From positions 16,171-80,170 of the forward strand of contig CAOJOK010000005.1 in assembly GCA_948440265.1 (NCBI GenBank): DNA of 64,000 nt. The letters run 5' to 3'. Of this stretch, positions 1-64,000 are shown one piece after another; position 1 is the first letter of the stretch, and each line of letters begins with the position of its first letter. The notes beneath the pieces are model-generated. The model saw nothing but the letters and a program-made list of their open reading frames with translations, was not told where the DNA came from and ran no database searches. A program made the translations under genes and the position numbers. The DNA comes from an uncultured Clostridia bacterium (GTDB lineage: Bacteria; Bacillota; Clostridia; Christensenellales; Pumilibacteraceae).

Positions 1-752
1 GGGGCGGAATCATCTATCGCAAAAACGGCGAGCGGCTGAATCTGGCTCTGTGCCCTTATTTGACGGAATCGAGAAAGGGCGACCCGCCTGCGCAGGACTT
101 TGCGGCATATGTCTCGCAGATTTTAAACGCACGGGCGTCTGACGTGTTTTCCGACGACGGGTGCAATATTTTGGTGGCGCACCTGTTTATGTCGGGTTCG
201 CTGACGGGAGAGGAAAGAGAGCTCGGTTCGGCGAAAATGTTGCCGCTCTCGGTATTGCCGAAATGCGACTATACGGCACTGGGGCACATACACCGCCCGA
301 TGAAACTTGCCGATAACGTCTTTTACAGCGGAAGCATACTGAACTATGCGTTTGACGGACACGAAAAAAAGGAAGTCATTCTTTTCGATACGGTCACAAA
401 AGAGACCAAGCATATTCCGTTGACTTCGGGCAAAAAACTTATAACGGCAAAAGTAAACGGCTTCGAGTCCGCGCTCGACGCAATCGAGTCGGCAGGCGAC
501 AATTTTGTGAAAATCGTGTATGACTGCGCCGTACCGCTTTCGGCGTCGCAGACCGTACAGTTGGAGAAAGCGGGAAAACTCGTGCAGTTGGAGATAGTGC
601 CGCAGGGGGTAAAGCGGGAGGCTTCGCGTCGAGCGCATAAGAGTGCACAGGAACTTTTCGAAGAATATTACCGCAGTTTGAACGGCGGTGAAAACGCTCC
701 CGAAGATTTGGTGGCGGAATTCCTTTCGCTTTTCGAAAAGGAGGAAGTATGA
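1..752 (+). CDS. sbcD: Exonuclease SbcCD subunit D, C-terminal part (5' end outside window)
   Basis: Frame is open from position 3; contains CDYTALGHIHRPMKL...YSGSILNYAFDGHEKKEV; stop overlaps the sbcC start. Confidence 0.85.
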   Translation, partial: GGIIYRKNGERLNLALCPYLTESRKGDPPAQDFAAYVSQILNARASDVFSDDGCNILVAHLFMSGSLTGEERELGSAKMLPLSVLPKCDYTALGHIHRPMKLADNVFYSGSILNYAFDGHEKKEVILFDTVTKETKHIPLTSGKKLITAKVNGFESALDAIESAGDNFVKIVYDCAVPLSASQTVQLEKAGKLVQLEIVPQGVKREASRRAHKSAQELFEEYYRSLNGGENAPEDLVAEFLSLFEKEEV

Positions 753-3079
753 AACCGTTAAGACTGACAATCGAAAACATAAAGAGCTTTACGGAAAGAC
801 AGACCGTAGATTTCACGACATTGGAAAAGAGCAGAATTTTTGTTATATGCGGTGTGACGGGCGCAGGCAAGACCACGGTTTTGGACAGTATCGTGCTGGC
901 GCTGTACGGCAATAAGAGCGACGGACTCAAGATTGACGAGTATGTCAATATAAAGAGCGAAAAGGGTTATATCGAATTCGATTTCGAAGTTTTTGTCGGC
1001 GGCGAAAACAAATCTTACCGTGTGACGAGAACGTTCTATCGTACAAAAAACAGAAGCAGTAAAGCACAGCTTATAGACCTTGACACGCAAACGGTTTTGT
1101 GCGAAGGCGGAGATAAGGTTACGGCGCAAGTCAGAGAACTGATAGGACTGAACGAAGAAAATTTCACAAAGGTAATCGTATTGCAGCAGGGCAAGTACGG
1201 AGAGTTTTTGAAAGCCACTCGAAAGGACAGAACGGAGCTGGTGGGCAATCTTTTCAAGTTGGAAAAATACCGCGATTTATATAAAAGAGCGTCTGCCGAA
1301 AAGAGCGAAGTGCAAGCGGAAATCGACGCTCTCGACGACTATCTCGACGGCAAAAAAGAATTGACGGCGGCGGCAATCGCCGAGAAAAACAAGAACTTGA
1401 AAGCTACGGCGAAAGCGGAAAAGGAGCTGAATAAGACGATAGCCGACTTGAAAAAAACCGCCGACGCTTTCAGTCGCGCTTCCGTTGCCTATGCCGATTA
1501 CGAGAAGTCGCTTACATCCTTGAAAAAGGCGGAAGAAACGCTGAAAGAGAAAGTCGGAGCGTTGACCGAGTTCGAGAAAAACAGCTTGCAGAATGGAGAT
1601 GATGACGCCAAATCGAATGTTTACATAGAAAAAATATCGCAGGCGAAGATAAAACTCGGTATGATTGAAGGGCGGAAAGAGAATGTTTCGCGCTTTATAA
1701 AGCTGGGTATCGACTTGAAAGACAAGCGCGAAGAATACAGAAAGGAACGTGAAAAATTCGAAAAAGAAAAAGCCGAGCACGATAAGCTTAAAGACAGAGA
1801 AAAATCCGCCGCCGAGCAAATCGCAAAGTTGAGAGCGTCGGCGGAAAGCTGCGGGATTGTCATAGAAAACAATGCGTCGAGTGCGGACATTCAGCAGATG
1901 ATAGGAAGTCACCGTCTTATGAATGCGGCGGCGGCAATTAAATTGCAGTTAAAGGACGGAGAAGAATGTCCCGTCTGCGGCGGCGCCGTTTGTGAAGACA
2001 GGGGAGCAAAGATAGACGAAAATTTCGAAAAGTGCGACAAAGTGCTTTTAGAGCTTGCGAAAAAGGCGGCGGAAAGAGAGGAAACGGAAAGACAGCTTTC
2101 GCGCTTTCATTTGGACAAATCGAGCGAACTGCTGCAAAATCTCGAAGAAGCGGGTCGGACGTTGAAAGAGGATTACGACAAGTTATCCGAACAGCTCGAC
2201 GGGCTTACCGATAACGATAAATACGAGAAAGCCTTGAGTGCGGCAGAAAAAGACGTTGCCGCTATGCAAAAGGAATACGACGAATTCAAAAAGAGCGTGG
2301 ACGAGAGAGAAAGCAATCATAAACGGCTTATTGCCGAGAAGTCGTCGGCGCTCGGCGCATACGAGTCTTGCGTTCGAAGTGCCGACGCGGTAAAGTGCGA
2401 GAAGCCGGATGAGAAAAAAATGAAAGAGTGCGAGCAGTCGCTGGAAGAAGCGGAGACGCAAAGAGATACGGTGCGCAATGAGATTAGCGTGCTTAAAATA
2501 GGTATCGAAGCCGACGAAAAAGAGCTTGCCGTCAAGAGAGTAAAGGAGAGCGCCAAACGCAGGCTTACGGCGCGTACGGACAGACTGGGTCAGCTTATGA
2601 AGATGTTTAAGGGCGACGCCTTTTTGCAGTTCATTTCGCAGGAGTACATAGAAGACTTTTGTGTCGACGCGTCCGAATATCTCTCGAGAATGTCGGGCGG
2701 CTGTTATACTCTCGGTTATGACGGAAACGACTTTTTCGTTATGGATTTCCGCGCCGGCAATCTCGAAAGGAGCGTCAAAACGCTGTCGGGCGGTGAGACG
2801 TTTTTGGCGTCGCTTTCGCTTGCCATAGCCGTATCGAGAAGTATCGCGGCAAAGAATACGTCGGGGCTTAAATTCGACTTTCTGTTTTTGGACGAAGGCT
2901 TCGGCACTCTGCACGAGGACGCGATAGGCGTGGTGGAAAGAGCGCTGCGCTCTTTGTCGAAAGAAACTCTGGTGGGCATTGTCACTCACCGCAATGAGTT
3001 GAGCGAGCTCATTCCCGACAAACTGGTTATTGAGAGCGCGACGGAATCGCAGGGCAGTAAAATAAAGGTTGTCGGCTAA
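749..3079 (+). CDS. sbcC: Exonuclease SbcCD subunit C (SMC-like ATPase)
   Basis: N-terminal CGVTGAGKTTVLDSI Walker A, coiled coil with CPVCGG hook, C-terminal LSGGETFLASLSLAIA and FLFLDEGFGTL. Confidence 0.92.
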   Translation: MKPLRLTIENIKSFTERQTVDFTTLEKSRIFVICGVTGAGKTTVLDSIVLALYGNKSDGLKIDEYVNIKSEKGYIEFDFEVFVGGENKSYRVTRTFYRTKNRSSKAQLIDLDTQTVLCEGGDKVTAQVRELIGLNEENFTKVIVLQQGKYGEFLKATRKDRTELVGNLFKLEKYRDLYKRASAEKSEVQAEIDALDDYLDGKKELTAAAIAEKNKNLKATAKAEKELNKTIADLKKTADAFSRASVAYADYEKSLTSLKKAEETLKEKVGALTEFEKNSLQNGDDDAKSNVYIEKISQAKIKLGMIEGRKENVSRFIKLGIDLKDKREEYRKEREKFEKEKAEHDKLKDREKSAAEQIAKLRASAESCGIVIENNASSADIQQMIGSHRLMNAAAAIKLQLKDGEECPVCGGAVCEDRGAKIDENFEKCDKVLLELAKKAAEREETERQLSRFHLDKSSELLQNLEEAGRTLKEDYDKLSEQLDGLTDNDKYEKALSAAEKDVAAMQKEYDEFKKSVDERESNHKRLIAEKSSALGAYESCVRSADAVKCEKPDEKKMKECEQSLEEAETQRDTVRNEISVLKIGIEADEKELAVKRVKESAKRRLTARTDRLGQLMKMFKGDAFLQFISQEYIEDFCVDASEYLSRMSGGCYTLGYDGNDFFVMDFRAGNLERSVKTLSGGETFLASLSLAIAVSRSIAAKNTSGLKFDFLFLDEGFGTLHEDAIGVVERALRSLSKETLVGIVTHRNELSELIPDKLVIESATESQGSKIKVVG

Positions 3080-3158
3080 ATCGCGATAACGGCGTCGAAA
3101 CGTTTGCGTTTGGCGAAAACAAGTGATATAATTTATATTAGGATATAAGGAGTTTTTT

Positions 3159-3428
3159 ATGAAGGCAATCGTAACGGTACTCGGTCACGACAGAGTGGGC
3201 ATAATTTCGGAGATAAGCAAGGAACTTGCCGCGCTTAAAGTGAACATAGAAGATATTTCGCAAACGCTTATGCAAAACTATTTCGTTATGATAATGATGA
3301 CCGACGTATCCGAAAGTCCGCAGACAATCGCCCAGATAAATGCCCGTCTCAAAGCCGTCGGCGAAAAAATCGGTCTGGACGTGAGAGTTCAGCACGAAGA
3401 CATTTTCAACTGTATGCACCGCATTTGA
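3159..3428 (+). CDS. ACT domain-containing protein (UPF0237-like)
   Basis: MKAIVTVLGHDRVGIISEISKELAALKVNIEDISQT; RBS aaggag. Confidence 0.85.
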   Translation: MKAIVTVLGHDRVGIISEISKELAALKVNIEDISQTLMQNYFVMIMMTDVSESPQTIAQINARLKAVGEKIGLDVRVQHEDIFNCMHRI

Positions 3429-3485
3429 AATCGGTGCGAGAAGGCGGCATTAAGAGAAATCAAGGCACGGGAGGTTTAAGGTCGG

Positions 3486-4829
3486 GTGCTGAATACAAGT
3501 GAAATATTCGAAACGGTCAGTATGATTGACTCGCAGAATCTCGATGTGAGAACGATAACGATGGCGTTATCGCTTTTCGATTGTATAGACACAAGCGCAA
3601 AAAAAACAGCCGACAAGGTGTATGAAAAGATTGTGCGCCGTGCGGGCAGACTGGTCGAAGTCGGCGAAAACATCGCCGCCGAATACGGCGTGCCTATTGT
3701 GAATAAGCGCGTGTCCGTCACGCCCGTCAGTTTGATAGGCGCGGCAAGCGGCGGTTATATCGAAATAGCCAAAGCAATGGACAGGGCGGCTTCCGCAACG
3801 GGCATAGACTTCATAGGCGGATACACCGCGCTCGTGCAGAAGGCTATGACGGACGGCGAGAAAGCGTTTTTGGATACCATTCCGGAAGCAATCGCAGGCA
3901 CGGACAAAGTCTGCTGTTCGGTCAATGTCGCGTCCACAAAGAGCGGTATAAATCTTGACGCGATAGGTATTATGGGCAAGAAAATCACCGAGCTTGCCCG
4001 CCTTTCGAACAGCTTCGGCTGCGGAAAGGTTGTGGTATTTGCCAATGCGGTGGAAGACAATCCGTTTATGGCAGGCGCGTTTAACGGCTGCGGAGAAGGC
4101 GACGCCGTCATAAACGTCGGCGTATCCGGACCGGGCGTTGTAAAGTGCGCGCTGGAAAAAGTCAAGGACGCGGATATAACCGCGGTTGCCGAAACGGTGA
4201 AAAAGACGGCGTTTAAGATTACGCGAGTGGGACAGCTTGTCGCACGCGAAGCGGCGAAGCGCCTTCAAGCGGGATTCGGCATAGTCGACCTGTCGCTTGC
4301 GCCCACTCCGAAAATCGGCGATTCCGTGGCGCATATTCTGGAAGAAATGGGTCTGGAAAGCGTCGGCGCGGCAGGAACGACGGCTTGTCTGGCACTCTTG
4401 AACGACGCCGTCAAAAAGGGCGGCATAATGGCGTCCGACTCGGTCGGCGGTCTGTCGGGCGCGTTCATACCGGTGTCCGAAGACATAGGAATGATAAATG
4501 CCGTAAGGAAAAAAGCGCTGTCCATTGAAAAGCTGGAAGCTATGACGGCGGTGTGTTCGGTGGGACTGGATATGATTGCCGTTCCCGGAGATACGAGCGC
4601 GGAAGTCATATCGGCGATTATTGCCGACGAGTGCGCTATCGGCGTTGTGAACAATAAGACGACGGCAGTCAGAATAATTCCCGCTATCGGCAAAAAAGTG
4701 GGAGACGAAATAGATTTCGGCGGACTTTTGGGAACGGCGCCCGTTATGAGCGTCAGCGCGTATTCGCCCGCAAAGTTCATAAACCGCGGCGGACATATTC
4801 CGGCGCCGCTGCACAGCAATAAGAATTGA
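3486..4829 (+). CDS. UPF0210 / DUF711 family protein
   Basis: Follows the ACT-domain gene as is typical for this pair; [33 protein letters not shown]. Confidence 0.8.
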
Positions 4830-4869
4830 CGAAAATAATATAAAACGAAAACAAGGAGGCTTTACATAA

Positions 4870-6639
4870 ATGAAAAGAAGCGAAGTCAAGATTGAAGACA
4901 AATGGAAACTGGAAGATATTTACGAGTCCGACGTTAAGTGGGAAGAGGAGTACAACGAGCTTGCAAAAGACGTAAGCAAGCCGCAGGAATACCGCGGCAG
5001 GCTTAACGATAAAGCTACTCTCAAAGAGTTTTTGGTTCTTGTGGATACTCTTTCTTTGAAAGCGGAGAGATTATACGGCTATGCGCATATGCGTAAAGAC
5101 GAAGACGTGTCCAACGACAAGTATGTCGGTATGTCGGACAGAGCTATGTCGCTGTATATCGCGCTTTCTTCGTCGCTTGCATTTATGGAGCCGGAGCTTT
5201 CCGCTTTGCCCGAAGAAACGCTGAAAGAATTTGTCGCCGCCGCGGAGCTTAAAAATTACTCCTATATGCTCAAACAGATTCTGCGCGTCAAAGCGCACAT
5301 TCTCGGCGAAGAAGGCGAGAAACTTTTGGCAATGGCGCAGGAGAGTCTCGGTTACTTCCAAAACACGTTCGCCGCAATCGACAATGTCGATTTGCCCTTG
5401 CCGAAAGTAAAAGGGGAAGACGGTAAAAAGATTCAACTTACGCACGGAACATATTCCTATCTGCTTTCGTCCAAAGACAGAGAAGTCAGAAAAGGCGCTT
5501 TCAAAGGTATGTACGGAGCCGTAAAGAGTCTCATAAATACGATTGCGTCCAATTATACGGGCTCGGTCAAGCACGACAATTTCTATGCCCGTGCGCGCGG
5601 TTTTTCTTCTCCGCTCGAACAGGCGCTCTATATGGGAGATATACCGACTGCGGTTTACGACAACTTGATTAAACACGTGTCCGACAATCTTTCCGTCGTG
5701 CACGACTATGTCCGCTATCGCAAGCAGCAGCTCGGCGGAGAACTCAATATGTACGATATGTATGTGTCGCTCGTGGAAGGCGCCGATTTGTCGCTCGACT
5801 TCGAAGAAGCTTTCGAGCTGGTCAAAAAAGGCTTGAAGCCGCTCGGTGAAGACTATCAAAAGCTGTTGTGCAGAGCGCGCAGCGAGCGTTGGATGGATGT
5901 GTACGAAACGGATAACAAGCGCAGCGGCGCTTATCAGTCGGGCTGCTATGGCACGCACCCGTTTGTGCTTTTGAACTATTCTCGCACCACGCACGACGTA
6001 TTCACGATTGCGCACGAACTCGGACACGCAATGCACTCGCATTATTCCGACTCCGCTCTGCCGTATTCGCAGGCAGGCTATGCGATTTTCGTCGCCGAAG
6101 TCGCGTCGACCGTAAACGAAGTATTGCTCCTGAAGTATCTTTTGAAAGAGACCAAAGACGTCAAACTCAAAAAATTCCTTTTGAGCTATTATCTCGATAT
6201 GTTCCGCACGACGCTTTTCCGTCAGACTATGTTTGCGGAGTTTGAAAAGAACGCGCACGAAATGGATTTGAACGGTCAGCCGCTTACTCCCGCGTCGCTT
6301 TCCGATATGTACTATGAACTGAATAAGAAGTATTACGGCGACGGAGTTACGCACAACGACGAGATAAGATACGAATGGGCGAGAATACCGCATTTCTATA
6401 CCGCGTTCTATGTCTACAAGTATGCGACTGGTATTACCAGTGCGGTCAATATAGCGAACGGTATTTTAAAGGACGGCAAAAACGTCGATAATTACAAGAA
6501 ATTCCTTTCCGCAGGCGGCACAGATTCCCCGTATGAGATTTTGAAGATTGCAGGTGTGGACTTAAAGACGGCACAGCCCTATGAAGTGGCTATGAAGGAA
6601 TTTGCCGATACTTTGGCGCAACTGAAAGAGTTGAAATAA
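4870..6639 (+). CDS. pepF: Oligoendopeptidase F (M3 family)
   Basis: HELGHAMHSHYSD zinc motif; full-length M3 architecture. Confidence 0.92.
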   Translation: MKRSEVKIEDKWKLEDIYESDVKWEEEYNELAKDVSKPQEYRGRLNDKATLKEFLVLVDTLSLKAERLYGYAHMRKDEDVSNDKYVGMSDRAMSLYIALSSSLAFMEPELSALPEETLKEFVAAAELKNYSYMLKQILRVKAHILGEEGEKLLAMAQESLGYFQNTFAAIDNVDLPLPKVKGEDGKKIQLTHGTYSYLLSSKDREVRKGAFKGMYGAVKSLINTIASNYTGSVKHDNFYARARGFSSPLEQALYMGDIPTAVYDNLIKHVSDNLSVVHDYVRYRKQQLGGELNMYDMYVSLVEGADLSLDFEEAFELVKKGLKPLGEDYQKLLCRARSERWMDVYETDNKRSGAYQSGCYGTHPFVLLNYSRTTHDVFTIAHELGHAMHSHYSDSALPYSQAGYAIFVAEVASTVNEVLLLKYLLKETKDVKLKKFLLSYYLDMFRTTLFRQTMFAEFEKNAHEMDLNGQPLTPASLSDMYYELNKKYYGDGVTHNDEIRYEWARIPHFYTAFYVYKYATGITSAVNIANGILKDGKNVDNYKKFLSAGGTDSPYEILKIAGVDLKTAQPYEVAMKEFADTLAQLKELK

Positions 6640-6662
6640 AAGATTTTAAGGCAGGTGTTCTT

Positions 6663-7610
6663 TTGAAAAAGGCAGGTAAAATTCTGATAGTCGCGCTTTT
6701 GTCGCTGTTGATTTCGTGTATATTCGTCGGTTGCGGAGCGGCAGGCGTAGACCTTGTTTCTTATTCCGACGGAAGTCTCTATCATTACGAGTTGAGCATA
6801 TCCGTAAAAACGGAGAAACGCGACGAGATTCAGCGCACGGCGGCGTTTAGACCTTACACGTCCGAGAGATGGACGATTTCCGATTGGGTGAGAGTTTTGA
6901 CCGAGAATATGCGGTTCCAAGACGAGTCGCGTTTCGAGTATGTTTCCGAAACCACTGCGGACGGCTATTTCATTATGAATTACGAGCGCGTGTTCGACCC
7001 TTCTTTTTACGACGATGAAGAAGACGACGAACCCGACGAAAATTATAAGGTGGAGCGCAAAAACTATTTTTACGTTTATGAAACCGTGGTCACCGTGTCC
7101 AATCCCTTCAACGGATACCGCTCGGATTACGAGAACGCCAAGGACGGCGACGGCACGCTTATGAGCGCGGTAAAATACGGCTTAAAGTTTAATATGGGAA
7201 ACAGTACCGTAACTGTTTTGCCTGCGCTTACCGAAGCTTTTCCGGCATTGGAAGGCGCAAAGCTTGATTTGCTTACGTTGAGTTACAGTATCCCCGCAAG
7301 CAAATTAGGCTCATCTTCGGGCGAGACCGTGAAAATAAAAAATTCCGAATTCTACCGTTTCGAAAGAGCTTTCGACGAAGAAGAAATGACGATGACATAC
7401 AGCTATATCACGCCCAACGCTTACGGCTGGTATATAACCATAATCGTGATAGGTGCGGCTGTGGTCGGCGCGATACTGCTTGTAACAATGAAAAAGAAGA
7501 AGAAAGTCAAGCCGAGCGATACGGATATGTTCCCGTATGACCCGTTTGACGACAGCAAGAATAAAAACAATTTGCCGAGCGGCTATAACGACGGCGGATT
7601 CAAATTCTAA
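6663..7610 (+). CDS. Putative lipoprotein with C-terminal TM segment
   Basis: Signal peptide with lipobox-like FVGC; C-terminal WYITIIVIGAAVVGAILLVTMKKKKK. Confidence 0.6.
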   Translation: MKKAGKILIVALLSLLISCIFVGCGAAGVDLVSYSDGSLYHYELSISVKTEKRDEIQRTAAFRPYTSERWTISDWVRVLTENMRFQDESRFEYVSETTADGYFIMNYERVFDPSFYDDEEDDEPDENYKVERKNYFYVYETVVTVSNPFNGYRSDYENAKDGDGTLMSAVKYGLKFNMGNSTVTVLPALTEAFPALEGAKLDLLTLSYSIPASKLGSSSGETVKIKNSEFYRFERAFDEEEMTMTYSYITPNAYGWYITIIVIGAAVVGAILLVTMKKKKKVKPSDTDMFPYDPFDDSKNKNNLPSGYNDGGFKF

Positions 7611-7626
7611 TATTAACGGAGATAAA

Positions 7627-9453
7627 ATGGCAAACGTACAGATAAGAAACGTCGCTATAATAGCGCACGTCGACCACGGTAAAACAACGCTTGTGGACCA
7701 GATGCTGAAACAGGGCGGAGCTTTCCGTTCCAATCAGGTGGTGGCAGAGCGTGTTATGGATTCAAACGACTTGGAACGCGAGCGCGGCATAACCATACTT
7801 GCAAAGAACACGTCGGTCAAATACGGCAACTATAAGATAAATGTCGTCGACACCCCGGGACACGCGGATTTCGGCGGCGAAGTGGAGCGCATACTCAAAA
7901 TGGTTAACGGCGTTGTTCTGCTTGTAGACGCATACGAAGGGACTATGCCGCAGACGCGCTTTGTTTTGAGCAAGGCATTGGAACTCAAACATAAGGTTAT
8001 AATCGCCGTCAATAAGACCGACCGCCCCGACGCCCGCGTCAAAGAAGTCGTGGACGAAGTTTTGGAGCTTTTGATGGAATTGAACGCTACGGACGAACAG
8101 CTCGACAGCCCGATTGTCTATTGCAGCGGCAGAAACGGTACGGCGTCGCTGACGCAGGGCGAACAGGGCGAAGACTTGATTCCCCTTTTCGAAACGATAG
8201 TGCGGCATATACCCGCGCCGCCGTGCGATACGGAAGCGCCCGTACAGCTCTTGATTTCCGCACTCGATTATTCCGATTATGTGGGCGCGATAGGCATAGG
8301 CAGAATAGAACGCGGCGTATTGAAACAGAATATGCCGATTGCCGTTTGCAACTATCATAACGACAGCGGAACGACCCGTGCGAAAGTTACGAATATTTAC
8401 ACGTTCGAGGGACTGAACCGCATAGCTTGCGATAGAGCGGAAGCAGGAGATATAGTCTGCGTTTCGGGCGTGGAAGGCGTTACGATAGGAGATACGCTGT
8501 GCGACATTTCCGCAGTGGAGCCGATAGAGTTTCCCAAGATTTCGGAGCCGTCAGTGGAAATGACTTTTTCCGTCAACGACAGCCCTTTTGCGGGAAAGGA
8601 AGGCAAGTTTGTCACCAGCCGTCATTTGCGCGCTAGACTGCAAAAAGAAACGGTGCGCGACGTATCTCTGCGCGTGACCGAAGCCGATACTTCGGAATCT
8701 TTCGTCGTGTGCGGCAGGGGCGAAATGCACTTGTCCATACTCATCGAAAATATGAGACGCGAGGGCTATGAATTTCAGGTTTCTATGCCCAAAGTGCTCT
8801 ATAAAGAAGAAGACGGCGTTAAATACGAACCGATAGACAAACTCATAGTCGACGTGCCCGAGGAGAGCGTCGGCACCGTTATGGAAAAGATGGGCGTGAG
8901 AAAGGGCGAACTCGTCACAATGACGCCTGTCGGCGGCAGAATGAAAATGGAGTTTTCCGTGCCGTCACGCGGATTGTTCGGATATAAGTCGGAGTTTCTT
9001 ACGGATACGAAGGGCGAAGGCGTTATGACGTCGGCTTTCGATAAGTATGACGTTTACCGCGGCGAAATCGAACGCCGCCCGTTCGGCTCGCTTATAGCGC
9101 ACGAAACGGGAGAGTCCATAACGTACGGACTTTTCAACGCGCAGGAGCGCGGCAACCTGTTTATCGGTGCAGGCGTCGCGGTATATAACGGAATGATTGT
9201 CGGCGAAAATCCCAAGGGCGACGATATAGTCGTAAACGTTTGCAAGAGAAAGAATTTGACCAATACGCGCGCGTCGGGAAGCGACGACGCTTTGAGACTT
9301 GTTCCTTATAAAGTTATGAGTTTGGAGCAGTGTCTGGAATTTATAGCGGACGACGAACTTTTGGAAGTGACGCCCAAGTCCTTGCGAATGAGAAAGAAGA
9401 TTCTGAATGCGGAATTGCGCGCCAAAGCGGCGGCAAGGGCGAAAGGATTATAA
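7627..9453 (+). CDS. typA: Translational GTPase TypA/BipA
   Basis: MANVQIRNVAIIAHVDHGKTTLVDQML; RERGITILAKNTSV; RBS upstream of ATG 7627 (ORF track extends upstream). Confidence 0.93.
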   Translation: MANVQIRNVAIIAHVDHGKTTLVDQMLKQGGAFRSNQVVAERVMDSNDLERERGITILAKNTSVKYGNYKINVVDTPGHADFGGEVERILKMVNGVVLLVDAYEGTMPQTRFVLSKALELKHKVIIAVNKTDRPDARVKEVVDEVLELLMELNATDEQLDSPIVYCSGRNGTASLTQGEQGEDLIPLFETIVRHIPAPPCDTEAPVQLLISALDYSDYVGAIGIGRIERGVLKQNMPIAVCNYHNDSGTTRAKVTNIYTFEGLNRIACDRAEAGDIVCVSGVEGVTIGDTLCDISAVEPIEFPKISEPSVEMTFSVNDSPFAGKEGKFVTSRHLRARLQKETVRDVSLRVTEADTSESFVVCGRGEMHLSILIENMRREGYEFQVSMPKVLYKEEDGVKYEPIDKLIVDVPEESVGTVMEKMGVRKGELVTMTPVGGRMKMEFSVPSRGLFGYKSEFLTDTKGEGVMTSAFDKYDVYRGEIERRPFGSLIAHETGESITYGLFNAQERGNLFIGAGVAVYNGMIVGENPKGDDIVVNVCKRKNLTNTRASGSDDALRLVPYKVMSLEQCLEFIADDELLEVTPKSLRMRKKILNAELRAKAAARAKGL

Positions 9454-9498
9454 GCCGCGACTTAAAAAGATGTACTACGGTTAAATCAGGAGGTTTCT

Positions 9499-11043
9499 AT
9501 GCCGACGAAAAAAGAGGACGTAAATAAAAATCATCCCAACTTGAAAGCGAGAGAGATGCCAAAACACATTGCCGCGGAAAAAGCGGTTCTTTGTTGCATA
9601 CTCGTCGACGACAAGGCGGCGCAGGAAATCTTTCCGATGCTGGAACCGGAAGACTTTTACTTGCGTGCGCACAACACGATTTACGACGCAATGCGCACGG
9701 TGGCATATCGCAACGCGCCCGTCGATTTGGTGACGCTCGTACAGCAGCTCGAAGAAATGGGCGAGCTCGATAACTGCGGCGGCGTGGCGTATCTCACGGA
9801 TATCGCAGGCGAAATGCCGTCTGCGGCAAATTTCAAACACTATGTCGGCATAGTCAAAAAGAATGCCAAACTGCGTAAAATAATCGCGACGGGCAATAAA
9901 ATGATAGACATCGCCTATACGGGCGACCCCGATGACGAAGCTTTGAACATAGCCGAAAAGGAAATATTCGATTTGTCGGGCGAGAACGACAGCGGCGAAA
10001 TGAAGGACATAAAAGTCGCGACGAACAGCGTGCTGGACAATCTGGAAAAACTTGCGGCAGACCCGAAATCTATGCGCGGCATACCCACGGGTTTTGCATC
10101 TTTGAACAGACGTTTAAACGGCTTGCAGCGCAGTGACTTGATACTGATTGCCGCCCGTCCCGGACAGGGTAAGACGAGTATCGGTATGAACATAATACAG
10201 AACGTGGCGTTAAACAGGGAAAGGCGCACGGAATCGGGAAATGTCAAACCTTATGTCTGCGCGGTCTTTTCTTTGGAAATGCCTGCCGAACAGTTGGTAA
10301 AGCGTATGCTGTGCTCGGTGGCGAAAGTGGATATGACGAGAGTGAACGCAGGCACATTGGAAGCCGCGGAGTGGAAACGCCTTGCCGAAGCCAAAGCTCG
10401 GCTGGACAAGTCGAAGATATACATATTCGACTCGGCGCAGACCACCCCTATGGAGCTGCTGTCGCGTTGCAGACGGTTGAAGCGCGAACAGGGTCTCGAC
10501 GTCGTTATGGTGGACTATTTGCAATTGATGACGACGGGCAAGCGCGTGGAAAGCCGTCAGCTGGAAATAAGCGAAATAACGCGTACTATGAAAATAGCCG
10601 CGCGCGAACTCGACGTGCCCATTCTGCTTCTTTCGCAGATGTCGCGTGAAGTGGAAAAGCGCACCAACCGCCGTCCGCAAATGTCGGACTTGAGAGAGTC
10701 GGGCGCGATAGAGCAGGACGCGGATATCATTATGTTCATATACCGCGAACACGATATGACGGATACGTCGGTGGACGCCGCGGTGCGAGACAAAGTGGAA
10801 CTGATAATCGCAAAGCACAGAAACGGCGAGCCGGGTTCTGTGGAAATGCGCTGGGTGGGCAAATACATCAGCTTTGTCGACGTGGATAACAGCAAAGCCA
10901 CCGCGCAATTGGAAAAGTCCGCGCCGCCCGTGGATAGAGCGGGTAACTTCGACGGTGCGGAAGAAGTGGCGCCCAAAGAGCGTACGGCGGCGGATATACT
11001 CTCCGGCGGCGACGACGGGGACGACGGCGGTTTGGGTTATTAA
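9499..11043 (+). CDS. dnaB: Replicative DNA helicase DnaB
   Basis: LILIAARPGQGKTSIGMN, VVMVDYLQLM, LLSQMSREVEKR. Confidence 0.93.
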   Translation: MPTKKEDVNKNHPNLKAREMPKHIAAEKAVLCCILVDDKAAQEIFPMLEPEDFYLRAHNTIYDAMRTVAYRNAPVDLVTLVQQLEEMGELDNCGGVAYLTDIAGEMPSAANFKHYVGIVKKNAKLRKIIATGNKMIDIAYTGDPDDEALNIAEKEIFDLSGENDSGEMKDIKVATNSVLDNLEKLAADPKSMRGIPTGFASLNRRLNGLQRSDLILIAARPGQGKTSIGMNIIQNVALNRERRTESGNVKPYVCAVFSLEMPAEQLVKRMLCSVAKVDMTRVNAGTLEAAEWKRLAEAKARLDKSKIYIFDSAQTTPMELLSRCRRLKREQGLDVVMVDYLQLMTTGKRVESRQLEISEITRTMKIAARELDVPILLLSQMSREVEKRTNRRPQMSDLRESGAIEQDADIIMFIYREHDMTDTSVDAAVRDKVELIIAKHRNGEPGSVEMRWVGKYISFVDVDNSKATAQLEKSAPPVDRAGNFDGAEEVAPKERTAADILSGGDDGDDGGLGY

Positions 11044-11095
11044 GCAGGGAGTCCGAGAGTAATGTCGAGGGAATAATTATTCGAGGAAAGAGATT

Positions 11096-11992
11096 ATGAA
11101 TGTAAAAATCGAAAAGGTGAATTTTTGCGGTTGGAAAAACTGCATAAAAATCGGCGACGACAAAGCGGAAGCCGTTGTCAGTACGGAATTCGGTCCGAGA
11201 ATTTTGTCTTTCTGCACGCCGCAGGGAAAAAACCATTTGTATGTCGAAAAAAGTACGGCAGGCAAAAAATTAGGGAAAGACGAATTCGCGTTCTACGGCG
11301 GACATAGAAATTGGCACGCGCCCGAGCGCTCCGACCGCAATTATATTCCCGATAACAACACGTGCGAAACTGTGTGCACAGATAATTGCGTGACGGTGAC
11401 CGCGCCTGCGGAAAAGGAAACGGCAACGCGCAGAGCTTTGAAACTGACTCTTTGTGACGGGGTTTTGACCGTATCGAATATTATAGAAAACAAAAATCTT
11501 TTCGACGTCAGATTTGCGGCGTGGGGAATAACACAGCTCATTGCAGGCGGCAGCCTTGTCATACCGACGGATTGTCCCGATACGGGGCTTGTGGCAAACA
11601 GAGCCGTGTCGCTTTGGTCGTACGCCGAAATGAACGACGCCCGCATATATTGGGGCGGAAGATACATTGCCGTTACTCCGCACGACAAAACCGTTGCACC
11701 GATAAAGTTCGGATTCACGTCTGCAGAAAAAAAGTGCGTGTATTTCAATCATAATCAGGCGCTTGTTATGGAAACGGAAGACGGCGCCGTCGGAGAGTTC
11801 CCCGATTACGGCTGTAACTTCGAGTGTTACAGCAGCGGCGGTCTTGTGGAAGCGGAATGGCTGTCGCCGATAAAGTGCCTGCGCACGGGCGATAAGGTGA
11901 TACTGAACGAAACCTGGCGCATAGCGGACAATATCGCCGCACCCGATATAAAAAACGAAGAAGAAACACTAAAGCTTTTGAAAAGCCTGTGA
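11096..11992 (+). CDS. Hypothetical protein (DUF4380-like beta-sandwich)
   Basis: Intact ORF followed by hairpin terminator at ~12000; fold assignment tentative. Confidence 0.5.
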   Translation: MNVKIEKVNFCGWKNCIKIGDDKAEAVVSTEFGPRILSFCTPQGKNHLYVEKSTAGKKLGKDEFAFYGGHRNWHAPERSDRNYIPDNNTCETVCTDNCVTVTAPAEKETATRRALKLTLCDGVLTVSNIIENKNLFDVRFAAWGITQLIAGGSLVIPTDCPDTGLVANRAVSLWSYAEMNDARIYWGGRYIAVTPHDKTVAPIKFGFTSAEKKCVYFNHNQALVMETEDGAVGEFPDYGCNFECYSSGGLVEAEWLSPIKCLRTGDKVILNETWRIADNIAAPDIKNEEETLKLLKSL

Positions 11993-11995
11993 CAA

Positions 11996-12028
11996 AATAA
12001 AAAAAGCGCAAATACTTGCGCTTTTTTT
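11996..12028 (+). terminator. Rho-independent terminator, probably bidirectional
   Basis: AAAAAAAGCGCAA-ATAC-TTGCGCTTTTTTT. Confidence 0.8.
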
Positions 12029-12047
12029 ATACCTTGTCTGCATTTTT

Positions 12048-12536
12048 TTAAATCAGCATAAAGCAGATTACGGCGCCGTATATGACCATTGCCCAATAGG
12101 GAAGAACGGTTACTGCCGAGCCGATAGACACATAGAAGTTCACTATGAACTGTGCCGTGGTCACGCCGATAATACCGAGCATCCATATAAACGAGAACAA
12201 CTGCCATTTGAGGACAAACAGTGCGGGCAAGAGCATTATGCTCATCGCGTATGCAATTATCCACAGCGTTATGGACGCCGTGCGCGCAGTCGGCGACGCA
12301 CCCTCTCTCTCGCTCGATTTAAGCGTCAGATACAGGCTGAACCCGAATATGAGCCGTGCGGCCGCGTCGAGAGAAAACATTGCCGCCGCAGGCAATACAT
12401 AGCCGGGGCGTGCAAAGTCATAGACGTATGCTCCGCACAGCCAGGTCACGAGAACGGCAAGCGCGGTTGTGAGGAATACCGTCCAGAAAAAGGTGAAGAA
12501 GCCGCCTCTTTCGGACATACGGTAAGTAGTTTCCAT
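12048..12536 (-). CDS. Multi-pass membrane protein of unknown function
   Basis: Several hydrophobic segments; RBS aaggag upstream of ATG. Confidence 0.6.
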   Translation of the reverse strand: METTYRMSERGGFFTFFWTVFLTTALAVLVTWLCGAYVYDFARPGYVLPAAAMFSLDAAARLIFGFSLYLTLKSSEREGASPTARTASITLWIIAYAMSIMLLPALFVLKWQLFSFIWMLGIIGVTTAQFIVNFYVSIGSAVTVLPYWAMVIYGAVICFMLI

Positions 12537-12665
12537 TGAAAAAATCTCCTTTTATTTTGTTATGTTTAGTATGCTTTAAAACGCTGTCGGATATACGTTT
12601 GATATGATATTTTGCCGTTTCGGCGATTACTTCTAAACCGCAGTCAGGGTCAGTACAATAGTAGT

Positions 12666-13433
12666 ATGGAACTTTTGTATTCACTGCTTTTGGGACTCAT
12701 TCAGGGACTGACCGAATTTCTGCCCGTGTCGAGCAGCGGTCATCTATTGCTTGTCGGCAGGATAATCGGCTACGCGCCGACGGTGTCGTTTGAAATCGTG
12801 GCGCATCTCGGCACTCTTTTGGCTGTCGCGATAGCATATCGCACACGCCTTAAAGAGACGGTGACGCGTCCGTTTGCCAAACCGTCGCTGGTGTTGCTGC
12901 TCTCCACGGCAGTCACGGCGTTGCTGGTGCTGTTTTTCGAAGATACTCTGCGCGCCACGTTCGACGGCTCACTGCTGCCGTTTGCGTTTGCCGCGACTGC
13001 CGTACTTATCGTGCTGTCGTCGCTTGTCAAACCTAAAGCGGCGAGAGAAATAGGTTTTTTCGAAGGGTTTATTGTCGGCGTATCTCAAGCCGTTGCCGTC
13101 ATACCGGGGCTTTCGCGCAGCGGCACTACGATTTCCGCGGCACGTTTTTGCGGAATCGACAGCGAAAAGAGCGCGGATTTCTCTTTTATGTTAAGCGTCC
13201 CCATAATTGTCGTTTCCGCTCTCGGAGAGCTTGTGCGCCATTTCGACGAGTTTGCAGGCGAAAACCTGCTCTGCCTGGCGATAGCGTTTCTTGCGTCGTT
13301 TGTTTCGGGCTATTTTGCCATTAAGCTGGTTATGAAGGCAGTGAGAAAGGGCGGCTTTCATATATTTGCGATATATCTCGGCGTGCTGTCCGTACTGCTG
13401 TTTTTAAACGATTTCTTCTTTCACGTGATTTAA
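12666..13433 (+). CDS. uppP: Undecaprenyl-diphosphate phosphatase
   Basis: LLGLIQGLTEFLPVSSSGHLLL and PGLSRSGTTISAAR motifs. Confidence 0.93.
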   Translation: MELLYSLLLGLIQGLTEFLPVSSSGHLLLVGRIIGYAPTVSFEIVAHLGTLLAVAIAYRTRLKETVTRPFAKPSLVLLLSTAVTALLVLFFEDTLRATFDGSLLPFAFAATAVLIVLSSLVKPKAAREIGFFEGFIVGVSQAVAVIPGLSRSGTTISAARFCGIDSEKSADFSFMLSVPIIVVSALGELVRHFDEFAGENLLCLAIAFLASFVSGYFAIKLVMKAVRKGGFHIFAIYLGVLSVLLFLNDFFFHVI

Positions 13434-13554
13434 TATGGGCGGGTTTGATTAAAAGCGCGGTAGGGAAAATAACGTAAGAAAAAACGCAGGGACTTTTCGT
13501 AATCTCTGCGTTTTGTTTGATTATATTCGTTAATGTTACGCGCGTTTTGAAAAT

Positions 13555-15031
13555 TTATTTCGCAGTCTGCGTGGGGAGTTTGGCAGGAGTATATGCTTTT
13601 GCGGGGAAGTTGACAGTTGCACTGACTTCATAGCTTTCTGTGCGGTACACAGAACGCTCTGTAACGAATACGGGATTGCCGTCTTCACCGGGGCGCTCGA
13701 CTGACCTTATTGCAATATCAGTTATTTTGCATTTTCCCGTCGCCTGCTCGGAAACTATTTTTTCGTCCTTAACCGTATAAGTTATTTTTACGTCTGAAAT
13801 TTCATAGGTCGGTTTTATGCCAAAGACATATCCTTCTTCAATGTCGACGGATTTTTTTTCTTCACCGTCAAAAACGAGTTTTTCGGCGGTGATTTCTTTA
13901 AAGAGTTCTTCGTCGAAAAGCTGTTTGTAATCGGTTTTAAATTTAGTGAAATCGGTATCGTTTTCACCCATAATAAGGTCGGCAATATACTGAAGCGTAA
14001 TATTTTCGATTTTCGACGGAAGCGATTTTTCGAACGTCGTTGCAAAATATTTATTGACTGCATTGTATGCTTCGTCCGATTTTATGAGCTTCAATAAATA
14101 TTCGTACGTCGTGGAGCCTTTGTCGGCAGGCACTTCCATAAGCGCGTCTATGAGCTCCTGTTCCAGACCGTCAAAGCCGAGCCAGCTTAATACTTCGGGC
14201 AAGTCTTCGGGGTCGACAATGTTCAGCACCGCTTTGAAATAGTTTACCACAAAAGGGTCTGTCAAAACTTTACCTATCGTATCGGTATTTTTTGCGTTGT
14301 CGATAAATGTGTCTATGACGCTCTTGACGGCAAAGAGCGTGGCGTTTACGTTTATGGTAATTTTATCGCCGCCTATTTCGTAATTACCCGTTTCACGCGC
14401 AAGCGTAAGCAACGTATAATTGTGACGGGGCGCATACTTTACAAGCAGCTTGGGATTGACGGGGGAAAGATGCTCGTTCACATCGCCGTAATCTTCCAAA
14501 CAGCCGTCGGGATAGGTTTCCAATATATCTTCTTCGCCTTTGCTTGCGCCGTAGAGATATACCTTCCAGCCGCGCAGGAAGGAGTGATATAAATTTTCGC
14601 TCTCTTCCGTGTCGCCGTTTTGGTTCTTTCTCGAATAGATTTCCTTTGTCACAACGTCGGCGTCTCCGTCCGCGCCGTTGAACTTGGCTTTGCCCGTAAG
14701 TGAGGCGCTTACCGTGGGTGTGCCCTCGCCGTCGGTCGCCGTCATCTTCATTGTGAAGTTGCCGTCGAGATAGTCAAGCGTTTGAGCGGATATGCCGCTT
14801 ATGACATTGTCGATGTTAAGCTTGGTTACGCCGCCCGTCTCACCGCCGGTTTCTCCGCCTGTCTCGCCGCCTGTTTCGCCACCGGTCTCTCCGCCCGTCT
14901 CACCGCCGGGAGTTTCTTGTCCCGCGGGGGGGGGGAGCATTTTGCGAGAAATCGCAAGCGGCAAAAGTCGCGAAACAAAAAACCGTCATAACGGCAAGCA
15001 AAGCCGCTAAAAACTTTTTAAACAATTTCAT
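13555..15031 (-). pseudogene. Lipoprotein with GGET repeats; currently out of frame at a 10-C homopolymer (candidate phase-variable gene)
   Basis: ATG at 15031 with AAAGGAG RBS encodes MKLFKKFLAALLAVMTVFCFATFAACDFSQNAPPP (lipobox FAAC); C10 tract (plus-strand G10 at 14926-14935) shifts frame; remaining ORF 13555-14964 continues in the next frame. Confidence 0.75.
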
Positions 15032-15246
15032 ACTATGCTCCTTTAAATTTTTTTTTCGCATAAAGCGATATATTCAGCATTTAGCATTCTATCACGATTT
15101 GCATTTTAAGTCAAGCGGTGACTAACGCGTTATCACACAATTTTCATTTATGAATATATATTCCTTATTGACAAACCGAAAAAAATGTGCTATAATAAAA
15201 GAGAATAAAACTTCTCTTTTTTTGGCAGATATAAAAGGAGGCTGTT

Positions 15247-15957
15247 ATGGAAAGAAAAGAACTTATACGGTTTGAAAATGTGTCGAAGATATACGAAATG
15301 GGGGAAGTGAAAATCGAAGCGTTGAAAGACGTGAATTTCACGATAGACGAAGGCGAGTTTACCGTTGTGCTCGGTGCGTCCGGAGCAGGAAAAAGCACGA
15401 TACTGAACATTCTCGGCGGAATGGATAAGGCAAGCGGCGGCAGTGTTATCGTGGACGGCGAAGACGTGGCAAAGTATAATGCCAAACAGCTTACCAATTA
15501 CCGCCGTTTGAAAGTCGGCTTTGTCTTTCAGTTCTATAATCTCATTGCCAATCTCAATGCTTTGGAAAATGTGGAGTTTGCGGCGTCCGTAACGCCCGAG
15601 CATTTGAATCCCGCGGACGTGCTTGAAAGCGTCGGTCTTAAAGAGCGCGCCAAGAATTTTCCGTCGCAGCTTTCGGGCGGAGAACAGCAGCGCGTTGCCA
15701 TTGCCAGAGCCGTTGCCAAAAATCCTATGCTGTTGTTATGCGACGAGCCGACGGGTGCGCTTGATTACAAGACGGGCAAAATGGTTTTAAAGCTCTTGCA
15801 GGAAGTAAACGAAAAGTATAAAAAAACGGTGGTCCTGATAACGCACAATTCCTATCTCGCACCTATGGCTGACAAAGTGATACGCGTAAAAAGCGGCAGT
15901 GTGGAGGAGATAGTTCGCAACGAAACCAAGCAGTCGATTAACGACATCGATTGGTAA
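15247..15957 (+). CDS. ABC transporter ATP-binding protein (LolD/MacB-like)
   Basis: [42 protein letters not shown]. Confidence 0.9.
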
Positions 15958-15983
15958 ACCGCGCTCGGCGGAGGTGAAAGGAT

Positions 15984-18482
15984 ATGGGATTTATCTTTAA
16001 AAAACTGTTCAGAGACATACGGCGCGGACTCGGGCAATTCATATCTATGATGTTGGTAATTGCCGTCGGCTGCTTCTTTTTGGCAGGTATGAGCGAAGCT
16101 TCGTACAATATCGACAAACTCGTGCAGGATTATTATTCGGAGCAGAAACTTGCGCCCGTAACGGGCGGCTTTTTGGTAGCCACAGATGAAGCCGTGGAGC
16201 TTGTTTCGCGGCGTAACGGCGTAAATGCGGCGGCAGGAAGATATCAGTTCAATACGTTCTTCACTTACGGCGGCGGTTCGTCGAGAGTAGACGCCGTTGT
16301 AAACACGCTTACGGACGGTTTCAACGAGCCGTTAATTGTAAGCGGAAAAATGCCGTCGAACGACAGCGAATGTATTGTGGATTCGACCTTTGCAAAAGCC
16401 AATAATCTGCAGGTGGGAAGCAGTATCAGCTTGTTTCAACGCACGGCGGAAAAGGTGTATCTTTCCACAACGGACGGGAGTTTGGACCAAGACAAAGTAG
16501 ACTATGAAAACTTTAACGTCGTGTATACTTCGCCGTCTTCGGTAAACGCGGAATACCGTGACCTTACCGTTTCGGGAACATTCATTTCGCCCGAGTATAT
16601 ATATAAAGTAAATACTGCCGACAGCTCTGCGGTTGCGGAGGAGTTTGCCTGCATATATGTCAACAGCGCGGATATGATTGCGCCGAAGATTTCCTTTTAT
16701 ATAAACAAACTGCCGTTTCCGTTTTTCACTCAAAACCGTGATGAGCTGGAAATCAAACTGTACAATCAGATACTTGTCGACAGTGCGGACGGCCTTGACG
16801 TATTCGACGTTTTCGACGACAATGTTCTCGACACTGAAAACAAAATGGCAGGCATATATGTCGAAGCAATGTCCTATGTAAAGGAAGACGGCACGGCGTA
16901 TAAGAACTTTGACGAAGCATACAGGCAGATACGCAATCTCGTCATAGTTTTGCCGCTGTTGTTTTTCCTTGTCGCGGCTGTCATAACGTTTATATCTCTC
17001 GGAAAAATAGTCGATAATCAGCGCACGCAGATAGGCGTTATGCAGGCGGTCGGCATAAGCAAAGGCAAAGTCTATTTCGGGTATCTTATGTATGCTGGGT
17101 TTGCCGCGATATTCGGTTCTCTGCTCGGAGGTATAGCCGGCGCATTCTCCTTGCCGTACATATACTATCTCGCATTCGGGTCGCAGTTCATACTGCCGCC
17201 GTTCGAAATGGGTATAGGCATAGGCTGGGCGTCGCTCGGAGTGGCTGTGTCGCTTGCCGTAGCTTTGCTGTCTGCACTGATATCCTGTCATCGCACGCTC
17301 AAAGAAAATCCCGCGCAGTCTATGAGACCGAGAGCAGGCAAAAAAGTCAAACCGATTCTCATCGAAAGGTGGAAGGGGCTGTGGCAGAGATTTTCTTTCG
17401 GAACCAAAATGATTTTCCGCAACTTACTGCAGAATAAAATGCGCGTTCTGCTGTCGAGTATCGGTGTCATAGCAAGTATGGTTCTTCTCATAACGGGCGT
17501 GAATTTAAAGAGCAGAGTTTCGTACACCGTCAACGATTACTTGGGCAGAATAGGCTATGACGTGCAGATAACCGCTCAAAACGATATAGAAAATTTGGAT
17601 GATTTCATTGCGGACCATCCGCAGATAGAGAGCGCCACGAAAGTGGTATCGGTAAACGCCACCGTATCGGCAAACGACGAGCGTTCGGACATACTGCAAA
17701 TTCTCGTGCCGCACGACGGCAGTTTCGTCAATCTGTATTCCGATTTCGAAAAGACGGAAAAAATCGAGTTGTCGCAGGACAGTCTTGTTCTGCCGCACTA
17801 TCTTGCCGAAAAGCTGAACGTGCAAAAGGGCGATACCGTGACTGTTACGGCAGTCGGCTACGGCGCGGCGGAGCTGATTGTGACTGATATATCCTATCAA
17901 TATCTATTGCCCAACGTCTATGCGGGAGAAAATCTCATTGAGAAAGTGTCCGCCGAAAACGTGACGGGTTTGGTATATGCCAAGCTGGCAAGCGGAACGA
18001 GTATAGAAGCAGGCGGAGAAATTAAGTCCGCGCTCGATAAAGAGGCGCTTCGAGCAAGGGCTTTGAAGATGTCCGAACTGCTCGACGTCTTTGTCGTCAT
18101 AGTGGTAATCGGCGCGGCGGTGCTTGCCGTTACGGTTATTTATAACATTACGTCGATAAACGTTATGGAGCGTTCTCGGGAAATAGCCACACTGCTCGTG
18201 CTCGGATACAGAAAGGGGGAAACGGGTTGGCTGATTTTTGCCGAAAACATCGTGATAACCATACTCGGCTGTCTGATAGGACTGCCGCTCGGTTACGGAA
18301 TGTTCTATTGGCTGGCGCAGATAACGTCGAGTATGAACGTCATAATACCCATAAATCTGCCTTTTCTTGTCGTGCTTATCTGCACCGTAGCCGTCTTTGC
18401 GTTCTCTATGCTTGCGACGCTTATGATGACGCGGAAGATTTTGAAAATAGATATGGTGGAAGCATTGAAATCGGTGGAATAA
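15984..18482 (+). CDS. ABC transporter permease (FtsX-like)
   Basis: Adjacent to ATPase; N-terminal TM, large extracytoplasmic domain, paired FtsX-like TM blocks. Confidence 0.85.
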   Translation: MGFIFKKLFRDIRRGLGQFISMMLVIAVGCFFLAGMSEASYNIDKLVQDYYSEQKLAPVTGGFLVATDEAVELVSRRNGVNAAAGRYQFNTFFTYGGGSSRVDAVVNTLTDGFNEPLIVSGKMPSNDSECIVDSTFAKANNLQVGSSISLFQRTAEKVYLSTTDGSLDQDKVDYENFNVVYTSPSSVNAEYRDLTVSGTFISPEYIYKVNTADSSAVAEEFACIYVNSADMIAPKISFYINKLPFPFFTQNRDELEIKLYNQILVDSADGLDVFDVFDDNVLDTENKMAGIYVEAMSYVKEDGTAYKNFDEAYRQIRNLVIVLPLLFFLVAAVITFISLGKIVDNQRTQIGVMQAVGISKGKVYFGYLMYAGFAAIFGSLLGGIAGAFSLPYIYYLAFGSQFILPPFEMGIGIGWASLGVAVSLAVALLSALISCHRTLKENPAQSMRPRAGKKVKPILIERWKGLWQRFSFGTKMIFRNLLQNKMRVLLSSIGVIASMVLLITGVNLKSRVSYTVNDYLGRIGYDVQITAQNDIENLDDFIADHPQIESATKVVSVNATVSANDERSDILQILVPHDGSFVNLYSDFEKTEKIELSQDSLVLPHYLAEKLNVQKGDTVTVTAVGYGAAELIVTDISYQYLLPNVYAGENLIEKVSAENVTGLVYAKLASGTSIEAGGEIKSALDKEALRARALKMSELLDVFVVIVVIGAAVLAVTVIYNITSINVMERSREIATLLVLGYRKGETGWLIFAENIVITILGCLIGLPLGYGMFYWLAQITSSMNVIIPINLPFLVVLICTVAVFAFSMLATLMMTRKILKIDMVEALKSVE

Positions 18483-18559
18483 TAAAGTCAAACGCTTGAA
18501 AAAAATCGCCTTTTGAAGTATAATATAACAATAAACAATCAGATTACGGAGAAAGCGAA

Positions 18560-18820
18560 GTGTTTAAGATTTGGGCAAAAACGCTGGTGGGCGATAAGAT
18601 AACGAACGACTATATGTATATAAACGGCGACAAGTACGACGAACGGGAGTTCTCGTCGTATCTTATGGAGATATGCCACGAAATGGACATACCGACGCCT
18701 GTCATATTGAAGCACCACATACGCGGATTTCATTCGTTTAACATAACGACTTTCCGCACGGAAGATTTTGTCGAAAGCGTAGACTTCGATAAAATGGTAT
18801 TGGAAAACGCCACCGTGTGA
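18560..18820 (+). CDS. Small conserved hypothetical protein
   Basis: 86-aa ORF with upstream TATAAT-like box and aaag/gga-type spacing. Confidence 0.55.
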   Translation: MFKIWAKTLVGDKITNDYMYINGDKYDEREFSSYLMEICHEMDIPTPVILKHHIRGFHSFNITTFRTEDFVESVDFDKMVLENATV

Positions 18821-18923
18821 TTTTGCATAGTCCGCACAAAGCCCTGTGCAGGTGTGGTAATCGTTTGACTTTTTGCCGCTTTTCCGTTAAAATATAAAAA
18901 ACCATTAAAGCGGAGAAGCGAAT

Positions 18924-20843
18924 ATGAATTTAGCCGAAAAAATAATAGCCGCACATCTCACCGAAGGCGAGATGAAAGCAGGCGAAGAAATAGCGATAAG
19001 AATCGACCAGACGCTGACGCAGGATTCCACGGGAACAATGGCGTATTTGCAGTTCGAATCTATGAATTGCGACAAGGTAAAGACTATGCGTTCCGTGGCA
19101 TATATAGACCATAATACGCTGCAGAGCGGTTTCGAGAACGCCGACGACCACGCGTACATACAGTCGGTTGCGCTGTCTCACGGCATATATGTCAGCAAGC
19201 CTGGTAACGGTATTTGTCATCAGGTTCATTTGGAGCGTTTCGGCGTTCCCGGATTGACGCTGCTCGGGTCGGACTCTCATACGCCGACGGGCGGCGGTAT
19301 CGGTATGCTTGCAATCGGAGCAGGCGGTCTGGATGTCGCGGTGGCAATGAGCGGCGGCGCGCTGCATTTGACAATGCCGAAAATCGTCAAAGCGGAACTT
19401 AAAGGCAAACTGAAAAACAATGCGTCGGCAAAGGACGTCATACTCGAAGTGCTGCGCCTTTTGACGGTCAAGGGCGGAGTCGGCAAAATTATAGAATATT
19501 GCGGCGACGGCGTAAAGACGCTGACGGTGCCGGAGCGCGCCACGATAACGAATATGGGCGCCGAACTCGGCGCAACGACGTCGATTTTCCCGAGCGACGA
19601 ACAGACGCTTGCTTTCTTGAAAGCGCAGGGCAGGGAGAGCGATTTTAAACCGCTTGCCGCAGATAAGGGCGCTCGGTACGACGAAGAAGTGACGATAAAT
19701 CTTTCCGAACTGAAACCGCTTGCGGCCTGTCCCCATTCTCCCGACGCAGTAAAAAAAGTGAGCGAAATAGGCAAGATAAAAGTCGACCAGGTGTGCATAG
19801 GTTCCTGTACGAATTCTTCGTATGCGGATATGATGAAGGTGGCGGCGATTTTAAAGGGTAAAAAAGTTTGCCCCGATACTTCTCTTACGATAAGCCCCGG
19901 CTCGCGGCAGGTGCTTACTATGCTTTCCAAGAGCGGCGCTCTTGCCGATATTCTCGACGCAGGCGCGAGAGTGCTGGAATGTGCGTGCGGTCCCTGTATC
20001 GGTATGGGGCAGTCCCCGAAAACCGACGCGGTATCCGTCAGAACCTTTAACCGTAATTTCTATGCGCGCACGGGCACTGCAAGCGCGAGCGTATATCTCG
20101 TCAGCCCCGAGACTGCGGCGTTTACCGCAATCAACGGATATCTGACCGACCCGTCGGAAATGCCGCAGGTGAAAGAAATTGCTATGCCTGCAAGCTTTGC
20201 CGTGAACGACAATCTCATTTTGAAACCCGACGATTTCAAGGACGTCAAAGTGGTGCGCGGACCGAATATAAAGCCGTTCCCGATAAATTCAGAGCTTAAG
20301 GAAAATGTGGACGGCGGCGTGCTCATCAAGTGCGAAGACAACATAACGACGGACCACATTATGCCGTCGAATGCCAAGCTTCTGCCGTACCGCTCCAATA
20401 TTCCGTATCTGTCCGATTACTGTCTGAATCCCGTAGACCCGACTTTCTCGGAACGTGCAAAAGCCGCAGGCGGCGGATTTATTGTCGCAGGTTCCAATTA
20501 CGGTCAGGGCTCCAGCCGCGAACACGCCGCATTGGTGCCGCTGTATCTGAAAATCAAAGGCGTGATTGCAAAGAGCTTTGCGCGTATTCACCGCGACAAT
20601 CTCATAAACAGCGGTATACTTCCGCTCGTATTCGAAAATGCCGAAGATTACGGCAAAATCGATGCAGGCGATAAGCTTGTCATAGAAAACGCGAGAAAAC
20701 AGATTGAAAGCGGAGAGATTATAGTTGTCGAAAATCGAACGAAAAAATATTCGTTTGAATGTAGGCTTTCTCTCACCGAAAGATTGAAAAAAGTAATACT
20801 TGCAGGCGGCGTGCTTGCTCTTGCGGGCAAAGGCGGAAAATAG
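18924..20843 (+). CDS. Aconitate hydratase
   Basis: SHTPTGGGIGMLAIGAGG; CIGSCTNSSYADM; ACGPCIGMGQSP; GSNYGQGSSREHAAL. Confidence 0.93.
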   Translation: MNLAEKIIAAHLTEGEMKAGEEIAIRIDQTLTQDSTGTMAYLQFESMNCDKVKTMRSVAYIDHNTLQSGFENADDHAYIQSVALSHGIYVSKPGNGICHQVHLERFGVPGLTLLGSDSHTPTGGGIGMLAIGAGGLDVAVAMSGGALHLTMPKIVKAELKGKLKNNASAKDVILEVLRLLTVKGGVGKIIEYCGDGVKTLTVPERATITNMGAELGATTSIFPSDEQTLAFLKAQGRESDFKPLAADKGARYDEEVTINLSELKPLAACPHSPDAVKKVSEIGKIKVDQVCIGSCTNSSYADMMKVAAILKGKKVCPDTSLTISPGSRQVLTMLSKSGALADILDAGARVLECACGPCIGMGQSPKTDAVSVRTFNRNFYARTGTASASVYLVSPETAAFTAINGYLTDPSEMPQVKEIAMPASFAVNDNLILKPDDFKDVKVVRGPNIKPFPINSELKENVDGGVLIKCEDNITTDHIMPSNAKLLPYRSNIPYLSDYCLNPVDPTFSERAKAAGGGFIVAGSNYGQGSSREHAALVPLYLKIKGVIAKSFARIHRDNLINSGILPLVFENAEDYGKIDAGDKLVIENARKQIESGEIIVVENRTKKYSFECRLSLTERLKKVILAGGVLALAGKGGK

Positions 20844-20851
20844 GAGCGGTT

Positions 20852-21340
20852 ATGAAAAAACTTCACTCGAAAATATTGGAAATACTGCAACACGATTGCA
20901 GAGTCAAGCCGAGCGAGATTGCGGTGATGTTGAGCGAGAGAGAAAGCGACGTTTCCGCGGCAATCGCGGAGTTGGAAAGAAGCGGCGTTATTTTAAAGTA
21001 CGGCGTCATCGTGGACGAAGAAAAGCTCGATAAAGACAGCGTGCAGGCTTTGATTGAAGTAAAGGTGGCGCCGAAGTCGGAAAAAGGTTTCGACGAAATT
21101 GCCGCGGATATCGGAAAATTCGATGAAGTGAAAAGCCTTTATCTTATGTCGGGCGCATACGATTTGTGTATAATTATAGAAGGCAGAACGTTGCGCGAAG
21201 TGGCGCTGTTCGTGAGCGAAAAACTGTCTCGGTTCGAATCCGTGCTTTCGACGGCAACGCACTTCATATTGAAGAAGTACAAAATCGACGGAGCAAGCAT
21301 AACCGACGGCAGTTTGAAAAGGTTGGTAATCCAGCCGTGA
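20852..21340 (+). CDS. Lrp/AsnC family transcriptional regulator
   Basis: N-terminal HTH plus RAM/ACT-like C-terminal domain. Confidence 0.85.
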   Translation: MKKLHSKILEILQHDCRVKPSEIAVMLSERESDVSAAIAELERSGVILKYGVIVDEEKLDKDSVQALIEVKVAPKSEKGFDEIAADIGKFDEVKSLYLMSGAYDLCIIIEGRTLREVALFVSEKLSRFESVLSTATHFILKKYKIDGASITDGSLKRLVIQP

Positions 21341-22524
21341 AAAAAGCAAAAGACAGATTGAATCCTGCCGTGTCGGGCATTAAGCCGAGCGGTATAAGAA
21401 AATTTTTCGACGTGGCGGCGGAAATTCCCGACGCCATATCTCTCGGTGTGGGCGAGCCTGATTTCGTTACGCCGTGGAGCGTGCGCAACGCCGCGATACG
21501 CTCTTTGCAGCGCGGCTATACTTCGTATACGTCAAACCGCGGACTTAAAGAACTGCGCGAGGAAATTGCCTACTATCTGTCGTCGAGATTCAATCTGCAC
21601 TATGATTTCGAAAAAGAGATTTTCGTCACCGTCGGTGCGAGCGAAGCGATAGACATAGCTTTGCGCACGCTGGTGACGCAGGGCGACGGAGTGCTGGTTC
21701 CCGACCCGTCGTACGTCAGTTATGTCCCGGGAATAACGCTTGCTGGCGGCGTGCCGCAGCCGATAAAGACCGAAGCGGCGGACGATTTCAAACTTACCGC
21801 AAGGGCGCTGGAAAGCGCCGTAACGGACAAGAGCCGCGTGCTCATCTTTCCGTATCCGAATAATCCCACGGGCGCCGTTATGGGCAAAAAGGAAATCGAC
21901 GAGATTGCAGCCGTCATAAAAAAGTACGACCTGACGGTTATATCGGACGAGATATACGCCGAATTGACGTACGGCGAAAGACACGTTTCTCTCTGCGCAA
22001 GCGACGGTATGAAAGAACGGAGCGTGGTTATAAGCGGCTTTTCCAAAGCCTTTGCTATGACGGGCTGGCGGCTTGGATATGTGGCGGCGCCGAAAGAGAT
22101 AAGCGAAGCAATGCTTAAAGTACATCAATACGTCATTATGTGCGCGCCCACGTTTTCCCAATACGCCGCGCTTTATGCGTTGCAGGAAGGACGTGCGGAC
22201 GGATACCGCGACATAGAGTATATGCGCGAGCAGTACGATATGCGGAGAAAATATCTCGTGTCGGGTTTCAACAGAATGGGCTTAAAGTGCTTCGAGCCGC
22301 GCGGCGCTTTCTACGCTTTTCCCTGCGTTGAGAGCACTGGCTTGAGCGGAGAGAGCTTTGCGGAAAGACTGCTGAAAGAAAAACACGTCGCCGTTGTGCC
22401 CGGCGACGCGTTCGGGGAGAGTGGTCGCGACTTTATCCGCTGTTCGTATGCCTGTTCGCTGTCACAGCTGAAAGAAGCGTTGGAAAGAATAGAGGAATTT
22501 ACTCGCGGGCTTGCAAGATGTTGA
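21337..22524 (+). CDS. PLP-dependent aminotransferase class I/II
   Basis: YPNNPTGAVM; VISGFSKAFAMTGWRLGY; GTGA start/stop overlap with the Lrp gene. Confidence 0.9.
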   Translation: MKKAKDRLNPAVSGIKPSGIRKFFDVAAEIPDAISLGVGEPDFVTPWSVRNAAIRSLQRGYTSYTSNRGLKELREEIAYYLSSRFNLHYDFEKEIFVTVGASEAIDIALRTLVTQGDGVLVPDPSYVSYVPGITLAGGVPQPIKTEAADDFKLTARALESAVTDKSRVLIFPYPNNPTGAVMGKKEIDEIAAVIKKYDLTVISDEIYAELTYGERHVSLCASDGMKERSVVISGFSKAFAMTGWRLGYVAAPKEISEAMLKVHQYVIMCAPTFSQYAALYALQEGRADGYRDIEYMREQYDMRRKYLVSGFNRMGLKCFEPRGAFYAFPCVESTGLSGESFAERLLKEKHVAVVPGDAFGESGRDFIRCSYACSLSQLKEALERIEEFTRGLARC

Positions 22525-22611
22525 CATTTGCGTCAAAAAAGTTTATACTGAAAAAGTGCGTTTTTAAAAGCGCGGCTAAATAAAAAATCAAAAATCGAGA
22601 GGTTTATAAAT

Positions 22612-23076
22612 ATGGCAGAAATCGTTTTTATGACGGCGGAAGGAAAGAAGAATTTGGAGGAACGCCTCGAATATCTCAAAGTGCACGGCAGAGCCGAAAT
22701 GGCGGAAAAGATTCGCGTTGCCCGTGAGTTCGGCGACCTTTCCGAAAATGCGGAGTATGATATAGCAAAAGACGAGCAGGCGAAAATGGAAGCCGAGATA
22801 ATAGAAATCGAAGCCAAACTCGCCAATGTTCAGATAATAGACGAAAAGACGCGCGGCGATAAAGTGGATATCGGCTGCAAGGTCAGAATCGCCGACGCGA
22901 AGGGTCGCGAAGACGAATATACGATTGTCGGCACGCACGAATCCAACCCTATGGAAAACCGCATAAGCAATGAATCTCCGATAGGCAAAGCAATGCTCGG
23001 CAAACGCAAGGGCGACGAGATTTTGGTAAAGACCGCGCGCGGAGAAGTTAGATATAAAATCATTAAGATAAACTGA
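22612..23076 (+). CDS. greA: Transcription elongation factor GreA
   Basis: REFGDLSENAEYDIAKDEQ; C-terminal NRISNESPIGKAMLGKRKGDEI. Confidence 0.93.
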   Translation: MAEIVFMTAEGKKNLEERLEYLKVHGRAEMAEKIRVAREFGDLSENAEYDIAKDEQAKMEAEIIEIEAKLANVQIIDEKTRGDKVDIGCKVRIADAKGREDEYTIVGTHESNPMENRISNESPIGKAMLGKRKGDEILVKTARGEVRYKIIKIN

Positions 23077-23089
23077 CGGGAGTTACGGT

Positions 23090-24583
23090 ATGGCGGAAGA
23101 AAAAACAGTTACAGCCGAACAGCAGCAGGACGAGGGGCAGATACGCGCCGTACGTCTGGCAAAGTTGGACGAGCTGGTTTCAAACGGACAAAATCCGTAC
23201 GAACAGACTCGATATGTGGCCACGCATAAATCGGCGGAGATTAAAGACAACGCGCAGAAGCTGGACGGGCAGACCGTCAAAATAGCAGGGCGCCTGATGT
23301 CCAAACGAATAATGGGCAAGGCGGGTTTTGCGCACGTTCTGGACGACGCGGGGCAGATACAGATATATTTGAAATCGGACAACCTCGGCGAACGCTATGC
23401 GGAAGTCAAACGCTATGATATAGGCGATATCGTGGGCGTGGAAGGCGAAGTGTTCACGACGCACAAGGGTGAAATTTCCGTTGCCGTGAAAGACATAATT
23501 CTGCTGTCCAAATCGCTTTTGCCGCTGCCCGAAAAATGGCACGGACTTAAAGACAACGATTTGAGATACCGTCAGCGCTATGTCGATTTGATTGCCAATC
23601 CCGACGTGCGCGAAGTGTTCAAGAAGCGCGCCAAAATTATAAGCGCGATAAGAAAGACTCTCGACGAGAGAGACTTTGTGGAAGTGGAAACGCCCATACT
23701 CAACACGATTGCAGGCGGTGCGGCGGCGCGTCCGTTCGTCACTCACCACAATACTCTCAATCTCGATATGTATATGCGCATTGCGCCCGAGCTCTATCTC
23801 AAAAGACTGATAGTCGGCGGACTGGACAGGGTGTACGAGTTGGGACGTATGTTCAGAAACGAAGGTATGGACGTCAAGCATAATCCCGAGTTCACTATGG
23901 TAGAGATGTATCAGGCGTATGCCGATTATTACGTGATGATGGAGCTGACGGAGCAGATTTACGAATCCGTGATAAAAGCTCTCGGTTGCGGAGAGAAGAT
24001 AGTATATCAGGGTACGGAACTGAATTTCAACCGCCCGTGGCAGCGTCTTACTATGAAAGACGCGGTCAAGAAATACGCAGGTCTCGACTTTTCGGGAATG
24101 GACTTCAAAAAGGCAAAAGCCGCGGCACAGAAAAAAGGCGTGGAGCTTGACGCGAAAGCCGACAGCGTGGGCAAGATATTGTACGCGACGTTCGACCAGC
24201 TTGTGGAAAAACAGCTCATACAGCCCACCTTTATTACGGAGTACCCCGTGGAAGTCAGTCCGCTTGCAAAGCGCGACAAAGACAATCCCGAAATGACGCA
24301 CCGTTTCGAAGTGTTTATGAACGGTATGGAAATGGGCAACGCTTATTCGGAGCTTAACGACCCCATAGACCAAAAGGCGCGTTTCGAAGCGCAGGCAAAG
24401 CTCAAAAAAGCAGGCGACGAAGAAGCGCAGGACGCGGACTATGATTTCGTGACGGCGCTTGAATACGGTATGCCGCCGACGGGCGGTCTCGGACTCGGCG
24501 TGGACCGTATGGTAATGCTGTTTACCGATTGCGCGTCCATACGCGACGTGCTTCTGTTCCCGACGATGAAGCCGAAAAAGTGA
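23090..24583 (+). CDS. lysS: Lysyl-tRNA synthetase class II
   Basis: RPFVTHHNTLNLDMYMRIAPELYLKRL; GGLGLGVDRMVMLFT. Confidence 0.94.
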   Translation: MAEEKTVTAEQQQDEGQIRAVRLAKLDELVSNGQNPYEQTRYVATHKSAEIKDNAQKLDGQTVKIAGRLMSKRIMGKAGFAHVLDDAGQIQIYLKSDNLGERYAEVKRYDIGDIVGVEGEVFTTHKGEISVAVKDIILLSKSLLPLPEKWHGLKDNDLRYRQRYVDLIANPDVREVFKKRAKIISAIRKTLDERDFVEVETPILNTIAGGAAARPFVTHHNTLNLDMYMRIAPELYLKRLIVGGLDRVYELGRMFRNEGMDVKHNPEFTMVEMYQAYADYYVMMELTEQIYESVIKALGCGEKIVYQGTELNFNRPWQRLTMKDAVKKYAGLDFSGMDFKKAKAAAQKKGVELDAKADSVGKILYATFDQLVEKQLIQPTFITEYPVEVSPLAKRDKDNPEMTHRFEVFMNGMEMGNAYSELNDPIDQKARFEAQAKLKKAGDEEAQDADYDFVTALEYGMPPTGGLGLGVDRMVMLFTDCASIRDVLLFPTMKPKK

Positions 24584-25605
24584 GCATAGAATCCAAACTG
24601 AAAGAATATGCCGCTCTCGAAAAAAAACGCTGGCATACTCCGGGGCATAAGGGATGTCTTGATGCTCTTGATTTGACGGAGATAGGTCAAGACGGCGAAA
24701 TTTTTCCGTCAGACGCCGTCGAGATTGCACAGCGCCGCGCCGCACAGTTTTACGGCGCAAGGCATTGCCGCTTTCTCGTGAACGGTTCCAGCGGCGGAAT
24801 AAAAGCCGCGGTGCTGGCTTGCGGCGGAGATATAATAGCGCCTAAAAACAGACACCGCTGTGTGGACGAGGGCGCACGCTTGGGCGGAGTAAAAGTATTC
24901 GATATAGAAAGCGAAATGCTTTCCGACGGACTTTATGCGCCGCCGACTGCGGAAGAAGTCTCGGCGGCTATGGAAAAGCATAAAAGCGCAAAAGCCGTCG
25001 TGATTGTCAGCCCCGATTATTACGGCGTTACCGCCTGCACGGAAATAACAAAAGCCGTTCATTCGGCAGGTAAACTTCTGATTGCCGATTCTGCGCACGG
25101 AGCGCATTTTGCCGCCCGCCCCGACCTTTTTCCGAAAGGGTTTGCTTCGGTCGCGGACTTCTGCGTGATGAGCGCGCACAAGACGATGAACGCATACACG
25201 CAGAGTTCATATATGTGCATAAACAACGACGACGTATTAGAGAGCGCGGACGAGTGTCTGAAACTGCTGGGGACGACAAGTCCGTCGTATATTCTGCTCG
25301 CCGGATTGGAAAACGCAATCGACTATGCCGAAAAAAACGCGGATAGATATGACGCGTTAAAGACGGCGGCGGAAGAATTCAAAAAGACAATAGTCTGCCG
25401 CAGAAGCGACGATTTCACGCGTATCGTCGTGGACGCCGCGGCGTACGGATTGACGGGACGCGGGCTTTTCGAAAGGCTGTATGAAAACGGGCATACGGCG
25501 GAAATGTTCGATAACAGGTTTGCGGTGTTCATAGAGACGCTTGCGGACAGCCCCGAAGACATAGGCAGATTGAAAGAAAGTATTTTGAGGGTAACGAAAC
25601 GATGA
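24580..25605 (+). CDS. Orn/Lys/Arg decarboxylase major-domain protein
   Basis: HTPGHKG; SAHKTMNAYTQSSYM PLP-lysine motif; GTGA overlap with lysS. Confidence 0.85.
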   Translation: MSIESKLKEYAALEKKRWHTPGHKGCLDALDLTEIGQDGEIFPSDAVEIAQRRAAQFYGARHCRFLVNGSSGGIKAAVLACGGDIIAPKNRHRCVDEGARLGGVKVFDIESEMLSDGLYAPPTAEEVSAAMEKHKSAKAVVIVSPDYYGVTACTEITKAVHSAGKLLIADSAHGAHFAARPDLFPKGFASVADFCVMSAHKTMNAYTQSSYMCINNDDVLESADECLKLLGTTSPSYILLAGLENAIDYAEKNADRYDALKTAAEEFKKTIVCRRSDDFTRIVVDAAAYGLTGRGLFERLYENGHTAEMFDNRFAVFIETLADSPEDIGRLKESILRVTKR

Positions 25606-26228
25606 ACGGTAAATTCGTAACGGTGGAAGGTTGCGACGGAGTGGGAAAGTCCACACAGGTGCGGCTTTTGAAAGAGAGATTGGAGCGTGAAGGCATAGAC
25701 GCTGTTTTCACGCGCGAGCCGGGCGGTACGCCGATTGCCGAAAAGATACGCGGCATAATTCTCGATTCGGACAACTCCGAAATGGACGGACTGACCGAAT
25801 TGTTTTTGTACGAAGCGTCGCGCCGTCAGCATACGAAAGAGATAATCGAGCCTGCTTTGAGCAAAGGCAAGCTTGTCATTTGCGACCGCTATATAGATTC
25901 CACACTTGCCTATCAAGGCTACGGCAGGGGCTTGAATGTCGATATGATACGCAAGCTCAACGAGTGGGCAATGGGCGATGTGAAAATCGATTTGACGCTG
26001 TTTTTAAACGTGTCGTCGGAAGAAGGGTTTTCGAGAAAGGGCGGCGCAAGCCGAGAGGACAGACTGGAAAAAGAAAAGTCGGAGTTTTACGAGCGCATAT
26101 ACGACGGATTTTTGCGGATAGCGGAAAAAGAGAAAAGGTTTAAAAAAATCGACGCGTCGGGGGATAAGTTCTCCACGCACGAAAAACTGTATGCATATTT
26201 GAAAGACAACGGATATTTAAACCTATAG
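25602..26228 (+). CDS. tmk: Thymidylate kinase
   Basis: VEGCDGVGKSTQV; FTREPGGTPIAEKIR; DRYIDSTLAYQGYGRGL. Confidence 0.93.
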   Translation: MNGKFVTVEGCDGVGKSTQVRLLKERLEREGIDAVFTREPGGTPIAEKIRGIILDSDNSEMDGLTELFLYEASRRQHTKEIIEPALSKGKLVICDRYIDSTLAYQGYGRGLNVDMIRKLNEWAMGDVKIDLTLFLNVSSEEGFSRKGGASREDRLEKEKSEFYERIYDGFLRIAEKEKRFKKIDASGDKFSTHEKLYAYLKDNGYLNL

Positions 26229-26245
26229 CGGAGAAACAGAGAACA

Positions 26246-27205
26246 GTGAAGAAGCACGCCGATTTCATTCAGCGCAGCACAGCGTATAAAACCCTGCTGA
26301 AAGACGTGAAGAACAACGCTCTTTCGCACGCCTACCTTCTGTTAAGCGAAGACAGGCTTTCTCTCGATTTGCTTACGGAACTGTTTTTGCAGGCGGCGGC
26401 AGGGGGAGAAATCGATTCTCCGCGCGCAAAGGCAGTGGAGGCCGGCACTCTTGCCGACATAATTTTTCTGCCCGAAGACGGCGATAAGGTGACTGTTAAA
26501 GACATAAACTTTTTGACGGAGACGTCGTACATAACGCCGACCGAGCTGGATAAAAAGTTTTATGTCATAAACTACGGCGAGACGATGAACGAAGCGAGCC
26601 AGAATAAACTGCTGAAAACTTTGGAAGAGCCGCCCAGCGTGTCGGTCATAATCATAAAGGCGGCAAGTGCGGAAAAACTGCTGCCCACAGTCAAGTCTCG
26701 GTGCAGAAAAGTGGAGCTTGCGCCGCACAGCGAAAGCTTGCTCAAAGACGAACTGAAGAAGTATTATCCCGACGACGAAAATCTTTTTTTGGCGGTAAAC
26801 GCTTGCCGCGGTTCGCTTCAAAGAGCAGTCGAATTTATCACACAGCCGCAGTATTTCAAACTGATGAAGATAGCGGAAGAAGTTTTGACGCGAATGGACA
26901 AGAGCGGCGGCATAGCGGAGTTTTCTTTCAAGCTGTACGACTACCGCGAATCGCTTTCGGATATAATAGATTTTATCGAACTGATTTTAATGTCGGCAAT
27001 GAAGATAAACGGCGGCGCGGCGGTTTCGGGCGACTTTCCGTATGATGCGGCTTTGGTCGCAGAAAGGTATCCGATAAACGCGGCGCTGAAAGAAATCGAT
27101 GTTTTGACGAGAGCGAGAAAACGTCTGGCGCTTAACGGAAATGCCGCTGCGGTTATAGACGAACTGCTTTTTTCGATTTTGGAGGTAAGAGCTAAATGGA
27201 AGTAA
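26246..27205 (+). CDS. holB: DNA polymerase III delta' subunit-like
   Basis: NYGETMNEASQNKLLKTLEEPPSVSVIIIKAASAEKLLPTVKSRCRKVEL; tmk-holB-ricT order. Confidence 0.82.
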   Translation: MKKHADFIQRSTAYKTLLKDVKNNALSHAYLLLSEDRLSLDLLTELFLQAAAGGEIDSPRAKAVEAGTLADIIFLPEDGDKVTVKDINFLTETSYITPTELDKKFYVINYGETMNEASQNKLLKTLEEPPSVSVIIIKAASAEKLLPTVKSRCRKVELAPHSESLLKDELKKYYPDDENLFLAVNACRGSLQRAVEFITQPQYFKLMKIAEEVLTRMDKSGGIAEFSFKLYDYRESLSDIIDFIELILMSAMKINGGAAVSGDFPYDAALVAERYPINAALKEIDVLTRARKRLALNGNAAAVIDELLFSILEVRAKWK

Positions 27206-28074
27206 TAGGTGTTAAATTCGATAAATCGCCGAAAGTATATTATTTTGCGGCGCAGGATAACGTCGATTATAAGGTGGGCGCGCTTGTCATAACGGAAACG
27301 TCGAGAGGAGTGGAGCCTGCCCGTATCGTTATGGGGCGCACGGACGTGAGCGCGGATAAAGTGGTACAACCGCTGAAACCGATATTGCGCTTTGCCACCG
27401 ACGACGACTTGAAGAAGATAGCGCAAAATGCGGAAAAACGCCCCGAAGCTCTTTCAACGGTACGCGAAAAGGTGGAAAAGAGCGGTCTGAAAATGAAGGT
27501 AATTGACGTCGAGTTCACGCTGGACGGGCTCAAACTCATCGTGTACTTCACTGCGGAATCGCGAGTGGATTTCAGAGAGCTCGTGCGCGACCTTGCAAGC
27601 ATTTTCCATTTGAGAATAGAACTGCGTCAGGTCGGAGCAAGAGACGAGTGCCGAATGAAGGGCGGCGTCGCTCCTTGCGGCAGAGCGTGCTGTTGCAGCG
27701 ACTATATTTCCGATTTCGCCCACGTCACGATTAAAATGGCAAAGAACCAGAATCTTTCTCTGAATCCCGGAAAAATCAGCGGGCTGTGCGGACGGCTTAT
27801 GTGCTGTTTGAGCTATGAAAACGATTTCTACGCCGAAGTAAACAAGAAAATGCCGAAACTCGGGAGTACGGTTCATCTCACCGACGGCAGGGAGGGCGTC
27901 TGCGTATCCATAAATCAGCTTAAAGAAACCGTGCGCGTGAAAATAGACGTAAACGATTCGATTGAGTTCGTTGACGTGTCTTTGAAAGAGATTGCCAAAA
28001 AGGGCGGCGGCGCGCTTGCCGACGACATTGACGCGGAAAAAATCGACGACGAATTAAAGGACTTGCTCGATTGA
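27196..28074 (+). CDS. ricT: PSP1 domain protein (RicT/YaaT family)
   Basis: ARDECRMKGGVAPCGRACCCSDYISDFAHVTIKMAKNQNLSLNPGKISGLCGRLMCCL. Confidence 0.88.
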   Translation: MEVIGVKFDKSPKVYYFAAQDNVDYKVGALVITETSRGVEPARIVMGRTDVSADKVVQPLKPILRFATDDDLKKIAQNAEKRPEALSTVREKVEKSGLKMKVIDVEFTLDGLKLIVYFTAESRVDFRELVRDLASIFHLRIELRQVGARDECRMKGGVAPCGRACCCSDYISDFAHVTIKMAKNQNLSLNPGKISGLCGRLMCCLSYENDFYAEVNKKMPKLGSTVHLTDGREGVCVSINQLKETVRVKIDVNDSIEFVDVSLKEIAKKGGGALADDIDAEKIDDELKDLLD

Positions 28075-28162
28075 AAAAGTCGTCATAAACGCTTGCTTTA
28101 CCTGCGTAATATATGATATAATATGACTAACGCAAATTATAAACAAAAAGGAGTGTACTAAA

Positions 28163-28333
28163 ATGGCACATAAAATCAGTGACGAATGCATCAGCTGCGG
28201 TTCCTGTGAGTCGCAGTGTCCCGTAAACGCAATCAGCCAGGGCGATGACCACTATCAAATCAATGCAGACGAGTGCATCGACTGCGGCGCTTGCGCGGCT
28301 CAATGCCCGGTAGGCGCAATCTCGGAAGAATAA
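28163..28333 (+). CDS. 2[4Fe-4S] ferredoxin
   Basis: MAHKISDECISCGSCESQCPVNAISQ...ADECIDCGACAAQCPVGAISEE; two CxxCxxCxxxCP motifs (absent from ORF track as short). Confidence 0.93.
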   Translation: MAHKISDECISCGSCESQCPVNAISQGDDHYQINADECIDCGACAAQCPVGAISEE

Positions 28334-28363
28334 TTCCGACCCTATTAAATGAACTAACAAAAA

Positions 28364-28400
28364 AATATCACGAGCCACTCGTGATATTTTTTATTTGCTT
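28364..28400 (+). terminator. Rho-independent terminator
   Basis: AAATATCACGAG-CCA-CTCGTGATATTTTTT. Confidence 0.8.
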
Positions 28401-28435
28401 TCAGATTATTTTTCACACGGCTTTTTTATAAGCAA

Positions 28436-29035
28436 TCAGCTTATTTCGCGCATACGCTGTTCGAGCAGCGGGCGTTCGTCGGTTTTGATTTTGGAAATGT
28501 GCGACAAAAGCAGCGCCGTCATTTTCTTGTTAAGCACGATTTTCTTGTCCGAGCTCTTTTTCAGCACTTCGATAAATACGCGTTCTATGAGCGACTTCAT
28601 ATACTGTCCGAAAGTTATTCCCATAGCGTCGTTTTTGGCAACGCACTTGAAAATTTCGTCGCATATCGCAATCTTATTCGCGACTGCCGCGTCCACGGCA
28701 ACGTCGAAAAACACTCCGCTTGCCGTATTCGGCGAATACTTGAATGCGGCGTTTCTTATGTTCGGCACTTCCGTAATTGCCTTAACTGCTCTGCGCGCGT
28801 CCTTTTTCGCAAACAGGGCATAAATTTTATCTCCGAATATCTCTCCGATTTTTCCGTCGTCGGCGATGTTGCCTTCCTTTTCGATTGTGAGATATTCCCA
28901 TACGTCGAGCGCAAGATTATAGTCGAGCTCCAAAAAACCTTTGACGGAAGTCAAAAGCTCTTTTTCCTGTGTGAGCACGTCCAGTCTGGACAGCGACGCA
29001 AATTGTTTCAAAAACTTCAACTGTTTGGCATTCAT
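28436..29035 (-). CDS. Hypothetical protein
   Basis: 199-aa ORF with TM-free alpha-helical composition; RBS present. Confidence 0.55.
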   Translation of the reverse strand: MNAKQLKFLKQFASLSRLDVLTQEKELLTSVKGFLELDYNLALDVWEYLTIEKEGNIADDGKIGEIFGDKIYALFAKKDARRAVKAITEVPNIRNAAFKYSPNTASGVFFDVAVDAAVANKIAICDEIFKCVAKNDAMGITFGQYMKSLIERVFIEVLKKSSDKKIVLNKKMTALLLSHISKIKTDERPLLEQRMREIS

Positions 29036-29243
29036 TATAGTTTCCTCCGCAGTAGCTATACTATATTTTATTACGATATTTATTATAACAAAATTCGCGG
29101 AAAAATGCTATAAAAATAACCGTTGTTTTCAAAATTTTTTCCTAAATTCTCTTGAAAAGTCAAGTAAATAAATAGAATTTTTGGAAAAATATTTTCAATA
29201 AAACAAAAGACTGCTGAAAGATAGGCTCTCGGCAGTCTTGTAT

Positions 29244-29275
29244 ATTTTTATGTTCATTGCAATGAACATAAAAAT
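29244..29275. repeat. 32-bp perfect palindrome at element edge
   Basis: ATTTTTATGTTCATTG/CAATGAACATAAAAAT, no loop. Confidence 0.9.
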
Positions 29276-29359
29276 TTCGCGCTATTCCGCAATGTTCAAA
29301 ATATCTTTGTATGCAAAAATAGCCCGTCTTACGACAGCATATTTGAAAGTATATTTCAA

Positions 29360-30442
29360 TTACTGCAACTTTGCAATTTCTTCGTCAAATTTTTCCGCCG
29401 AAGTAGCATAATCGAATATTTCGCGGGGATAAGCATTGACCCAATCTTCGACGGCTTTCACGTCCTGTATGCTAATTTTGGATATATCTGTGCCTTTCGG
29501 AATAAGCCGCCGTATTTCACGGTTTAACCGTTCGTTACTGCCGCGCTCGCAAGAGCAGTACGGGTGACAGTAATATACAGATAAGCGTTTACCGCGAAAT
29601 ATAGACCGTTCTATGGCTTTACTGTCGGAAAACTCCGAGCCGTTATCCACTGTTATTGTTTTAAAGACCTTCCGAAACATTGCACCATATCTTCGTTCAA
29701 GCACATTCAAACAATGTATAACGCTTTCCGCCTTACGATTCGGCATACGAAAGATAATCTCTTGTCGCGTCAATCTTTCCGTAAGAACAAGCAGCGTCGA
29801 TAGGGTAGAACCGACTACACAGTCCATTTCCCAATGCCCGAAAGAATTGCGCTTTGCAATTTCATTCGGACGTTTTTCAATGCTTACACCTTTCGGCGGA
29901 CGCTTTGCAACGATTTTTCTATAACGCCTCGGGCGCAAATTCAACGCTTTAAGCGAAATATTCATAAACAACCCTTGCTCTATGTATCGATACATAGTCG
30001 TTTTACTTATATTCGTCCGAAATAACCGTTTCCGCTTTATTTCGCCGAGAACAGCACAAGGCGAAAGCCTATCTGTCAAAACACGTTTTTCCACATAGCG
30101 GACAAAACCCCAATCGTTTCCGAGTTTAAGGGGCGCACCGTGCGACGACATATTGAACCGGTATCTGTCTTCGGCTATATTCGGGCTGTATGCCGTTACT
30201 TGCTTATAGTGTCTTTCGCCTATCCAATCAGTATAACTATATTCTTTTTGCGTACACTTGCCGCGATTTATTTCATTATAAATCGTCGAAAGACATACGC
30301 CGAGTTTTTTGGCTATTCTTTGTTTATGCAGCCCAACACGCAAACACGCTTCTAACTGTAACCGCTGCGTGTATGTCAAATTTCTTGCACCTTTTCTTCT
30401 CATTTCAAACACCGTCCTTTTCCGTAATTGTTTTTTTGTCAA
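29360..30442 (-). CDS. IS30 family transposase
   Basis: MTKKQLRKRTVFEMRRKGARNLTYTQRLQLEACLRVGLHKQRIAKKLGVCLSTIYNEINRG; GHWEMDCVVGS (D), TVDNGSEFSD (D), CHPYCSCERGSNERLNREIRRLIPKGTD (E). Confidence 0.93.
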   Translation of the reverse strand: MTKKQLRKRTVFEMRRKGARNLTYTQRLQLEACLRVGLHKQRIAKKLGVCLSTIYNEINRGKCTQKEYSYTDWIGERHYKQVTAYSPNIAEDRYRFNMSSHGAPLKLGNDWGFVRYVEKRVLTDRLSPCAVLGEIKRKRLFRTNISKTTMYRYIEQGLFMNISLKALNLRPRRYRKIVAKRPPKGVSIEKRPNEIAKRNSFGHWEMDCVVGSTLSTLLVLTERLTRQEIIFRMPNRKAESVIHCLNVLERRYGAMFRKVFKTITVDNGSEFSDSKAIERSIFRGKRLSVYYCHPYCSCERGSNERLNREIRRLIPKGTDISKISIQDVKAVEDWVNAYPREIFDYATSAEKFDEEIAKLQ

Positions 30443-30471
30443 AATAAAGTATATCTTTTCTGCCGTTTACT

Positions 30472-30755
30472 TGCAAGCAGTCAAGTGCCTTTCGCGGCAT
30501 AAACCGCTTCGCTATTTATTCCACGAACACTTGACTGCTTGCATTTAAAGCCGTGCTTTTCGCCTTGCCGAAAGCAACTCAAAACGGATAAACCCTTTCG
30601 GGTTGCTTTCGGCGGCTCATTTTACGGCTTTAAACCGTTCACTTTCTCGTCACTTACCGTTTCTTTCTTTGCCTCTTGCAATCTAAAACGGATAAACCAC
30701 CCCACAAAATTAGTCTACCTTGATTGCAGAGAGCATTACACGCCCCCTTGTACTA
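30472..30755. repeat. Structured noncoding region, copy A (nested hairpins)
   Basis: Stems 30472-30487/30528-30543 (16 bp), 30544-30554/30624-30634 (11 bp), 30567-30578/30602-30613 (12 bp); homologous to copy B at 41032-41331. Confidence 0.85.
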
Positions 30756-30815
30756 AACAAGTCGGCTCGCTGACGCTCGCCGAGTCCAAGGGGGCGTGTA
30801 ACGCTCGCGCCGCGC
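30734..30815. repeat. GC-rich long hairpin next to copy A
   Basis: GCaTTACACGCCCCCTTG ... CAAGGGGGCGTGTAAcGC, 15 bp perfect plus 2 bp after a mismatch. Confidence 0.8.
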
Positions 30816-30985
30816 TCGCCGCGACGGCGGCAAAACGGCGGCAATTTCGCGCTAAACCGCTTGCGAACCTTGCCGCTCGTGCGTTTTGCTTTTGTCGCTT
30901 TCCTCGCTTTTTCGGCTTTTTTTAACGCCGAAAAGCACCTATAAAAACAGGTGCAAGACAAACAGAGTATGTTTTTGTTTATAAA

Positions 30986-31957
30986 TTACGCCGCAAAAGC
31001 GGGGTTACATACATAATCCCATAGCGACATTTGCCGTGGCGTAAAGCGCATTACGTCACGTTCCCAATCGACTATATCGTCGAATAACACATACATATCC
31101 ACAAAGTTAATAAATTTTGCGGCAATATCGTCGTCGCATAGCCTTATAAATATTTCCGAGGCAATGCCGCGGGAATACACGATTCTTTCGCCTGTCTTGC
31201 CGAGGTACTTTGTCAAGTACCCGATTAAACTATTATTCTGTACTGCCGAACATAATATTTCCTCGAAATCGTTTCTTCCGAACGCTTCCACGAAAAAACT
31301 GTTTTCGTGCGTAATTCGCATTCGTTCATTGCGTGTATCATAATCTGTCTTTTCCGTAATCTTGCCTAACATCTGACCGTGCGGAACGTAGACGAGCGCG
31401 TGAAAATGCAACCGATGTTCTTCGGGCGAATACTCGAATACCCCCATATAGCGCCAACTACGGCGAGTATGTAAATTCGAAAGACACTTGCGGAGTTTCT
31501 TACGAAAACTTGCTTCGTCGTGTTTATCGCCATTGTATGTCACGGTGACGAAGTACGTCCACCGATTAAGGTTTGCCTTTCGCTTAAACCTTTTCAATCG
31601 GTGAAAATAATTGTTCTTTTCTCGCGCTATTTTCTTTTCAAGCCATTCGTCTATGTTCGGATAATTCGGAAACAGTTTTATTATTCCGTCATAAATAAAA
31701 TCTTTCAAATCGTCATTTTTTAAACCCTCGCGTTGTCCGGCATAGTAAAGGCTATCGAAAAGCATATCTATGTCCTTTCGTGGTTCTTTTTCCACAGAAA
31801 CATAAGAACAGTTTTTGCGTTTGAATGGAATTGCTATATAATGACCGCCGTCGTGATACACACGGTACGGCTTCGGCTCTTTGCGTTCTGGCAAAGGCTC
31901 GTCGAAAAAAAACGGCAAATCTGCCTTTTTACAGGGCATAAGTGCGACATTGTTCAT
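30986..31957 (-). CDS. HUH-endonuclease rolling-circle replication initiator (Rep/pII-like)
   Basis: YFVTVTYNG (motif I), HRLHFHALVYVP (HUH motif), IGYLTKYLGKTGERIVYSRG (catalytic Tyr region). Confidence 0.82.
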   Translation of the reverse strand: MNNVALMPCKKADLPFFFDEPLPERKEPKPYRVYHDGGHYIAIPFKRKNCSYVSVEKEPRKDIDMLFDSLYYAGQREGLKNDDLKDFIYDGIIKLFPNYPNIDEWLEKKIAREKNNYFHRLKRFKRKANLNRWTYFVTVTYNGDKHDEASFRKKLRKCLSNLHTRRSWRYMGVFEYSPEEHRLHFHALVYVPHGQMLGKITEKTDYDTRNERMRITHENSFFVEAFGRNDFEEILCSAVQNNSLIGYLTKYLGKTGERIVYSRGIASEIFIRLCDDDIAAKFINFVDMYVLFDDIVDWERDVMRFTPRQMSLWDYVCNPAFAA

Positions 31958-31998
31958 TTTTAATTACCTCTCTTTTTTTGAATGTGTATTTTCAATCT

Positions 31999-32027
31999 TT
32001 GACATTTAATCAAATCTTTTGTATAAT
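31999..32027 (+). promoter_or_regulatory. Consensus sigma-A promoter of cargo gene
   Basis: TTGACA-N17-TATAAT exact. Confidence 0.85.
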
Positions 32028-32061
32028 TTAACCGTAAGAATAAGCACAAAGGAGTTTTCTT

Positions 32062-33015
32062 ATGGGAAAGAACTGTGTATTATGCGGCAAGCCGAGCGGT
32101 ATATATCCGTTATGCAAAGAACACTTGCAGATGAAAGCGGACGGCAAAGTAGTAAAATGCGAAGAGTGCGGAACGTGGCATTTTGCCGACAGACCCTGCG
32201 AGCAGTGCGGAGCAGGGGATACTTTAAAAGAAAAATATTCGAAAATTGAAGCAAAAGCCCAAGAAAAGGAAAATGATATAACTTGTATTATTTGCGGCGC
32301 ACCTTCTAATGGGAAACAGCAATGCCGTAATTGTTATAATGAAACAAGAAACCATATGGACTCGCTAGACAAAAATAGTACAGTTAGAAAATTACGAGAT
32401 TATTATTACAATTTAAAAGAACGCATATTTATAATTAAAGGTATAGAAGAGACCAAAAAGCAATGTAATAAACTTATTGCCATAGCAATGACAGAGCAGA
32501 ATATAAACGATGATAGTTCTTTAATGGATAGAGTTTATAAAGACGTGGAGCAACTCATCATAAACAAACAACCGCCTGTACCAAATGAGAAATACGAGGA
32601 AGAAAGAAAGGAAAAAGACGAAAATAAAAGCAAAATAAATACAGCACAGGACGGACACAATGTCGATTCTGATATGGAAGTGCGAATAGACGATGTGCTT
32701 TATAATGCTTTCATTTTACACTGTTACGGAAAAAATGTAGATGAAATAACAGAGAAAAGAAAAAAATGCGATTGGTTTGTACCTATTTGCAACGGAAAGG
32801 GAATATATATCGAGTATTGGGGAATGGATACACTCAAATACATAGAAGATAGAAAAGAAAAAGAAGAATTATATAAAAAGCACAACATTCCATACATAGG
32901 AATCGAAAAAGATGACCCTAAAATGGATTCTCAAACTTTTAAAGCAAATCTTTTAAGAGAATTAAAAAGCATTGCCGAAAAATATTATGGGTTTATGCCC
33001 GAATGGAAAAAATAG
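32062..33015 (+). CDS. Cargo protein: zinc ribbons plus C-terminal PD-(D/E)XK nuclease-like domain
   Basis: N-terminal CxxC pairs (CVLCGKPSG, CEECGTWHF, CIICGAPSNGKQQCRNC); C-terminal CDWFVPICNGKGIYIEYWGMD...YIEDRKEKEELYKKHNI resembling D...ExWG...K nuclease cores. Confidence 0.55.
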   Translation: MGKNCVLCGKPSGIYPLCKEHLQMKADGKVVKCEECGTWHFADRPCEQCGAGDTLKEKYSKIEAKAQEKENDITCIICGAPSNGKQQCRNCYNETRNHMDSLDKNSTVRKLRDYYYNLKERIFIIKGIEETKKQCNKLIAIAMTEQNINDDSSLMDRVYKDVEQLIINKQPPVPNEKYEEERKEKDENKSKINTAQDGHNVDSDMEVRIDDVLYNAFILHCYGKNVDEITEKRKKCDWFVPICNGKGIYIEYWGMDTLKYIEDRKEKEELYKKHNIPYIGIEKDDPKMDSQTFKANLLRELKSIAEKYYGFMPEWKK

Positions 33016-33016
33016 C

Positions 33017-33050
33017 GTAAAATAGGACGGAGCCCACCGTCCTGTTTTAC
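33017..33050 (+). terminator. Terminator directly after cargo gene
   Basis: GTAAAATAGGACGG-AGCCCA-CCGTCCTGTTTTAC. Confidence 0.75.
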
Positions 33051-33060
33051 TTATATACTA

Positions 33061-33306
33061 CTATCTTTTGTTTTTTTTTGCTTTCCAGCAATTTGCACTA
33101 TCTTTTTGTGCCGCCAAGTAACCCGAACGATATGCGCGTTGTTCATTGGTCAATTTCTTCGGTTTTCCATAATCATCAAACTTTATGTGCATATCATTCG
33201 TTAATGCGACGTTGTTACGCAGTTCTTCGGCTGCTTTCGCACCTTTTTCGGACGGGTTCAAAAGAACAGTGACCGAACCATTTTTTCTTTTAATTTTAAC
33301 AGACAT
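33061..33306 (-). CDS. Small basic protein of the element
   Basis: 81 aa, Lys-rich C-terminus; RBS ggag before ATG. Confidence 0.55.
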   Translation of the reverse strand: MSVKIKRKNGSVTVLLNPSEKGAKAAEELRNNVALTNDMHIKFDDYGKPKKLTNEQRAYRSGYLAAQKDSANCWKAKKNKR

Positions 33307-33370
33307 TTGTTTAACTCCTCCAAAAATTATTTTTATATATCAACGGCGGGCTAAACCGCTAATACCGAAC

Positions 33371-33399
33371 TTGACATTAAACCGAAAATTTTATATAAA
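33371..33399 (+). promoter_or_regulatory. Sigma-A promoter, near-leaderless to ATG 33410
   Basis: TTGACA-N17-TATAAA. Confidence 0.65.
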
Positions 33400-33409
33400 T
33401 CGTGATATT

Positions 33410-33622
33410 ATGTTATCTTATCAAGAAATGGAATGTTTGGAACAACGTAAGTGTTTTCATTGTGACAATACGCTTGAATACAATATGGAATCAAGAAATC
33501 TGCAATGCTCTGTTTGCGGAAGTAGTTGGAACTACAACGAATACAAACAGAACAAAGCGTTATATAACAAAAATCCGGACGCATATATAACTCTGTATAC
33601 CTACGAAAAATGCTCCAAATAA
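33410..33622 (+). CDS. Small zinc-ribbon protein
   Basis: MLSYQEMECLEQRKCFHCDNTLEYNMESRNLQCSVCGSSWNYNEY; two CxxC pairs. Confidence 0.55.
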   Translation: MLSYQEMECLEQRKCFHCDNTLEYNMESRNLQCSVCGSSWNYNEYKQNKALYNKNPDAYITLYTYEKCSK

Positions 33623-33798
33623 AAACTGTCCGTGATTTGATGAACTTCGTCTATAAGTTCTATCAGTTCGGTAGAAATAGCAAAGTCCATATAAAACGAT
33701 AGAAGCAGCATTGTGTCACGGCACGGCGTTTTGCCTTCCAATGCTTTAATCATTGATTCCGTTGCATTTTCGGCAGTCAAAATATTGTTTTCATTCAT
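33601..33798 (-). CDS. Small hypothetical protein of the element
   Basis: 65 aa ORF, RBS aaggagt, co-oriented with structural genes. Confidence 0.45.
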   Translation of the reverse strand: MNENNILTAENATESMIKALEGKTPCRDTMLLLSFYMDFAISTELIELIDEVHQITDSFYLEHFS

Positions 33799-33802
33799 AT
33801 AT

Positions 33803-36025
33803 TTACTCCTTTCGCTTATTTGTCAAATCTCGTATAAAGTGACTGTTCTGCCGTTTCAATTCGGCGAACGTAGCCTTTTCGGTAGCGTATTCGCGCAAGT
33901 CGTCTATGCCGATGGGCGAGCGCAAAGCCTTTTCCGTGAAGAAATCCGAGAAACAGTCTGTCGAAAACCGCTTGCTGTAAATCTTCTTCGACATAAGATA
34001 ATACTTGTTTTCGCGTGTCCGTCCGTCCTGCGTTCCGCTTTCGACCTGTACGCGCAAAACGCAGTAACCGAAGCGATTATATATCCGCGCATAATAGCCG
34101 TGTATTGCCGCAGTAATCGCCTTAAACAGATACATAAAAAGCGTATTGTCCGAGCGCACAAACCTATAACGGTAATATAAACTCGTGAACTTTCCGAAAA
34201 GCAGGGAATAGAGCAATTCCGCGAGAGTAAAGAACGGCATAGCAAGACGGGTTTCGCCGCTGTCCTCTATGTGTACTATGTCCGTAAGGTCCCGAGCGTC
34301 TGCGCCGAGGCTTTCGGGACGTTGCTCGTCGGTAATGACCTTGACGAAAGGGAAGTTGTCCACAGTGGCGGAGTGCCGCACCATTTTCAGCCAATCGTTA
34401 AAACCGTCGTTCTTTTGATTGACGGTTTTATCTGTCTTGCGCTTGCCGTCAAGAGATTCCTTATTTCCTCGCTCTTTGCCTACTTCGGTAATGACTATAA
34501 CGCCGAACTCGAAGCTGTCGGACTGCCGATTGTTCTTTAATACCTTTTGCCCGAGCCGCAGAGCGTCGAAATCGAGAATGTGCGAATGTCTGCTGTAACT
34601 GTCTATAAGCCTGCTGTCGCGGCAAAAAAAGTCACTGTCCCACATAGGAAAATTACCGAGGTCGGAAATAAAATTGTCCTCTCGTATGGAGTAGTTCGAG
34701 AGCAAGAGCGAGGACTGAACGATGTAAATAAAATACAACTGCGCATAAGTTTCGAGAACTTCCCACAAAGACGTTATTTTCAGTCCGTCGTCGAAAGTAT
34801 CGCCGTAGCGTTCGCTGTCATAGCCGAAACAATTAAGGGCGGTAAAGCTTACCCGAATACCGTATCTGCGTTTAATATACCTTTTAACGCTTTTTACGCT
34901 ATCGGTATTTAAATTACGACACACCTTATTCCATTCGGCTAAAATATGTACAAACTTTCGGCAAGTAGCGAGGTTGTAAACCTTATGCAGCGACATTGCT
35001 TGCCGGAGTTCGTTTTCGAACACTATCCACGGAAAGTACGGGAATTTCAAATCGTTTTCAAGCAATTTTTCAAAAGCCTTATCTCGCAGCATAACCTCTT
35101 GCGAAAGAGCCATATCGGTAATAGCCGTCGTTTTCTTTTTTCCCATTGTTCCGCAAGTCATATAGACGACGGGACGGGCATTTATAAAGCCGCGATTTCG
35201 CCGTTCGAAATGATTGAGCCGCATATAGGCTATATTCTTGCGGAAACGGTCAAAAAGCGCAAGTCCGATTATTACCCACGCCCACGGCGGCACGAACGTC
35301 AGAACTGCGGAAAGGTCTATAAACAGTTTATATACTTGCAGATACAGACTGCCGAGGTCGAAAGAAACGACGAAATAAAGATAGTACGCGAAGAACTCCG
35401 AAAGTATAGTAAAAGCGTTAAAATAAAACAGCCACAACAGCAGCCAAATCATTCTATAATACCGCTGCTCTTTTATAAAATTTACTAATGACACGGCAAA
35501 ATTTTTCACAGGAATAAACACATAGAAAGCCGCCTTTTTGTATAACCGCAGCGGCTTGCTGTCGCGGTCGTAATCGTTGTTCGTCTTATTGAAGTACCGC
35601 GAGAAAGCAAGCCGCAATATAACAACAGCAGGAACGGCGAAGAGCAGGATAAGGCAGAACGTGTACAGCATATTCCCCATAAAGGCAAGATAAGCGAGGA
35701 CGTTGTTTGAATTTACAAACAGCGTCCAATAAGCCGAGAATTTGCCCTTAAAGCCGTCAAAGGTGTCGGGCAGGGGAATAGACGGTTTGGGCGGTGACGG
35801 CGTTTGAGAGGGAAACAGCGGTATTACGGGCAGGGTATTGACAGTCGGTTTTATACCGTGCTTTATACCGAAAAGTTCACAGAAAAAATATGCTGCGGAC
35901 AGACCGAAATCCCGACCGCTCTCTATTATTCTTCCGAGAGCGCTGGGGAATATGAATATGCCGCAGAGTATGAAACCGAGCGTGATTACTATGCAAATAA
36001 TGTGTCTGTAATTAAAGCGTTTCAC
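33803..36025 (-). CDS. Polytopic membrane ATPase, Zot/pI-like morphogenesis protein (divergent)
   Basis: GTG start overlapping upstream TGA (GTGTGA); 4-5 N-terminal TM segments; MTCGTMGKKKTTAITD Walker-A-like; FGVIVITEVGKERGNK Walker-B-like; VRHSATVDNFPFVKVITDEQRPESLGADARDLTDIVHI resembles Zot sensor/arginine region. Confidence 0.6.
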   Translation of the reverse strand: MKRFNYRHIICIVITLGFILCGIFIFPSALGRIIESGRDFGLSAAYFFCELFGIKHGIKPTVNTLPVIPLFPSQTPSPPKPSIPLPDTFDGFKGKFSAYWTLFVNSNNVLAYLAFMGNMLYTFCLILLFAVPAVVILRLAFSRYFNKTNNDYDRDSKPLRLYKKAAFYVFIPVKNFAVSLVNFIKEQRYYRMIWLLLWLFYFNAFTILSEFFAYYLYFVVSFDLGSLYLQVYKLFIDLSAVLTFVPPWAWVIIGLALFDRFRKNIAYMRLNHFERRNRGFINARPVVYMTCGTMGKKKTTAITDMALSQEVMLRDKAFEKLLENDLKFPYFPWIVFENELRQAMSLHKVYNLATCRKFVHILAEWNKVCRNLNTDSVKSVKRYIKRRYGIRVSFTALNCFGYDSERYGDTFDDGLKITSLWEVLETYAQLYFIYIVQSSLLLSNYSIREDNFISDLGNFPMWDSDFFCRDSRLIDSYSRHSHILDFDALRLGQKVLKNNRQSDSFEFGVIVITEVGKERGNKESLDGKRKTDKTVNQKNDGFNDWLKMVRHSATVDNFPFVKVITDEQRPESLGADARDLTDIVHIEDSGETRLAMPFFTLAELLYSLLFGKFTSLYYRYRFVRSDNTLFMYLFKAITAAIHGYYARIYNRFGYCVLRVQVESGTQDGRTRENKYYLMSKKIYSKRFSTDCFSDFFTEKALRSPIGIDDLREYATEKATFAELKRQNSHFIRDLTNKRKE

Positions 36026-36114
36026 ACTTTCACCGCTGTAAAAACAAAGTACCCTATAACGGTCAGAATGACCGCACCGAGCAGAACCCAAAGTATTCTT
36101 TTAAAAGTTTTCAT
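36022..36114 (-). CDS. 30-aa single-TM protein (candidate minor or major coat protein)
   Basis: MKTFKRILWVLLGAVILTVIGYFVFTAVKV; 4-bp overlap with ATPase start; not in ORF track because of size. Confidence 0.55.
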   Translation of the reverse strand: MKTFKRILWVLLGAVILTVIGYFVFTAVKV

Positions 36115-36140
36115 TTTGCTTTACCGCCCATATAAACCGT

Positions 36141-36365
36141 TTACCAAAATGTTTTAATAACGTCGTCAAAGACTTTTTCGCGTTCGGCTCGTGTAAATAT
36201 ACGTCCGCTCTTTTCCTGACGAATAACGCACGCACCGTGATACATTGCGCGCTGCTGAAACGTATCCCGATGCGTTTTTGCGTACTTATCGGCATTGCGT
36301 TTTTCCAAACCTTTGTGTGCGGCATTGCTTGCGCATAATCTGCGTTGCTGTTTTGTTCTTTTCAT
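36141..36365 (-). CDS. Small basic protein of the element
   Basis: MKRTKQQRRLCASNAAHKGLEKRNADKYAKTHRDTFQQRAMYHGA...; RBS aaggag. Confidence 0.5.
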   Translation of the reverse strand: MKRTKQQRRLCASNAAHKGLEKRNADKYAKTHRDTFQQRAMYHGACVIRQEKSGRIFTRAEREKVFDDVIKTFW

Positions 36366-36421
36366 AATTTAACTCCTTTTTGAAAGTGCACTTTCAATTT
36401 TATTTATTTTTCGATTTTCGA

Positions 36422-36451
36422 TTGACATTCTTATACCGAATAAGGTATAAT
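36422..36451 (+). promoter_or_regulatory. Consensus promoter of antisense RNA
   Basis: TTGACA-N18-TATAAT exact boxes. Confidence 0.8.
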
Positions 36452-36457
36452 ATAGCC

Positions 36458-36556
36458 AAGGTAGCGAACCTAACCGTTTCGGTTAGTTGTCGGCGTAACA
36501 ATGTTATGTTCCGACCTCGCAGGCAAGAAGTGACGAAAGTCACTTCTTTTTCTTTT
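36458..36556 (+). ncRNA. ~100-nt structured RNA antisense to the element structural operon
   Basis: Promoter at 36422-36451; CTAACCG-TTT-CGGTTAG; GTCGG(CGTAACAATGTTATG)TTCCGAC; terminator AAGAAGTGAC-GAAA-GTCACTTCTT-TTTCTTTT at 36525-36556. Confidence 0.75.
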
Positions 36557-36929
36557 GGTTTGTATGCCTTAAAATTCGCGCTTTATCGTGACTGCCGAGC
36601 ATAAACCGTTCCTTGCCTTCGGGGAACACCTTTTTATCTTCCACGCGCAAAGGCTTGCCCGACATACGGTTTTTATCAAACCGTTGAAAGTCTACACCCG
36701 TCCGCTTCGGCAGTCCGTAACGCTCGTAATTTATTTCGACTAACGCTTTATCCGCATTTTTGCCGTTTTCATCGAATTGCTTTATGCTTTTGAGTTTGGA
36801 TACGGACACGCCGCGCTTGTTTTCGTCCACGACGACATAATTGCGCTGCTTTTTCGGTTCGCGGTCTATGTACTTCGTTTCACCGCGAAACACTTTGCCT
36901 ACATTCTTTTTATCGTTTCTTCTTGCCAT
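36540..36929 (-). CDS. Basic protein of the element
   Basis: 129 aa, Lys/Arg-rich, RBS aaggagtgat before ATG. Confidence 0.55.
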   Translation of the reverse strand: MARRNDKKNVGKVFRGETKYIDREPKKQRNYVVVDENKRGVSVSKLKSIKQFDENGKNADKALVEINYERYGLPKRTGVDFQRFDKNRMSGKPLRVEDKKVFPEGKERFMLGSHDKARILRHTNQKKKK

Positions 36930-36933
36930 AAAA

Positions 36934-38937
36934 TCACTCCTTTTTCCTTTTGAATAGTTTACCTATTGCCTTAAACGGCGCGGTTATAAGCCAAACAACA
37001 CCCTTTACAAGCAAGCCCAAAAGCGGCGAGATAATAGGAAACAGCAAAACGCAAACGAGAACTATCGCAAGCAGCAGTAAAAGCGTTTTCCACCACTTGC
37101 TTATTTCGAAACGCACAGGCGGTGTTATCGCGCCTATAACATCAATCGGATTAGATACTACGGGAATAACGGTGTAAACGTCGTCTTTGCAGAAAGTCAA
37201 TTGAATAATATCGAAGCCGAGAAAGACGGTTTCTCTTGCCGCATACGACTTATCTGCATATCCCGTAGCCACGCCGTTATCGTTTATGATGCAAGTCATT
37301 AAGTCGGTGGAAAAATAGTCGGTATCGGCGAAACGGAATAAAAACAGCGTCTGATTGTTCAGTTCGCATTCGTTAAACCGTTCCTTAATCTTGTCCACAT
37401 CGGCTTTATCCACAAATAATTCGCTTGCAACCGTTTCGACGTTGCCGTAAAGTTCGTTTCGCTTAACTTCGTGTATCGGTTCTATGCCGAGAACGTTATC
37501 ATCAGACGGCGTTTTACCCAAGAGAGTCGCAAGAAACCCGTAATCGCAGACCTTGTCCCAAAACCCGTGATTTGAATTATACGCCATTAAATCGAATGTT
37601 TCACTCGCGTCTATGTCCACACAGTTATATCCGACAGTGCGCCCGTTGTCGACGTATGTTTCGAATAAGTCCGCGCTTATCTGTCCGTCCTTAATCGGCA
37701 AATATCCGTTATTATGACTTTTATCATAACCGTATATGTAATCGGTCAATTCTTCCGAAGAAACGGAATAGTCCGCAATGGCAGTCCCGCGAGAATGAAA
37801 CAGATAGGGAAGATTGTCTATAAAAAGACTATAATAATAATCGTAAGTATTTCCGTCAAACGTGGGACCGCCTTGCGCTTGCTTAACGTTCCAACAATAA
37901 CTGTAACGGTTCGTGTAACTGTTTCCGACCACCGTCTGAACTTCGTTATAAAACGAATACCTACGCTTTGCGTCGTAAGTTTCACCTATGGATTTGCCGA
38001 CGTAGTTTTCCGAAAGAAAATCGTATGCGTCTTTATCGCTCGTAACTATAACCGGTCTTGTCAAATACTCGTACCATTCGGCTTTTATTTTTTGAAGTTT
38101 TCCGTAAGCCCGCAATACGTCGTTCGGAACGCCGAAATACACGCTGCTTACTTGCGTTTGATGACCTTTGCCCAAACTCGACGAAGCAGTCCTGTAAACC
38201 GTGCTGCCGACTTGCAGTTCCACCGTTTCCAATTTTGCGGCGGTGCAGTCGAGCGTGCTTTCCGCCTCTCTGTCTGCGCCATAGCCCGCAGCAAAACCGC
38301 TGAACGTGTAAGAGCCGCCGATGGTGTAAGCCGTGGAGTTTTTTTCGCCTTTCGTCAAAAGTTCGACTTCGGCTATATCGTAACGCCGCGCGTTACTGTT
38401 TACACGTTCGGCTATCGTTTTGCCGTCAAAATCGCTCTTTCGGTCTACGACTTTAAACTTGTAAAACAAATTTGTGTAATCGCCCTTTGACTTCGAACAG
38501 AACCGCAAATCGAATTTTTCGTAATCGGTAACGACCACCGTTTTGTCCTCGCGTTCTTCCCATTGCACGCCGAGCGTAATCTTATTCGCATATCCGTCGG
38601 TCTGTATATCCAAATTTTGAGGGTTGTAAAAATACACATACAAGCCGTAGTTGTCCCGCATATTGACCTTAAACGAATAGCAATACTCTACAACGGTAAA
38701 GATTTCGGGGTGTTTCAAAACGCCCGTACTATCGTAAGGATAGCGGGTAATATCGAAGTCGTCGCTGCTTGTAAGGTCGTCGAGTACGTCGGTATCATCA
38801 AAGGATATGGGAGCAGCGGCACGCGCAACCGTCGTACCGCTTCCCACAAAGGAGAAGATTATTGTAAACAGTGCAACGACAAGAGCCGCCGCGGTGTTTC
38901 TTATGTAAATCGCTCTTTGCATTTTCTCATACCTCAA
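36934..38937 (-). CDS. Secreted, C-terminally TM-anchored protein (candidate virion or assembly protein)
   Basis: Signal peptide AAALVVALFTIIFSFVGSGTTVARAAAP; C-terminal TM WWKTLLLLLAIVLVCVLLFPIISPLLGLLVKGVVWLI with basic tail. Confidence 0.6.
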   Translation of the reverse strand: MRYEKMQRAIYIRNTAAALVVALFTIIFSFVGSGTTVARAAAPISFDDTDVLDDLTSSDDFDITRYPYDSTGVLKHPEIFTVVEYCYSFKVNMRDNYGLYVYFYNPQNLDIQTDGYANKITLGVQWEEREDKTVVVTDYEKFDLRFCSKSKGDYTNLFYKFKVVDRKSDFDGKTIAERVNSNARRYDIAEVELLTKGEKNSTAYTIGGSYTFSGFAAGYGADREAESTLDCTAAKLETVELQVGSTVYRTASSSLGKGHQTQVSSVYFGVPNDVLRAYGKLQKIKAEWYEYLTRPVIVTSDKDAYDFLSENYVGKSIGETYDAKRRYSFYNEVQTVVGNSYTNRYSYCWNVKQAQGGPTFDGNTYDYYYSLFIDNLPYLFHSRGTAIADYSVSSEELTDYIYGYDKSHNNGYLPIKDGQISADLFETYVDNGRTVGYNCVDIDASETFDLMAYNSNHGFWDKVCDYGFLATLLGKTPSDDNVLGIEPIHEVKRNELYGNVETVASELFVDKADVDKIKERFNECELNNQTLFLFRFADTDYFSTDLMTCIINDNGVATGYADKSYAARETVFLGFDIIQLTFCKDDVYTVIPVVSNPIDVIGAITPPVRFEISKWWKTLLLLLAIVLVCVLLFPIISPLLGLLVKGVVWLITAPFKAIGKLFKRKKE

Positions 38938-39485
38938 TGAAAGTTAATCGTAACCGTCGATTGTTCCTCTTCGCTGTATACGACGATTGACAGTCTGTCC
39001 TTTTCGTACAAATCTATATCCATAAAGCCCGTTACGGTGCTGTTTGGATAAACGACGGAAAGCAGTTCGCCGAGCGTAAGAGCAAAAGGAAGATACACTG
39101 TAAAATATCCGTCGTAAAGTTTTATATCAAAATAGTCTGTAAAGTCTATCCTATAAAACTCCAACGCTTTGCCGTCGACGGCAAATTCGGTCATATCGCA
39201 GTCTTTCATATTGTTTTCATTGAATACTATTTGCACGGTGAAATTCTTTGCCTTTTCTGTCTTATCCGTAAGCCCGAAAACGTTTTTGCAATAAAATAGG
39301 GAATAAGCATCTTTCGGCAATTCGATATTTTCAGTTTTATAGGATATTTTTTCGTCGCCGTACTGCACATAGAAATTCTTTGCACCGTTATTGACGAACG
39401 CAATTATAAGTGTAACCGCGCCGATTACTACGGCAAATATAATTGTATACAATATTACAGATACAGCATTGCCTGTCCTTTTCAT
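38934..39485 (-). CDS. N-terminally anchored membrane protein
   Basis: VSVILYTIIFAVVIGAVTLIIAFVNNG TM followed by extracytoplasmic domain. Confidence 0.55.
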   Translation of the reverse strand: MKRTGNAVSVILYTIIFAVVIGAVTLIIAFVNNGAKNFYVQYGDEKISYKTENIELPKDAYSLFYCKNVFGLTDKTEKAKNFTVQIVFNENNMKDCDMTEFAVDGKALEFYRIDFTDYFDIKLYDGYFTVYLPFALTLGELLSVVYPNSTVTGFMDIDLYEKDRLSIVVYSEEEQSTVTINFH

Positions 39486-39496
39486 AACACACCTCG

Positions 39497-40780
39497 TCAG
39501 CGTCTATGCAGTTTCTTTTTCGGGATAAGTGCGCAAACAACGGCAGCAATGGCAATAAGTAAACCTGCGGACAGCAAGATAGAAAGCCAATGCGTTTTCA
39601 CAGTATTGACTACTTTATCCGTCCCCGTCATTTCCTGCACGTTCACTTCATAATCTTCCGTTACTTGCGTTTGCGTAAAATCCGCTATTTCCGTACCGCT
39701 TACCGAGCGCACCGACGTTACCTGTAAATTTTGTGCATTTGCTTCCTGTACAATATCCACAAGCACGGTACCATATTCGACCGTTAAAGTGTCATATACT
39801 TCGCCGTCCACTTTAAAAGTAACGGTAAACAACTTTATTTCCCATTTTGCCGTGAGAACAAAGTCATTCTTAACGGCTTGATTTTCATACTTTGTTCCAT
39901 CACTCATATACCACCCGAGAAAATTATAACCAGTGCGATAGGGAATTGGACAATTAACCGCAGTATTCCATTCGACCGTCATTTGCTCCGTATCCAAACC
40001 GTAACCGCCGTTACAATCAAAAGTAACGGTAAATGTATTTATTTCGAATTTTGCGTAAAAATTCATATCCGCCGTTATGGGTTCGCCGCTATACGGTATC
40101 GTCAAATCTTCGTCCAAATACCACCCGACAAAAGTATATCCCTCCTTTATAGGCTCTTCTGGCAATTCAAGCACTTTTTCTTTATACTCGATACGAAGAT
40201 TATCCAACACGTCCGCAATTACTTCATCGGCAGTTGTATTACTTAAACTTTTTTCATACCGTGCGCCACCGTGAATATCTACGGAAAGCGATTTATCGCC
40301 AAAATAGATATTCAATTCCGCAAAAATAATATCCGGAACACTCGTAAAACAAATATAAAAATATAATTGAGGAGGATAAAAACCGCCTGTGGGTTTTTGA
40401 AAACCCGGCATAGTATAACTACCGCAAGAAAAATTAAAAGTATTATTTTCATTCGTTAAAAGATTTTTACAGTTAAAATCAAAAGATGAGTGAAAAACGA
40501 TTTTACCTTGTCCCATTGCAGCATACGATTCCACATACGTCGAGTACGGAACAATATCGATAAACGATGAATTTACCGAAGACGCTTTTAAAATCTTACT
40601 TTGTATACCCCTTTCCGTTTCTTCTTCTTGCGGTGTATCTAACCAACCGTAAGGATTCCAATTCTTAAAGCCGCTCGTTATAGCCGCCGTGACCGCAACA
40701 GCAAGCAATATAACCGCAACGGTCACAAGTAGCCATTTTATGCCATCGCTTCTTTTATGTCTTTTAAGTTCGTTTTTCAT
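39497..40780 (-). CDS. Surface protein with InlB-type B repeats and C-terminal TM (candidate pIII-like adsorption protein)
   Basis: EGYTFVGWYLDEDLTIPYSGEPITADMNFYAKFE and TGYNFLGWYMSDGTKYENQAVKNDFVLTAKWE repeats; N-terminal and C-terminal TM segments. Confidence 0.6.
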   Translation of the reverse strand: MKNELKRHKRSDGIKWLLVTVAVILLAVAVTAAITSGFKNWNPYGWLDTPQEEETERGIQSKILKASSVNSSFIDIVPYSTYVESYAAMGQGKIVFHSSFDFNCKNLLTNENNTFNFSCGSYTMPGFQKPTGGFYPPQLYFYICFTSVPDIIFAELNIYFGDKSLSVDIHGGARYEKSLSNTTADEVIADVLDNLRIEYKEKVLELPEEPIKEGYTFVGWYLDEDLTIPYSGEPITADMNFYAKFEINTFTVTFDCNGGYGLDTEQMTVEWNTAVNCPIPYRTGYNFLGWYMSDGTKYENQAVKNDFVLTAKWEIKLFTVTFKVDGEVYDTLTVEYGTVLVDIVQEANAQNLQVTSVRSVSGTEIADFTQTQVTEDYEVNVQEMTGTDKVVNTVKTHWLSILLSAGLLIAIAAVVCALIPKKKLHRR

Positions 40781-40982
40781 TTAACACCTCGCTTTTTCCC
40801 AATTCGTTTTTAACTTCGTCGTAACTGTTTGCAGCATAAATACCCAAAGGCTCGCCCTTACGAGTACAACCTGTTTCAACAAATACGCCGTCGTTTTCTT
40901 CTTTTAAACAGTGAATACAATACAGCGGAATAAGAATGCGCTCATTTGTGTCCTTTAATCTTACCTCCAAATATTCGTTCAT
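40764..40982 (-). CDS. Small hypothetical protein
   Basis: 72 aa, RBS cgaggtg, overlaps next gene. Confidence 0.45.
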   Translation of the reverse strand: MNEYLEVRLKDTNERILIPLYCIHCLKEENDGVFVETGCTRKGEPLGIYAANSYDEVKNELGKSEVLNEKRT

Positions 40983-41031
40983 TTCACACCTCGCTTAAAT
41001 TAAAATTTTTCTACATTTACAGTCGTTTACT

Positions 41032-41331
41032 TGCAAGCCGTCAAGTGCCTTTCGCGGCATAAACCGCTTCGCTATTTATTCCACGGAACACTTGACTGCT
41101 TGCATTTTCCGCTGCTTTCGCTAAAACGCCGAAAGCGACTCAAAAAGGATTGTGAACCTTTCCAAGTCGCTTTTGCCGGCGTTATTTTGCAACGGAAAAC
41201 CGTTCACTTGCTTTGTCACTTGCCGTTTTCTGTCTTTGCCTCTGCAATCTAAAAAGGATTATGAGAGGGGATAGGTGACGGCAGTTGTTTGAAAGATTAG
41301 CGTCAAAACCCGTCTACTACACACCCCCTAA
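41032..41331. repeat. Structured noncoding region, copy B (nested hairpins)
   Basis: Stems 41032-41047/41089-41104, 41105-41111/41193-41199, 41125-41131/41177-41183, 41132-41140/41065-41073 numbering by arm; homologous to copy A with compensatory changes (the last right arm is 41165-41173). Confidence 0.85.
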
Positions 41332-41763
41332 TGTTATTGCCATTTTAAGCAGTCCCGCATCGCTTTTACGCGCAGGCTTTACGTCGAACTCGACCGTCTT
41401 GCCGTCGCTCGTTACGCCGCGAAACATATATGTATCGTAAGTCGTAACCTTGCCGTTGCTGTCCGTTCTTTCCGCTTCGCCGAGTATGACTTCCACTTCG
41501 TCGCACATATCAAAAAGGTAGTCTATTACCTCGTAACCGCCTTTATCCGACGGTGCGAAGTCGACTTTCGTTTCCCTTTCGCCGACTTTGACGGGAAGCA
41601 TATAGCCGTAACACTGCCTTCCGTCGCGCGTCTTGTACAGTCTGCCGTGCTTGTCCACACTCGGGACACGTTTCACAAAAAGACGGGGAGTTTCCGAGAG
41701 AATTTCCGCTGCCGTCTTGACCGTTGCCGTTTCTGCTGCTTGTACATTCTTTTCATTTGCCAT
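41317..41763 (-). CDS. Candidate ssDNA-binding protein (pV-like position)
   Basis: 148-aa soluble beta-rich ORF next to structured region; function inferred from context and size only. Confidence 0.35.
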   Translation of the reverse strand: MANEKNVQAAETATVKTAAEILSETPRLFVKRVPSVDKHGRLYKTRDGRQCYGYMLPVKVGERETKVDFAPSDKGGYEVIDYLFDMCDEVEVILGEAERTDSNGKVTTYDTYMFRGVTSDGKTVEFDVKPARKSDAGLLKMAITLGGV

Positions 41764-41918
41764 TTGATTTACTCCTTTGCGGTGGCTGCCGCTATAAAAT
41801 ATTTACCCTTGCGGGCTGGCGGGAACGGCGGGGTTTGCACCCGCTTTTCATCGCTTCCGACGTTCCCCTAAACGGGGCAGGGAAGAAGAGAGAAAACCCT
41901 GCTTTCCGTTAATGCTTT

Positions 41919-42101
41919 TCAATGCGACCAAGTTTCAATGCACGAAATGCTTTCGCACAAATCGTCGATATCTTCCGTCAGCATTTGCAAACGTTTCAAA
42001 GCGATTACGTCGCCTTTTTTCATAGTGGACTCCGTTTCTTCGCGCTGCCGCTTTAAATCTCGAAGCGCGGCGTAATATATTTCAAGCGTGGATAAACTCA
42101 T
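41919..42101 (-). CDS. Small hypothetical protein
   Basis: 60 aa, co-oriented, RBS present. Confidence 0.4.
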   Translation of the reverse strand: MSLSTLEIYYAALRDLKRQREETESTMKKGDVIALKRLQMLTEDIDDLCESISCIETWSH

Positions 42102-42105
42102 ATAA

Positions 42106-42726
42106 TCATTCCTCCGTCATAGGTTCGTTGCAGTCAAGACAGAGAATACGAACTTCTTTCGTGGCTCTTACCGATTGACCGCAGATAGGGCATTTATATT
42201 TGCGTGTACTCGACGTACGCACCGTTTGACCTTTAAACACGGGAGAACGATAAATAATGCTTTTGGGGTTGTCCTTGACAAACTCCGCAATAAGCGCCGC
42301 TGTTCCTTCCGTGAGTTCCGTATGCGAATATCCTATCTTCGGCAGACATTGAACTTTCAAGCCGTGCATTTCGGCAATGCGCAGAAAGAGTTTGTTATGA
42401 TACGTTCCGCCGCGCGAGCAATCTTGAATGTGATTTTGACGAGCATAATTGTGACACATTTCGTGAATGAGCGTTTCTGCGATTTCAGATACGGAACGAT
42501 TGAGATATTGTGCCGTAATATTCAGTTCGTGCGCTCCCTCGTTTTCGCCACGCTCTTTCCATACCTTTTCGGTGGAATACCAGCCGAAAGCCTTATTCCG
42601 CTCGTCGCGCTGCACTGTTATTACCGGCTTTTCAAGCTCGCCGCCGAACAGTCTGCCGTTTATGTAATCGTATAGTTTTTCCAAATACTTGACTGTTTCG
42701 ATATACCTTTCCGTACCGTTTTCCAT
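42106..42726 (-). CDS. SprT-like metalloprotease domain protein with zinc ribbon
   Basis: ETLIHEMCHNYARQNHIQD HExxH; YKCPICGQSVRATKEVRILCLDC. Confidence 0.8.
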   Translation of the reverse strand: MENGTERYIETVKYLEKLYDYINGRLFGGELEKPVITVQRDERNKAFGWYSTEKVWKERGENEGAHELNITAQYLNRSVSEIAETLIHEMCHNYARQNHIQDCSRGGTYHNKLFLRIAEMHGLKVQCLPKIGYSHTELTEGTAALIAEFVKDNPKSIIYRSPVFKGQTVRTSSTRKYKCPICGQSVRATKEVRILCLDCNEPMTEE

Positions 42727-42746
42727 TCGTCAATCACCTCGTATGT

Positions 42747-42911
42747 TCAATAATCTTTCGTCAAGTTTTCGGTAAAAAAGAGAATATTCTCAATAAGCAG
42801 CTTGCACAAACTTGTATCTTTACCCGTACTTAACAATCTTGATTTTTCAAGCGAAAGTTTTTTATACATATCTTTCGCTTCTTTCAGATTCATACTTTTA
42901 AACAGTCTCAT
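42747..42911 (-). CDS. Small hypothetical protein
   Basis: MRLFKSMNLKEAKDMYKKLSLEKSRLLSTGKDTSLCKLLIENILFFTENLTKDY, 54 aa. Confidence 0.35.
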   Translation of the reverse strand: MRLFKSMNLKEAKDMYKKLSLEKSRLLSTGKDTSLCKLLIENILFFTENLTKDY

Positions 42912-42917
42912 ATCCGC

Positions 42918-43130
42918 TTATCCTCTTGTTACGGGAAGCAAGTCCCCGTAAATATTTGTTTCGTCTTTACATACAATTTCGACATATACGCGATATTGAT
43001 TGACGCTACCGCGATTGGGATATAACCCCGATACCGAACAATAGTTCACATTTTCGCCTTTGCCGAATGTCTCATAAAATCGTTGAGCCTGCTCGCACTC
43101 GGCTTTCGTACCCATTACCCGAATTTTCAT
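42918..43130 (-). CDS. DUF3970-like small protein
   Basis: MKIRVMGTKAECEQAQRFYETF...YCSVSGLYPNRGSVNQYRVYVEI. Confidence 0.6.
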   Translation of the reverse strand: MKIRVMGTKAECEQAQRFYETFGKGENVNYCSVSGLYPNRGSVNQYRVYVEIVCKDETNIYGDLLPVTRG

Positions 43131-43141
43131 AGCCGTTATCC

Positions 43142-43303
43142 TCAATGTATTAAGCGATAAACGCCGAGCAGACACCAACCCTTAAACCAATTCTTTGTCT
43201 TTTCGGCAAATTTTTTCCGTGCTTGTCTGACATTATCTGCGTCAATTATATGATACGCCGTGCCGCCCACGACCGTCGAAATTCTGAATATATACTCGTT
43301 CAT
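43142..43303 (-). CDS. Small hypothetical protein
   Basis: MNEYIFRISTVVGGTAYHIIDADNVRQARKKFAEK..., RBS cgaggtgg. Confidence 0.45.
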   Translation of the reverse strand: MNEYIFRISTVVGGTAYHIIDADNVRQARKKFAEKTKNWFKGWCLLGVYRLIH

Positions 43304-43518
43304 TTCACCACCTCGTTGCCGTTTTCGCTTTTGATAATGTTTTCGCAAATCGACAGTATGCCGATTATATCCGTCAATACGGTATAATCTTGAAAACAAC
43401 CTTTTCCGATTCCTTTCCCACAAAGTTCCGAAACAGAATCTTCGAAGAGTTTACCGTCTGCGCTGTCGTAATGTCTTAATATCTTCTCGATATTTTTAAG
43501 CCCTTGTTCCATTGTCAT
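43300..43518 (-). CDS. Small hypothetical protein
   Basis: 72 aa, RBS aaaggag, first gene of the element operon. Confidence 0.45.
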   Translation of the reverse strand: MTMEQGLKNIEKILRHYDSADGKLFEDSVSELCGKGIGKGCFQDYTVLTDIIGILSICENIIKSENGNEVVK

Positions 43519-43710
43519 AATTGTACTCCTTTGCGTAAAGCCGCCGCCCGTATATTAGAACGACACGGAATACAATTCGCTCCCTTTGCCGTTCCATTTT
43601 AATATAAAACTTTACCTTTCCTAAATTCTCTTTGAACGGCGAAATATTTGACTTTACGGCGCTCTTTATTGTATTATATAATGGAATTACTGTGTGAAAA
43701 GGAGAGAGTT

Positions 43711-44622
43711 ATGCCCGTAAAAATCGACCCCGATTTGCCTGCCGCGAAATTTCTCGACAGAGAGAATATATTCTATATGACCAACGAGCGCGCTCTTTCG
43801 CAGGAAATCCGTCCGCTGAAGATAGCCATACTCAATCTTATGCCGAACAAGGTTGCGACGGAAACACAGCTTTTGCGCCTTATCGGAAACACGCCGCTTC
43901 AGGTGGAGATTGTCCTTCTGCGCACCGCGAGCTATGACTCCAAGCACACCGACGAAGAATATTTGAAATCGTTTTATATGACTTTCGACGAAGCGATAGA
44001 GCGTCATTTGCGTTTCGACGGTCTTGTAATCACGGGCGCGCCCGTTGAGAAAATGGAGTTTTCGTCCGTTGCCTATTGGGATGAACTGCGGCGTATTCTC
44101 GATTGGGCAAAGACAAACGTCTATTCGTCGATGTACATTTGCTGGGCGGCGCAGGCGGCTATGTATTACCTTTACGGAATAGATAAATATCCGTTGAAAG
44201 AAAAGGCGTTCGGCGTTTTCAAACACAGGGTTTACAATAAAACAAATCCGCTTGTGCGCGGCTTCAACGACGAATTTGACGCTCCGCATTCGCGCTATAC
44301 CGAAGTTCGCCGAAAGGATGTGGAAAAGAGCGAACAGCTCGATATCCTTGCCGATTCGGAAGAAGTAGGGCTATATCTTGTCGGCAGTAAAGATTTCAGA
44401 CACGTGTTCGTTTTCGGTCACGGCGAGTACGACGTTGACACTCTCGATATGGAATACAAGCGCGATAAAGAACGCGGGCTTGACACGAAAAAGCCGCAGC
44501 ACTACTATAAAGACGGAAAGCCGAGTTTGACCTGGCGTTCGCACGAATCGCTTTTGATAAGCAATTGGCTGAATTACTGCGTATATCAAATGACGCCGTA
44601 TGATTTGACAGACTTGAAATAG
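43711..44622 (+). CDS. metA: Homoserine O-acyltransferase (MetA family)
   Basis: MPVKIDPDLPAAKFLDRENIFYMTNERALSQEIRPLKIAILNLMPNK. Confidence 0.92.
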   Translation: MPVKIDPDLPAAKFLDRENIFYMTNERALSQEIRPLKIAILNLMPNKVATETQLLRLIGNTPLQVEIVLLRTASYDSKHTDEEYLKSFYMTFDEAIERHLRFDGLVITGAPVEKMEFSSVAYWDELRRILDWAKTNVYSSMYICWAAQAAMYYLYGIDKYPLKEKAFGVFKHRVYNKTNPLVRGFNDEFDAPHSRYTEVRRKDVEKSEQLDILADSEEVGLYLVGSKDFRHVFVFGHGEYDVDTLDMEYKRDKERGLDTKKPQHYYKDGKPSLTWRSHESLLISNWLNYCVYQMTPYDLTDLK

Positions 44623-44637
44623 GAGATTGCAGATAAA

Positions 44638-46050
44638 ATGAGAAGAACAAAAATAGTATGCACTTTGGGCCCGGCTACGGACAGCTATGCCACGATAAAG
44701 AAACTGATAAAAGCGGGAATGAATGTCGCGCGTCTGAATATGTCGCACGGCAGTCACGAAGAACACGCAAAGCGGATAGAACTCGTCAAAAAAGCCCGTG
44801 AAGAACTGGCTATGCCGGTGGCCATAATGGCGGATACGAAGGGACCCGAGATTCGCGTACGCACATTTAAAAACGGAATTGCGCACCTTAAAGAGGGCGG
44901 CGAGTTCACGCTTACGACGGAGGAGTGCGAGGGCGACGACAGCAGAGTGTCCGTATCTTTCAAGGAACTTCCCGAGTATGTAAAGTCCGGCGACCCTATC
45001 TTGATAAACGACGGAATAATAGAACTTTCCGCGCTGTCCGTTTCCGACACCGAAATCAAGTGCCGCGTCGTTTGCGGCGGAGAACTGACAAACAGAAAGA
45101 GCATAAACCTGCCGCGCACGGTAATCGATATGCCGTATATTTCCGAAGCGGATAAAAGCGACATACTGTTTGCGTTGAGCCAGGACGTCGACTATTTCGC
45201 GCTGTCGTTCGTACGGTGCGTGGAAGACGTGCGCACGGTCAAACAACTGCTTGCCACAAAGAACGTTTCCGACGTGCAGTTGATTGCAAAAATAGAGAAC
45301 AGGGAAGGCGTGAACAATTTCGAATCCATACTTGCCGAGTGCGACGGAGCAATGGTGGCGCGCGGCGATATGGGCGTGGAAATACCGTTCGAAGAACTGC
45401 CGGCAATACAGAAAGAAATGATAAAGACCTGCTATAAGGCAGGCAAAAAGGTCATAACGGCAACGCAGATGCTGGAATCTATGATAAACAATCCCAGACC
45501 CACGCGTGCGGAGATTTCCGACGTTGCCAACGCCATATACGACGGAACGTCGGCAACTATGCTGTCGGGAGAAACGGCGGCGGGAAAATATCCCGTGGAA
45601 GCCGTCAAGACTATGGCGAAAATTGCCGAGACGGCAGAAAACAGTATAAACTTCAAAAAGCGGTTTGTCGCGCTTAATGCGGAGATAAAGACGATAACCG
45701 ACGCCGTGTCGCATTCCACCTGTGCAGCGGCGTTCGACCTCGAAGCAAAGGCTATCATAACAGTATCGCAGTCCGGTTATACGGCGAGAAAGGTTTCGCG
45801 TTTCCGTCCGAGCGCGCCCATAATCGCCCCTACGACAAGCAGTAAGGCATATAATCAGCTGGCTATGAATTGGGGCGTAACGCCGACAATGGCGGCGCAC
45901 CAGAATAATTCCGACGACCTGTTCAAGCACTCCATACAGTGTGCGCTTTCGACGGGCATAGTCAAAAAAGGCGACCTTGTGGTTTTGACGGGCGGCGTGC
46001 CCGTAGGCATTTCGGGCAATACCGACACTATGAGAATAGAGATAATCTAA
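44638..46050 (+). CDS. pyk: Pyruvate kinase
   Basis: MRRTKIVCTLGPATDSY; IMADTKGPEIRV; VARGDMGVEIP. Confidence 0.94.
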   Translation: MRRTKIVCTLGPATDSYATIKKLIKAGMNVARLNMSHGSHEEHAKRIELVKKAREELAMPVAIMADTKGPEIRVRTFKNGIAHLKEGGEFTLTTEECEGDDSRVSVSFKELPEYVKSGDPILINDGIIELSALSVSDTEIKCRVVCGGELTNRKSINLPRTVIDMPYISEADKSDILFALSQDVDYFALSFVRCVEDVRTVKQLLATKNVSDVQLIAKIENREGVNNFESILAECDGAMVARGDMGVEIPFEELPAIQKEMIKTCYKAGKKVITATQMLESMINNPRPTRAEISDVANAIYDGTSATMLSGETAAGKYPVEAVKTMAKIAETAENSINFKKRFVALNAEIKTITDAVSHSTCAAAFDLEAKAIITVSQSGYTARKVSRFRPSAPIIAPTTSSKAYNQLAMNWGVTPTMAAHQNNSDDLFKHSIQCALSTGIVKKGDLVVLTGGVPVGISGNTDTMRIEII

Positions 46051-46062
46051 TCGGAGAATGAG

Positions 46063-46737
46063 ATGAACAACAAGATATTGATTGTCGAAGACGACGCAAA
46101 AATTTCGCGGTTCGTATCGCTGGAACTGACGCACGAAGGCTATGAAACCGACGTTGTGGCGGACGGGCGCGTGGCTTTGGAAACGGCTCTCGAAAAGGAC
46201 TACGGTCTGATTATTCTGGACGTAATGCTGCCGTCGCTGAACGGCATAGAAGTGCTTCGTCGGTTGCGGCAGGTGAAGTCGACGCCGGTCATTATCCTGA
46301 CCGCGCGCGACCAGGTTATGGACAAAGTATCCGGACTGGACGTCGGTGCAAACGACTATATGACAAAGCCGTTCGCCATAGAAGAACTGCTGGCGAGAAT
46401 ACGCGCGAATTTGAGAAAGACGAGCGCGACGGGCGAAGTCATATCTATAGGCAAACTCGTCATCGACTGCGGCTCCGTTTCCGTTACATACGATTCTCAC
46501 CCCATAGAGCTGACAAAACGCGAGTTCGATTTGCTGACTTATCTGACGAGAAACCGCAATATAGTCGTGACGCGCGAACAGGCTCTCGACGCGGTGTGGG
46601 GATTCGAGTTCTACGGAAACACCAATGTCGTAGACGTTTACATTCGCTATTTGCGCAGTAAAATCGACGACGTGTATAATGTCGAACTTATTCAGACCGT
46701 GCGCGGCGCGGGCTATGTCATAAGAGACAAAGACTGA
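46063..46737 (+). CDS. OmpR-family response regulator
   Basis: VEDDAKISRF, LIILDVMLP receiver; winged-helix C-terminus. Confidence 0.92.
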   Translation: MNNKILIVEDDAKISRFVSLELTHEGYETDVVADGRVALETALEKDYGLIILDVMLPSLNGIEVLRRLRQVKSTPVIILTARDQVMDKVSGLDVGANDYMTKPFAIEELLARIRANLRKTSATGEVISIGKLVIDCGSVSVTYDSHPIELTKREFDLLTYLTRNRNIVVTREQALDAVWGFEFYGNTNVVDVYIRYLRSKIDDVYNVELIQTVRGAGYVIRDKD

Positions 46738-47957
46738 TGCAGGAAAATATCGAAAAAGAAGAAAAGAAAGAAGACGCCGCCGTCACCATAAAGGAGATTA
46801 AGGACGAGGCGAAGCCGCAGGTTAAAAAGAAAAAACCTTGGTGGCTCATCACGCTTGCCGTGGTGTTTTTTCCGATAACGCCTTTTGTCCTGCTGTTCAA
46901 TCTCATATTCCGAAAAATCAAGCTGTCGATAACTACAAAGACGACAATCATATTCACCGTTCTTTTCGGCGTGCTCATAACCGTTTACGTTATATTCATA
47001 ATAACGAGCATAGAGAGCCAATTGAATTCTTCGTCTATGGCGGACGCCGAAGGTTTTTTGAGAAAGATGAAAATAACGTCCGTCGTGCTCGTCATAGTGT
47101 TCGTGGCGCTGGGCGCGGCTATAGGAAATATTTCCAGTCAGTATATGATGACGCCGCTTCGTCGAATGATAGACCAGATAGACAAGGTGGACGGGAACAA
47201 TCTTTCAATGCGTTTGGACGCAGTGGATTCGCAGGACGAATTGAACGAGCTCACGCAGCAGATAAACGAAATGCTTAACGAGTTGGAAAGCACGTTCGAA
47301 AGACAGTCGAATTTTATTTCGGACGCAAGCCACGAGCTTAAAACGCCGATATCGGTCATACAGGGATATGCGAATATGCTGAAACGGTGGGGAAAGTCTG
47401 ACCCTGCGCTATTAGACGAGAGCATAGACACTCTGCTTGCCGAAGCCGAAAATATGAAAAGAATAGTCGAGCAATTACTGCTGCTCGCCAAAATAGGCAA
47501 CCTGACTATGAACAAGACGCGCTTCGATATGACGGCGGTGATAAGAGAAGCCGTGGATAAATACCGAATTGCCGAGTTGAATAAAGAAATAGTATTTTCC
47601 GGCGATGAAGAAATCTGGGTGGAAACCGATAAAAATATGCTGGTGGAATCGGCTCGCGCGCTCATAGACAACGCGATAAAGTACACCCACGACAGCGGAC
47701 ACATAGAAGTCGGCTGTCGGCGAACGGACGACGGAGCGACGATTTTCGTCAAGGACAACGGAATAGGAATCTCTCCCGAAAATCTGACGCATATATTCGA
47801 ACGCTTCTATCGGTGCGATAAAGCAAGAGGCAGGGCGGCGGGTTCGAGCGGACTCGGACTTACGATAACCAAGTCCATTGTGGAAATGATGGGCGGCAAA
47901 ATCGAAGTGGAAAGCGTCGAAGGGGAAGGCAGTACGTTTAAGATTTTACTGCATTGA
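46737..47957 (+). CDS. Sensor histidine kinase
   Basis: HAMP region, FISDASHELKTPISVIQGYANML, VKDNGIGI, SSGLGLTI. Confidence 0.92.
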   Translation: MQENIEKEEKKEDAAVTIKEIKDEAKPQVKKKKPWWLITLAVVFFPITPFVLLFNLIFRKIKLSITTKTTIIFTVLFGVLITVYVIFIITSIESQLNSSSMADAEGFLRKMKITSVVLVIVFVALGAAIGNISSQYMMTPLRRMIDQIDKVDGNNLSMRLDAVDSQDELNELTQQINEMLNELESTFERQSNFISDASHELKTPISVIQGYANMLKRWGKSDPALLDESIDTLLAEAENMKRIVEQLLLLAKIGNLTMNKTRFDMTAVIREAVDKYRIAELNKEIVFSGDEEIWVETDKNMLVESARALIDNAIKYTHDSGHIEVGCRRTDDGATIFVKDNGIGISPENLTHIFERFYRCDKARGRAAGSSGLGLTITKSIVEMMGGKIEVESVEGEGSTFKILLH

Positions 47958-47976
47958 GTTTAAAGGAGATAGAAAA

Positions 47977-48666
47977 ATGGACGATATTTTCAGAGCGGTA
48001 AAGCCGTCGCTGAACGAGCAGGCGGTCAATTATAAAAACCCGACGGGCGTCAAGCGCGGCAGGAACAGGATAATACTTTCGGTCGGTTGTGTGTGCATAG
48101 CCGGACTGCTTGTCGGGACGGGAGTTTACTATACGTTGAGTCAAAATCTTGCGCTGGGAATAGTGCTGTTTTGCTGTGCGGCTGTGTATGTGTTCGGGTG
48201 CGTGGTGTACGCGATTGACGCCGCGCGGCTGTTAAAACGTCCGTACGCCGTTTTAATCGACGACAGGTATCTCATACTGCGCGAGAAAAACGATTATCTG
48301 CACTTGCCGCTGAATATGATGCGCAGACTGACGATTGACTGCGAAGGCATAGAAGCACAGCTTGTCGTGAACGCAAACGGCGGCTATGACGTGCTGATAA
48401 AAGGCGACACCTTGTATTATACGGTGGAGAAAGAACAGAACACAATCGGCTCTAAATATATGCGCAAAATAGCTTTCATACTGAACTGTCTTGCCATAGC
48501 TTCAGACGATAAAATCAATTACGGCGAACGCTATGACGAACTGCTTGCGTCGGAACACGTCGAAGCGGAAGGGGCCGCCGCAGGACTAAACAAGGAGCTT
48601 GACGAGTTATACCGAAAGTCGCAGGAAAACGAGAAGACCGAAACGGACGGCGGCGGGACTCAATAA
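47977..48666 (+). CDS. Hypothetical membrane protein
   Basis: Two TM segments, RBS aaaggag. Confidence 0.5.
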   Translation: MDDIFRAVKPSLNEQAVNYKNPTGVKRGRNRIILSVGCVCIAGLLVGTGVYYTLSQNLALGIVLFCCAAVYVFGCVVYAIDAARLLKRPYAVLIDDRYLILREKNDYLHLPLNMMRRLTIDCEGIEAQLVVNANGGYDVLIKGDTLYYTVEKEQNTIGSKYMRKIAFILNCLAIASDDKINYGERYDELLASEHVEAEGAAAGLNKELDELYRKSQENEKTETDGGGTQ

Positions 48667-48738
48667 GGAACTCGACAGGGCGGCGGTGGAAAAAGGAACT
48701 AACAAAGATTTCTGAGTCGGAAAATAAATAGTCATTTT

Positions 48739-48819
48739 AAAGACTGCCAACGGATAAATAAAATGCACCCTGAAAGATTTATCGACTTTCGGGGTGCATT
48801 TTATAAGTCGACAGTCTTT
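48739..48819. repeat. Nested inverted repeat (probable terminator region)
   Basis: Outer AAAGACTG/CAGTCTTT; inner AAAATGCACCCTGAAAG/CTTTCGGGGTGCATTTT. Confidence 0.7.
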
Positions 48820-48881
48820 TGCGATGAGTATTTTTAAGAAAAAAAGTTGACAAATACCGAACTTTGTGTTACCTTGAATAT

Positions 48882-49008
48882 GCTACACAATTAAATATTC
48901 GATAGGAGTGTCATAGCCAATATGTACTCTCCTTTTCCTATCGAATAATTGTGTAGCAGCAATCGTGGAGGTACTGTTGGGTGCGTCTCGATTGAGACGC
49001 ACTTTTTT
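48882..49008 (+). ncRNA. Long-hairpin structured RNA with own promoter and terminator
   Basis: TTGACA 48847-48852 N17 TACCTT; 22-bp stem GCTACACAATTAAATATTCGATAGGA/TCCTATCGAATAATTGTGTAGC; terminator GTGCGTCTC-GATT-GAGACGCAC-T6. Confidence 0.65.
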
Positions 49009-49167
49009 ATGACCTACTATCTCACTTTTGGAATAGATTGAGAAAAGTTATGCTTTATAAAGTTACGAAAAATAAAAATTTTTCGAAAAAAGTTATCTTT
49101 GGGCAAGTTTTGTCCACTTTAAAATTGTATAATTATATAGAGAGTATTTAATTGCAGAAGGAGCGTT

Positions 49168-49512
49168 ATGAACATAGCAAAAAAATCTTTTATACTTTAT
49201 GTACTTAAAATGTTGAAACAAGGCTCATCGAGGGACCGACCCATTACATTTACCAATATGACGAAAGTAATGAATTCTATGGGAATTTCATGTACAAGAA
49301 AAACCGTAGGGAGAAATGTGGATTATCTTATAAAGTTCGGCTATCCTATTGTGCGCTTGCCGAGAGGTGGGTGCTATTACGAACAGCCGAAAAAAATATC
49401 TAAAAAGGATTTCGATACGCTCGTAAAGTTGGCTTGGTGGAATGAGGATAGATTTTCAGATAAAAACTTTATTGAAAACCTTAAATTATTGGAGCAAGAA
49501 TTCACTTTATAA
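49168..49512 (+). CDS. Winged-helix DNA-binding protein
   Basis: ITFTNMTKVMNSMGISCTRKTVGRNVDYLIKFGYPI; RBS aaggag. Confidence 0.6.
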   Translation: MNIAKKSFILYVLKMLKQGSSRDRPITFTNMTKVMNSMGISCTRKTVGRNVDYLIKFGYPIVRLPRGGCYYEQPKKISKKDFDTLVKLAWWNEDRFSDKNFIENLKLLEQEFTL

Positions 49513-49549
49513 ACAAAATAAAAAACTTATACAACGGAGATGATATATA

Positions 49550-50689
49550 ATGAATGATTACGGTCGTATGACGAGTGGTTTGGCAAGAGAATATATGAAT
49601 TATGTGTATTCGTGTTCCGCCGATAGAAAAGAAGCAAGAAGTAAAATAGATAGGTTGTTGAACATCGCTGATGTTTTTGGATTTTCGTTTGACCAGTTGG
49701 CAGAAAACGTCGGCGCTATTGCAAATTTGTACGCAAAGATTTGCAATTTTTTAACAATGCAAGATGTCGATTATCGCCAAAAAAGAAGAAGGGTTTTGCT
49801 TGAGGCTCAATCGCATCGCATCGAAAAAGGTAAAATTTTTCGAGATAATGATTTGAATGTTTTTTGTAAAGATATATTTAATGAAAACACATCCGAGTAT
49901 TTTGGTAGTCGCGAATATTTTGATGAAAGAGCATATTTTAATTTTACGGAATTGAGAGATTTGCAGAAATTTATGAATCGGCAGGGCTTTTTTAACGTAT
50001 CGATACCATACGCCGAATTGCTGACCCGAAGTCAAATCAATGAAAAGTTTGTCGCTATGAGAGCCGATAAAGAAAAATACCCGTATAATTATATAGTTAA
50101 AGAGTATCGCTATCCCAGAAAAATAATTTTGAGAGATATGTGTCGTAGCATACATATATTTCGATGGAATAATCTGCCGGGTAAACATGTTTGTAAAGAG
50201 TGCGGAAAGGAATATGTAGGAGATGAGGGTTTGTATATTCAAAGGAATGTCTATTATGCTGGTTTGTGGCAGGACGTAAGCAAAGGTGTTTATATTGAAA
50301 CTGACGGATATTATGGCTTTTTCAATTTGTATAAAAAATTGTTTGATTCCGGTTTTGATGTGAAACTCGTATACAGATGCGAGAAATGCGCGGTGAAAGA
50401 AAGGAAGCCCTTTGTTGAATTTTGGTTTAAAGCAGTCGGCGATGAAAAATACACGGTTACATATCCGTATGACGATTATATCACGCATAGGTTCAATCAC
50501 GAGGAGGAAAAAAAGTTCAACGCAGTTATTTCCAATATTTATAAATTAAAAGCGAAGTGTATCGCAAACGATTATTATGCGGCGCGGGATTTTTTATGCG
50601 GTATTAAACCTGTGTTTGGAAGTATGGATGAACTAATGGAATCAAATAAAGATAAGGCAATTACTAAAATATTAGGTATTGAAAATTAA
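49550..50689 (+). CDS. Hypothetical protein with zinc-binding Cys pairs
   Basis: HVCKECGKEYVGDEG...YRCEKCAVKE; RBS acggagatg. Confidence 0.5.
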   Translation: MNDYGRMTSGLAREYMNYVYSCSADRKEARSKIDRLLNIADVFGFSFDQLAENVGAIANLYAKICNFLTMQDVDYRQKRRRVLLEAQSHRIEKGKIFRDNDLNVFCKDIFNENTSEYFGSREYFDERAYFNFTELRDLQKFMNRQGFFNVSIPYAELLTRSQINEKFVAMRADKEKYPYNYIVKEYRYPRKIILRDMCRSIHIFRWNNLPGKHVCKECGKEYVGDEGLYIQRNVYYAGLWQDVSKGVYIETDGYYGFFNLYKKLFDSGFDVKLVYRCEKCAVKERKPFVEFWFKAVGDEKYTVTYPYDDYITHRFNHEEEKKFNAVISNIYKLKAKCIANDYYAARDFLCGIKPVFGSMDELMESNKDKAITKILGIEN

Positions 50690-50707
50690 TATAAAGGAGA
50701 GTTTATA

Positions 50708-51157
50708 ATGAAAGTATTGAAAGTCGGTAACATATGGGAAGGTGACAGCCATGCCGATATGATTAACCAGGTTCTCGGGACTGATTACAAATCCTATATG
50801 AAATGTTATGTTCCGCTTGCGCCGATTAACGGCATAAAAACGATAGCATGGTTTGTTTATATGGACGGTAGCGTTCATGGGCATACTGTCGATTACTTAT
50901 GGGTGAACAATCTTTCCAAGGACGGAAAAGAGATAGTGGAACGTTGTGTTAGCACCGATAAAAGTTATGTTCAAAAGGTTGCCGAGAATAAGCAGAATGT
51001 TGTAGCGTTTCAGTTGGACCCACACAACACGGGAAAAAGAGCGGATAAGTATAAGTGTAAGTTTGTCGGAGTGTTCGAACAGCAATGCTACGACAGAAAG
51101 AATCTGGAAAGAGTTTATAAACGCATATCCGATACATATGTTTTGGAGAACGAATAA
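50708..51157 (+). CDS. Hypothetical protein
   Basis: 149 aa; C-terminal KYKCKFVGVFEQQCYDRKNLERVYKRISDTYVL; RBS aaaggagag. Confidence 0.5.
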   Translation: MKVLKVGNIWEGDSHADMINQVLGTDYKSYMKCYVPLAPINGIKTIAWFVYMDGSVHGHTVDYLWVNNLSKDGKEIVERCVSTDKSYVQKVAENKQNVVAFQLDPHNTGKRADKYKCKFVGVFEQQCYDRKNLERVYKRISDTYVLENE

Positions 51158-51186
51158 AATTCCCGTCGAAACGCATACGAAATTCC

Positions 51187-51215
51187 TTGCAAAAAATAAA
51201 TAGTTGTGTTATAAT
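51187..51215 (+). promoter_or_regulatory. Promoter of rpsF-ssb-rpsR operon
   Basis: TTGCAA-N17-TATAAT, followed by 12-bp hairpin AATAAGCCTTGA/TCAAGGCTTATT. Confidence 0.7.
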
Positions 51216-51293
51216 AAATAAGCCTTGATATAAAGTCAAGGCTTATTCCTTGCTCTCTTTGGAGAGCTGTCAAAACCATAAGGAGGTATTATT

Positions 51294-51581
51294 ATGAATA
51301 AGTACGAGGTTCTTTACATTCTCAAAGCGTCGCTTACCGACGACGAGATAACCGCAATCACCGAAAAGTATGCGGAGCTTGTCAAAAGCAACGGCGGCGA
51401 AGTCGAGAAAGTGGACAAGTGGGGCATCAAGCGTTTCGCATATCCCATTAAGTTCAAAACGGAAGGCTACTACGTTCTTATGACGTACACCGCGCCTGCC
51501 GATTTGCCGAAAGAAATGGAAAGGCAAATGGGCATATCGGACGACGTGTACCGTTTTATGACGACGAAAGCCATAGCTTGA
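51294..51581 (+). CDS. rpsF: 30S ribosomal protein S6
   Basis: MNKYEVLYILKASLTDDEITAITEKYAELVKSNGGEVEKVDKWGIKRFAYPI. Confidence 0.94.
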   Translation: MNKYEVLYILKASLTDDEITAITEKYAELVKSNGGEVEKVDKWGIKRFAYPIKFKTEGYYVLMTYTAPADLPKEMERQMGISDDVYRFMTTKAIA

Positions 51582-51606
51582 CGAACGATAAGAGAGGTAA
51601 AGTATT

Positions 51607-52026
51607 ATGAACAAAATAACACTCATCGGCAATCTCACGCGCGACCCGGAGTTGAGCCAGCTTCCCAGCGGCGTGTCCGTATGCAAATTCGCCATTGCGG
51701 TGAACCGCAATTTCACGAACGCCAACGGCGAGCGTGAAACCGACTTTTTCAACATAACGGCTTGGAGAGGTCTCGGCGAGAACTGCGCGAAATATCTTGC
51801 GAAAGGCCGCAAGGTCTGCGTGGTGGGCAGTGTGCAGATTCGCAATTATGAGGACAAAGACGGAAATCGCCGTACGGCTGTGGACGTCGTGGCGGAGGAC
51901 ATCGAGTTCCTTTCGTCGAGAAACGACGACGCGCCTGCGACGGGAGCGACAAGCGCACCCCGTCAGTCGGCAAAGAAACAAGTTTCGGAATTGACCCCCG
52001 TCGATAACGAAGATTTGCCGTTCTAA
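51607..52026 (+). CDS. ssb: Single-stranded DNA-binding protein
   Basis: MNKITLIGNLTRDPELSQLPSGVSVCKFAIAVNR; acidic tip DNEDLPF. Confidence 0.94.
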   Translation: MNKITLIGNLTRDPELSQLPSGVSVCKFAIAVNRNFTNANGERETDFFNITAWRGLGENCAKYLAKGRKVCVVGSVQIRNYEDKDGNRRTAVDVVAEDIEFLSSRNDDAPATGATSAPRQSAKKQVSELTPVDNEDLPF

Positions 52027-52051
52027 ACATTTTTTAAAGGAGTAAATAATT

Positions 52052-52327
52052 ATGAACGATAAAAAACCCGTTAAGCCCGTTGCGGAAGCGGACGATAAAA
52101 CAAAGAAAATCAGACGCCAGCCCAAGAAAAAGGTTTGCGCGTTCTGCGTCGAAAAAGTAGCGGACATAGATTATAAGGACATAGCCAAGCTCAAAAGACA
52201 TATCACGGAAAAGGGCAAGATTATGCCCCGCCGCACGACCGGCGTTTGCGCAGAACATCAGAGACAGCTCGCAACCGCAATCAAGCGCGCCCGCATTATG
52301 GCTCTTTTGCCGTTCAAGGCAGAATAA
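52052..52327 (+). CDS. rpsR: 30S ribosomal protein S18
   Basis: [60 protein letters not shown]. Confidence 0.94.
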
Positions 52328-52624
52328 TTTTTTTGTGTTCCCGTACAGTTCGCAATATCACCGTTGATACAAAATCGGCTATCGCGGCACAGCAGAAGTA
52401 AATTTAATACAAAACACTCAAAACCTTGCTTTTCGGCAGGGTTTTTTGTTATATACGCCCACTTTCGGCGTACCTGCAGCCAAACGCACGGCATAATTAA
52501 CAATGCGCACGGTCGGAATGGGCGCACTTGCAGTGATAGATAAAAGTGTATCTTTCACGATAATTCGGAATATATAACGACACTTGTCGGTGCAATGTCT
52601 TTATTTTCAATGTAAGATACTTTT

Positions 52625-52825
52625 TTAACCGTTAATTAGGTCGTCTAAAGAGATGTTTAATAAAATAGACAACCGCCTTAACATTTCTATATTCGGTTCT
52701 GTTCTTCCTTGTTCCCAATTCGCGTAGCAACTTTCTACCACATTCAGATTTTGCGCAACCATTTTTTGAGTAAGAGAACATTCTTTTCGAGCGGTCTTTA
52801 AATTATTGCAAAATTGTTTATCCAT
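52625..52825 (-). CDS. XRE family HTH regulator of RiPP locus
   Basis: LKTARKECSLTQKMVAQNLNVVESCYANWEQGRTEPNIEMLRRLSILLNISLDDLI. Confidence 0.85.
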   Translation of the reverse strand: MDKQFCNNLKTARKECSLTQKMVAQNLNVVESCYANWEQGRTEPNIEMLRRLSILLNISLDDLING

Positions 52826-52859
52826 AAAAAAAGTTTAATAAAAAACTAGATAAAATGTC

Positions 52860-52888
52860 TTGACACTAGACAAAATATCTAGTATAAT
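52860..52888 (+). promoter_or_regulatory. Consensus promoter with embedded operator palindrome
   Basis: TTGACA-CTAGACAAAATATCTAG-TATAAT; upstream half-copy ACTAGATAAAATGTCTTG. Confidence 0.85.
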
Positions 52889-52925
52889 TTATTTAAAATA
52901 TCTGGTTTAACAAGGAGAAAAACTT

Positions 52926-53126
52926 ATGTTTCAAATTTCGAAAGAGTTAAAAGAAAAATTGATGGCATTAAGACAAAAATTGCAGCCGCAACCTGTCGGT
53001 GGTCAAGTTTTGGCATATTGTTCGGTTTGCGAAGGTTCTTGTTTGGGGAATTGTATGAATATGTGTAAAGGCGCTTGTGACGGAGGCTGTCAAGGTAGTT
53101 GTTACGGTACAACAGTAGTGAGATAA
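52926..53126 (+). CDS. Cys-rich RiPP precursor with CxxxC repeats
   Basis: ...PQPVGGQVLAYCSVCEGSCLGNCMNMCKGACDGGCQGSCYGTTVVR; 8 Cys, 6 consecutive Cx3C spacings; adjacent rSAM. Confidence 0.8.
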   Translation: MFQISKELKEKLMALRQKLQPQPVGGQVLAYCSVCEGSCLGNCMNMCKGACDGGCQGSCYGTTVVR

Positions 53127-54197
53127 ATGATTGATAAAAAATGTGTAACAATCACTCTTACAGAAATGTGTAACTTGCAGTGTACATACTGCTATGAAAA
53201 GAATAAAAGTAGGCGTAGTATTTCTTTTGAGCGAGCAAAAAAAATACTTGATTATGAGTTTCAAGTCAACGATGGAATGAATGAAATTGAAGTCGATTTT
53301 TTTGGCGGTGAACCGTTTTTTGAATTTGAAACTATGCGTAATCTTGTGGAATATATAAAGGCAAGTTCTTACACGAAAAAATTTATTTTTTTTGTATCCA
53401 CAAATGGAACATTGGTACACGGGGATATACAAGAGTGGTTGCGCCGGAATAGCGATTATGTGTGGTGTGGTTTGAGTCTTGACGGAACAAAAGAGTCACA
53501 TAATAAAAATAGGTCAAATTCATTTGATAATATAGACATAGATTTTTTTGTAAAAACATATCCGGGGCAAGATGTAAAAATGACGGTAGCCGAAAATACC
53601 TTGTCACATTTAAGCGAAAACGTTGTTTACTGTCATCAAAAGGGATTTAATGTAAATTGTAATTTGGCATATGAAATTGATTGGTCTAATTCCGTAAATG
53701 AACAAGAATTGGAAAATCAACTTATGCTGTTAATAGAATTTTACTTAAAGAATCCTTCTATTAAACCTTGTAGTATGTTAAGTTTTCCCATTGAAAGAAT
53801 AAGTGCTACGGAAAAAGCTCGATATTGCGGCGCAGGTATTGAAATGCGAACGTATGATGTTGAGGGCAATGTGTATCCTTGTCATTTTTTTATGCCGATT
53901 TCGGCGGGAGATAAGGCATTAAAATTGGGAGAAGTTACATTCTATGAGAATCCCAATACCGAAAGGTGGGGTGAGTGTTATAGTTGCAATTATTTTAATA
54001 TTTGTCCAAATTGTTATGGGGCAAATTATGTTATGACGGGAGATATTTATAAAAAAGATTTAAATATGTGCCATTTATTTAAAATTATAATGAAAGCAAA
54101 TGCATATTTCGTATCTCGCAGGATAGATTTGGGGCTACTTTCGCAGTCGGAATTGAGTAGACAAACTTTAGATGCAGTGTTAGAGATATTAAAATAG
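53127..54197 (+). CDS. Radical SAM/SPASM peptide maturase
   Basis: LTEMCNLQCTYCYE (CxxxCxxC); CGAGIEMRTYDVEGNVYPC and CYSCNYFNICPNC SPASM motifs. Confidence 0.9.
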   Translation: MIDKKCVTITLTEMCNLQCTYCYEKNKSRRSISFERAKKILDYEFQVNDGMNEIEVDFFGGEPFFEFETMRNLVEYIKASSYTKKFIFFVSTNGTLVHGDIQEWLRRNSDYVWCGLSLDGTKESHNKNRSNSFDNIDIDFFVKTYPGQDVKMTVAENTLSHLSENVVYCHQKGFNVNCNLAYEIDWSNSVNEQELENQLMLLIEFYLKNPSIKPCSMLSFPIERISATEKARYCGAGIEMRTYDVEGNVYPCHFFMPISAGDKALKLGEVTFYENPNTERWGECYSCNYFNICPNCYGANYVMTGDIYKKDLNMCHLFKIIMKANAYFVSRRIDLGLLSQSELSRQTLDAVLEILK

Positions 54198-54482
54198 GGT
54201 AAAAAGCATTTGCGCTGTCGGCGTGACGGAGATAAACAAATTTATATTTTTCGTGTAATTCTGATAAAATGAGACCTTGTGTAAAAACAGGGTCTTTTTT
54301 ATTGCTAAATTATTTACTTTTTTATTATCGTTTGATATAATTAAATCAAGAAATCGGCAAGTATCGTTATTGTTTCCGATATGAGATTTCCCGACCAATA
54401 CATTTATGATATTGAGCGGTATTGAGCCGAGCGAAATTTTCTCCGTGCAATATCGCAAGTGCATAACTTTTTCGAGGTATAT

Positions 54483-55394
54483 ATGAAAAACTGCATTGAA
54501 ATTAACCATCTCAAAAAATATTATAAAGACGTAAAGGCTGTTGACGACATTTCCTTTAAGGTCGAGGAAGGAGAATTCTTCGCCTTTCTCGGTGTAAACG
54601 GCGCAGGAAAGAGCACGACCATATCCATACTTTCGGGCAAAGAAGTGCGCGACGGAGGAGATGTGCTGGTTGACGGCTATGACCCCGACGAAAAGTCGGA
54701 GGAAGTAAAGCGGCGTCTGGGCGTTGTATTTCAGGACAGCGTGCTCGATAAATCGCTTACCGTTTATGATAATCTGCGCTACCGTGCTGCGCTATACAAG
54801 ATTTTCGGCAGCGACTTCAAAAGCAGGCTAAACGAACTCACGGAAACATTTGACTTGCAGGGACTGCTCAAACGTCCCGTCGGGAAACTTTCCGGCGGAC
54901 AAAGGCGGCGGTGCGATATTGCGCGTGCGCTTATACATAACCCCAAAATTCTTGTACTCGACGAACCGACGACGGGACTCGACCCGCAGACGCGCAAGAA
55001 TGTTTGGGCGGCAATCGACAAACTGCGCAAAGAGCGCAATCTCACCGTTTTTTTGACGACGCACTATATGGAAGAAGCGGCGGACGCGGATAGAGTGGTC
55101 ATATTGGACGGCGGCAAAATTTTGGCGGACGCAACGCCGCTCGAACTCAAAAACAAATATACGGGTGACTTTATTACAATATACGGCACAACGCAAAAGG
55201 AGCTTGACTCTCTTGCGCTTCCATATGAAATGGTAGGCGACGGCGCTCGTATTGCGGTTAAAGATACGGCGGAAGCGACGCGGCTCATATTGTCGCATCC
55301 CGATGTTTTCCACGATTACGAAGTGACTAAAGGAAAAATGGACGACGTATTTTTGGCAGTGACGGGAAAGCGGATAGGAGGCGGAGAAGCGTGA
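54483..55394 (+). CDS. ABC transporter ATP-binding protein
   Basis: GVNGAGKSTTISILSG; KLSGGQRRRCDIARALIHNP; LVLDEPTTGLDPQTR. Confidence 0.92.
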   Translation: MKNCIEINHLKKYYKDVKAVDDISFKVEEGEFFAFLGVNGAGKSTTISILSGKEVRDGGDVLVDGYDPDEKSEEVKRRLGVVFQDSVLDKSLTVYDNLRYRAALYKIFGSDFKSRLNELTETFDLQGLLKRPVGKLSGGQRRRCDIARALIHNPKILVLDEPTTGLDPQTRKNVWAAIDKLRKERNLTVFLTTHYMEEAADADRVVILDGGKILADATPLELKNKYTGDFITIYGTTQKELDSLALPYEMVGDGARIAVKDTAEATRLILSHPDVFHDYEVTKGKMDDVFLAVTGKRIGGGEA

Positions 55395-56305
55395 AAACAG
55401 TATTTTTATTGACACAGCGCAATGTTAAAATTTTCTTTCGGGATAAAAGCGTGTTTTTGCCCGCACTTATTGCACCGCTCATTTTGCTCTTTTTGTTTAT
55501 AGCATTTTTGGGCGACGTTTATCGTGATAGCTTTATTTCCGCTCTCGGCGGAATGACTATCGAAAAGTCGATTGTCGAGGGGTTCGCCGGCGGTTGGCTC
55601 ATATCATCGCTGATTGCGGTTTGTGCCGTTTCCATTGCCTTTACGGCAAATATCGTTATGGTGCAGGACCGCGTGTCCGGCGCGCGGCACGACTTTACTG
55701 CTTCTCCCGTATCGAACTCCGCACTTGCGCTTTCATACTTTATTGCGACGGCAATAGTTACCTCCGTTATTTGTTTTGCGGCGCTCTTTATAGGCTTCAT
55801 CTATATCGCCTGCGTTGGTTGGTATTTGAGTGTGGCGGACGTGTTTTTGACCATACTCGACACATTCATATTGGTGCTGTTCGGAACGGCATTGTCTACG
55901 TTAGTCAATTACTTTATCCGTTCTCAAGGCGGTATTACGGCAGTAGAGGCGATTGTTTCGTCGGCGTACGGATTTCTCTGCGGCGCATATATGCCCATTT
56001 CTTCACTTGCGGCAGGGCTTAAGGACGTCATTTTATTTTTGCCAGGCACTTACGGCACGTCGCTTATGCACACGCATCTGATGAACGGCGCTGTAGAAGC
56101 GGCTGGCAGCAGTCTTTCTCTGCCTGCGGAGGCAATGAAAGGAGTTTTGGACGGGTTCGACTGCAATCTGTATTTCTTCGATAACGCCGTACCTGTTTGG
56201 GTAAAATATCTCGTAATTTGCGCGGCTGTAGCCGTGCTTGTGGGCGTTTATATTTTGTTGTGTTCTCTGCACAAAAAATCCGCTTCCGCAAAAAAGAAAT
56301 CGTAA
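55391..56305 (+). CDS. ABC-2 type permease
   Basis: Six hydrophobic segments, start overlaps ATPase stop. Confidence 0.88.
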   Translation: MKTVFLLTQRNVKIFFRDKSVFLPALIAPLILLFLFIAFLGDVYRDSFISALGGMTIEKSIVEGFAGGWLISSLIAVCAVSIAFTANIVMVQDRVSGARHDFTASPVSNSALALSYFIATAIVTSVICFAALFIGFIYIACVGWYLSVADVFLTILDTFILVLFGTALSTLVNYFIRSQGGITAVEAIVSSAYGFLCGAYMPISSLAAGLKDVILFLPGTYGTSLMHTHLMNGAVEAAGSSLSLPAEAMKGVLDGFDCNLYFFDNAVPVWVKYLVICAAVAVLVGVYILLCSLHKKSASAKKKS

Positions 56306-56378
56306 TCGTGTTTGCAAGAAGATTCTCGAAAAGCAAATGCCGTAAAAAAGACACAGTCAATTAAAACAGAACAAAACA

Positions 56379-56407
56379 CCTTGCAAAGCGGCAAGGTGTT
56401 TTGTATG
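56379..56407 (+). terminator. Rho-independent terminator
   Basis: AAAACACCTTGC-AAAGC-GGCAAGGTGTTTTG-type hairpin around this position. Confidence 0.7.
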
Positions 56408-56425
56408 GTTATAGTCATATCAAAA

Positions 56426-57031
56426 TTATAACTGTTTTGATTTTCTGACCAACGCTTTACATTCTTCAAGCGCTTTGTCGGCAATAGCTTTGTTTGCATA
56501 ATACTGCGCTTCCACCTTTTTATTACTCTTAATACGCAGTATTCCGGGTATCAGGCAGCAGACGCCGATAACAATAGCTACAATGAAAGCGTAAAAAGGT
56601 AAGCCGAGCATAGAAGCCATTATGCAGGCAATTGTGCCAACGATTATGGCAAAAATGCCGATAGCCAACCAAGAAGCACATCTTTTTTTATTTGGAACCG
56701 TGTCGAAGTAGCCTTCTGCTTTTTCGGACAGCTCGCGTATTTTATCGTAGTTCGGCATATTTTTGTCTCGCTGCATTTTAATATGCGTTTGCGTAGAATA
56801 ATTCTGCGTGCCGTCAAACGATTGTCCGTCGTAAGTCTGTCGGCGGTCGATGTCAGTAATCTTCCAACCGCACGATTCATAAAACATCTTGTACTTATTT
56901 TCCGTGCTGTCGCTCGGATAACATCTCACCGTTTTATATTCATAATCGGGAGCAGTTTTCTGCGCCGCACCGCACTTCTCGCAAACTTTGCTTTCGTCGC
57001 TGATTTGCGCACCGCATTTAACACAAAACAT
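56426..57031 (-). CDS. Zinc-ribbon membrane protein
   Basis: MFCVKCGAQISDESKVCEKCGAAQ; TM pair in the C-terminal half. Confidence 0.7.
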   Translation of the reverse strand: MFCVKCGAQISDESKVCEKCGAAQKTAPDYEYKTVRCYPSDSTENKYKMFYESCGWKITDIDRRQTYDGQSFDGTQNYSTQTHIKMQRDKNMPNYDKIRELSEKAEGYFDTVPNKKRCASWLAIGIFAIIVGTIACIMASMLGLPFYAFIVAIVIGVCCLIPGILRIKSNKKVEAQYYANKAIADKALEECKALVRKSKQL

Positions 57032-57074
57032 TTTTTGTCCTCCAATGTAAATATTATTTTAAATAAAGTAAACA

Positions 57075-57118
57075 CTAACTATAGTTAGAAGTCAAGTATT
57101 TTGCAATAACTTAAGTTA
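57075..57118. promoter_or_regulatory. Tandem palindromes, candidate operator
   Basis: CTAACTATAGTTAG (57075-57088) and TAACTTAAGTTA (57107-57118) between divergent genes. Confidence 0.6.
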
Positions 57119-57128
57119 GAATATTTTT

Positions 57129-57362
57129 ATGAATAAATCAATCATAGAGTTTGACAGACTTGTGTTCGGAAAAAGACTGAAAGAATTGCGTAATGAAAAA
57201 CATTTGGGGCAGAACAGGCTTGCCAAAGAATTGCAGTTCAGTAACGCAAGTATCAGTTATTGGGAAACGGGAAAGAAAGAGCCGAGTGCTTCCGCGTTAT
57301 TTAAATTGGCGCAGTATTTCGATGTCAGTTTGGATTACCTGCTCGGACTGAAAGACTATTAG
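57129..57362 (+). CDS. XRE family HTH regulator
   Basis: GKRLKELRNEKHLGQNRLAKELQFSNASISYWETGKKEPSASALFKLAQYFDVSLDYLLG. Confidence 0.88.
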   Translation: MNKSIIEFDRLVFGKRLKELRNEKHLGQNRLAKELQFSNASISYWETGKKEPSASALFKLAQYFDVSLDYLLGLKDY

Positions 57363-57370
57363 GAGAGAAT

Positions 57371-58018
57371 TTGTATATGAACTTATTATTCAAAAATAAG
57401 GACGCGATACATCCCCAACCGTTAGTGCCGTCGCTTTGTTATATAAAGAACATAGTAAAAAATCCCAATATAATTATCGGCGATTATACGTATTACGATG
57501 ATATAAATTCGGGCGGAGAAGATTTTGAAAAGCACGTCACGCATTTTTATCCGCATTTGGGCGACAGGCTTATAATCGGAAAGTTTTGCAGTATTGCAAA
57601 AGGCGTGGAGTTTGTAATGAATGGCGCCAATCACCCTATGGACGGTATCTCTGCGTTTCCTTTCGGAATATTTATAGACGGCAAGCCTGCTATACCGAAA
57701 AATATAGTTAAAAATAAGGGGGACACCGTTATAGGCAACGACGTGTGGATAGGGCAAAACGTAACTTTTATGCCGGGAGTTAAAGTGGGCGACGGTTCCA
57801 TTATAGGCACAAATGCCGTGGTCGCAAAAGACATTCCGCCGTATTCTATTGCAGTGGGCAATCCCGCAAGAGTGGTTAAAAGACGCTTCGACGACGAAAT
57901 AATAAAAAAGCTGCTTGCTTTAAAATGGTGGGATATGCCTGCGGAAACAATCGAAAAAAACTATGAATTGCTGCAAGATAAAAATATCGAAAAGTTCATT
58001 GCGAAATTCACAAAGTAA
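57371..58018 (+). CDS. Vat/CatB-like xenobiotic acetyltransferase (hexapeptide repeat)
   Basis: GDYTYYDD...HYP/FYPHLGDRLIIGKFCSIAKGVEFVMNGANHPMDG; NDVWIGQNVTFMPGVKVGDGSIIGTNAVV; IKKLLALKWWD. Confidence 0.82.
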   Translation: MYMNLLFKNKDAIHPQPLVPSLCYIKNIVKNPNIIIGDYTYYDDINSGGEDFEKHVTHFYPHLGDRLIIGKFCSIAKGVEFVMNGANHPMDGISAFPFGIFIDGKPAIPKNIVKNKGDTVIGNDVWIGQNVTFMPGVKVGDGSIIGTNAVVAKDIPPYSIAVGNPARVVKRRFDDEIIKKLLALKWWDMPAETIEKNYELLQDKNIEKFIAKFTK

Positions 58019-58235
58019 TTTTAAATAGCTGTAAAGAGCAAGGTTTGAACCTTGCTTTTTTTTGCGGCAATTGAATTAAAGCGGATTTTTCGGTCGGAGC
58101 AGGTCAACGGGCGAGAATAAAAATGCGTTTCAACTGTTCGGACAGAAATTCAACTAACGGTTGAGAGCAATTTGTTGCATAAAACGGCAAAGTTTTTTAT
58201 AATAAAGGTAAATCAATCAAAGAGGTGGTTTAAAT

Positions 58236-59291
58236 ATGAATTGCGGAGAGAAGATTTCCCGTTTGCGAAAATCCAAAGGAATGACGCAAGCCGAACTCGG
58301 AAAAGTTCTGAACGTGACCTATCAAGCGGTATCCAAGTGGGAGCGCGGAGAATCTTTGCCGGACTTTAATATGATGTCTCAAATTGCTGCACTGTTTGAA
58401 GTCCCTATCGGCTATTTTGAGGAAGGCGGAGAAAACGAACTTGCGCGTTCAAAGGAAACGGCGGATACCGAAGAAATGACAGTCGCGCCTGCCGTTAATA
58501 ATATTGCAGGCGTGTGTACCGAATGCGGAAAAATGCTAAAGGAAGAAGAAGTATATGAGACAACGCCCAAATTGGTGTGCAAGAACTGCGTCGAGGCGAG
58601 TGTTTCGAGCTTAAAACGCGACAGTGCGCGCAGTGCGAAAGAACAGCTGGGCAGGGGCGTCGATATAAAACTTATAGTAAGTTTTGTGCTGGCATTGCTC
58701 GGATATGCCGTTTTGACGGTATTGTGCTTTGTATTCGATGACGACGACGAAGTGATTGCCGCATTTATGATATTCGTTCCGCCTATGATTTTTGCCATAG
58801 TGCTTGTAATATTCGAATTCATCAATGATTTGAAAGATAAAGAGAACGGACGCGGCGGCTATAAACTTATATGGTCGATTGTTTTCGGGGTAATATTCGC
58901 CGCGGTAAATGTAACCGTGTATCTTATATTGTCTTTGTGCTTTGACAGATTCGGATATTATCTTGTGCTTCTCGTCATAGGCGCGGTGTCGTCGTTTACA
59001 TTCGTAAGTCAATATATGTGGGGCGGCGTCGTGCGCGAAATATTCACTTGCGGCGGTTTTACGTTAAAATTGCCCGGCGTAATTTTTTCGCTCACACCTG
59101 AATCGGTAATCTTGATGATTTTGATAAAACTGTTTTTGGGAATTTTGGCGATAGCAATATTTTTGGCAACGACTGTTTTCTTCGCCGTCAATACGATTCT
59201 CGGTTCGGTCATACTGTTTATTCCCTGCATTATAAGCAAAGCGATTAAAGACAGTAAAGCGAAAGCCGAATTAAATAAGGCAAATGAGTAA
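58236..59291 (+). CDS. XRE HTH domain fused to zinc ribbon and multi-pass membrane domain
   Basis: MNCGEKISRLRKSKGMTQAELGKVLNVTYQAVSKWERGESLPDF; CTECGKML...LVCKNC; several TM segments. Confidence 0.8.
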   Translation: MNCGEKISRLRKSKGMTQAELGKVLNVTYQAVSKWERGESLPDFNMMSQIAALFEVPIGYFEEGGENELARSKETADTEEMTVAPAVNNIAGVCTECGKMLKEEEVYETTPKLVCKNCVEASVSSLKRDSARSAKEQLGRGVDIKLIVSFVLALLGYAVLTVLCFVFDDDDEVIAAFMIFVPPMIFAIVLVIFEFINDLKDKENGRGGYKLIWSIVFGVIFAAVNVTVYLILSLCFDRFGYYLVLLVIGAVSSFTFVSQYMWGGVVREIFTCGGFTLKLPGVIFSLTPESVILMILIKLFLGILAIAIFLATTVFFAVNTILGSVILFIPCIISKAIKDSKAKAELNKANE

Positions 59292-59442
59292 TCTTTCATA
59301 AAGATACGGCTATTATGAACCGGTCAAAGACCCTGCTTCGAAGCAGGGTTTTTATATTAAAATACTTGCAAAAAAGCGAAAAAATTTATATAATATAAGT
59401 GACGGCTTATTGTGTGTTTCCAAATTGATAGTAGGTGAAAAA

Positions 59443-62400
59443 ATGGAACAGATAAAAAAGAAGCAAATATTGAAACGGGTGTTAATGTTTTTGTTTGTCG
59501 CTTTGGCAATCGCTTGCTGCTTTGTTATGCTGGGCTGCGGCAAAAAGCCGGACGGTGACACAAAACCCGGCGGAATCGAGGTCGAGGAGCCTGACAAAAA
59601 ACCCGATGACGGCGGGGAAGAAAAACCCGATGAAAGTAAAAAATACGTCGATTATACTTTGGACGGATTTTTGTGTACCGTAACTGGTCAGGACGATGTT
59701 TACATAGACGTCGACAATATGTCCGAAACCGACCGTGCAACTTACGAAGTGGTAATTTTGATGTACGGAAAACACGTAAAAATTTCACCGAATAAAATCA
59801 AGTTTGTGGACGGCACGGCTTTTATCGCTTTAGGCGAAATCGATTATGTTCTGCAGGGGGATACGGTGGTATTCTCCCAAGAAGCGCTTTCTTCGACGTT
59901 CAATTATGTAAAATTGTCAAACGGCGTATTTTCGATAGGCGTACAGCAGTCGCTTATGGGAACGACGATAGCATATTCATTCGATTATTATGCCGACGGA
60001 GCGACGGCGCCGTCTTATAAGGTAGATTTCGAAACCAATGGCGGCAATGCAATCGAACAGCAGACCGTCAAGAAAGGCGGAACGGCGCAAGTGCCGCAGA
60101 CGCCGGAAAAGAAAGGTTATACTTTCGGCGGCTGGTATGCGGATAAAAATTTCAATCGGCGTTATGATTTTTCCAACAAAGTGTTCGAAAATATTACGAT
60201 TTATGCCAAGTGGACTCCTGTTTCCCATACGGTGAAATTCTTAAGCAATGGCGGAACTTCGGTAAAAGAGCAGTATGTATACAGCGGCAATACGATAAAA
60301 ATTCCGACGTCGCCTAAAAAAGACGGCTATGAATTCGTGGGCTGGTGCAAAGATTACGGTTTAACGGAGTCTTGGAATTTCGACGATGAAATTTTCGAAG
60401 ACGTAACTCTTTACGCCAAATATTCGCCGTTGGTTTATACTATCAAATTCAATGCGTACGGCGGCGATTGCGATACGTCTTTTAAATCGGTGGTATACGA
60501 CGCCGAAGTGGGCGAGCTTCCCGTCCCCGAAAGAGAAAACTTTACGTTCGGCGGCTGGTACGACAGAATGGACGGCGGCAAAGAATATACGGAAAACGAC
60601 ATATACCGCGTCGCAGGTGAGACCGAGCTTTATGCAAAGTGGATTACCGAAATTACGTTCGATATAGACGGATTGGGCAGTTTAAGCGAAAGCAAGATTA
60701 AGGCTGTTTACGGATGGGCGCAGGAAGGCGTGGAAGAATTACCCGTGCCGATAGCGCCGCAGGATGTGGAATGGAAAGGCTGGTATACGCAGCCGGCAGG
60801 TCGGGGCGAAAAATATTACGGCAATACGAAGTTTAATTTTGACGGACCGATTACACTGTATGCCGCGTGGGAGCTTACCGTAACCTATAACGGACGGGGC
60901 GGAAGCTCGCCTTCGAGTTCGACTGTGATAAGGGGAAATACGTTTACGCCGAAGCCGTCGACGCGCCCGGGATATACTTTTGAAGGGTGGAGCACTCGTG
61001 TCGGCGGCGGCGGTGACAAAATCGACGAAACCACGGTTATAAACTATAACTCTTCGTTTGAATTGTATGCGGCTTGGACGGCGAACGAAATAGAATTTAA
61101 ATTCGATTCCCAGGGCGGAACAGCGGTGAGTTCAAGAAAATATGTATATGATTCGCCTTTGGGAGAGCTTCCTATTCCCCAAAGAGAAAATTTTGTGTTC
61201 GGCGGCTGGTTCACAAAGACCTCGGGCGCAGGGACGCGCTATGAAGCCGACACCGTTTGTTCGGTTGTGTCGAGTATCACGCTGTATGCAAAATGGACCG
61301 CCGACGTAATTTTCGAATACGGCGGAGCGACAAGCGGAAACTCGGTGGAAAAAATCAATTTCACTTATAATCAGGCAATAAGCGTAAGTCTTCCGCAGCC
61401 ATATAAAGACGGTTGGTCTTTCGAGGGCTGGTTTGCGGGCGAAAACGGAACGGGAAGCAGGCTGACAAATAACGGCATAAAGGACCCCGATTCTTCGGTA
61501 TGGAATCTTGACGGCAATACGCATTTTTACGCATATTGGGTTAAAGGTACTGATAAGCGTTTCTTGAGATATTTCAATGACGGAAAAGGCGTGACGATAA
61601 AAGGATTGGAAAACGATTCCGTCACTCATTTGCCGAATGATTCTATAACTCATCTCGAAATACCTGCGGTGATAGATTTAACTCCCGTAACTTCCGTTTT
61701 GGGCAACGCTTTCACAGGCAGAAAGCTTGTTACGGTAATTTTGCCCGATTCGGTGCAGAGCATAGGGCAGGGCGCATTCAAGGACTGTCCGCTTACGGAA
61801 ATAAGGTTATCCGAGAATTTGCAGAGTATAGGCGATTATGCTTTTTGTAATACGGGACTGACGTCGGTAACCGTACCCGACTCGGTGCAGAGCATAGGGG
61901 AAGGGGCGTTCAAAGGCTGTCGGTTTACTGAAATAACGTTGCCGTTTGTGGGCAGGAGCAGAAACGAAGAAGGAATATACTCGGTACTCGGTTATATATT
62001 CGGCTATATATCGAGTATAGGTAATATAGATGGAGCGACATTACAATACACGGTAAACAACACCTATAAATATTGGTATTATATACCGCAGACGCTCGAG
62101 AAAGTGACGGTGACGGATATGCAGGCGTTGCCGAAGAATGCATTCGGCAATTGTGTTATGCTGAAAGAAGTGGACCTGTGCGGAAAGGTGCAGACCATAG
62201 GCGGCAGTGCGTTCGAAGGGTGTACGGGTTTGATTACGTTGAAAGGAATTGAAAATTTGGTAAATATTCCCGAATATGCTTTCAGCAGATGCAGTAATTT
62301 GATTTCCTTTCCCGTGAAGCCTTTGGAAGCTGTGGGCAGGTATGCTTTTTATAACTGTGCAAATTTGACGGAGATAGCGTTTGCGGAAAGCCTGCTCGAG

Positions 62401-64000
62401 ATAGGCGACTATGCGTTCGCTAATACGGGGCTGACGACGGTATCTGTTCCCGATTCGGTACAGAGAATAGAAACAGGCGCGTTTAGGGGCTGTCTGTTGA
62501 CTGAAATAACGGTGCCGTTTGTGGGCAGAAGCAGAGACGAAGAAGGGATATACTCGGTATTCGGATATATATTCGGTTATAAGGCGGATGTATTCTCTGT
62601 GGAAGGAGCGGTATTGCAATACGAAATAAACAGCACTAAATATTGGTACTATGTACCGCAGACGCTTGAGAAAGTGACGGTGACGGATATGCAGGCGTTG
62701 CCGATAAATGCATTCGTCAACTGCGTTATGTTAAAAGAAGTGGACCTGTGCGGAAAGGTGCAGACAATAGGCGGCAGTGCATTTAAAGCGTGTACGGGCT
62801 TGATTACGCTGAAAGGAATAGAGAACTTGGTAAATATTCCCGAGTATGCTTTCAGCAATTGCAGTAAGCTTATCTGTTTCCCCGAGAAGCCTTTGGAAGC
62901 AGTAGGCAGATATGCTTTCTATAACTGCGTCAATCTGACGGAGATAACGTTTGCGGAAAGTCTGACCGAGATAGGCGACTATGCGTTTTACGGATGTGCA
63001 AATCTGACGGAGATAACATACCCCGAGAATTTGCAGAGAATAGGCGTGCTTTCATTTGCCAATACGGGGCTGACGTCGGTAACCGTTCCCGATTCGGTGC
63101 AGAGCATAGAAGCAGGCGCGTTTAAAGGCTGTCGGTTGACTGAAATAACGATGCCGTTTGTGGGCAGGAGCAGAAACGAAGAAGGGATATACTCGGTATT
63201 CGGATATATATTCGGTTATGAAACAAATGTATTTTCTGTAGAGGGAGCGGTATTGCAATACGAAACAAACAGCACTAAATATTGGTGCTATGTACCGCAG
63301 ACGCTTGAGAAAGTTACGGTGACGGATATGCATACGTTGCCCGAGAATGCATTCGTAAACTGCGTTATGTTGAAAGAAGTGGACCTGTGCGGAAAAGTGC
63401 AAACAATAGGCGGCAGTGCATTTAAAGCGTGTACGGGCTTGATTACGCTGAAAGGAATTGAAAATTTGGTGAATATTCCCGAGTATGCTTTCAGCGGCTG
63501 CAATAGTTTGACTTCCTTTCCCGTGAAGCCTTTGGAAGCTGTGGGCAGGTATGCTTTCTATAACTGCGTCAATCTGACGGAGATAATGTTTGCGGAAAGT
63601 CTGACCGAAATAGGCGACTATGCATTCTGCGGATGTGCAAATCTGACGGAAATAGCGTTCCCAGAGAATTTGCAGAGTATAGGCGGTTATGCTTTTTGTA
63701 ATACGGGGCTGACGTCGGTAACCGTTCCCGACTCGGTGCAGAGCATAGAAGTGGGTGCGTTTAAAGGCTGTCGGTTGACTGAAATAACGGTGCCGTTTGT
63801 GGGCAGGAGCAGAAATGCAGAAGGGATATATTCTGTATTCGGATATATATTCGGTTATAAGTCGGATGTATTTTCTGTAGAAGGAGCTGTATTGCAGTAC
63901 GAAATAAACAACTCCAAATATTGGTACTATGTACCGCAGACGCTCGAGAAAGTGACGGTGACGGATATGCAGGCGTTGCCGATAAATGCATTCGTCAACT
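59443..64000 (+). CDS. Giant surface lipoprotein, InlB-type B repeats then BspA-type LRRs (3' end beyond window)
   Basis: MEQIKKKQILKRVLMFLFVALAIACCFVMLGCGKKPDG lipobox; repeated GYTFGGWYAD...YAKW; repeated LTEIxFxESLxEIGDYAFxxCxNL LRRs; frame open to window end so absent from ORF track. Confidence 0.85.
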   Translation, partial: MEQIKKKQILKRVLMFLFVALAIACCFVMLGCGKKPDGDTKPGGIEVEEPDKKPDDGGEEKPDESKKYVDYTLDGFLCTVTGQDDVYIDVDNMSETDRATYEVVILMYGKHVKISPNKIKFVDGTAFIALGEIDYVLQGDTVVFSQEALSSTFNYVKLSNGVFSIGVQQSLMGTTIAYSFDYYADGATAPSYKVDFETNGGNAIEQQTVKKGGTAQVPQTPEKKGYTFGGWYADKNFNRRYDFSNKVFENITIYAKWTPVSHTVKFLSNGGTSVKEQYVYSGNTIKIPTSPKKDGYEFVGWCKDYGLTESWNFDDEIFEDVTLYAKYSPLVYTIKFNAYGGDCDTSFKSVVYDAEVGELPVPERENFTFGGWYDRMDGGKEYTENDIYRVAGETELYAKWITEITFDIDGLGSLSESKIKAVYGWAQEGVEELPVPIAPQDVEWKGWYTQPAGRGEKYYGNTKFNFDGPITLYAAWELTVTYNGRGGSSPSSSTVIRGNTFTPKPSTRPGYTFEGWSTRVGGGGDKIDETTVINYNSSFELYAAWTANEIEFKFDSQGGTAVSSRKYVYDSPLGELPIPQRENFVFGGWFTKTSGAGTRYEADTVCSVVSSITLYAKWTADVIFEYGGATSGNSVEKINFTYNQAISVSLPQPYKDGWSFEGWFAGENGTGSRLTNNGIKDPDSSVWNLDGNTHFYAYWVKGTDKRFLRYFNDGKGVTIKGLENDSVTHLPNDSITHLEIPAVIDLTPVTSVLGNAFTGRKLVTVILPDSVQSIGQGAFKDCPLTEIRLSENLQSIGDYAFCNTGLTSVTVPDSVQSIGEGAFKGCRFTEITLPFVGRSRNEEGIYSVLGYIFGYISSIGNIDGATLQYTVNNTYKYWYYIPQTLEKVTVTDMQALPKNAFGNCVMLKEVDLCGKVQTIGGSAFEGCTGLITLKGIENLVNIPEYAFSRCSNLISFPVKPLEAVGRYAFYNCANLTEIAFAESLLEIGDYAFANTGLTTVSVPDSVQRIETGAFRGCLLTEITVPFVGRSRDEEGIYSVFGYIFGYKADVFSVEGAVLQYEINSTKYWYYVPQTLEKVTVTDMQALPINAFVNCVMLKEVDLCGKVQTIGGSAFKACTGLITLKGIENLVNIPEYAFSNCSKLICFPEKPLEAVGRYAFYNCVNLTEITFAESLTEIGDYAFYGCANLTEITYPENLQRIGVLSFANTGLTSVTVPDSVQSIEAGAFKGCRLTEITMPFVGRSRNEEGIYSVFGYIFGYETNVFSVEGAVLQYETNSTKYWCYVPQTLEKVTVTDMHTLPENAFVNCVMLKEVDLCGKVQTIGGSAFKACTGLITLKGIENLVNIPEYAFSGCNSLTSFPVKPLEAVGRYAFYNCVNLTEIMFAESLTEIGDYAFCGCANLTEIAFPENLQSIGGYAFCNTGLTSVTVPDSVQSIEVGAFKGCRLTEITVPFVGRSRNAEGIYSVFGYIFGYKSDVFSVEGAVLQYEINNSKYWYYVPQTLEKVTVTDMQALPINAFVN
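61849..64000 (+). repeat. Large in-frame tandem repeats within the LRR lipoprotein
   Basis: AATACGGG(G/A)CTGACG anchor at 61849, 62422, 63061, 63700: periods 573, 639, 639 bp (191, 213, 213 codons). Confidence 0.88.

What the first reader, a model, noticed from the sequence alone, without database searches (positions are those of the whole stretch)
52625..54197. Candidate radical-SAM RiPP with CxxxC-ladder precursor
A 66-aa precursor has a basic/charged leader ending PVGG. Its core holds eight Cys spaced Cx2C then six times Cx3C (CSVCEGSCLGNCMNMCKGACDGGCQGSC). It is followed at once by a radical SAM enzyme with CxxxCxxC and full SPASM cysteines. Known rSAM/SPASM enzymes install thioether or related crosslinks in Cys-rich precursors, and CXXX-repeat target families have been named in TIGRFAMs/NCBIfam. 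The exact match to a known class cannot be settled here.
Basis: partly seen in the sequence, partly recalled or inferred. Interest (0 to 1): 0.75.

Follow-up and report, generated by a model that had tools for sequence, protein, structure and literature searches.

The report
Cysteine-ladder peptide with radical-SAM maturase
A gut bacterium carries a small, tightly regulated two-gene cassette that makes a peptide with a ladder of evenly spaced cysteines and the radical enzyme that very probably stitches them; the cassette belongs to a large family found across many phyla whose chemistry has not been established and which matches no curated maturase model.

Summary
A 66-aa ORF (52926-53126) with Cys spaced CX2C then six CX3C is followed at once by a 356-aa radical SAM/SPASM enzyme (53127-54197). 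A divergent XRE repressor gene (52625-52825) and a perfect sigma-70 promoter overlapped by an inverted repeat precede them; a terminator follows. Pumilibacter muris has the same cassette at the same place (82% identical enzyme, precursor dN/dS about 0.11). Two other genomes of these two genera have an empty site. In a survey of 74 genomes of the family the precursor occurs only where this maturase does. Among 80 maturase relatives from many bacterial phyla and archaea, 35 have a CX3C-ladder ORF within 800 bp on the same strand, against 1/80 on the opposite strand. The precursor just passes NCBIfam TIGR04114; the enzyme is far below the cut-offs of every maturase model, including CXXX-repeat (140 of 350 bits) and PapB (151 of 340). 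It lacks an N-terminal RRE and has a variant SPASM motif. The repeat unit is C-x-G-x, not PapA's CX3D. Best reading: a new, widespread subfamily of CXXX-repeat radical-SAM RiPPs, probably thioether cross-linked; the acceptor atom is unknown. Side finding: related clusters carry IPP isomerase and ABBA-prenyltransferase-like genes.

The parts
52420..52445 (+). terminator-like hairpin closing the rpsF-ssb-rpsR operon upstream of the cassette
52625..52825 (-). divergent 66-aa XRE/Cro-C1 helix-turn-helix regulator, probable repressor of the cassette
   Evidence: PF01381 E 3.1e-12; a divergent XRE lies at the same place in P. muris L028, L029, L037, L031, L032
52845..52883 (.). inverted repeat ACTAGATAAAATGTCT / AGACAAAATATCTAGT (81% complementary), probable operator overlapping the promoter; a further AAAATATCTGGT copy at 52895-52910
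   Evidence: AGACAAAATATCTAGT occurs only here in the whole genome, up to 2 mismatches
52860..52888 (+). perfect sigma-70 consensus promoter TTGACA-17-TATAAT (12/12)
   Evidence: P. muris also has TTGACA-17-TATAAT in front of its precursor, with a different inverted repeat (sequence read)
52912..52917 (+). ribosome-binding site AAGGAG
   Evidence: read directly
52926..53126 (+). 66-aa RiPP precursor: leader residues 1-31 (MFxIxxEL start), core Cys32-Cys59 as CX2C(X3C)6 made of C-x-G-x units
   Evidence: TIGR04114 20.7 bits, cut-off 20; dN/dS about 0.11 against P. muris; repeat statistics
53127..54197 (+). 356-aa radical SAM/SPASM maturase without N-terminal RRE; SPASM motif CX2CX5CX2C-x3-N
   Evidence: PF04055 E 1.6e-9; nearest NCBIfam models all below cut-off; AF2 pLDDT 93.6; nearest PDB fold CteB 5why, E 4e-19
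54271..54296 (+). terminator-like hairpin closing the cassette

Best explanation
It is a horizontally variable RiPP cassette. An XRE repressor sits on an operator that overlaps a full-consensus promoter and keeps it silent until derepressed (inferred). When expressed, precursor and maturase are made together. The maturase has no RRE domain, so it probably recognises the N-terminal leader (MFxIxxEL in this clade) directly (inferred). It then uses SAM cleavage and two auxiliary Fe-S clusters to oxidise successive C-x-G-x units of the core, most likely forming one sulfur-to-carbon thioether per unit (up to seven or eight, -2 Da each). That the pair forms one functional unit is supported by conservation and co-occurrence. 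Thioether as the product is inferred from fold and family. The acceptor (Gly at +2, or the small residue at +3) and the carbon position are unknown. No dedicated protease or exporter is linked, so leader removal and export, if they occur, rely on functions elsewhere. It is a member of a new, widespread subfamily next to the NCBIfam CXXX-repeat system (TIGR04114/04115).
For: Precursor and enzyme conserved together: P. muris with the same order and site; 3/3 co-occurrence in the family; dN/dS about 0.11 and 0.05. Ladder ORF (CX3C>=3) within 800 bp of 35/80 relatives' maturases on the same strand, 1/80 on the opposite strand, 1/67 in distant windows of the same loci. Repeat unit: X2 is Gly in 124 of 213 CX3C units; Gly also follows the last Cys at +2 (17/42) but rarely precedes the first at -2 (4/42), Fisher p 0.002. 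Fold nearest to the thioether-forming SCIFF maturase CteB. Enzyme model starts at the barrel with no RRE; first cluster Cys at residue 15, family median 24, against 79-129 in SCIFF-type maturases. Shared CX2CX5CX2C SPASM motif with TIGR04115 members L024 and L010; SCIFF-type enzymes have CX3C. Regulation. Variable presence: G001 and G019 have rpsR without the cassette.
Against: No chemistry is shown. PapA's acceptor pattern (CX3D) is absent: Asp at i+4 in 4 cases against Cys in 216, so transfer of PapB chemistry is not direct. The same fold also serves sulfatase maturases and other rSAM peptide enzymes. About half of the 80 relatives have no CX3C-ladder ORF nearby, and one Clostridial sister clade has a CX4C...AW core instead. 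The CX3C statistics come from ORFs chosen for having CX3C; the Gly and CX2C-first results do not depend on that choice, but the sequences are related to each other.
Confidence: 0.62

Rival explanations
1. It is an ordinary ranthipeptide of the PapA/PapB kind: Cys thiols joined to beta/gamma carbons of acceptors four residues on.
For: PapB model NF047865 is the top hit (E 3.7e-44); PapB makes multiple linked and nested CX3D rings (PMC9413430).
Against: 151 bits against a cut-off of 340; the best SCIFF-type maturases of the phylum score 250-316 on the same model, so the window enzyme is farther from PapB than they are. Position i+4 is Cys, not Asp/Glu.
Confidence: 0.12
2. The radical enzyme does something other than thioether formation on the C-x-G-x units (epimerisation, Cys oxidation to thioaldehyde/formylglycine, C-C linkage), and the Cys ladder then serves metal binding or disulfides.
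For: The fold also matches anaerobic sulfatase maturases, which oxidise Cys, and more weakly the epimerase EpeE. Dense regularly spaced Cys could bind metal. No characterised enzyme is known to me in the clade.
Against: The nearest solved structure is the thioether-forming CteB by sequence and fold. The seven-Cys SPASM set is invariant.
Confidence: 0.2
3. The core forms Cys-to-Cys links: sulfur of Cys i bonded to the beta carbon of Cys i+4, giving a chain of lanthionine/dithioacetal-like links without precedent known to me.
For: Position i+4 of a core Cys is another Cys in 216 cases; PapB-type chemistry targets exactly i+4 (PMC9413430).
Against: Conserved Gly at +2, also after the last Cys, points to an acceptor inside the C-x-G-x unit.
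Confidence: 0.06

Closest known systems
CXXX-repeat radical SAM system (NCBIfam TIGR04114 repeat, TIGR04115 maturase, TIGR04117/04118 targets, TIGR04119 partner)
   Same: Period-4 Cys repeats in the target; adjacent rSAM/SPASM enzyme; same CX2CX5CX2C SPASM motif.
   Different: Window enzyme at 140 of 350 bits for TIGR04115; no TIGR04119 domain (Anaerococcus L024 has it in a 728-aa fusion); separate clade of 83 rows (SH-aLRT 98). I found no characterised product: the accessions TIGR04114, 04115, 04118 and 04119 are named in no paper of the open library.
PapB/freyrasin ranthipeptides (NF047865)
   Same: Multiple short Cys repeats in one precursor, rSAM/SPASM enzyme.
   Different: No CX3D, no RRE, 151 of 340 bits. 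PapB work assumes RRE-leader binding (PMC9413430).
SCIFF / CteB (TIGR03974, PDB 5wgg, 5why)
   Same: Nearest solved structure, TM-score 0.75 (query-normalised), 23% identity.
   Different: No N-terminal extension in the window enzyme, SPASM motif differs, 99 of 425 bits. The host also has its own separate SCIFF-type enzyme on contig C1.
Cys-every-fifth RiPP maturase CefB (NF038107)
   Same: Regularly spaced Cys targets, by the family's name.
   Different: 57 of 600 bits; core spacing here is every fourth residue.
ChlB (PDB 9gm3, 9gmc)
   Same: Similar-size rSAM maturase solved with the leader of its precursor bound; TM-score 0.70. A possible model for leader recognition.
   Different: Sequence identity 16-17%; relation is structural only.

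Membership tests
TIGR04114 (Cys-rich CXXX repeat target) | score at or above the curated cut-off of 20 bits | tested here: met
   window precursor 20.7 bits, barely; the P. muris orthologue scores 15.5, several other family precursors 23-28 and others 14-16
TIGR04115 (CXXX-repeat rSAM maturase) | score at or above 350 bits | tested here: not met
   140 bits; eight further family members scanned give 128-156 or fall below the listing limit, while true members L024 and L010 give 487 and 398
TIGR04115 (CXXX-repeat rSAM maturase) | SPASM CX2CX5CX2C motif shared by its members L024 and L010 | tested here: met
   80 of 86 family rows; none with CX2CX5CX3C
PapB ranthipeptide maturase (NF047865) | score at or above 340 bits | tested here: not met
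   151 bits
PapA/freyrasin precursor | CX3D (or CX3E) acceptor motifs | tested here: not met
   i+4 residue is Cys in the ladder; Asp in 4 cases over 42 precursors
SCIFF | TIGR03974 maturase cut-off 425 bits | tested here: not met
   99.5 bits
Radical SAM RiPP (general) | CX3CX2C cluster motif, SPASM Cys and an adjacent conserved small precursor | tested here: met
Radical SAM RiPP (general) | post-translational modification of the precursor by the enzyme | not testable with these tools
   needs co-expression and mass spectrometry
Double-glycine leader RiPP exported by a peptidase-containing ABC transporter | conserved GG site and C39 peptidase in the genome | tested here: not met
   GG replaced by GI in P. 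muris; no PF03412 hit in the genome while 8 of 14 controls ring
Sactipeptide (Calpha thioether) | sulfur-to-alpha-carbon bond | not testable with these tools
   Gly at +2 is compatible with it but does not show it

The most novel reading that the evidence does not exclude
The clade makes a chemically new kind of RiPP: a continuous chain of small thioether rings in tandem C-x-G-x units (Calpha-Gly thioethers, or Cys-to-Cys links), installed processively by an RRE-less radical enzyme. In relatives the same scaffold is further prenylated by an ABBA-type prenyltransferase supplied by a clustered IPP isomerase.
Probability: 0.25. Interest if true: 0.78.

Novelty: new variant of a known kind. Interest (0 to 1): 0.52.

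Why it matters
The CXXX-repeat maturases have been named in NCBIfam, but I found no characterised product. This work delimits a clade of maturases, with its own signature (no RRE, CX2CX5CX2C-x3-N), that spreads over Bacillota, Bacteroidota, Verrucomicrobiota, Kiritimatiellota, Acidobacteriota, Chlorobiota, Chloroflexota, Spirochaetota and methanogens; none of the members scanned in full reaches a curated maturase model. It identifies the repeat unit (C-x-G-x) and a simple two-gene test case, present also in the named strain P. muris CLA-AA-M08, that would settle the chemistry by one co-expression experiment.

Tried and rejected
ABC-2 transporter genes 54459-56305 as part of the cluster: rejected, because P. 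muris has an ABC-F-like gene there instead. Double-glycine export: rejected. Phage or plasmid origin: no nucleotide match in the phage collection; only distant tblastn hits in phage and plasmid records. SCIFF-type loci as a null for ladder ORFs: not clean, because those loci are not oriented and SCIFF peptides are themselves Cys-rich; opposite strand and distant windows were used instead. Divergent XRE as a family-wide feature: rejected, only 7 of 85 loci, mainly the Clostridial clade. hhalign between the two prenyltransferase-like groups: inconclusive. Literature on TIGR04114-04119 accession numbers: none in the open library; the J. Bacteriol. paper on rSAM families and their target peptides is not held.

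Full report
Observation. The window holds a precursor ORF at 52926-53126 and a radical SAM/SPASM gene at 53127-54197, directly adjacent (TAA-ATG), both on the plus strand. The start coordinate given (52625) belongs to a divergent XRE regulator (52625-52825, minus strand; PF01381 E 3.1e-12). The enzyme has the CX3CX2C motif at residues 15-22 and seven SPASM Cys at 234, 252, 284, 287, 293, 296 and 315.

Anatomy. The cassette lies between two terminator-like hairpins (52420-52445 and 54271-54296), behind rpsF-ssb-rpsR. It has about 33% GC against about 50% in the flanking genes. In front of the precursor is a 12/12 sigma-70 promoter (52860-52888) overlapped by an imperfect inverted repeat (52845-52883); one arm of it occurs nowhere else in the 1.86-Mb genome within two mismatches. 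Pumilibacter muris has the same layout: XRE, TTGACA-17-TATAAT with its own inverted repeat, precursor, maturase, again after rpsR. Reading the XRE protein as a repressor of this promoter is inference. G001 (same genus) and G019 (genus of P. muris) have rpsR without the cassette, so its presence is variable.

Conservation. Between the window and P. muris the precursor has dN 0.14 and dS 1.26, and the enzyme dN 0.11 and dS 2.1, so the small ORF is a protein under purifying selection. In 74 genomes of the family the precursor is found in three (G000, G002, G008). The same three are the only ones among the 101 genomes searched (own and relatives) with a close maturase (E below 1e-80).

The family. 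A scan of GTDB genomes with an alignment of six enzymes returned 80 loci. A CX3C-ladder ORF (three or more CX3C) lies within 800 bp on the same strand in 35 of 80, against 1 of 80 on the opposite strand and 1 of 67 in distant windows. A tree of 96 sequences places the 83 family members, including the window, apart from TIGR04115 references and SCIFF-type maturases (SH-aLRT 98; quick method, midpoint root). Within it the window enzyme pairs with P. muris (100) inside a 23-row, mainly Clostridial group (95). Members come from Bacillota, Bacteroidota, Kiritimatiellota, Verrucomicrobiota, Acidobacteriota, Chlorobiota, Chloroflexota, Nitrospirota, Spirochaetota, Elusimicrobiota, Actinomycetota, Pseudomonadota, Aminicenantes and methanogens, as the record titles say; many are MAGs, so single assignments may be wrong.

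Family tests. The precursor just reaches TIGR04114 (20.7 vs 20 bits); orthologues and relatives scatter around that cut-off. The enzyme reaches no maturase model: PapB 151 of 340, TIGR04115 140 of 350, SCIFF 99 of 425, CcpM 100 of 500, CefB 57 of 600. SCIFF-type enzymes of the phylum score higher on the PapB model (up to 316) than the window enzyme does, so the PapB hit is not specific. Family enzymes and true TIGR04115 members (L024 487 bits, L010 398 bits) share the SPASM spacing CX2CX5CX2C, while SCIFF-type ones have CX2CX5CX3C. The family also lacks the roughly 80-residue N-terminal extension of SCIFF-type enzymes. I therefore call it a new subfamily beside TIGR04115, not a member of it.

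The core. In 42 precursors collected from the loci (membership was chosen by CX3C content, so the CX3C frequency itself is biased), the X2 position is Gly in 124 of 213 units and X3 is mostly Ser, Thr, Gly or Asn. The ladder begins with CX2C in 20 of 42, as in the window. Gly stands two residues after the last Cys in 17 of 42 but two before the first Cys in only 4 (p 0.002), so the unit reads C-x-G-x. Acceptor-type Asp at i+4, which defines PapA (PMC9413430), is nearly absent.

Structure and mechanism. The AF2 model (pLDDT 93.6) begins at the barrel; no RRE is present. The nearest solved structures are CteB (5why, E 4e-19), then anSME, ChlB with bound leader, TigE and SuiB. Established chemistry of CteB- and PapB-type enzymes (hydrogen abstraction by 5'-deoxyadenosyl radical, thioether closure, -2 Da) makes thioether cross-links within C-x-G-x units the most likely outcome. 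This step, leader recognition through the MFxIxxEL start that recurs in the Clostridial clade, and the atom attacked are inferred.

Relatives with prenylation genes. In L026 (G008, same family), L029, L036 and L037 a 240-270-aa protein lies beside the maturase. Its AF2 model (L037, pLDDT 79) matches only ABBA prenyltransferases among the top 45 PDB hits (AmbP3, tryptophan dimethylallyltransferases, KgpF, PatF). IPP-isomerase-like genes accompany it in L026 and L037. A sister clade (L044, L045, L047, L052, L054, L060) has a short core ending GCx4C[QM]AW[DA] with invariant Trp. L060 has a NUDIX/IPP-isomerase-like gene a few genes on, and L039 has a Trp_DMAT-like gene (E 3e-4, below cut-off) and a NUDIX/IPP-isomerase-like gene. 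The window locus has none of these.

Verdict.

Noticed in passing
L037:8097-8828, L026:4914-5735 (-), L029:6106-6867, L036:7308-8045: Putative ABBA-fold prenyltransferases beside the CX3C peptide and rSAM enzyme, with IPP isomerase genes in L026 and L037: a possible prenylated radical-SAM RiPP. No Pfam or NCBIfam match; identified by AF2 model and Foldseek.
   Followed up: partly
L044, L045, L047, L052, L054, L060 (precursor upstream of the rSAM gene): Sister-clade precursors have a short core GCx4C[QM]AW[DA] with invariant Trp instead of a ladder; a Ser/Thr-kinase-like gene follows the rSAM gene in L060 (Pfam), and similar-looking ORFs follow it in L045 and L052.
   Followed up: partly
L095 (Acidobacteriaceae), two ORFs about 0.7-1.1 kb upstream of the rSAM gene: CX3C-ladder precursors whose leader carries a twin-arginine-like signal (RRQFLR + hydrophobic stretch), suggesting export of an already modified, folded peptide through Tat.
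   Followed up: no
L067 (Kiritimatiellae), 1.2-2.1 kb after the rSAM start: Three different CX3C-ladder precursors in tandem after one maturase.
   Followed up: no
L023 (MT836223.1, 'Bacteriophage sp.', unverified): Two related rSAM genes flanking a CX3C precursor in a record labelled phage; Bacteroidota relatives (Barnesiella, Prevotella) carry close homologues, so the phage label may be wrong.
   Followed up: no
window 57129-58018: XRE-type HTH followed by a Vat-like streptogramin/xenobiotic acetyltransferase (262 bits against a cut-off of 300 for Vat_ABCDEFH).
   Followed up: no
window 49168-51157: Another AT-rich stretch (35-39% GC from 50000 on) with an SRA-like domain protein (50708-51157, PF18491 E 2.5e-12) and a 379-aa protein without Pfam match; possible modified-DNA-binding island.
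   Followed up: no
window rpsR 3' side, P. muris L028, G001 L208, G019 L210: The intergenic spot after rpsR holds the cassette in two genera and is empty in others, a possible insertion hot spot.
   Followed up: partly
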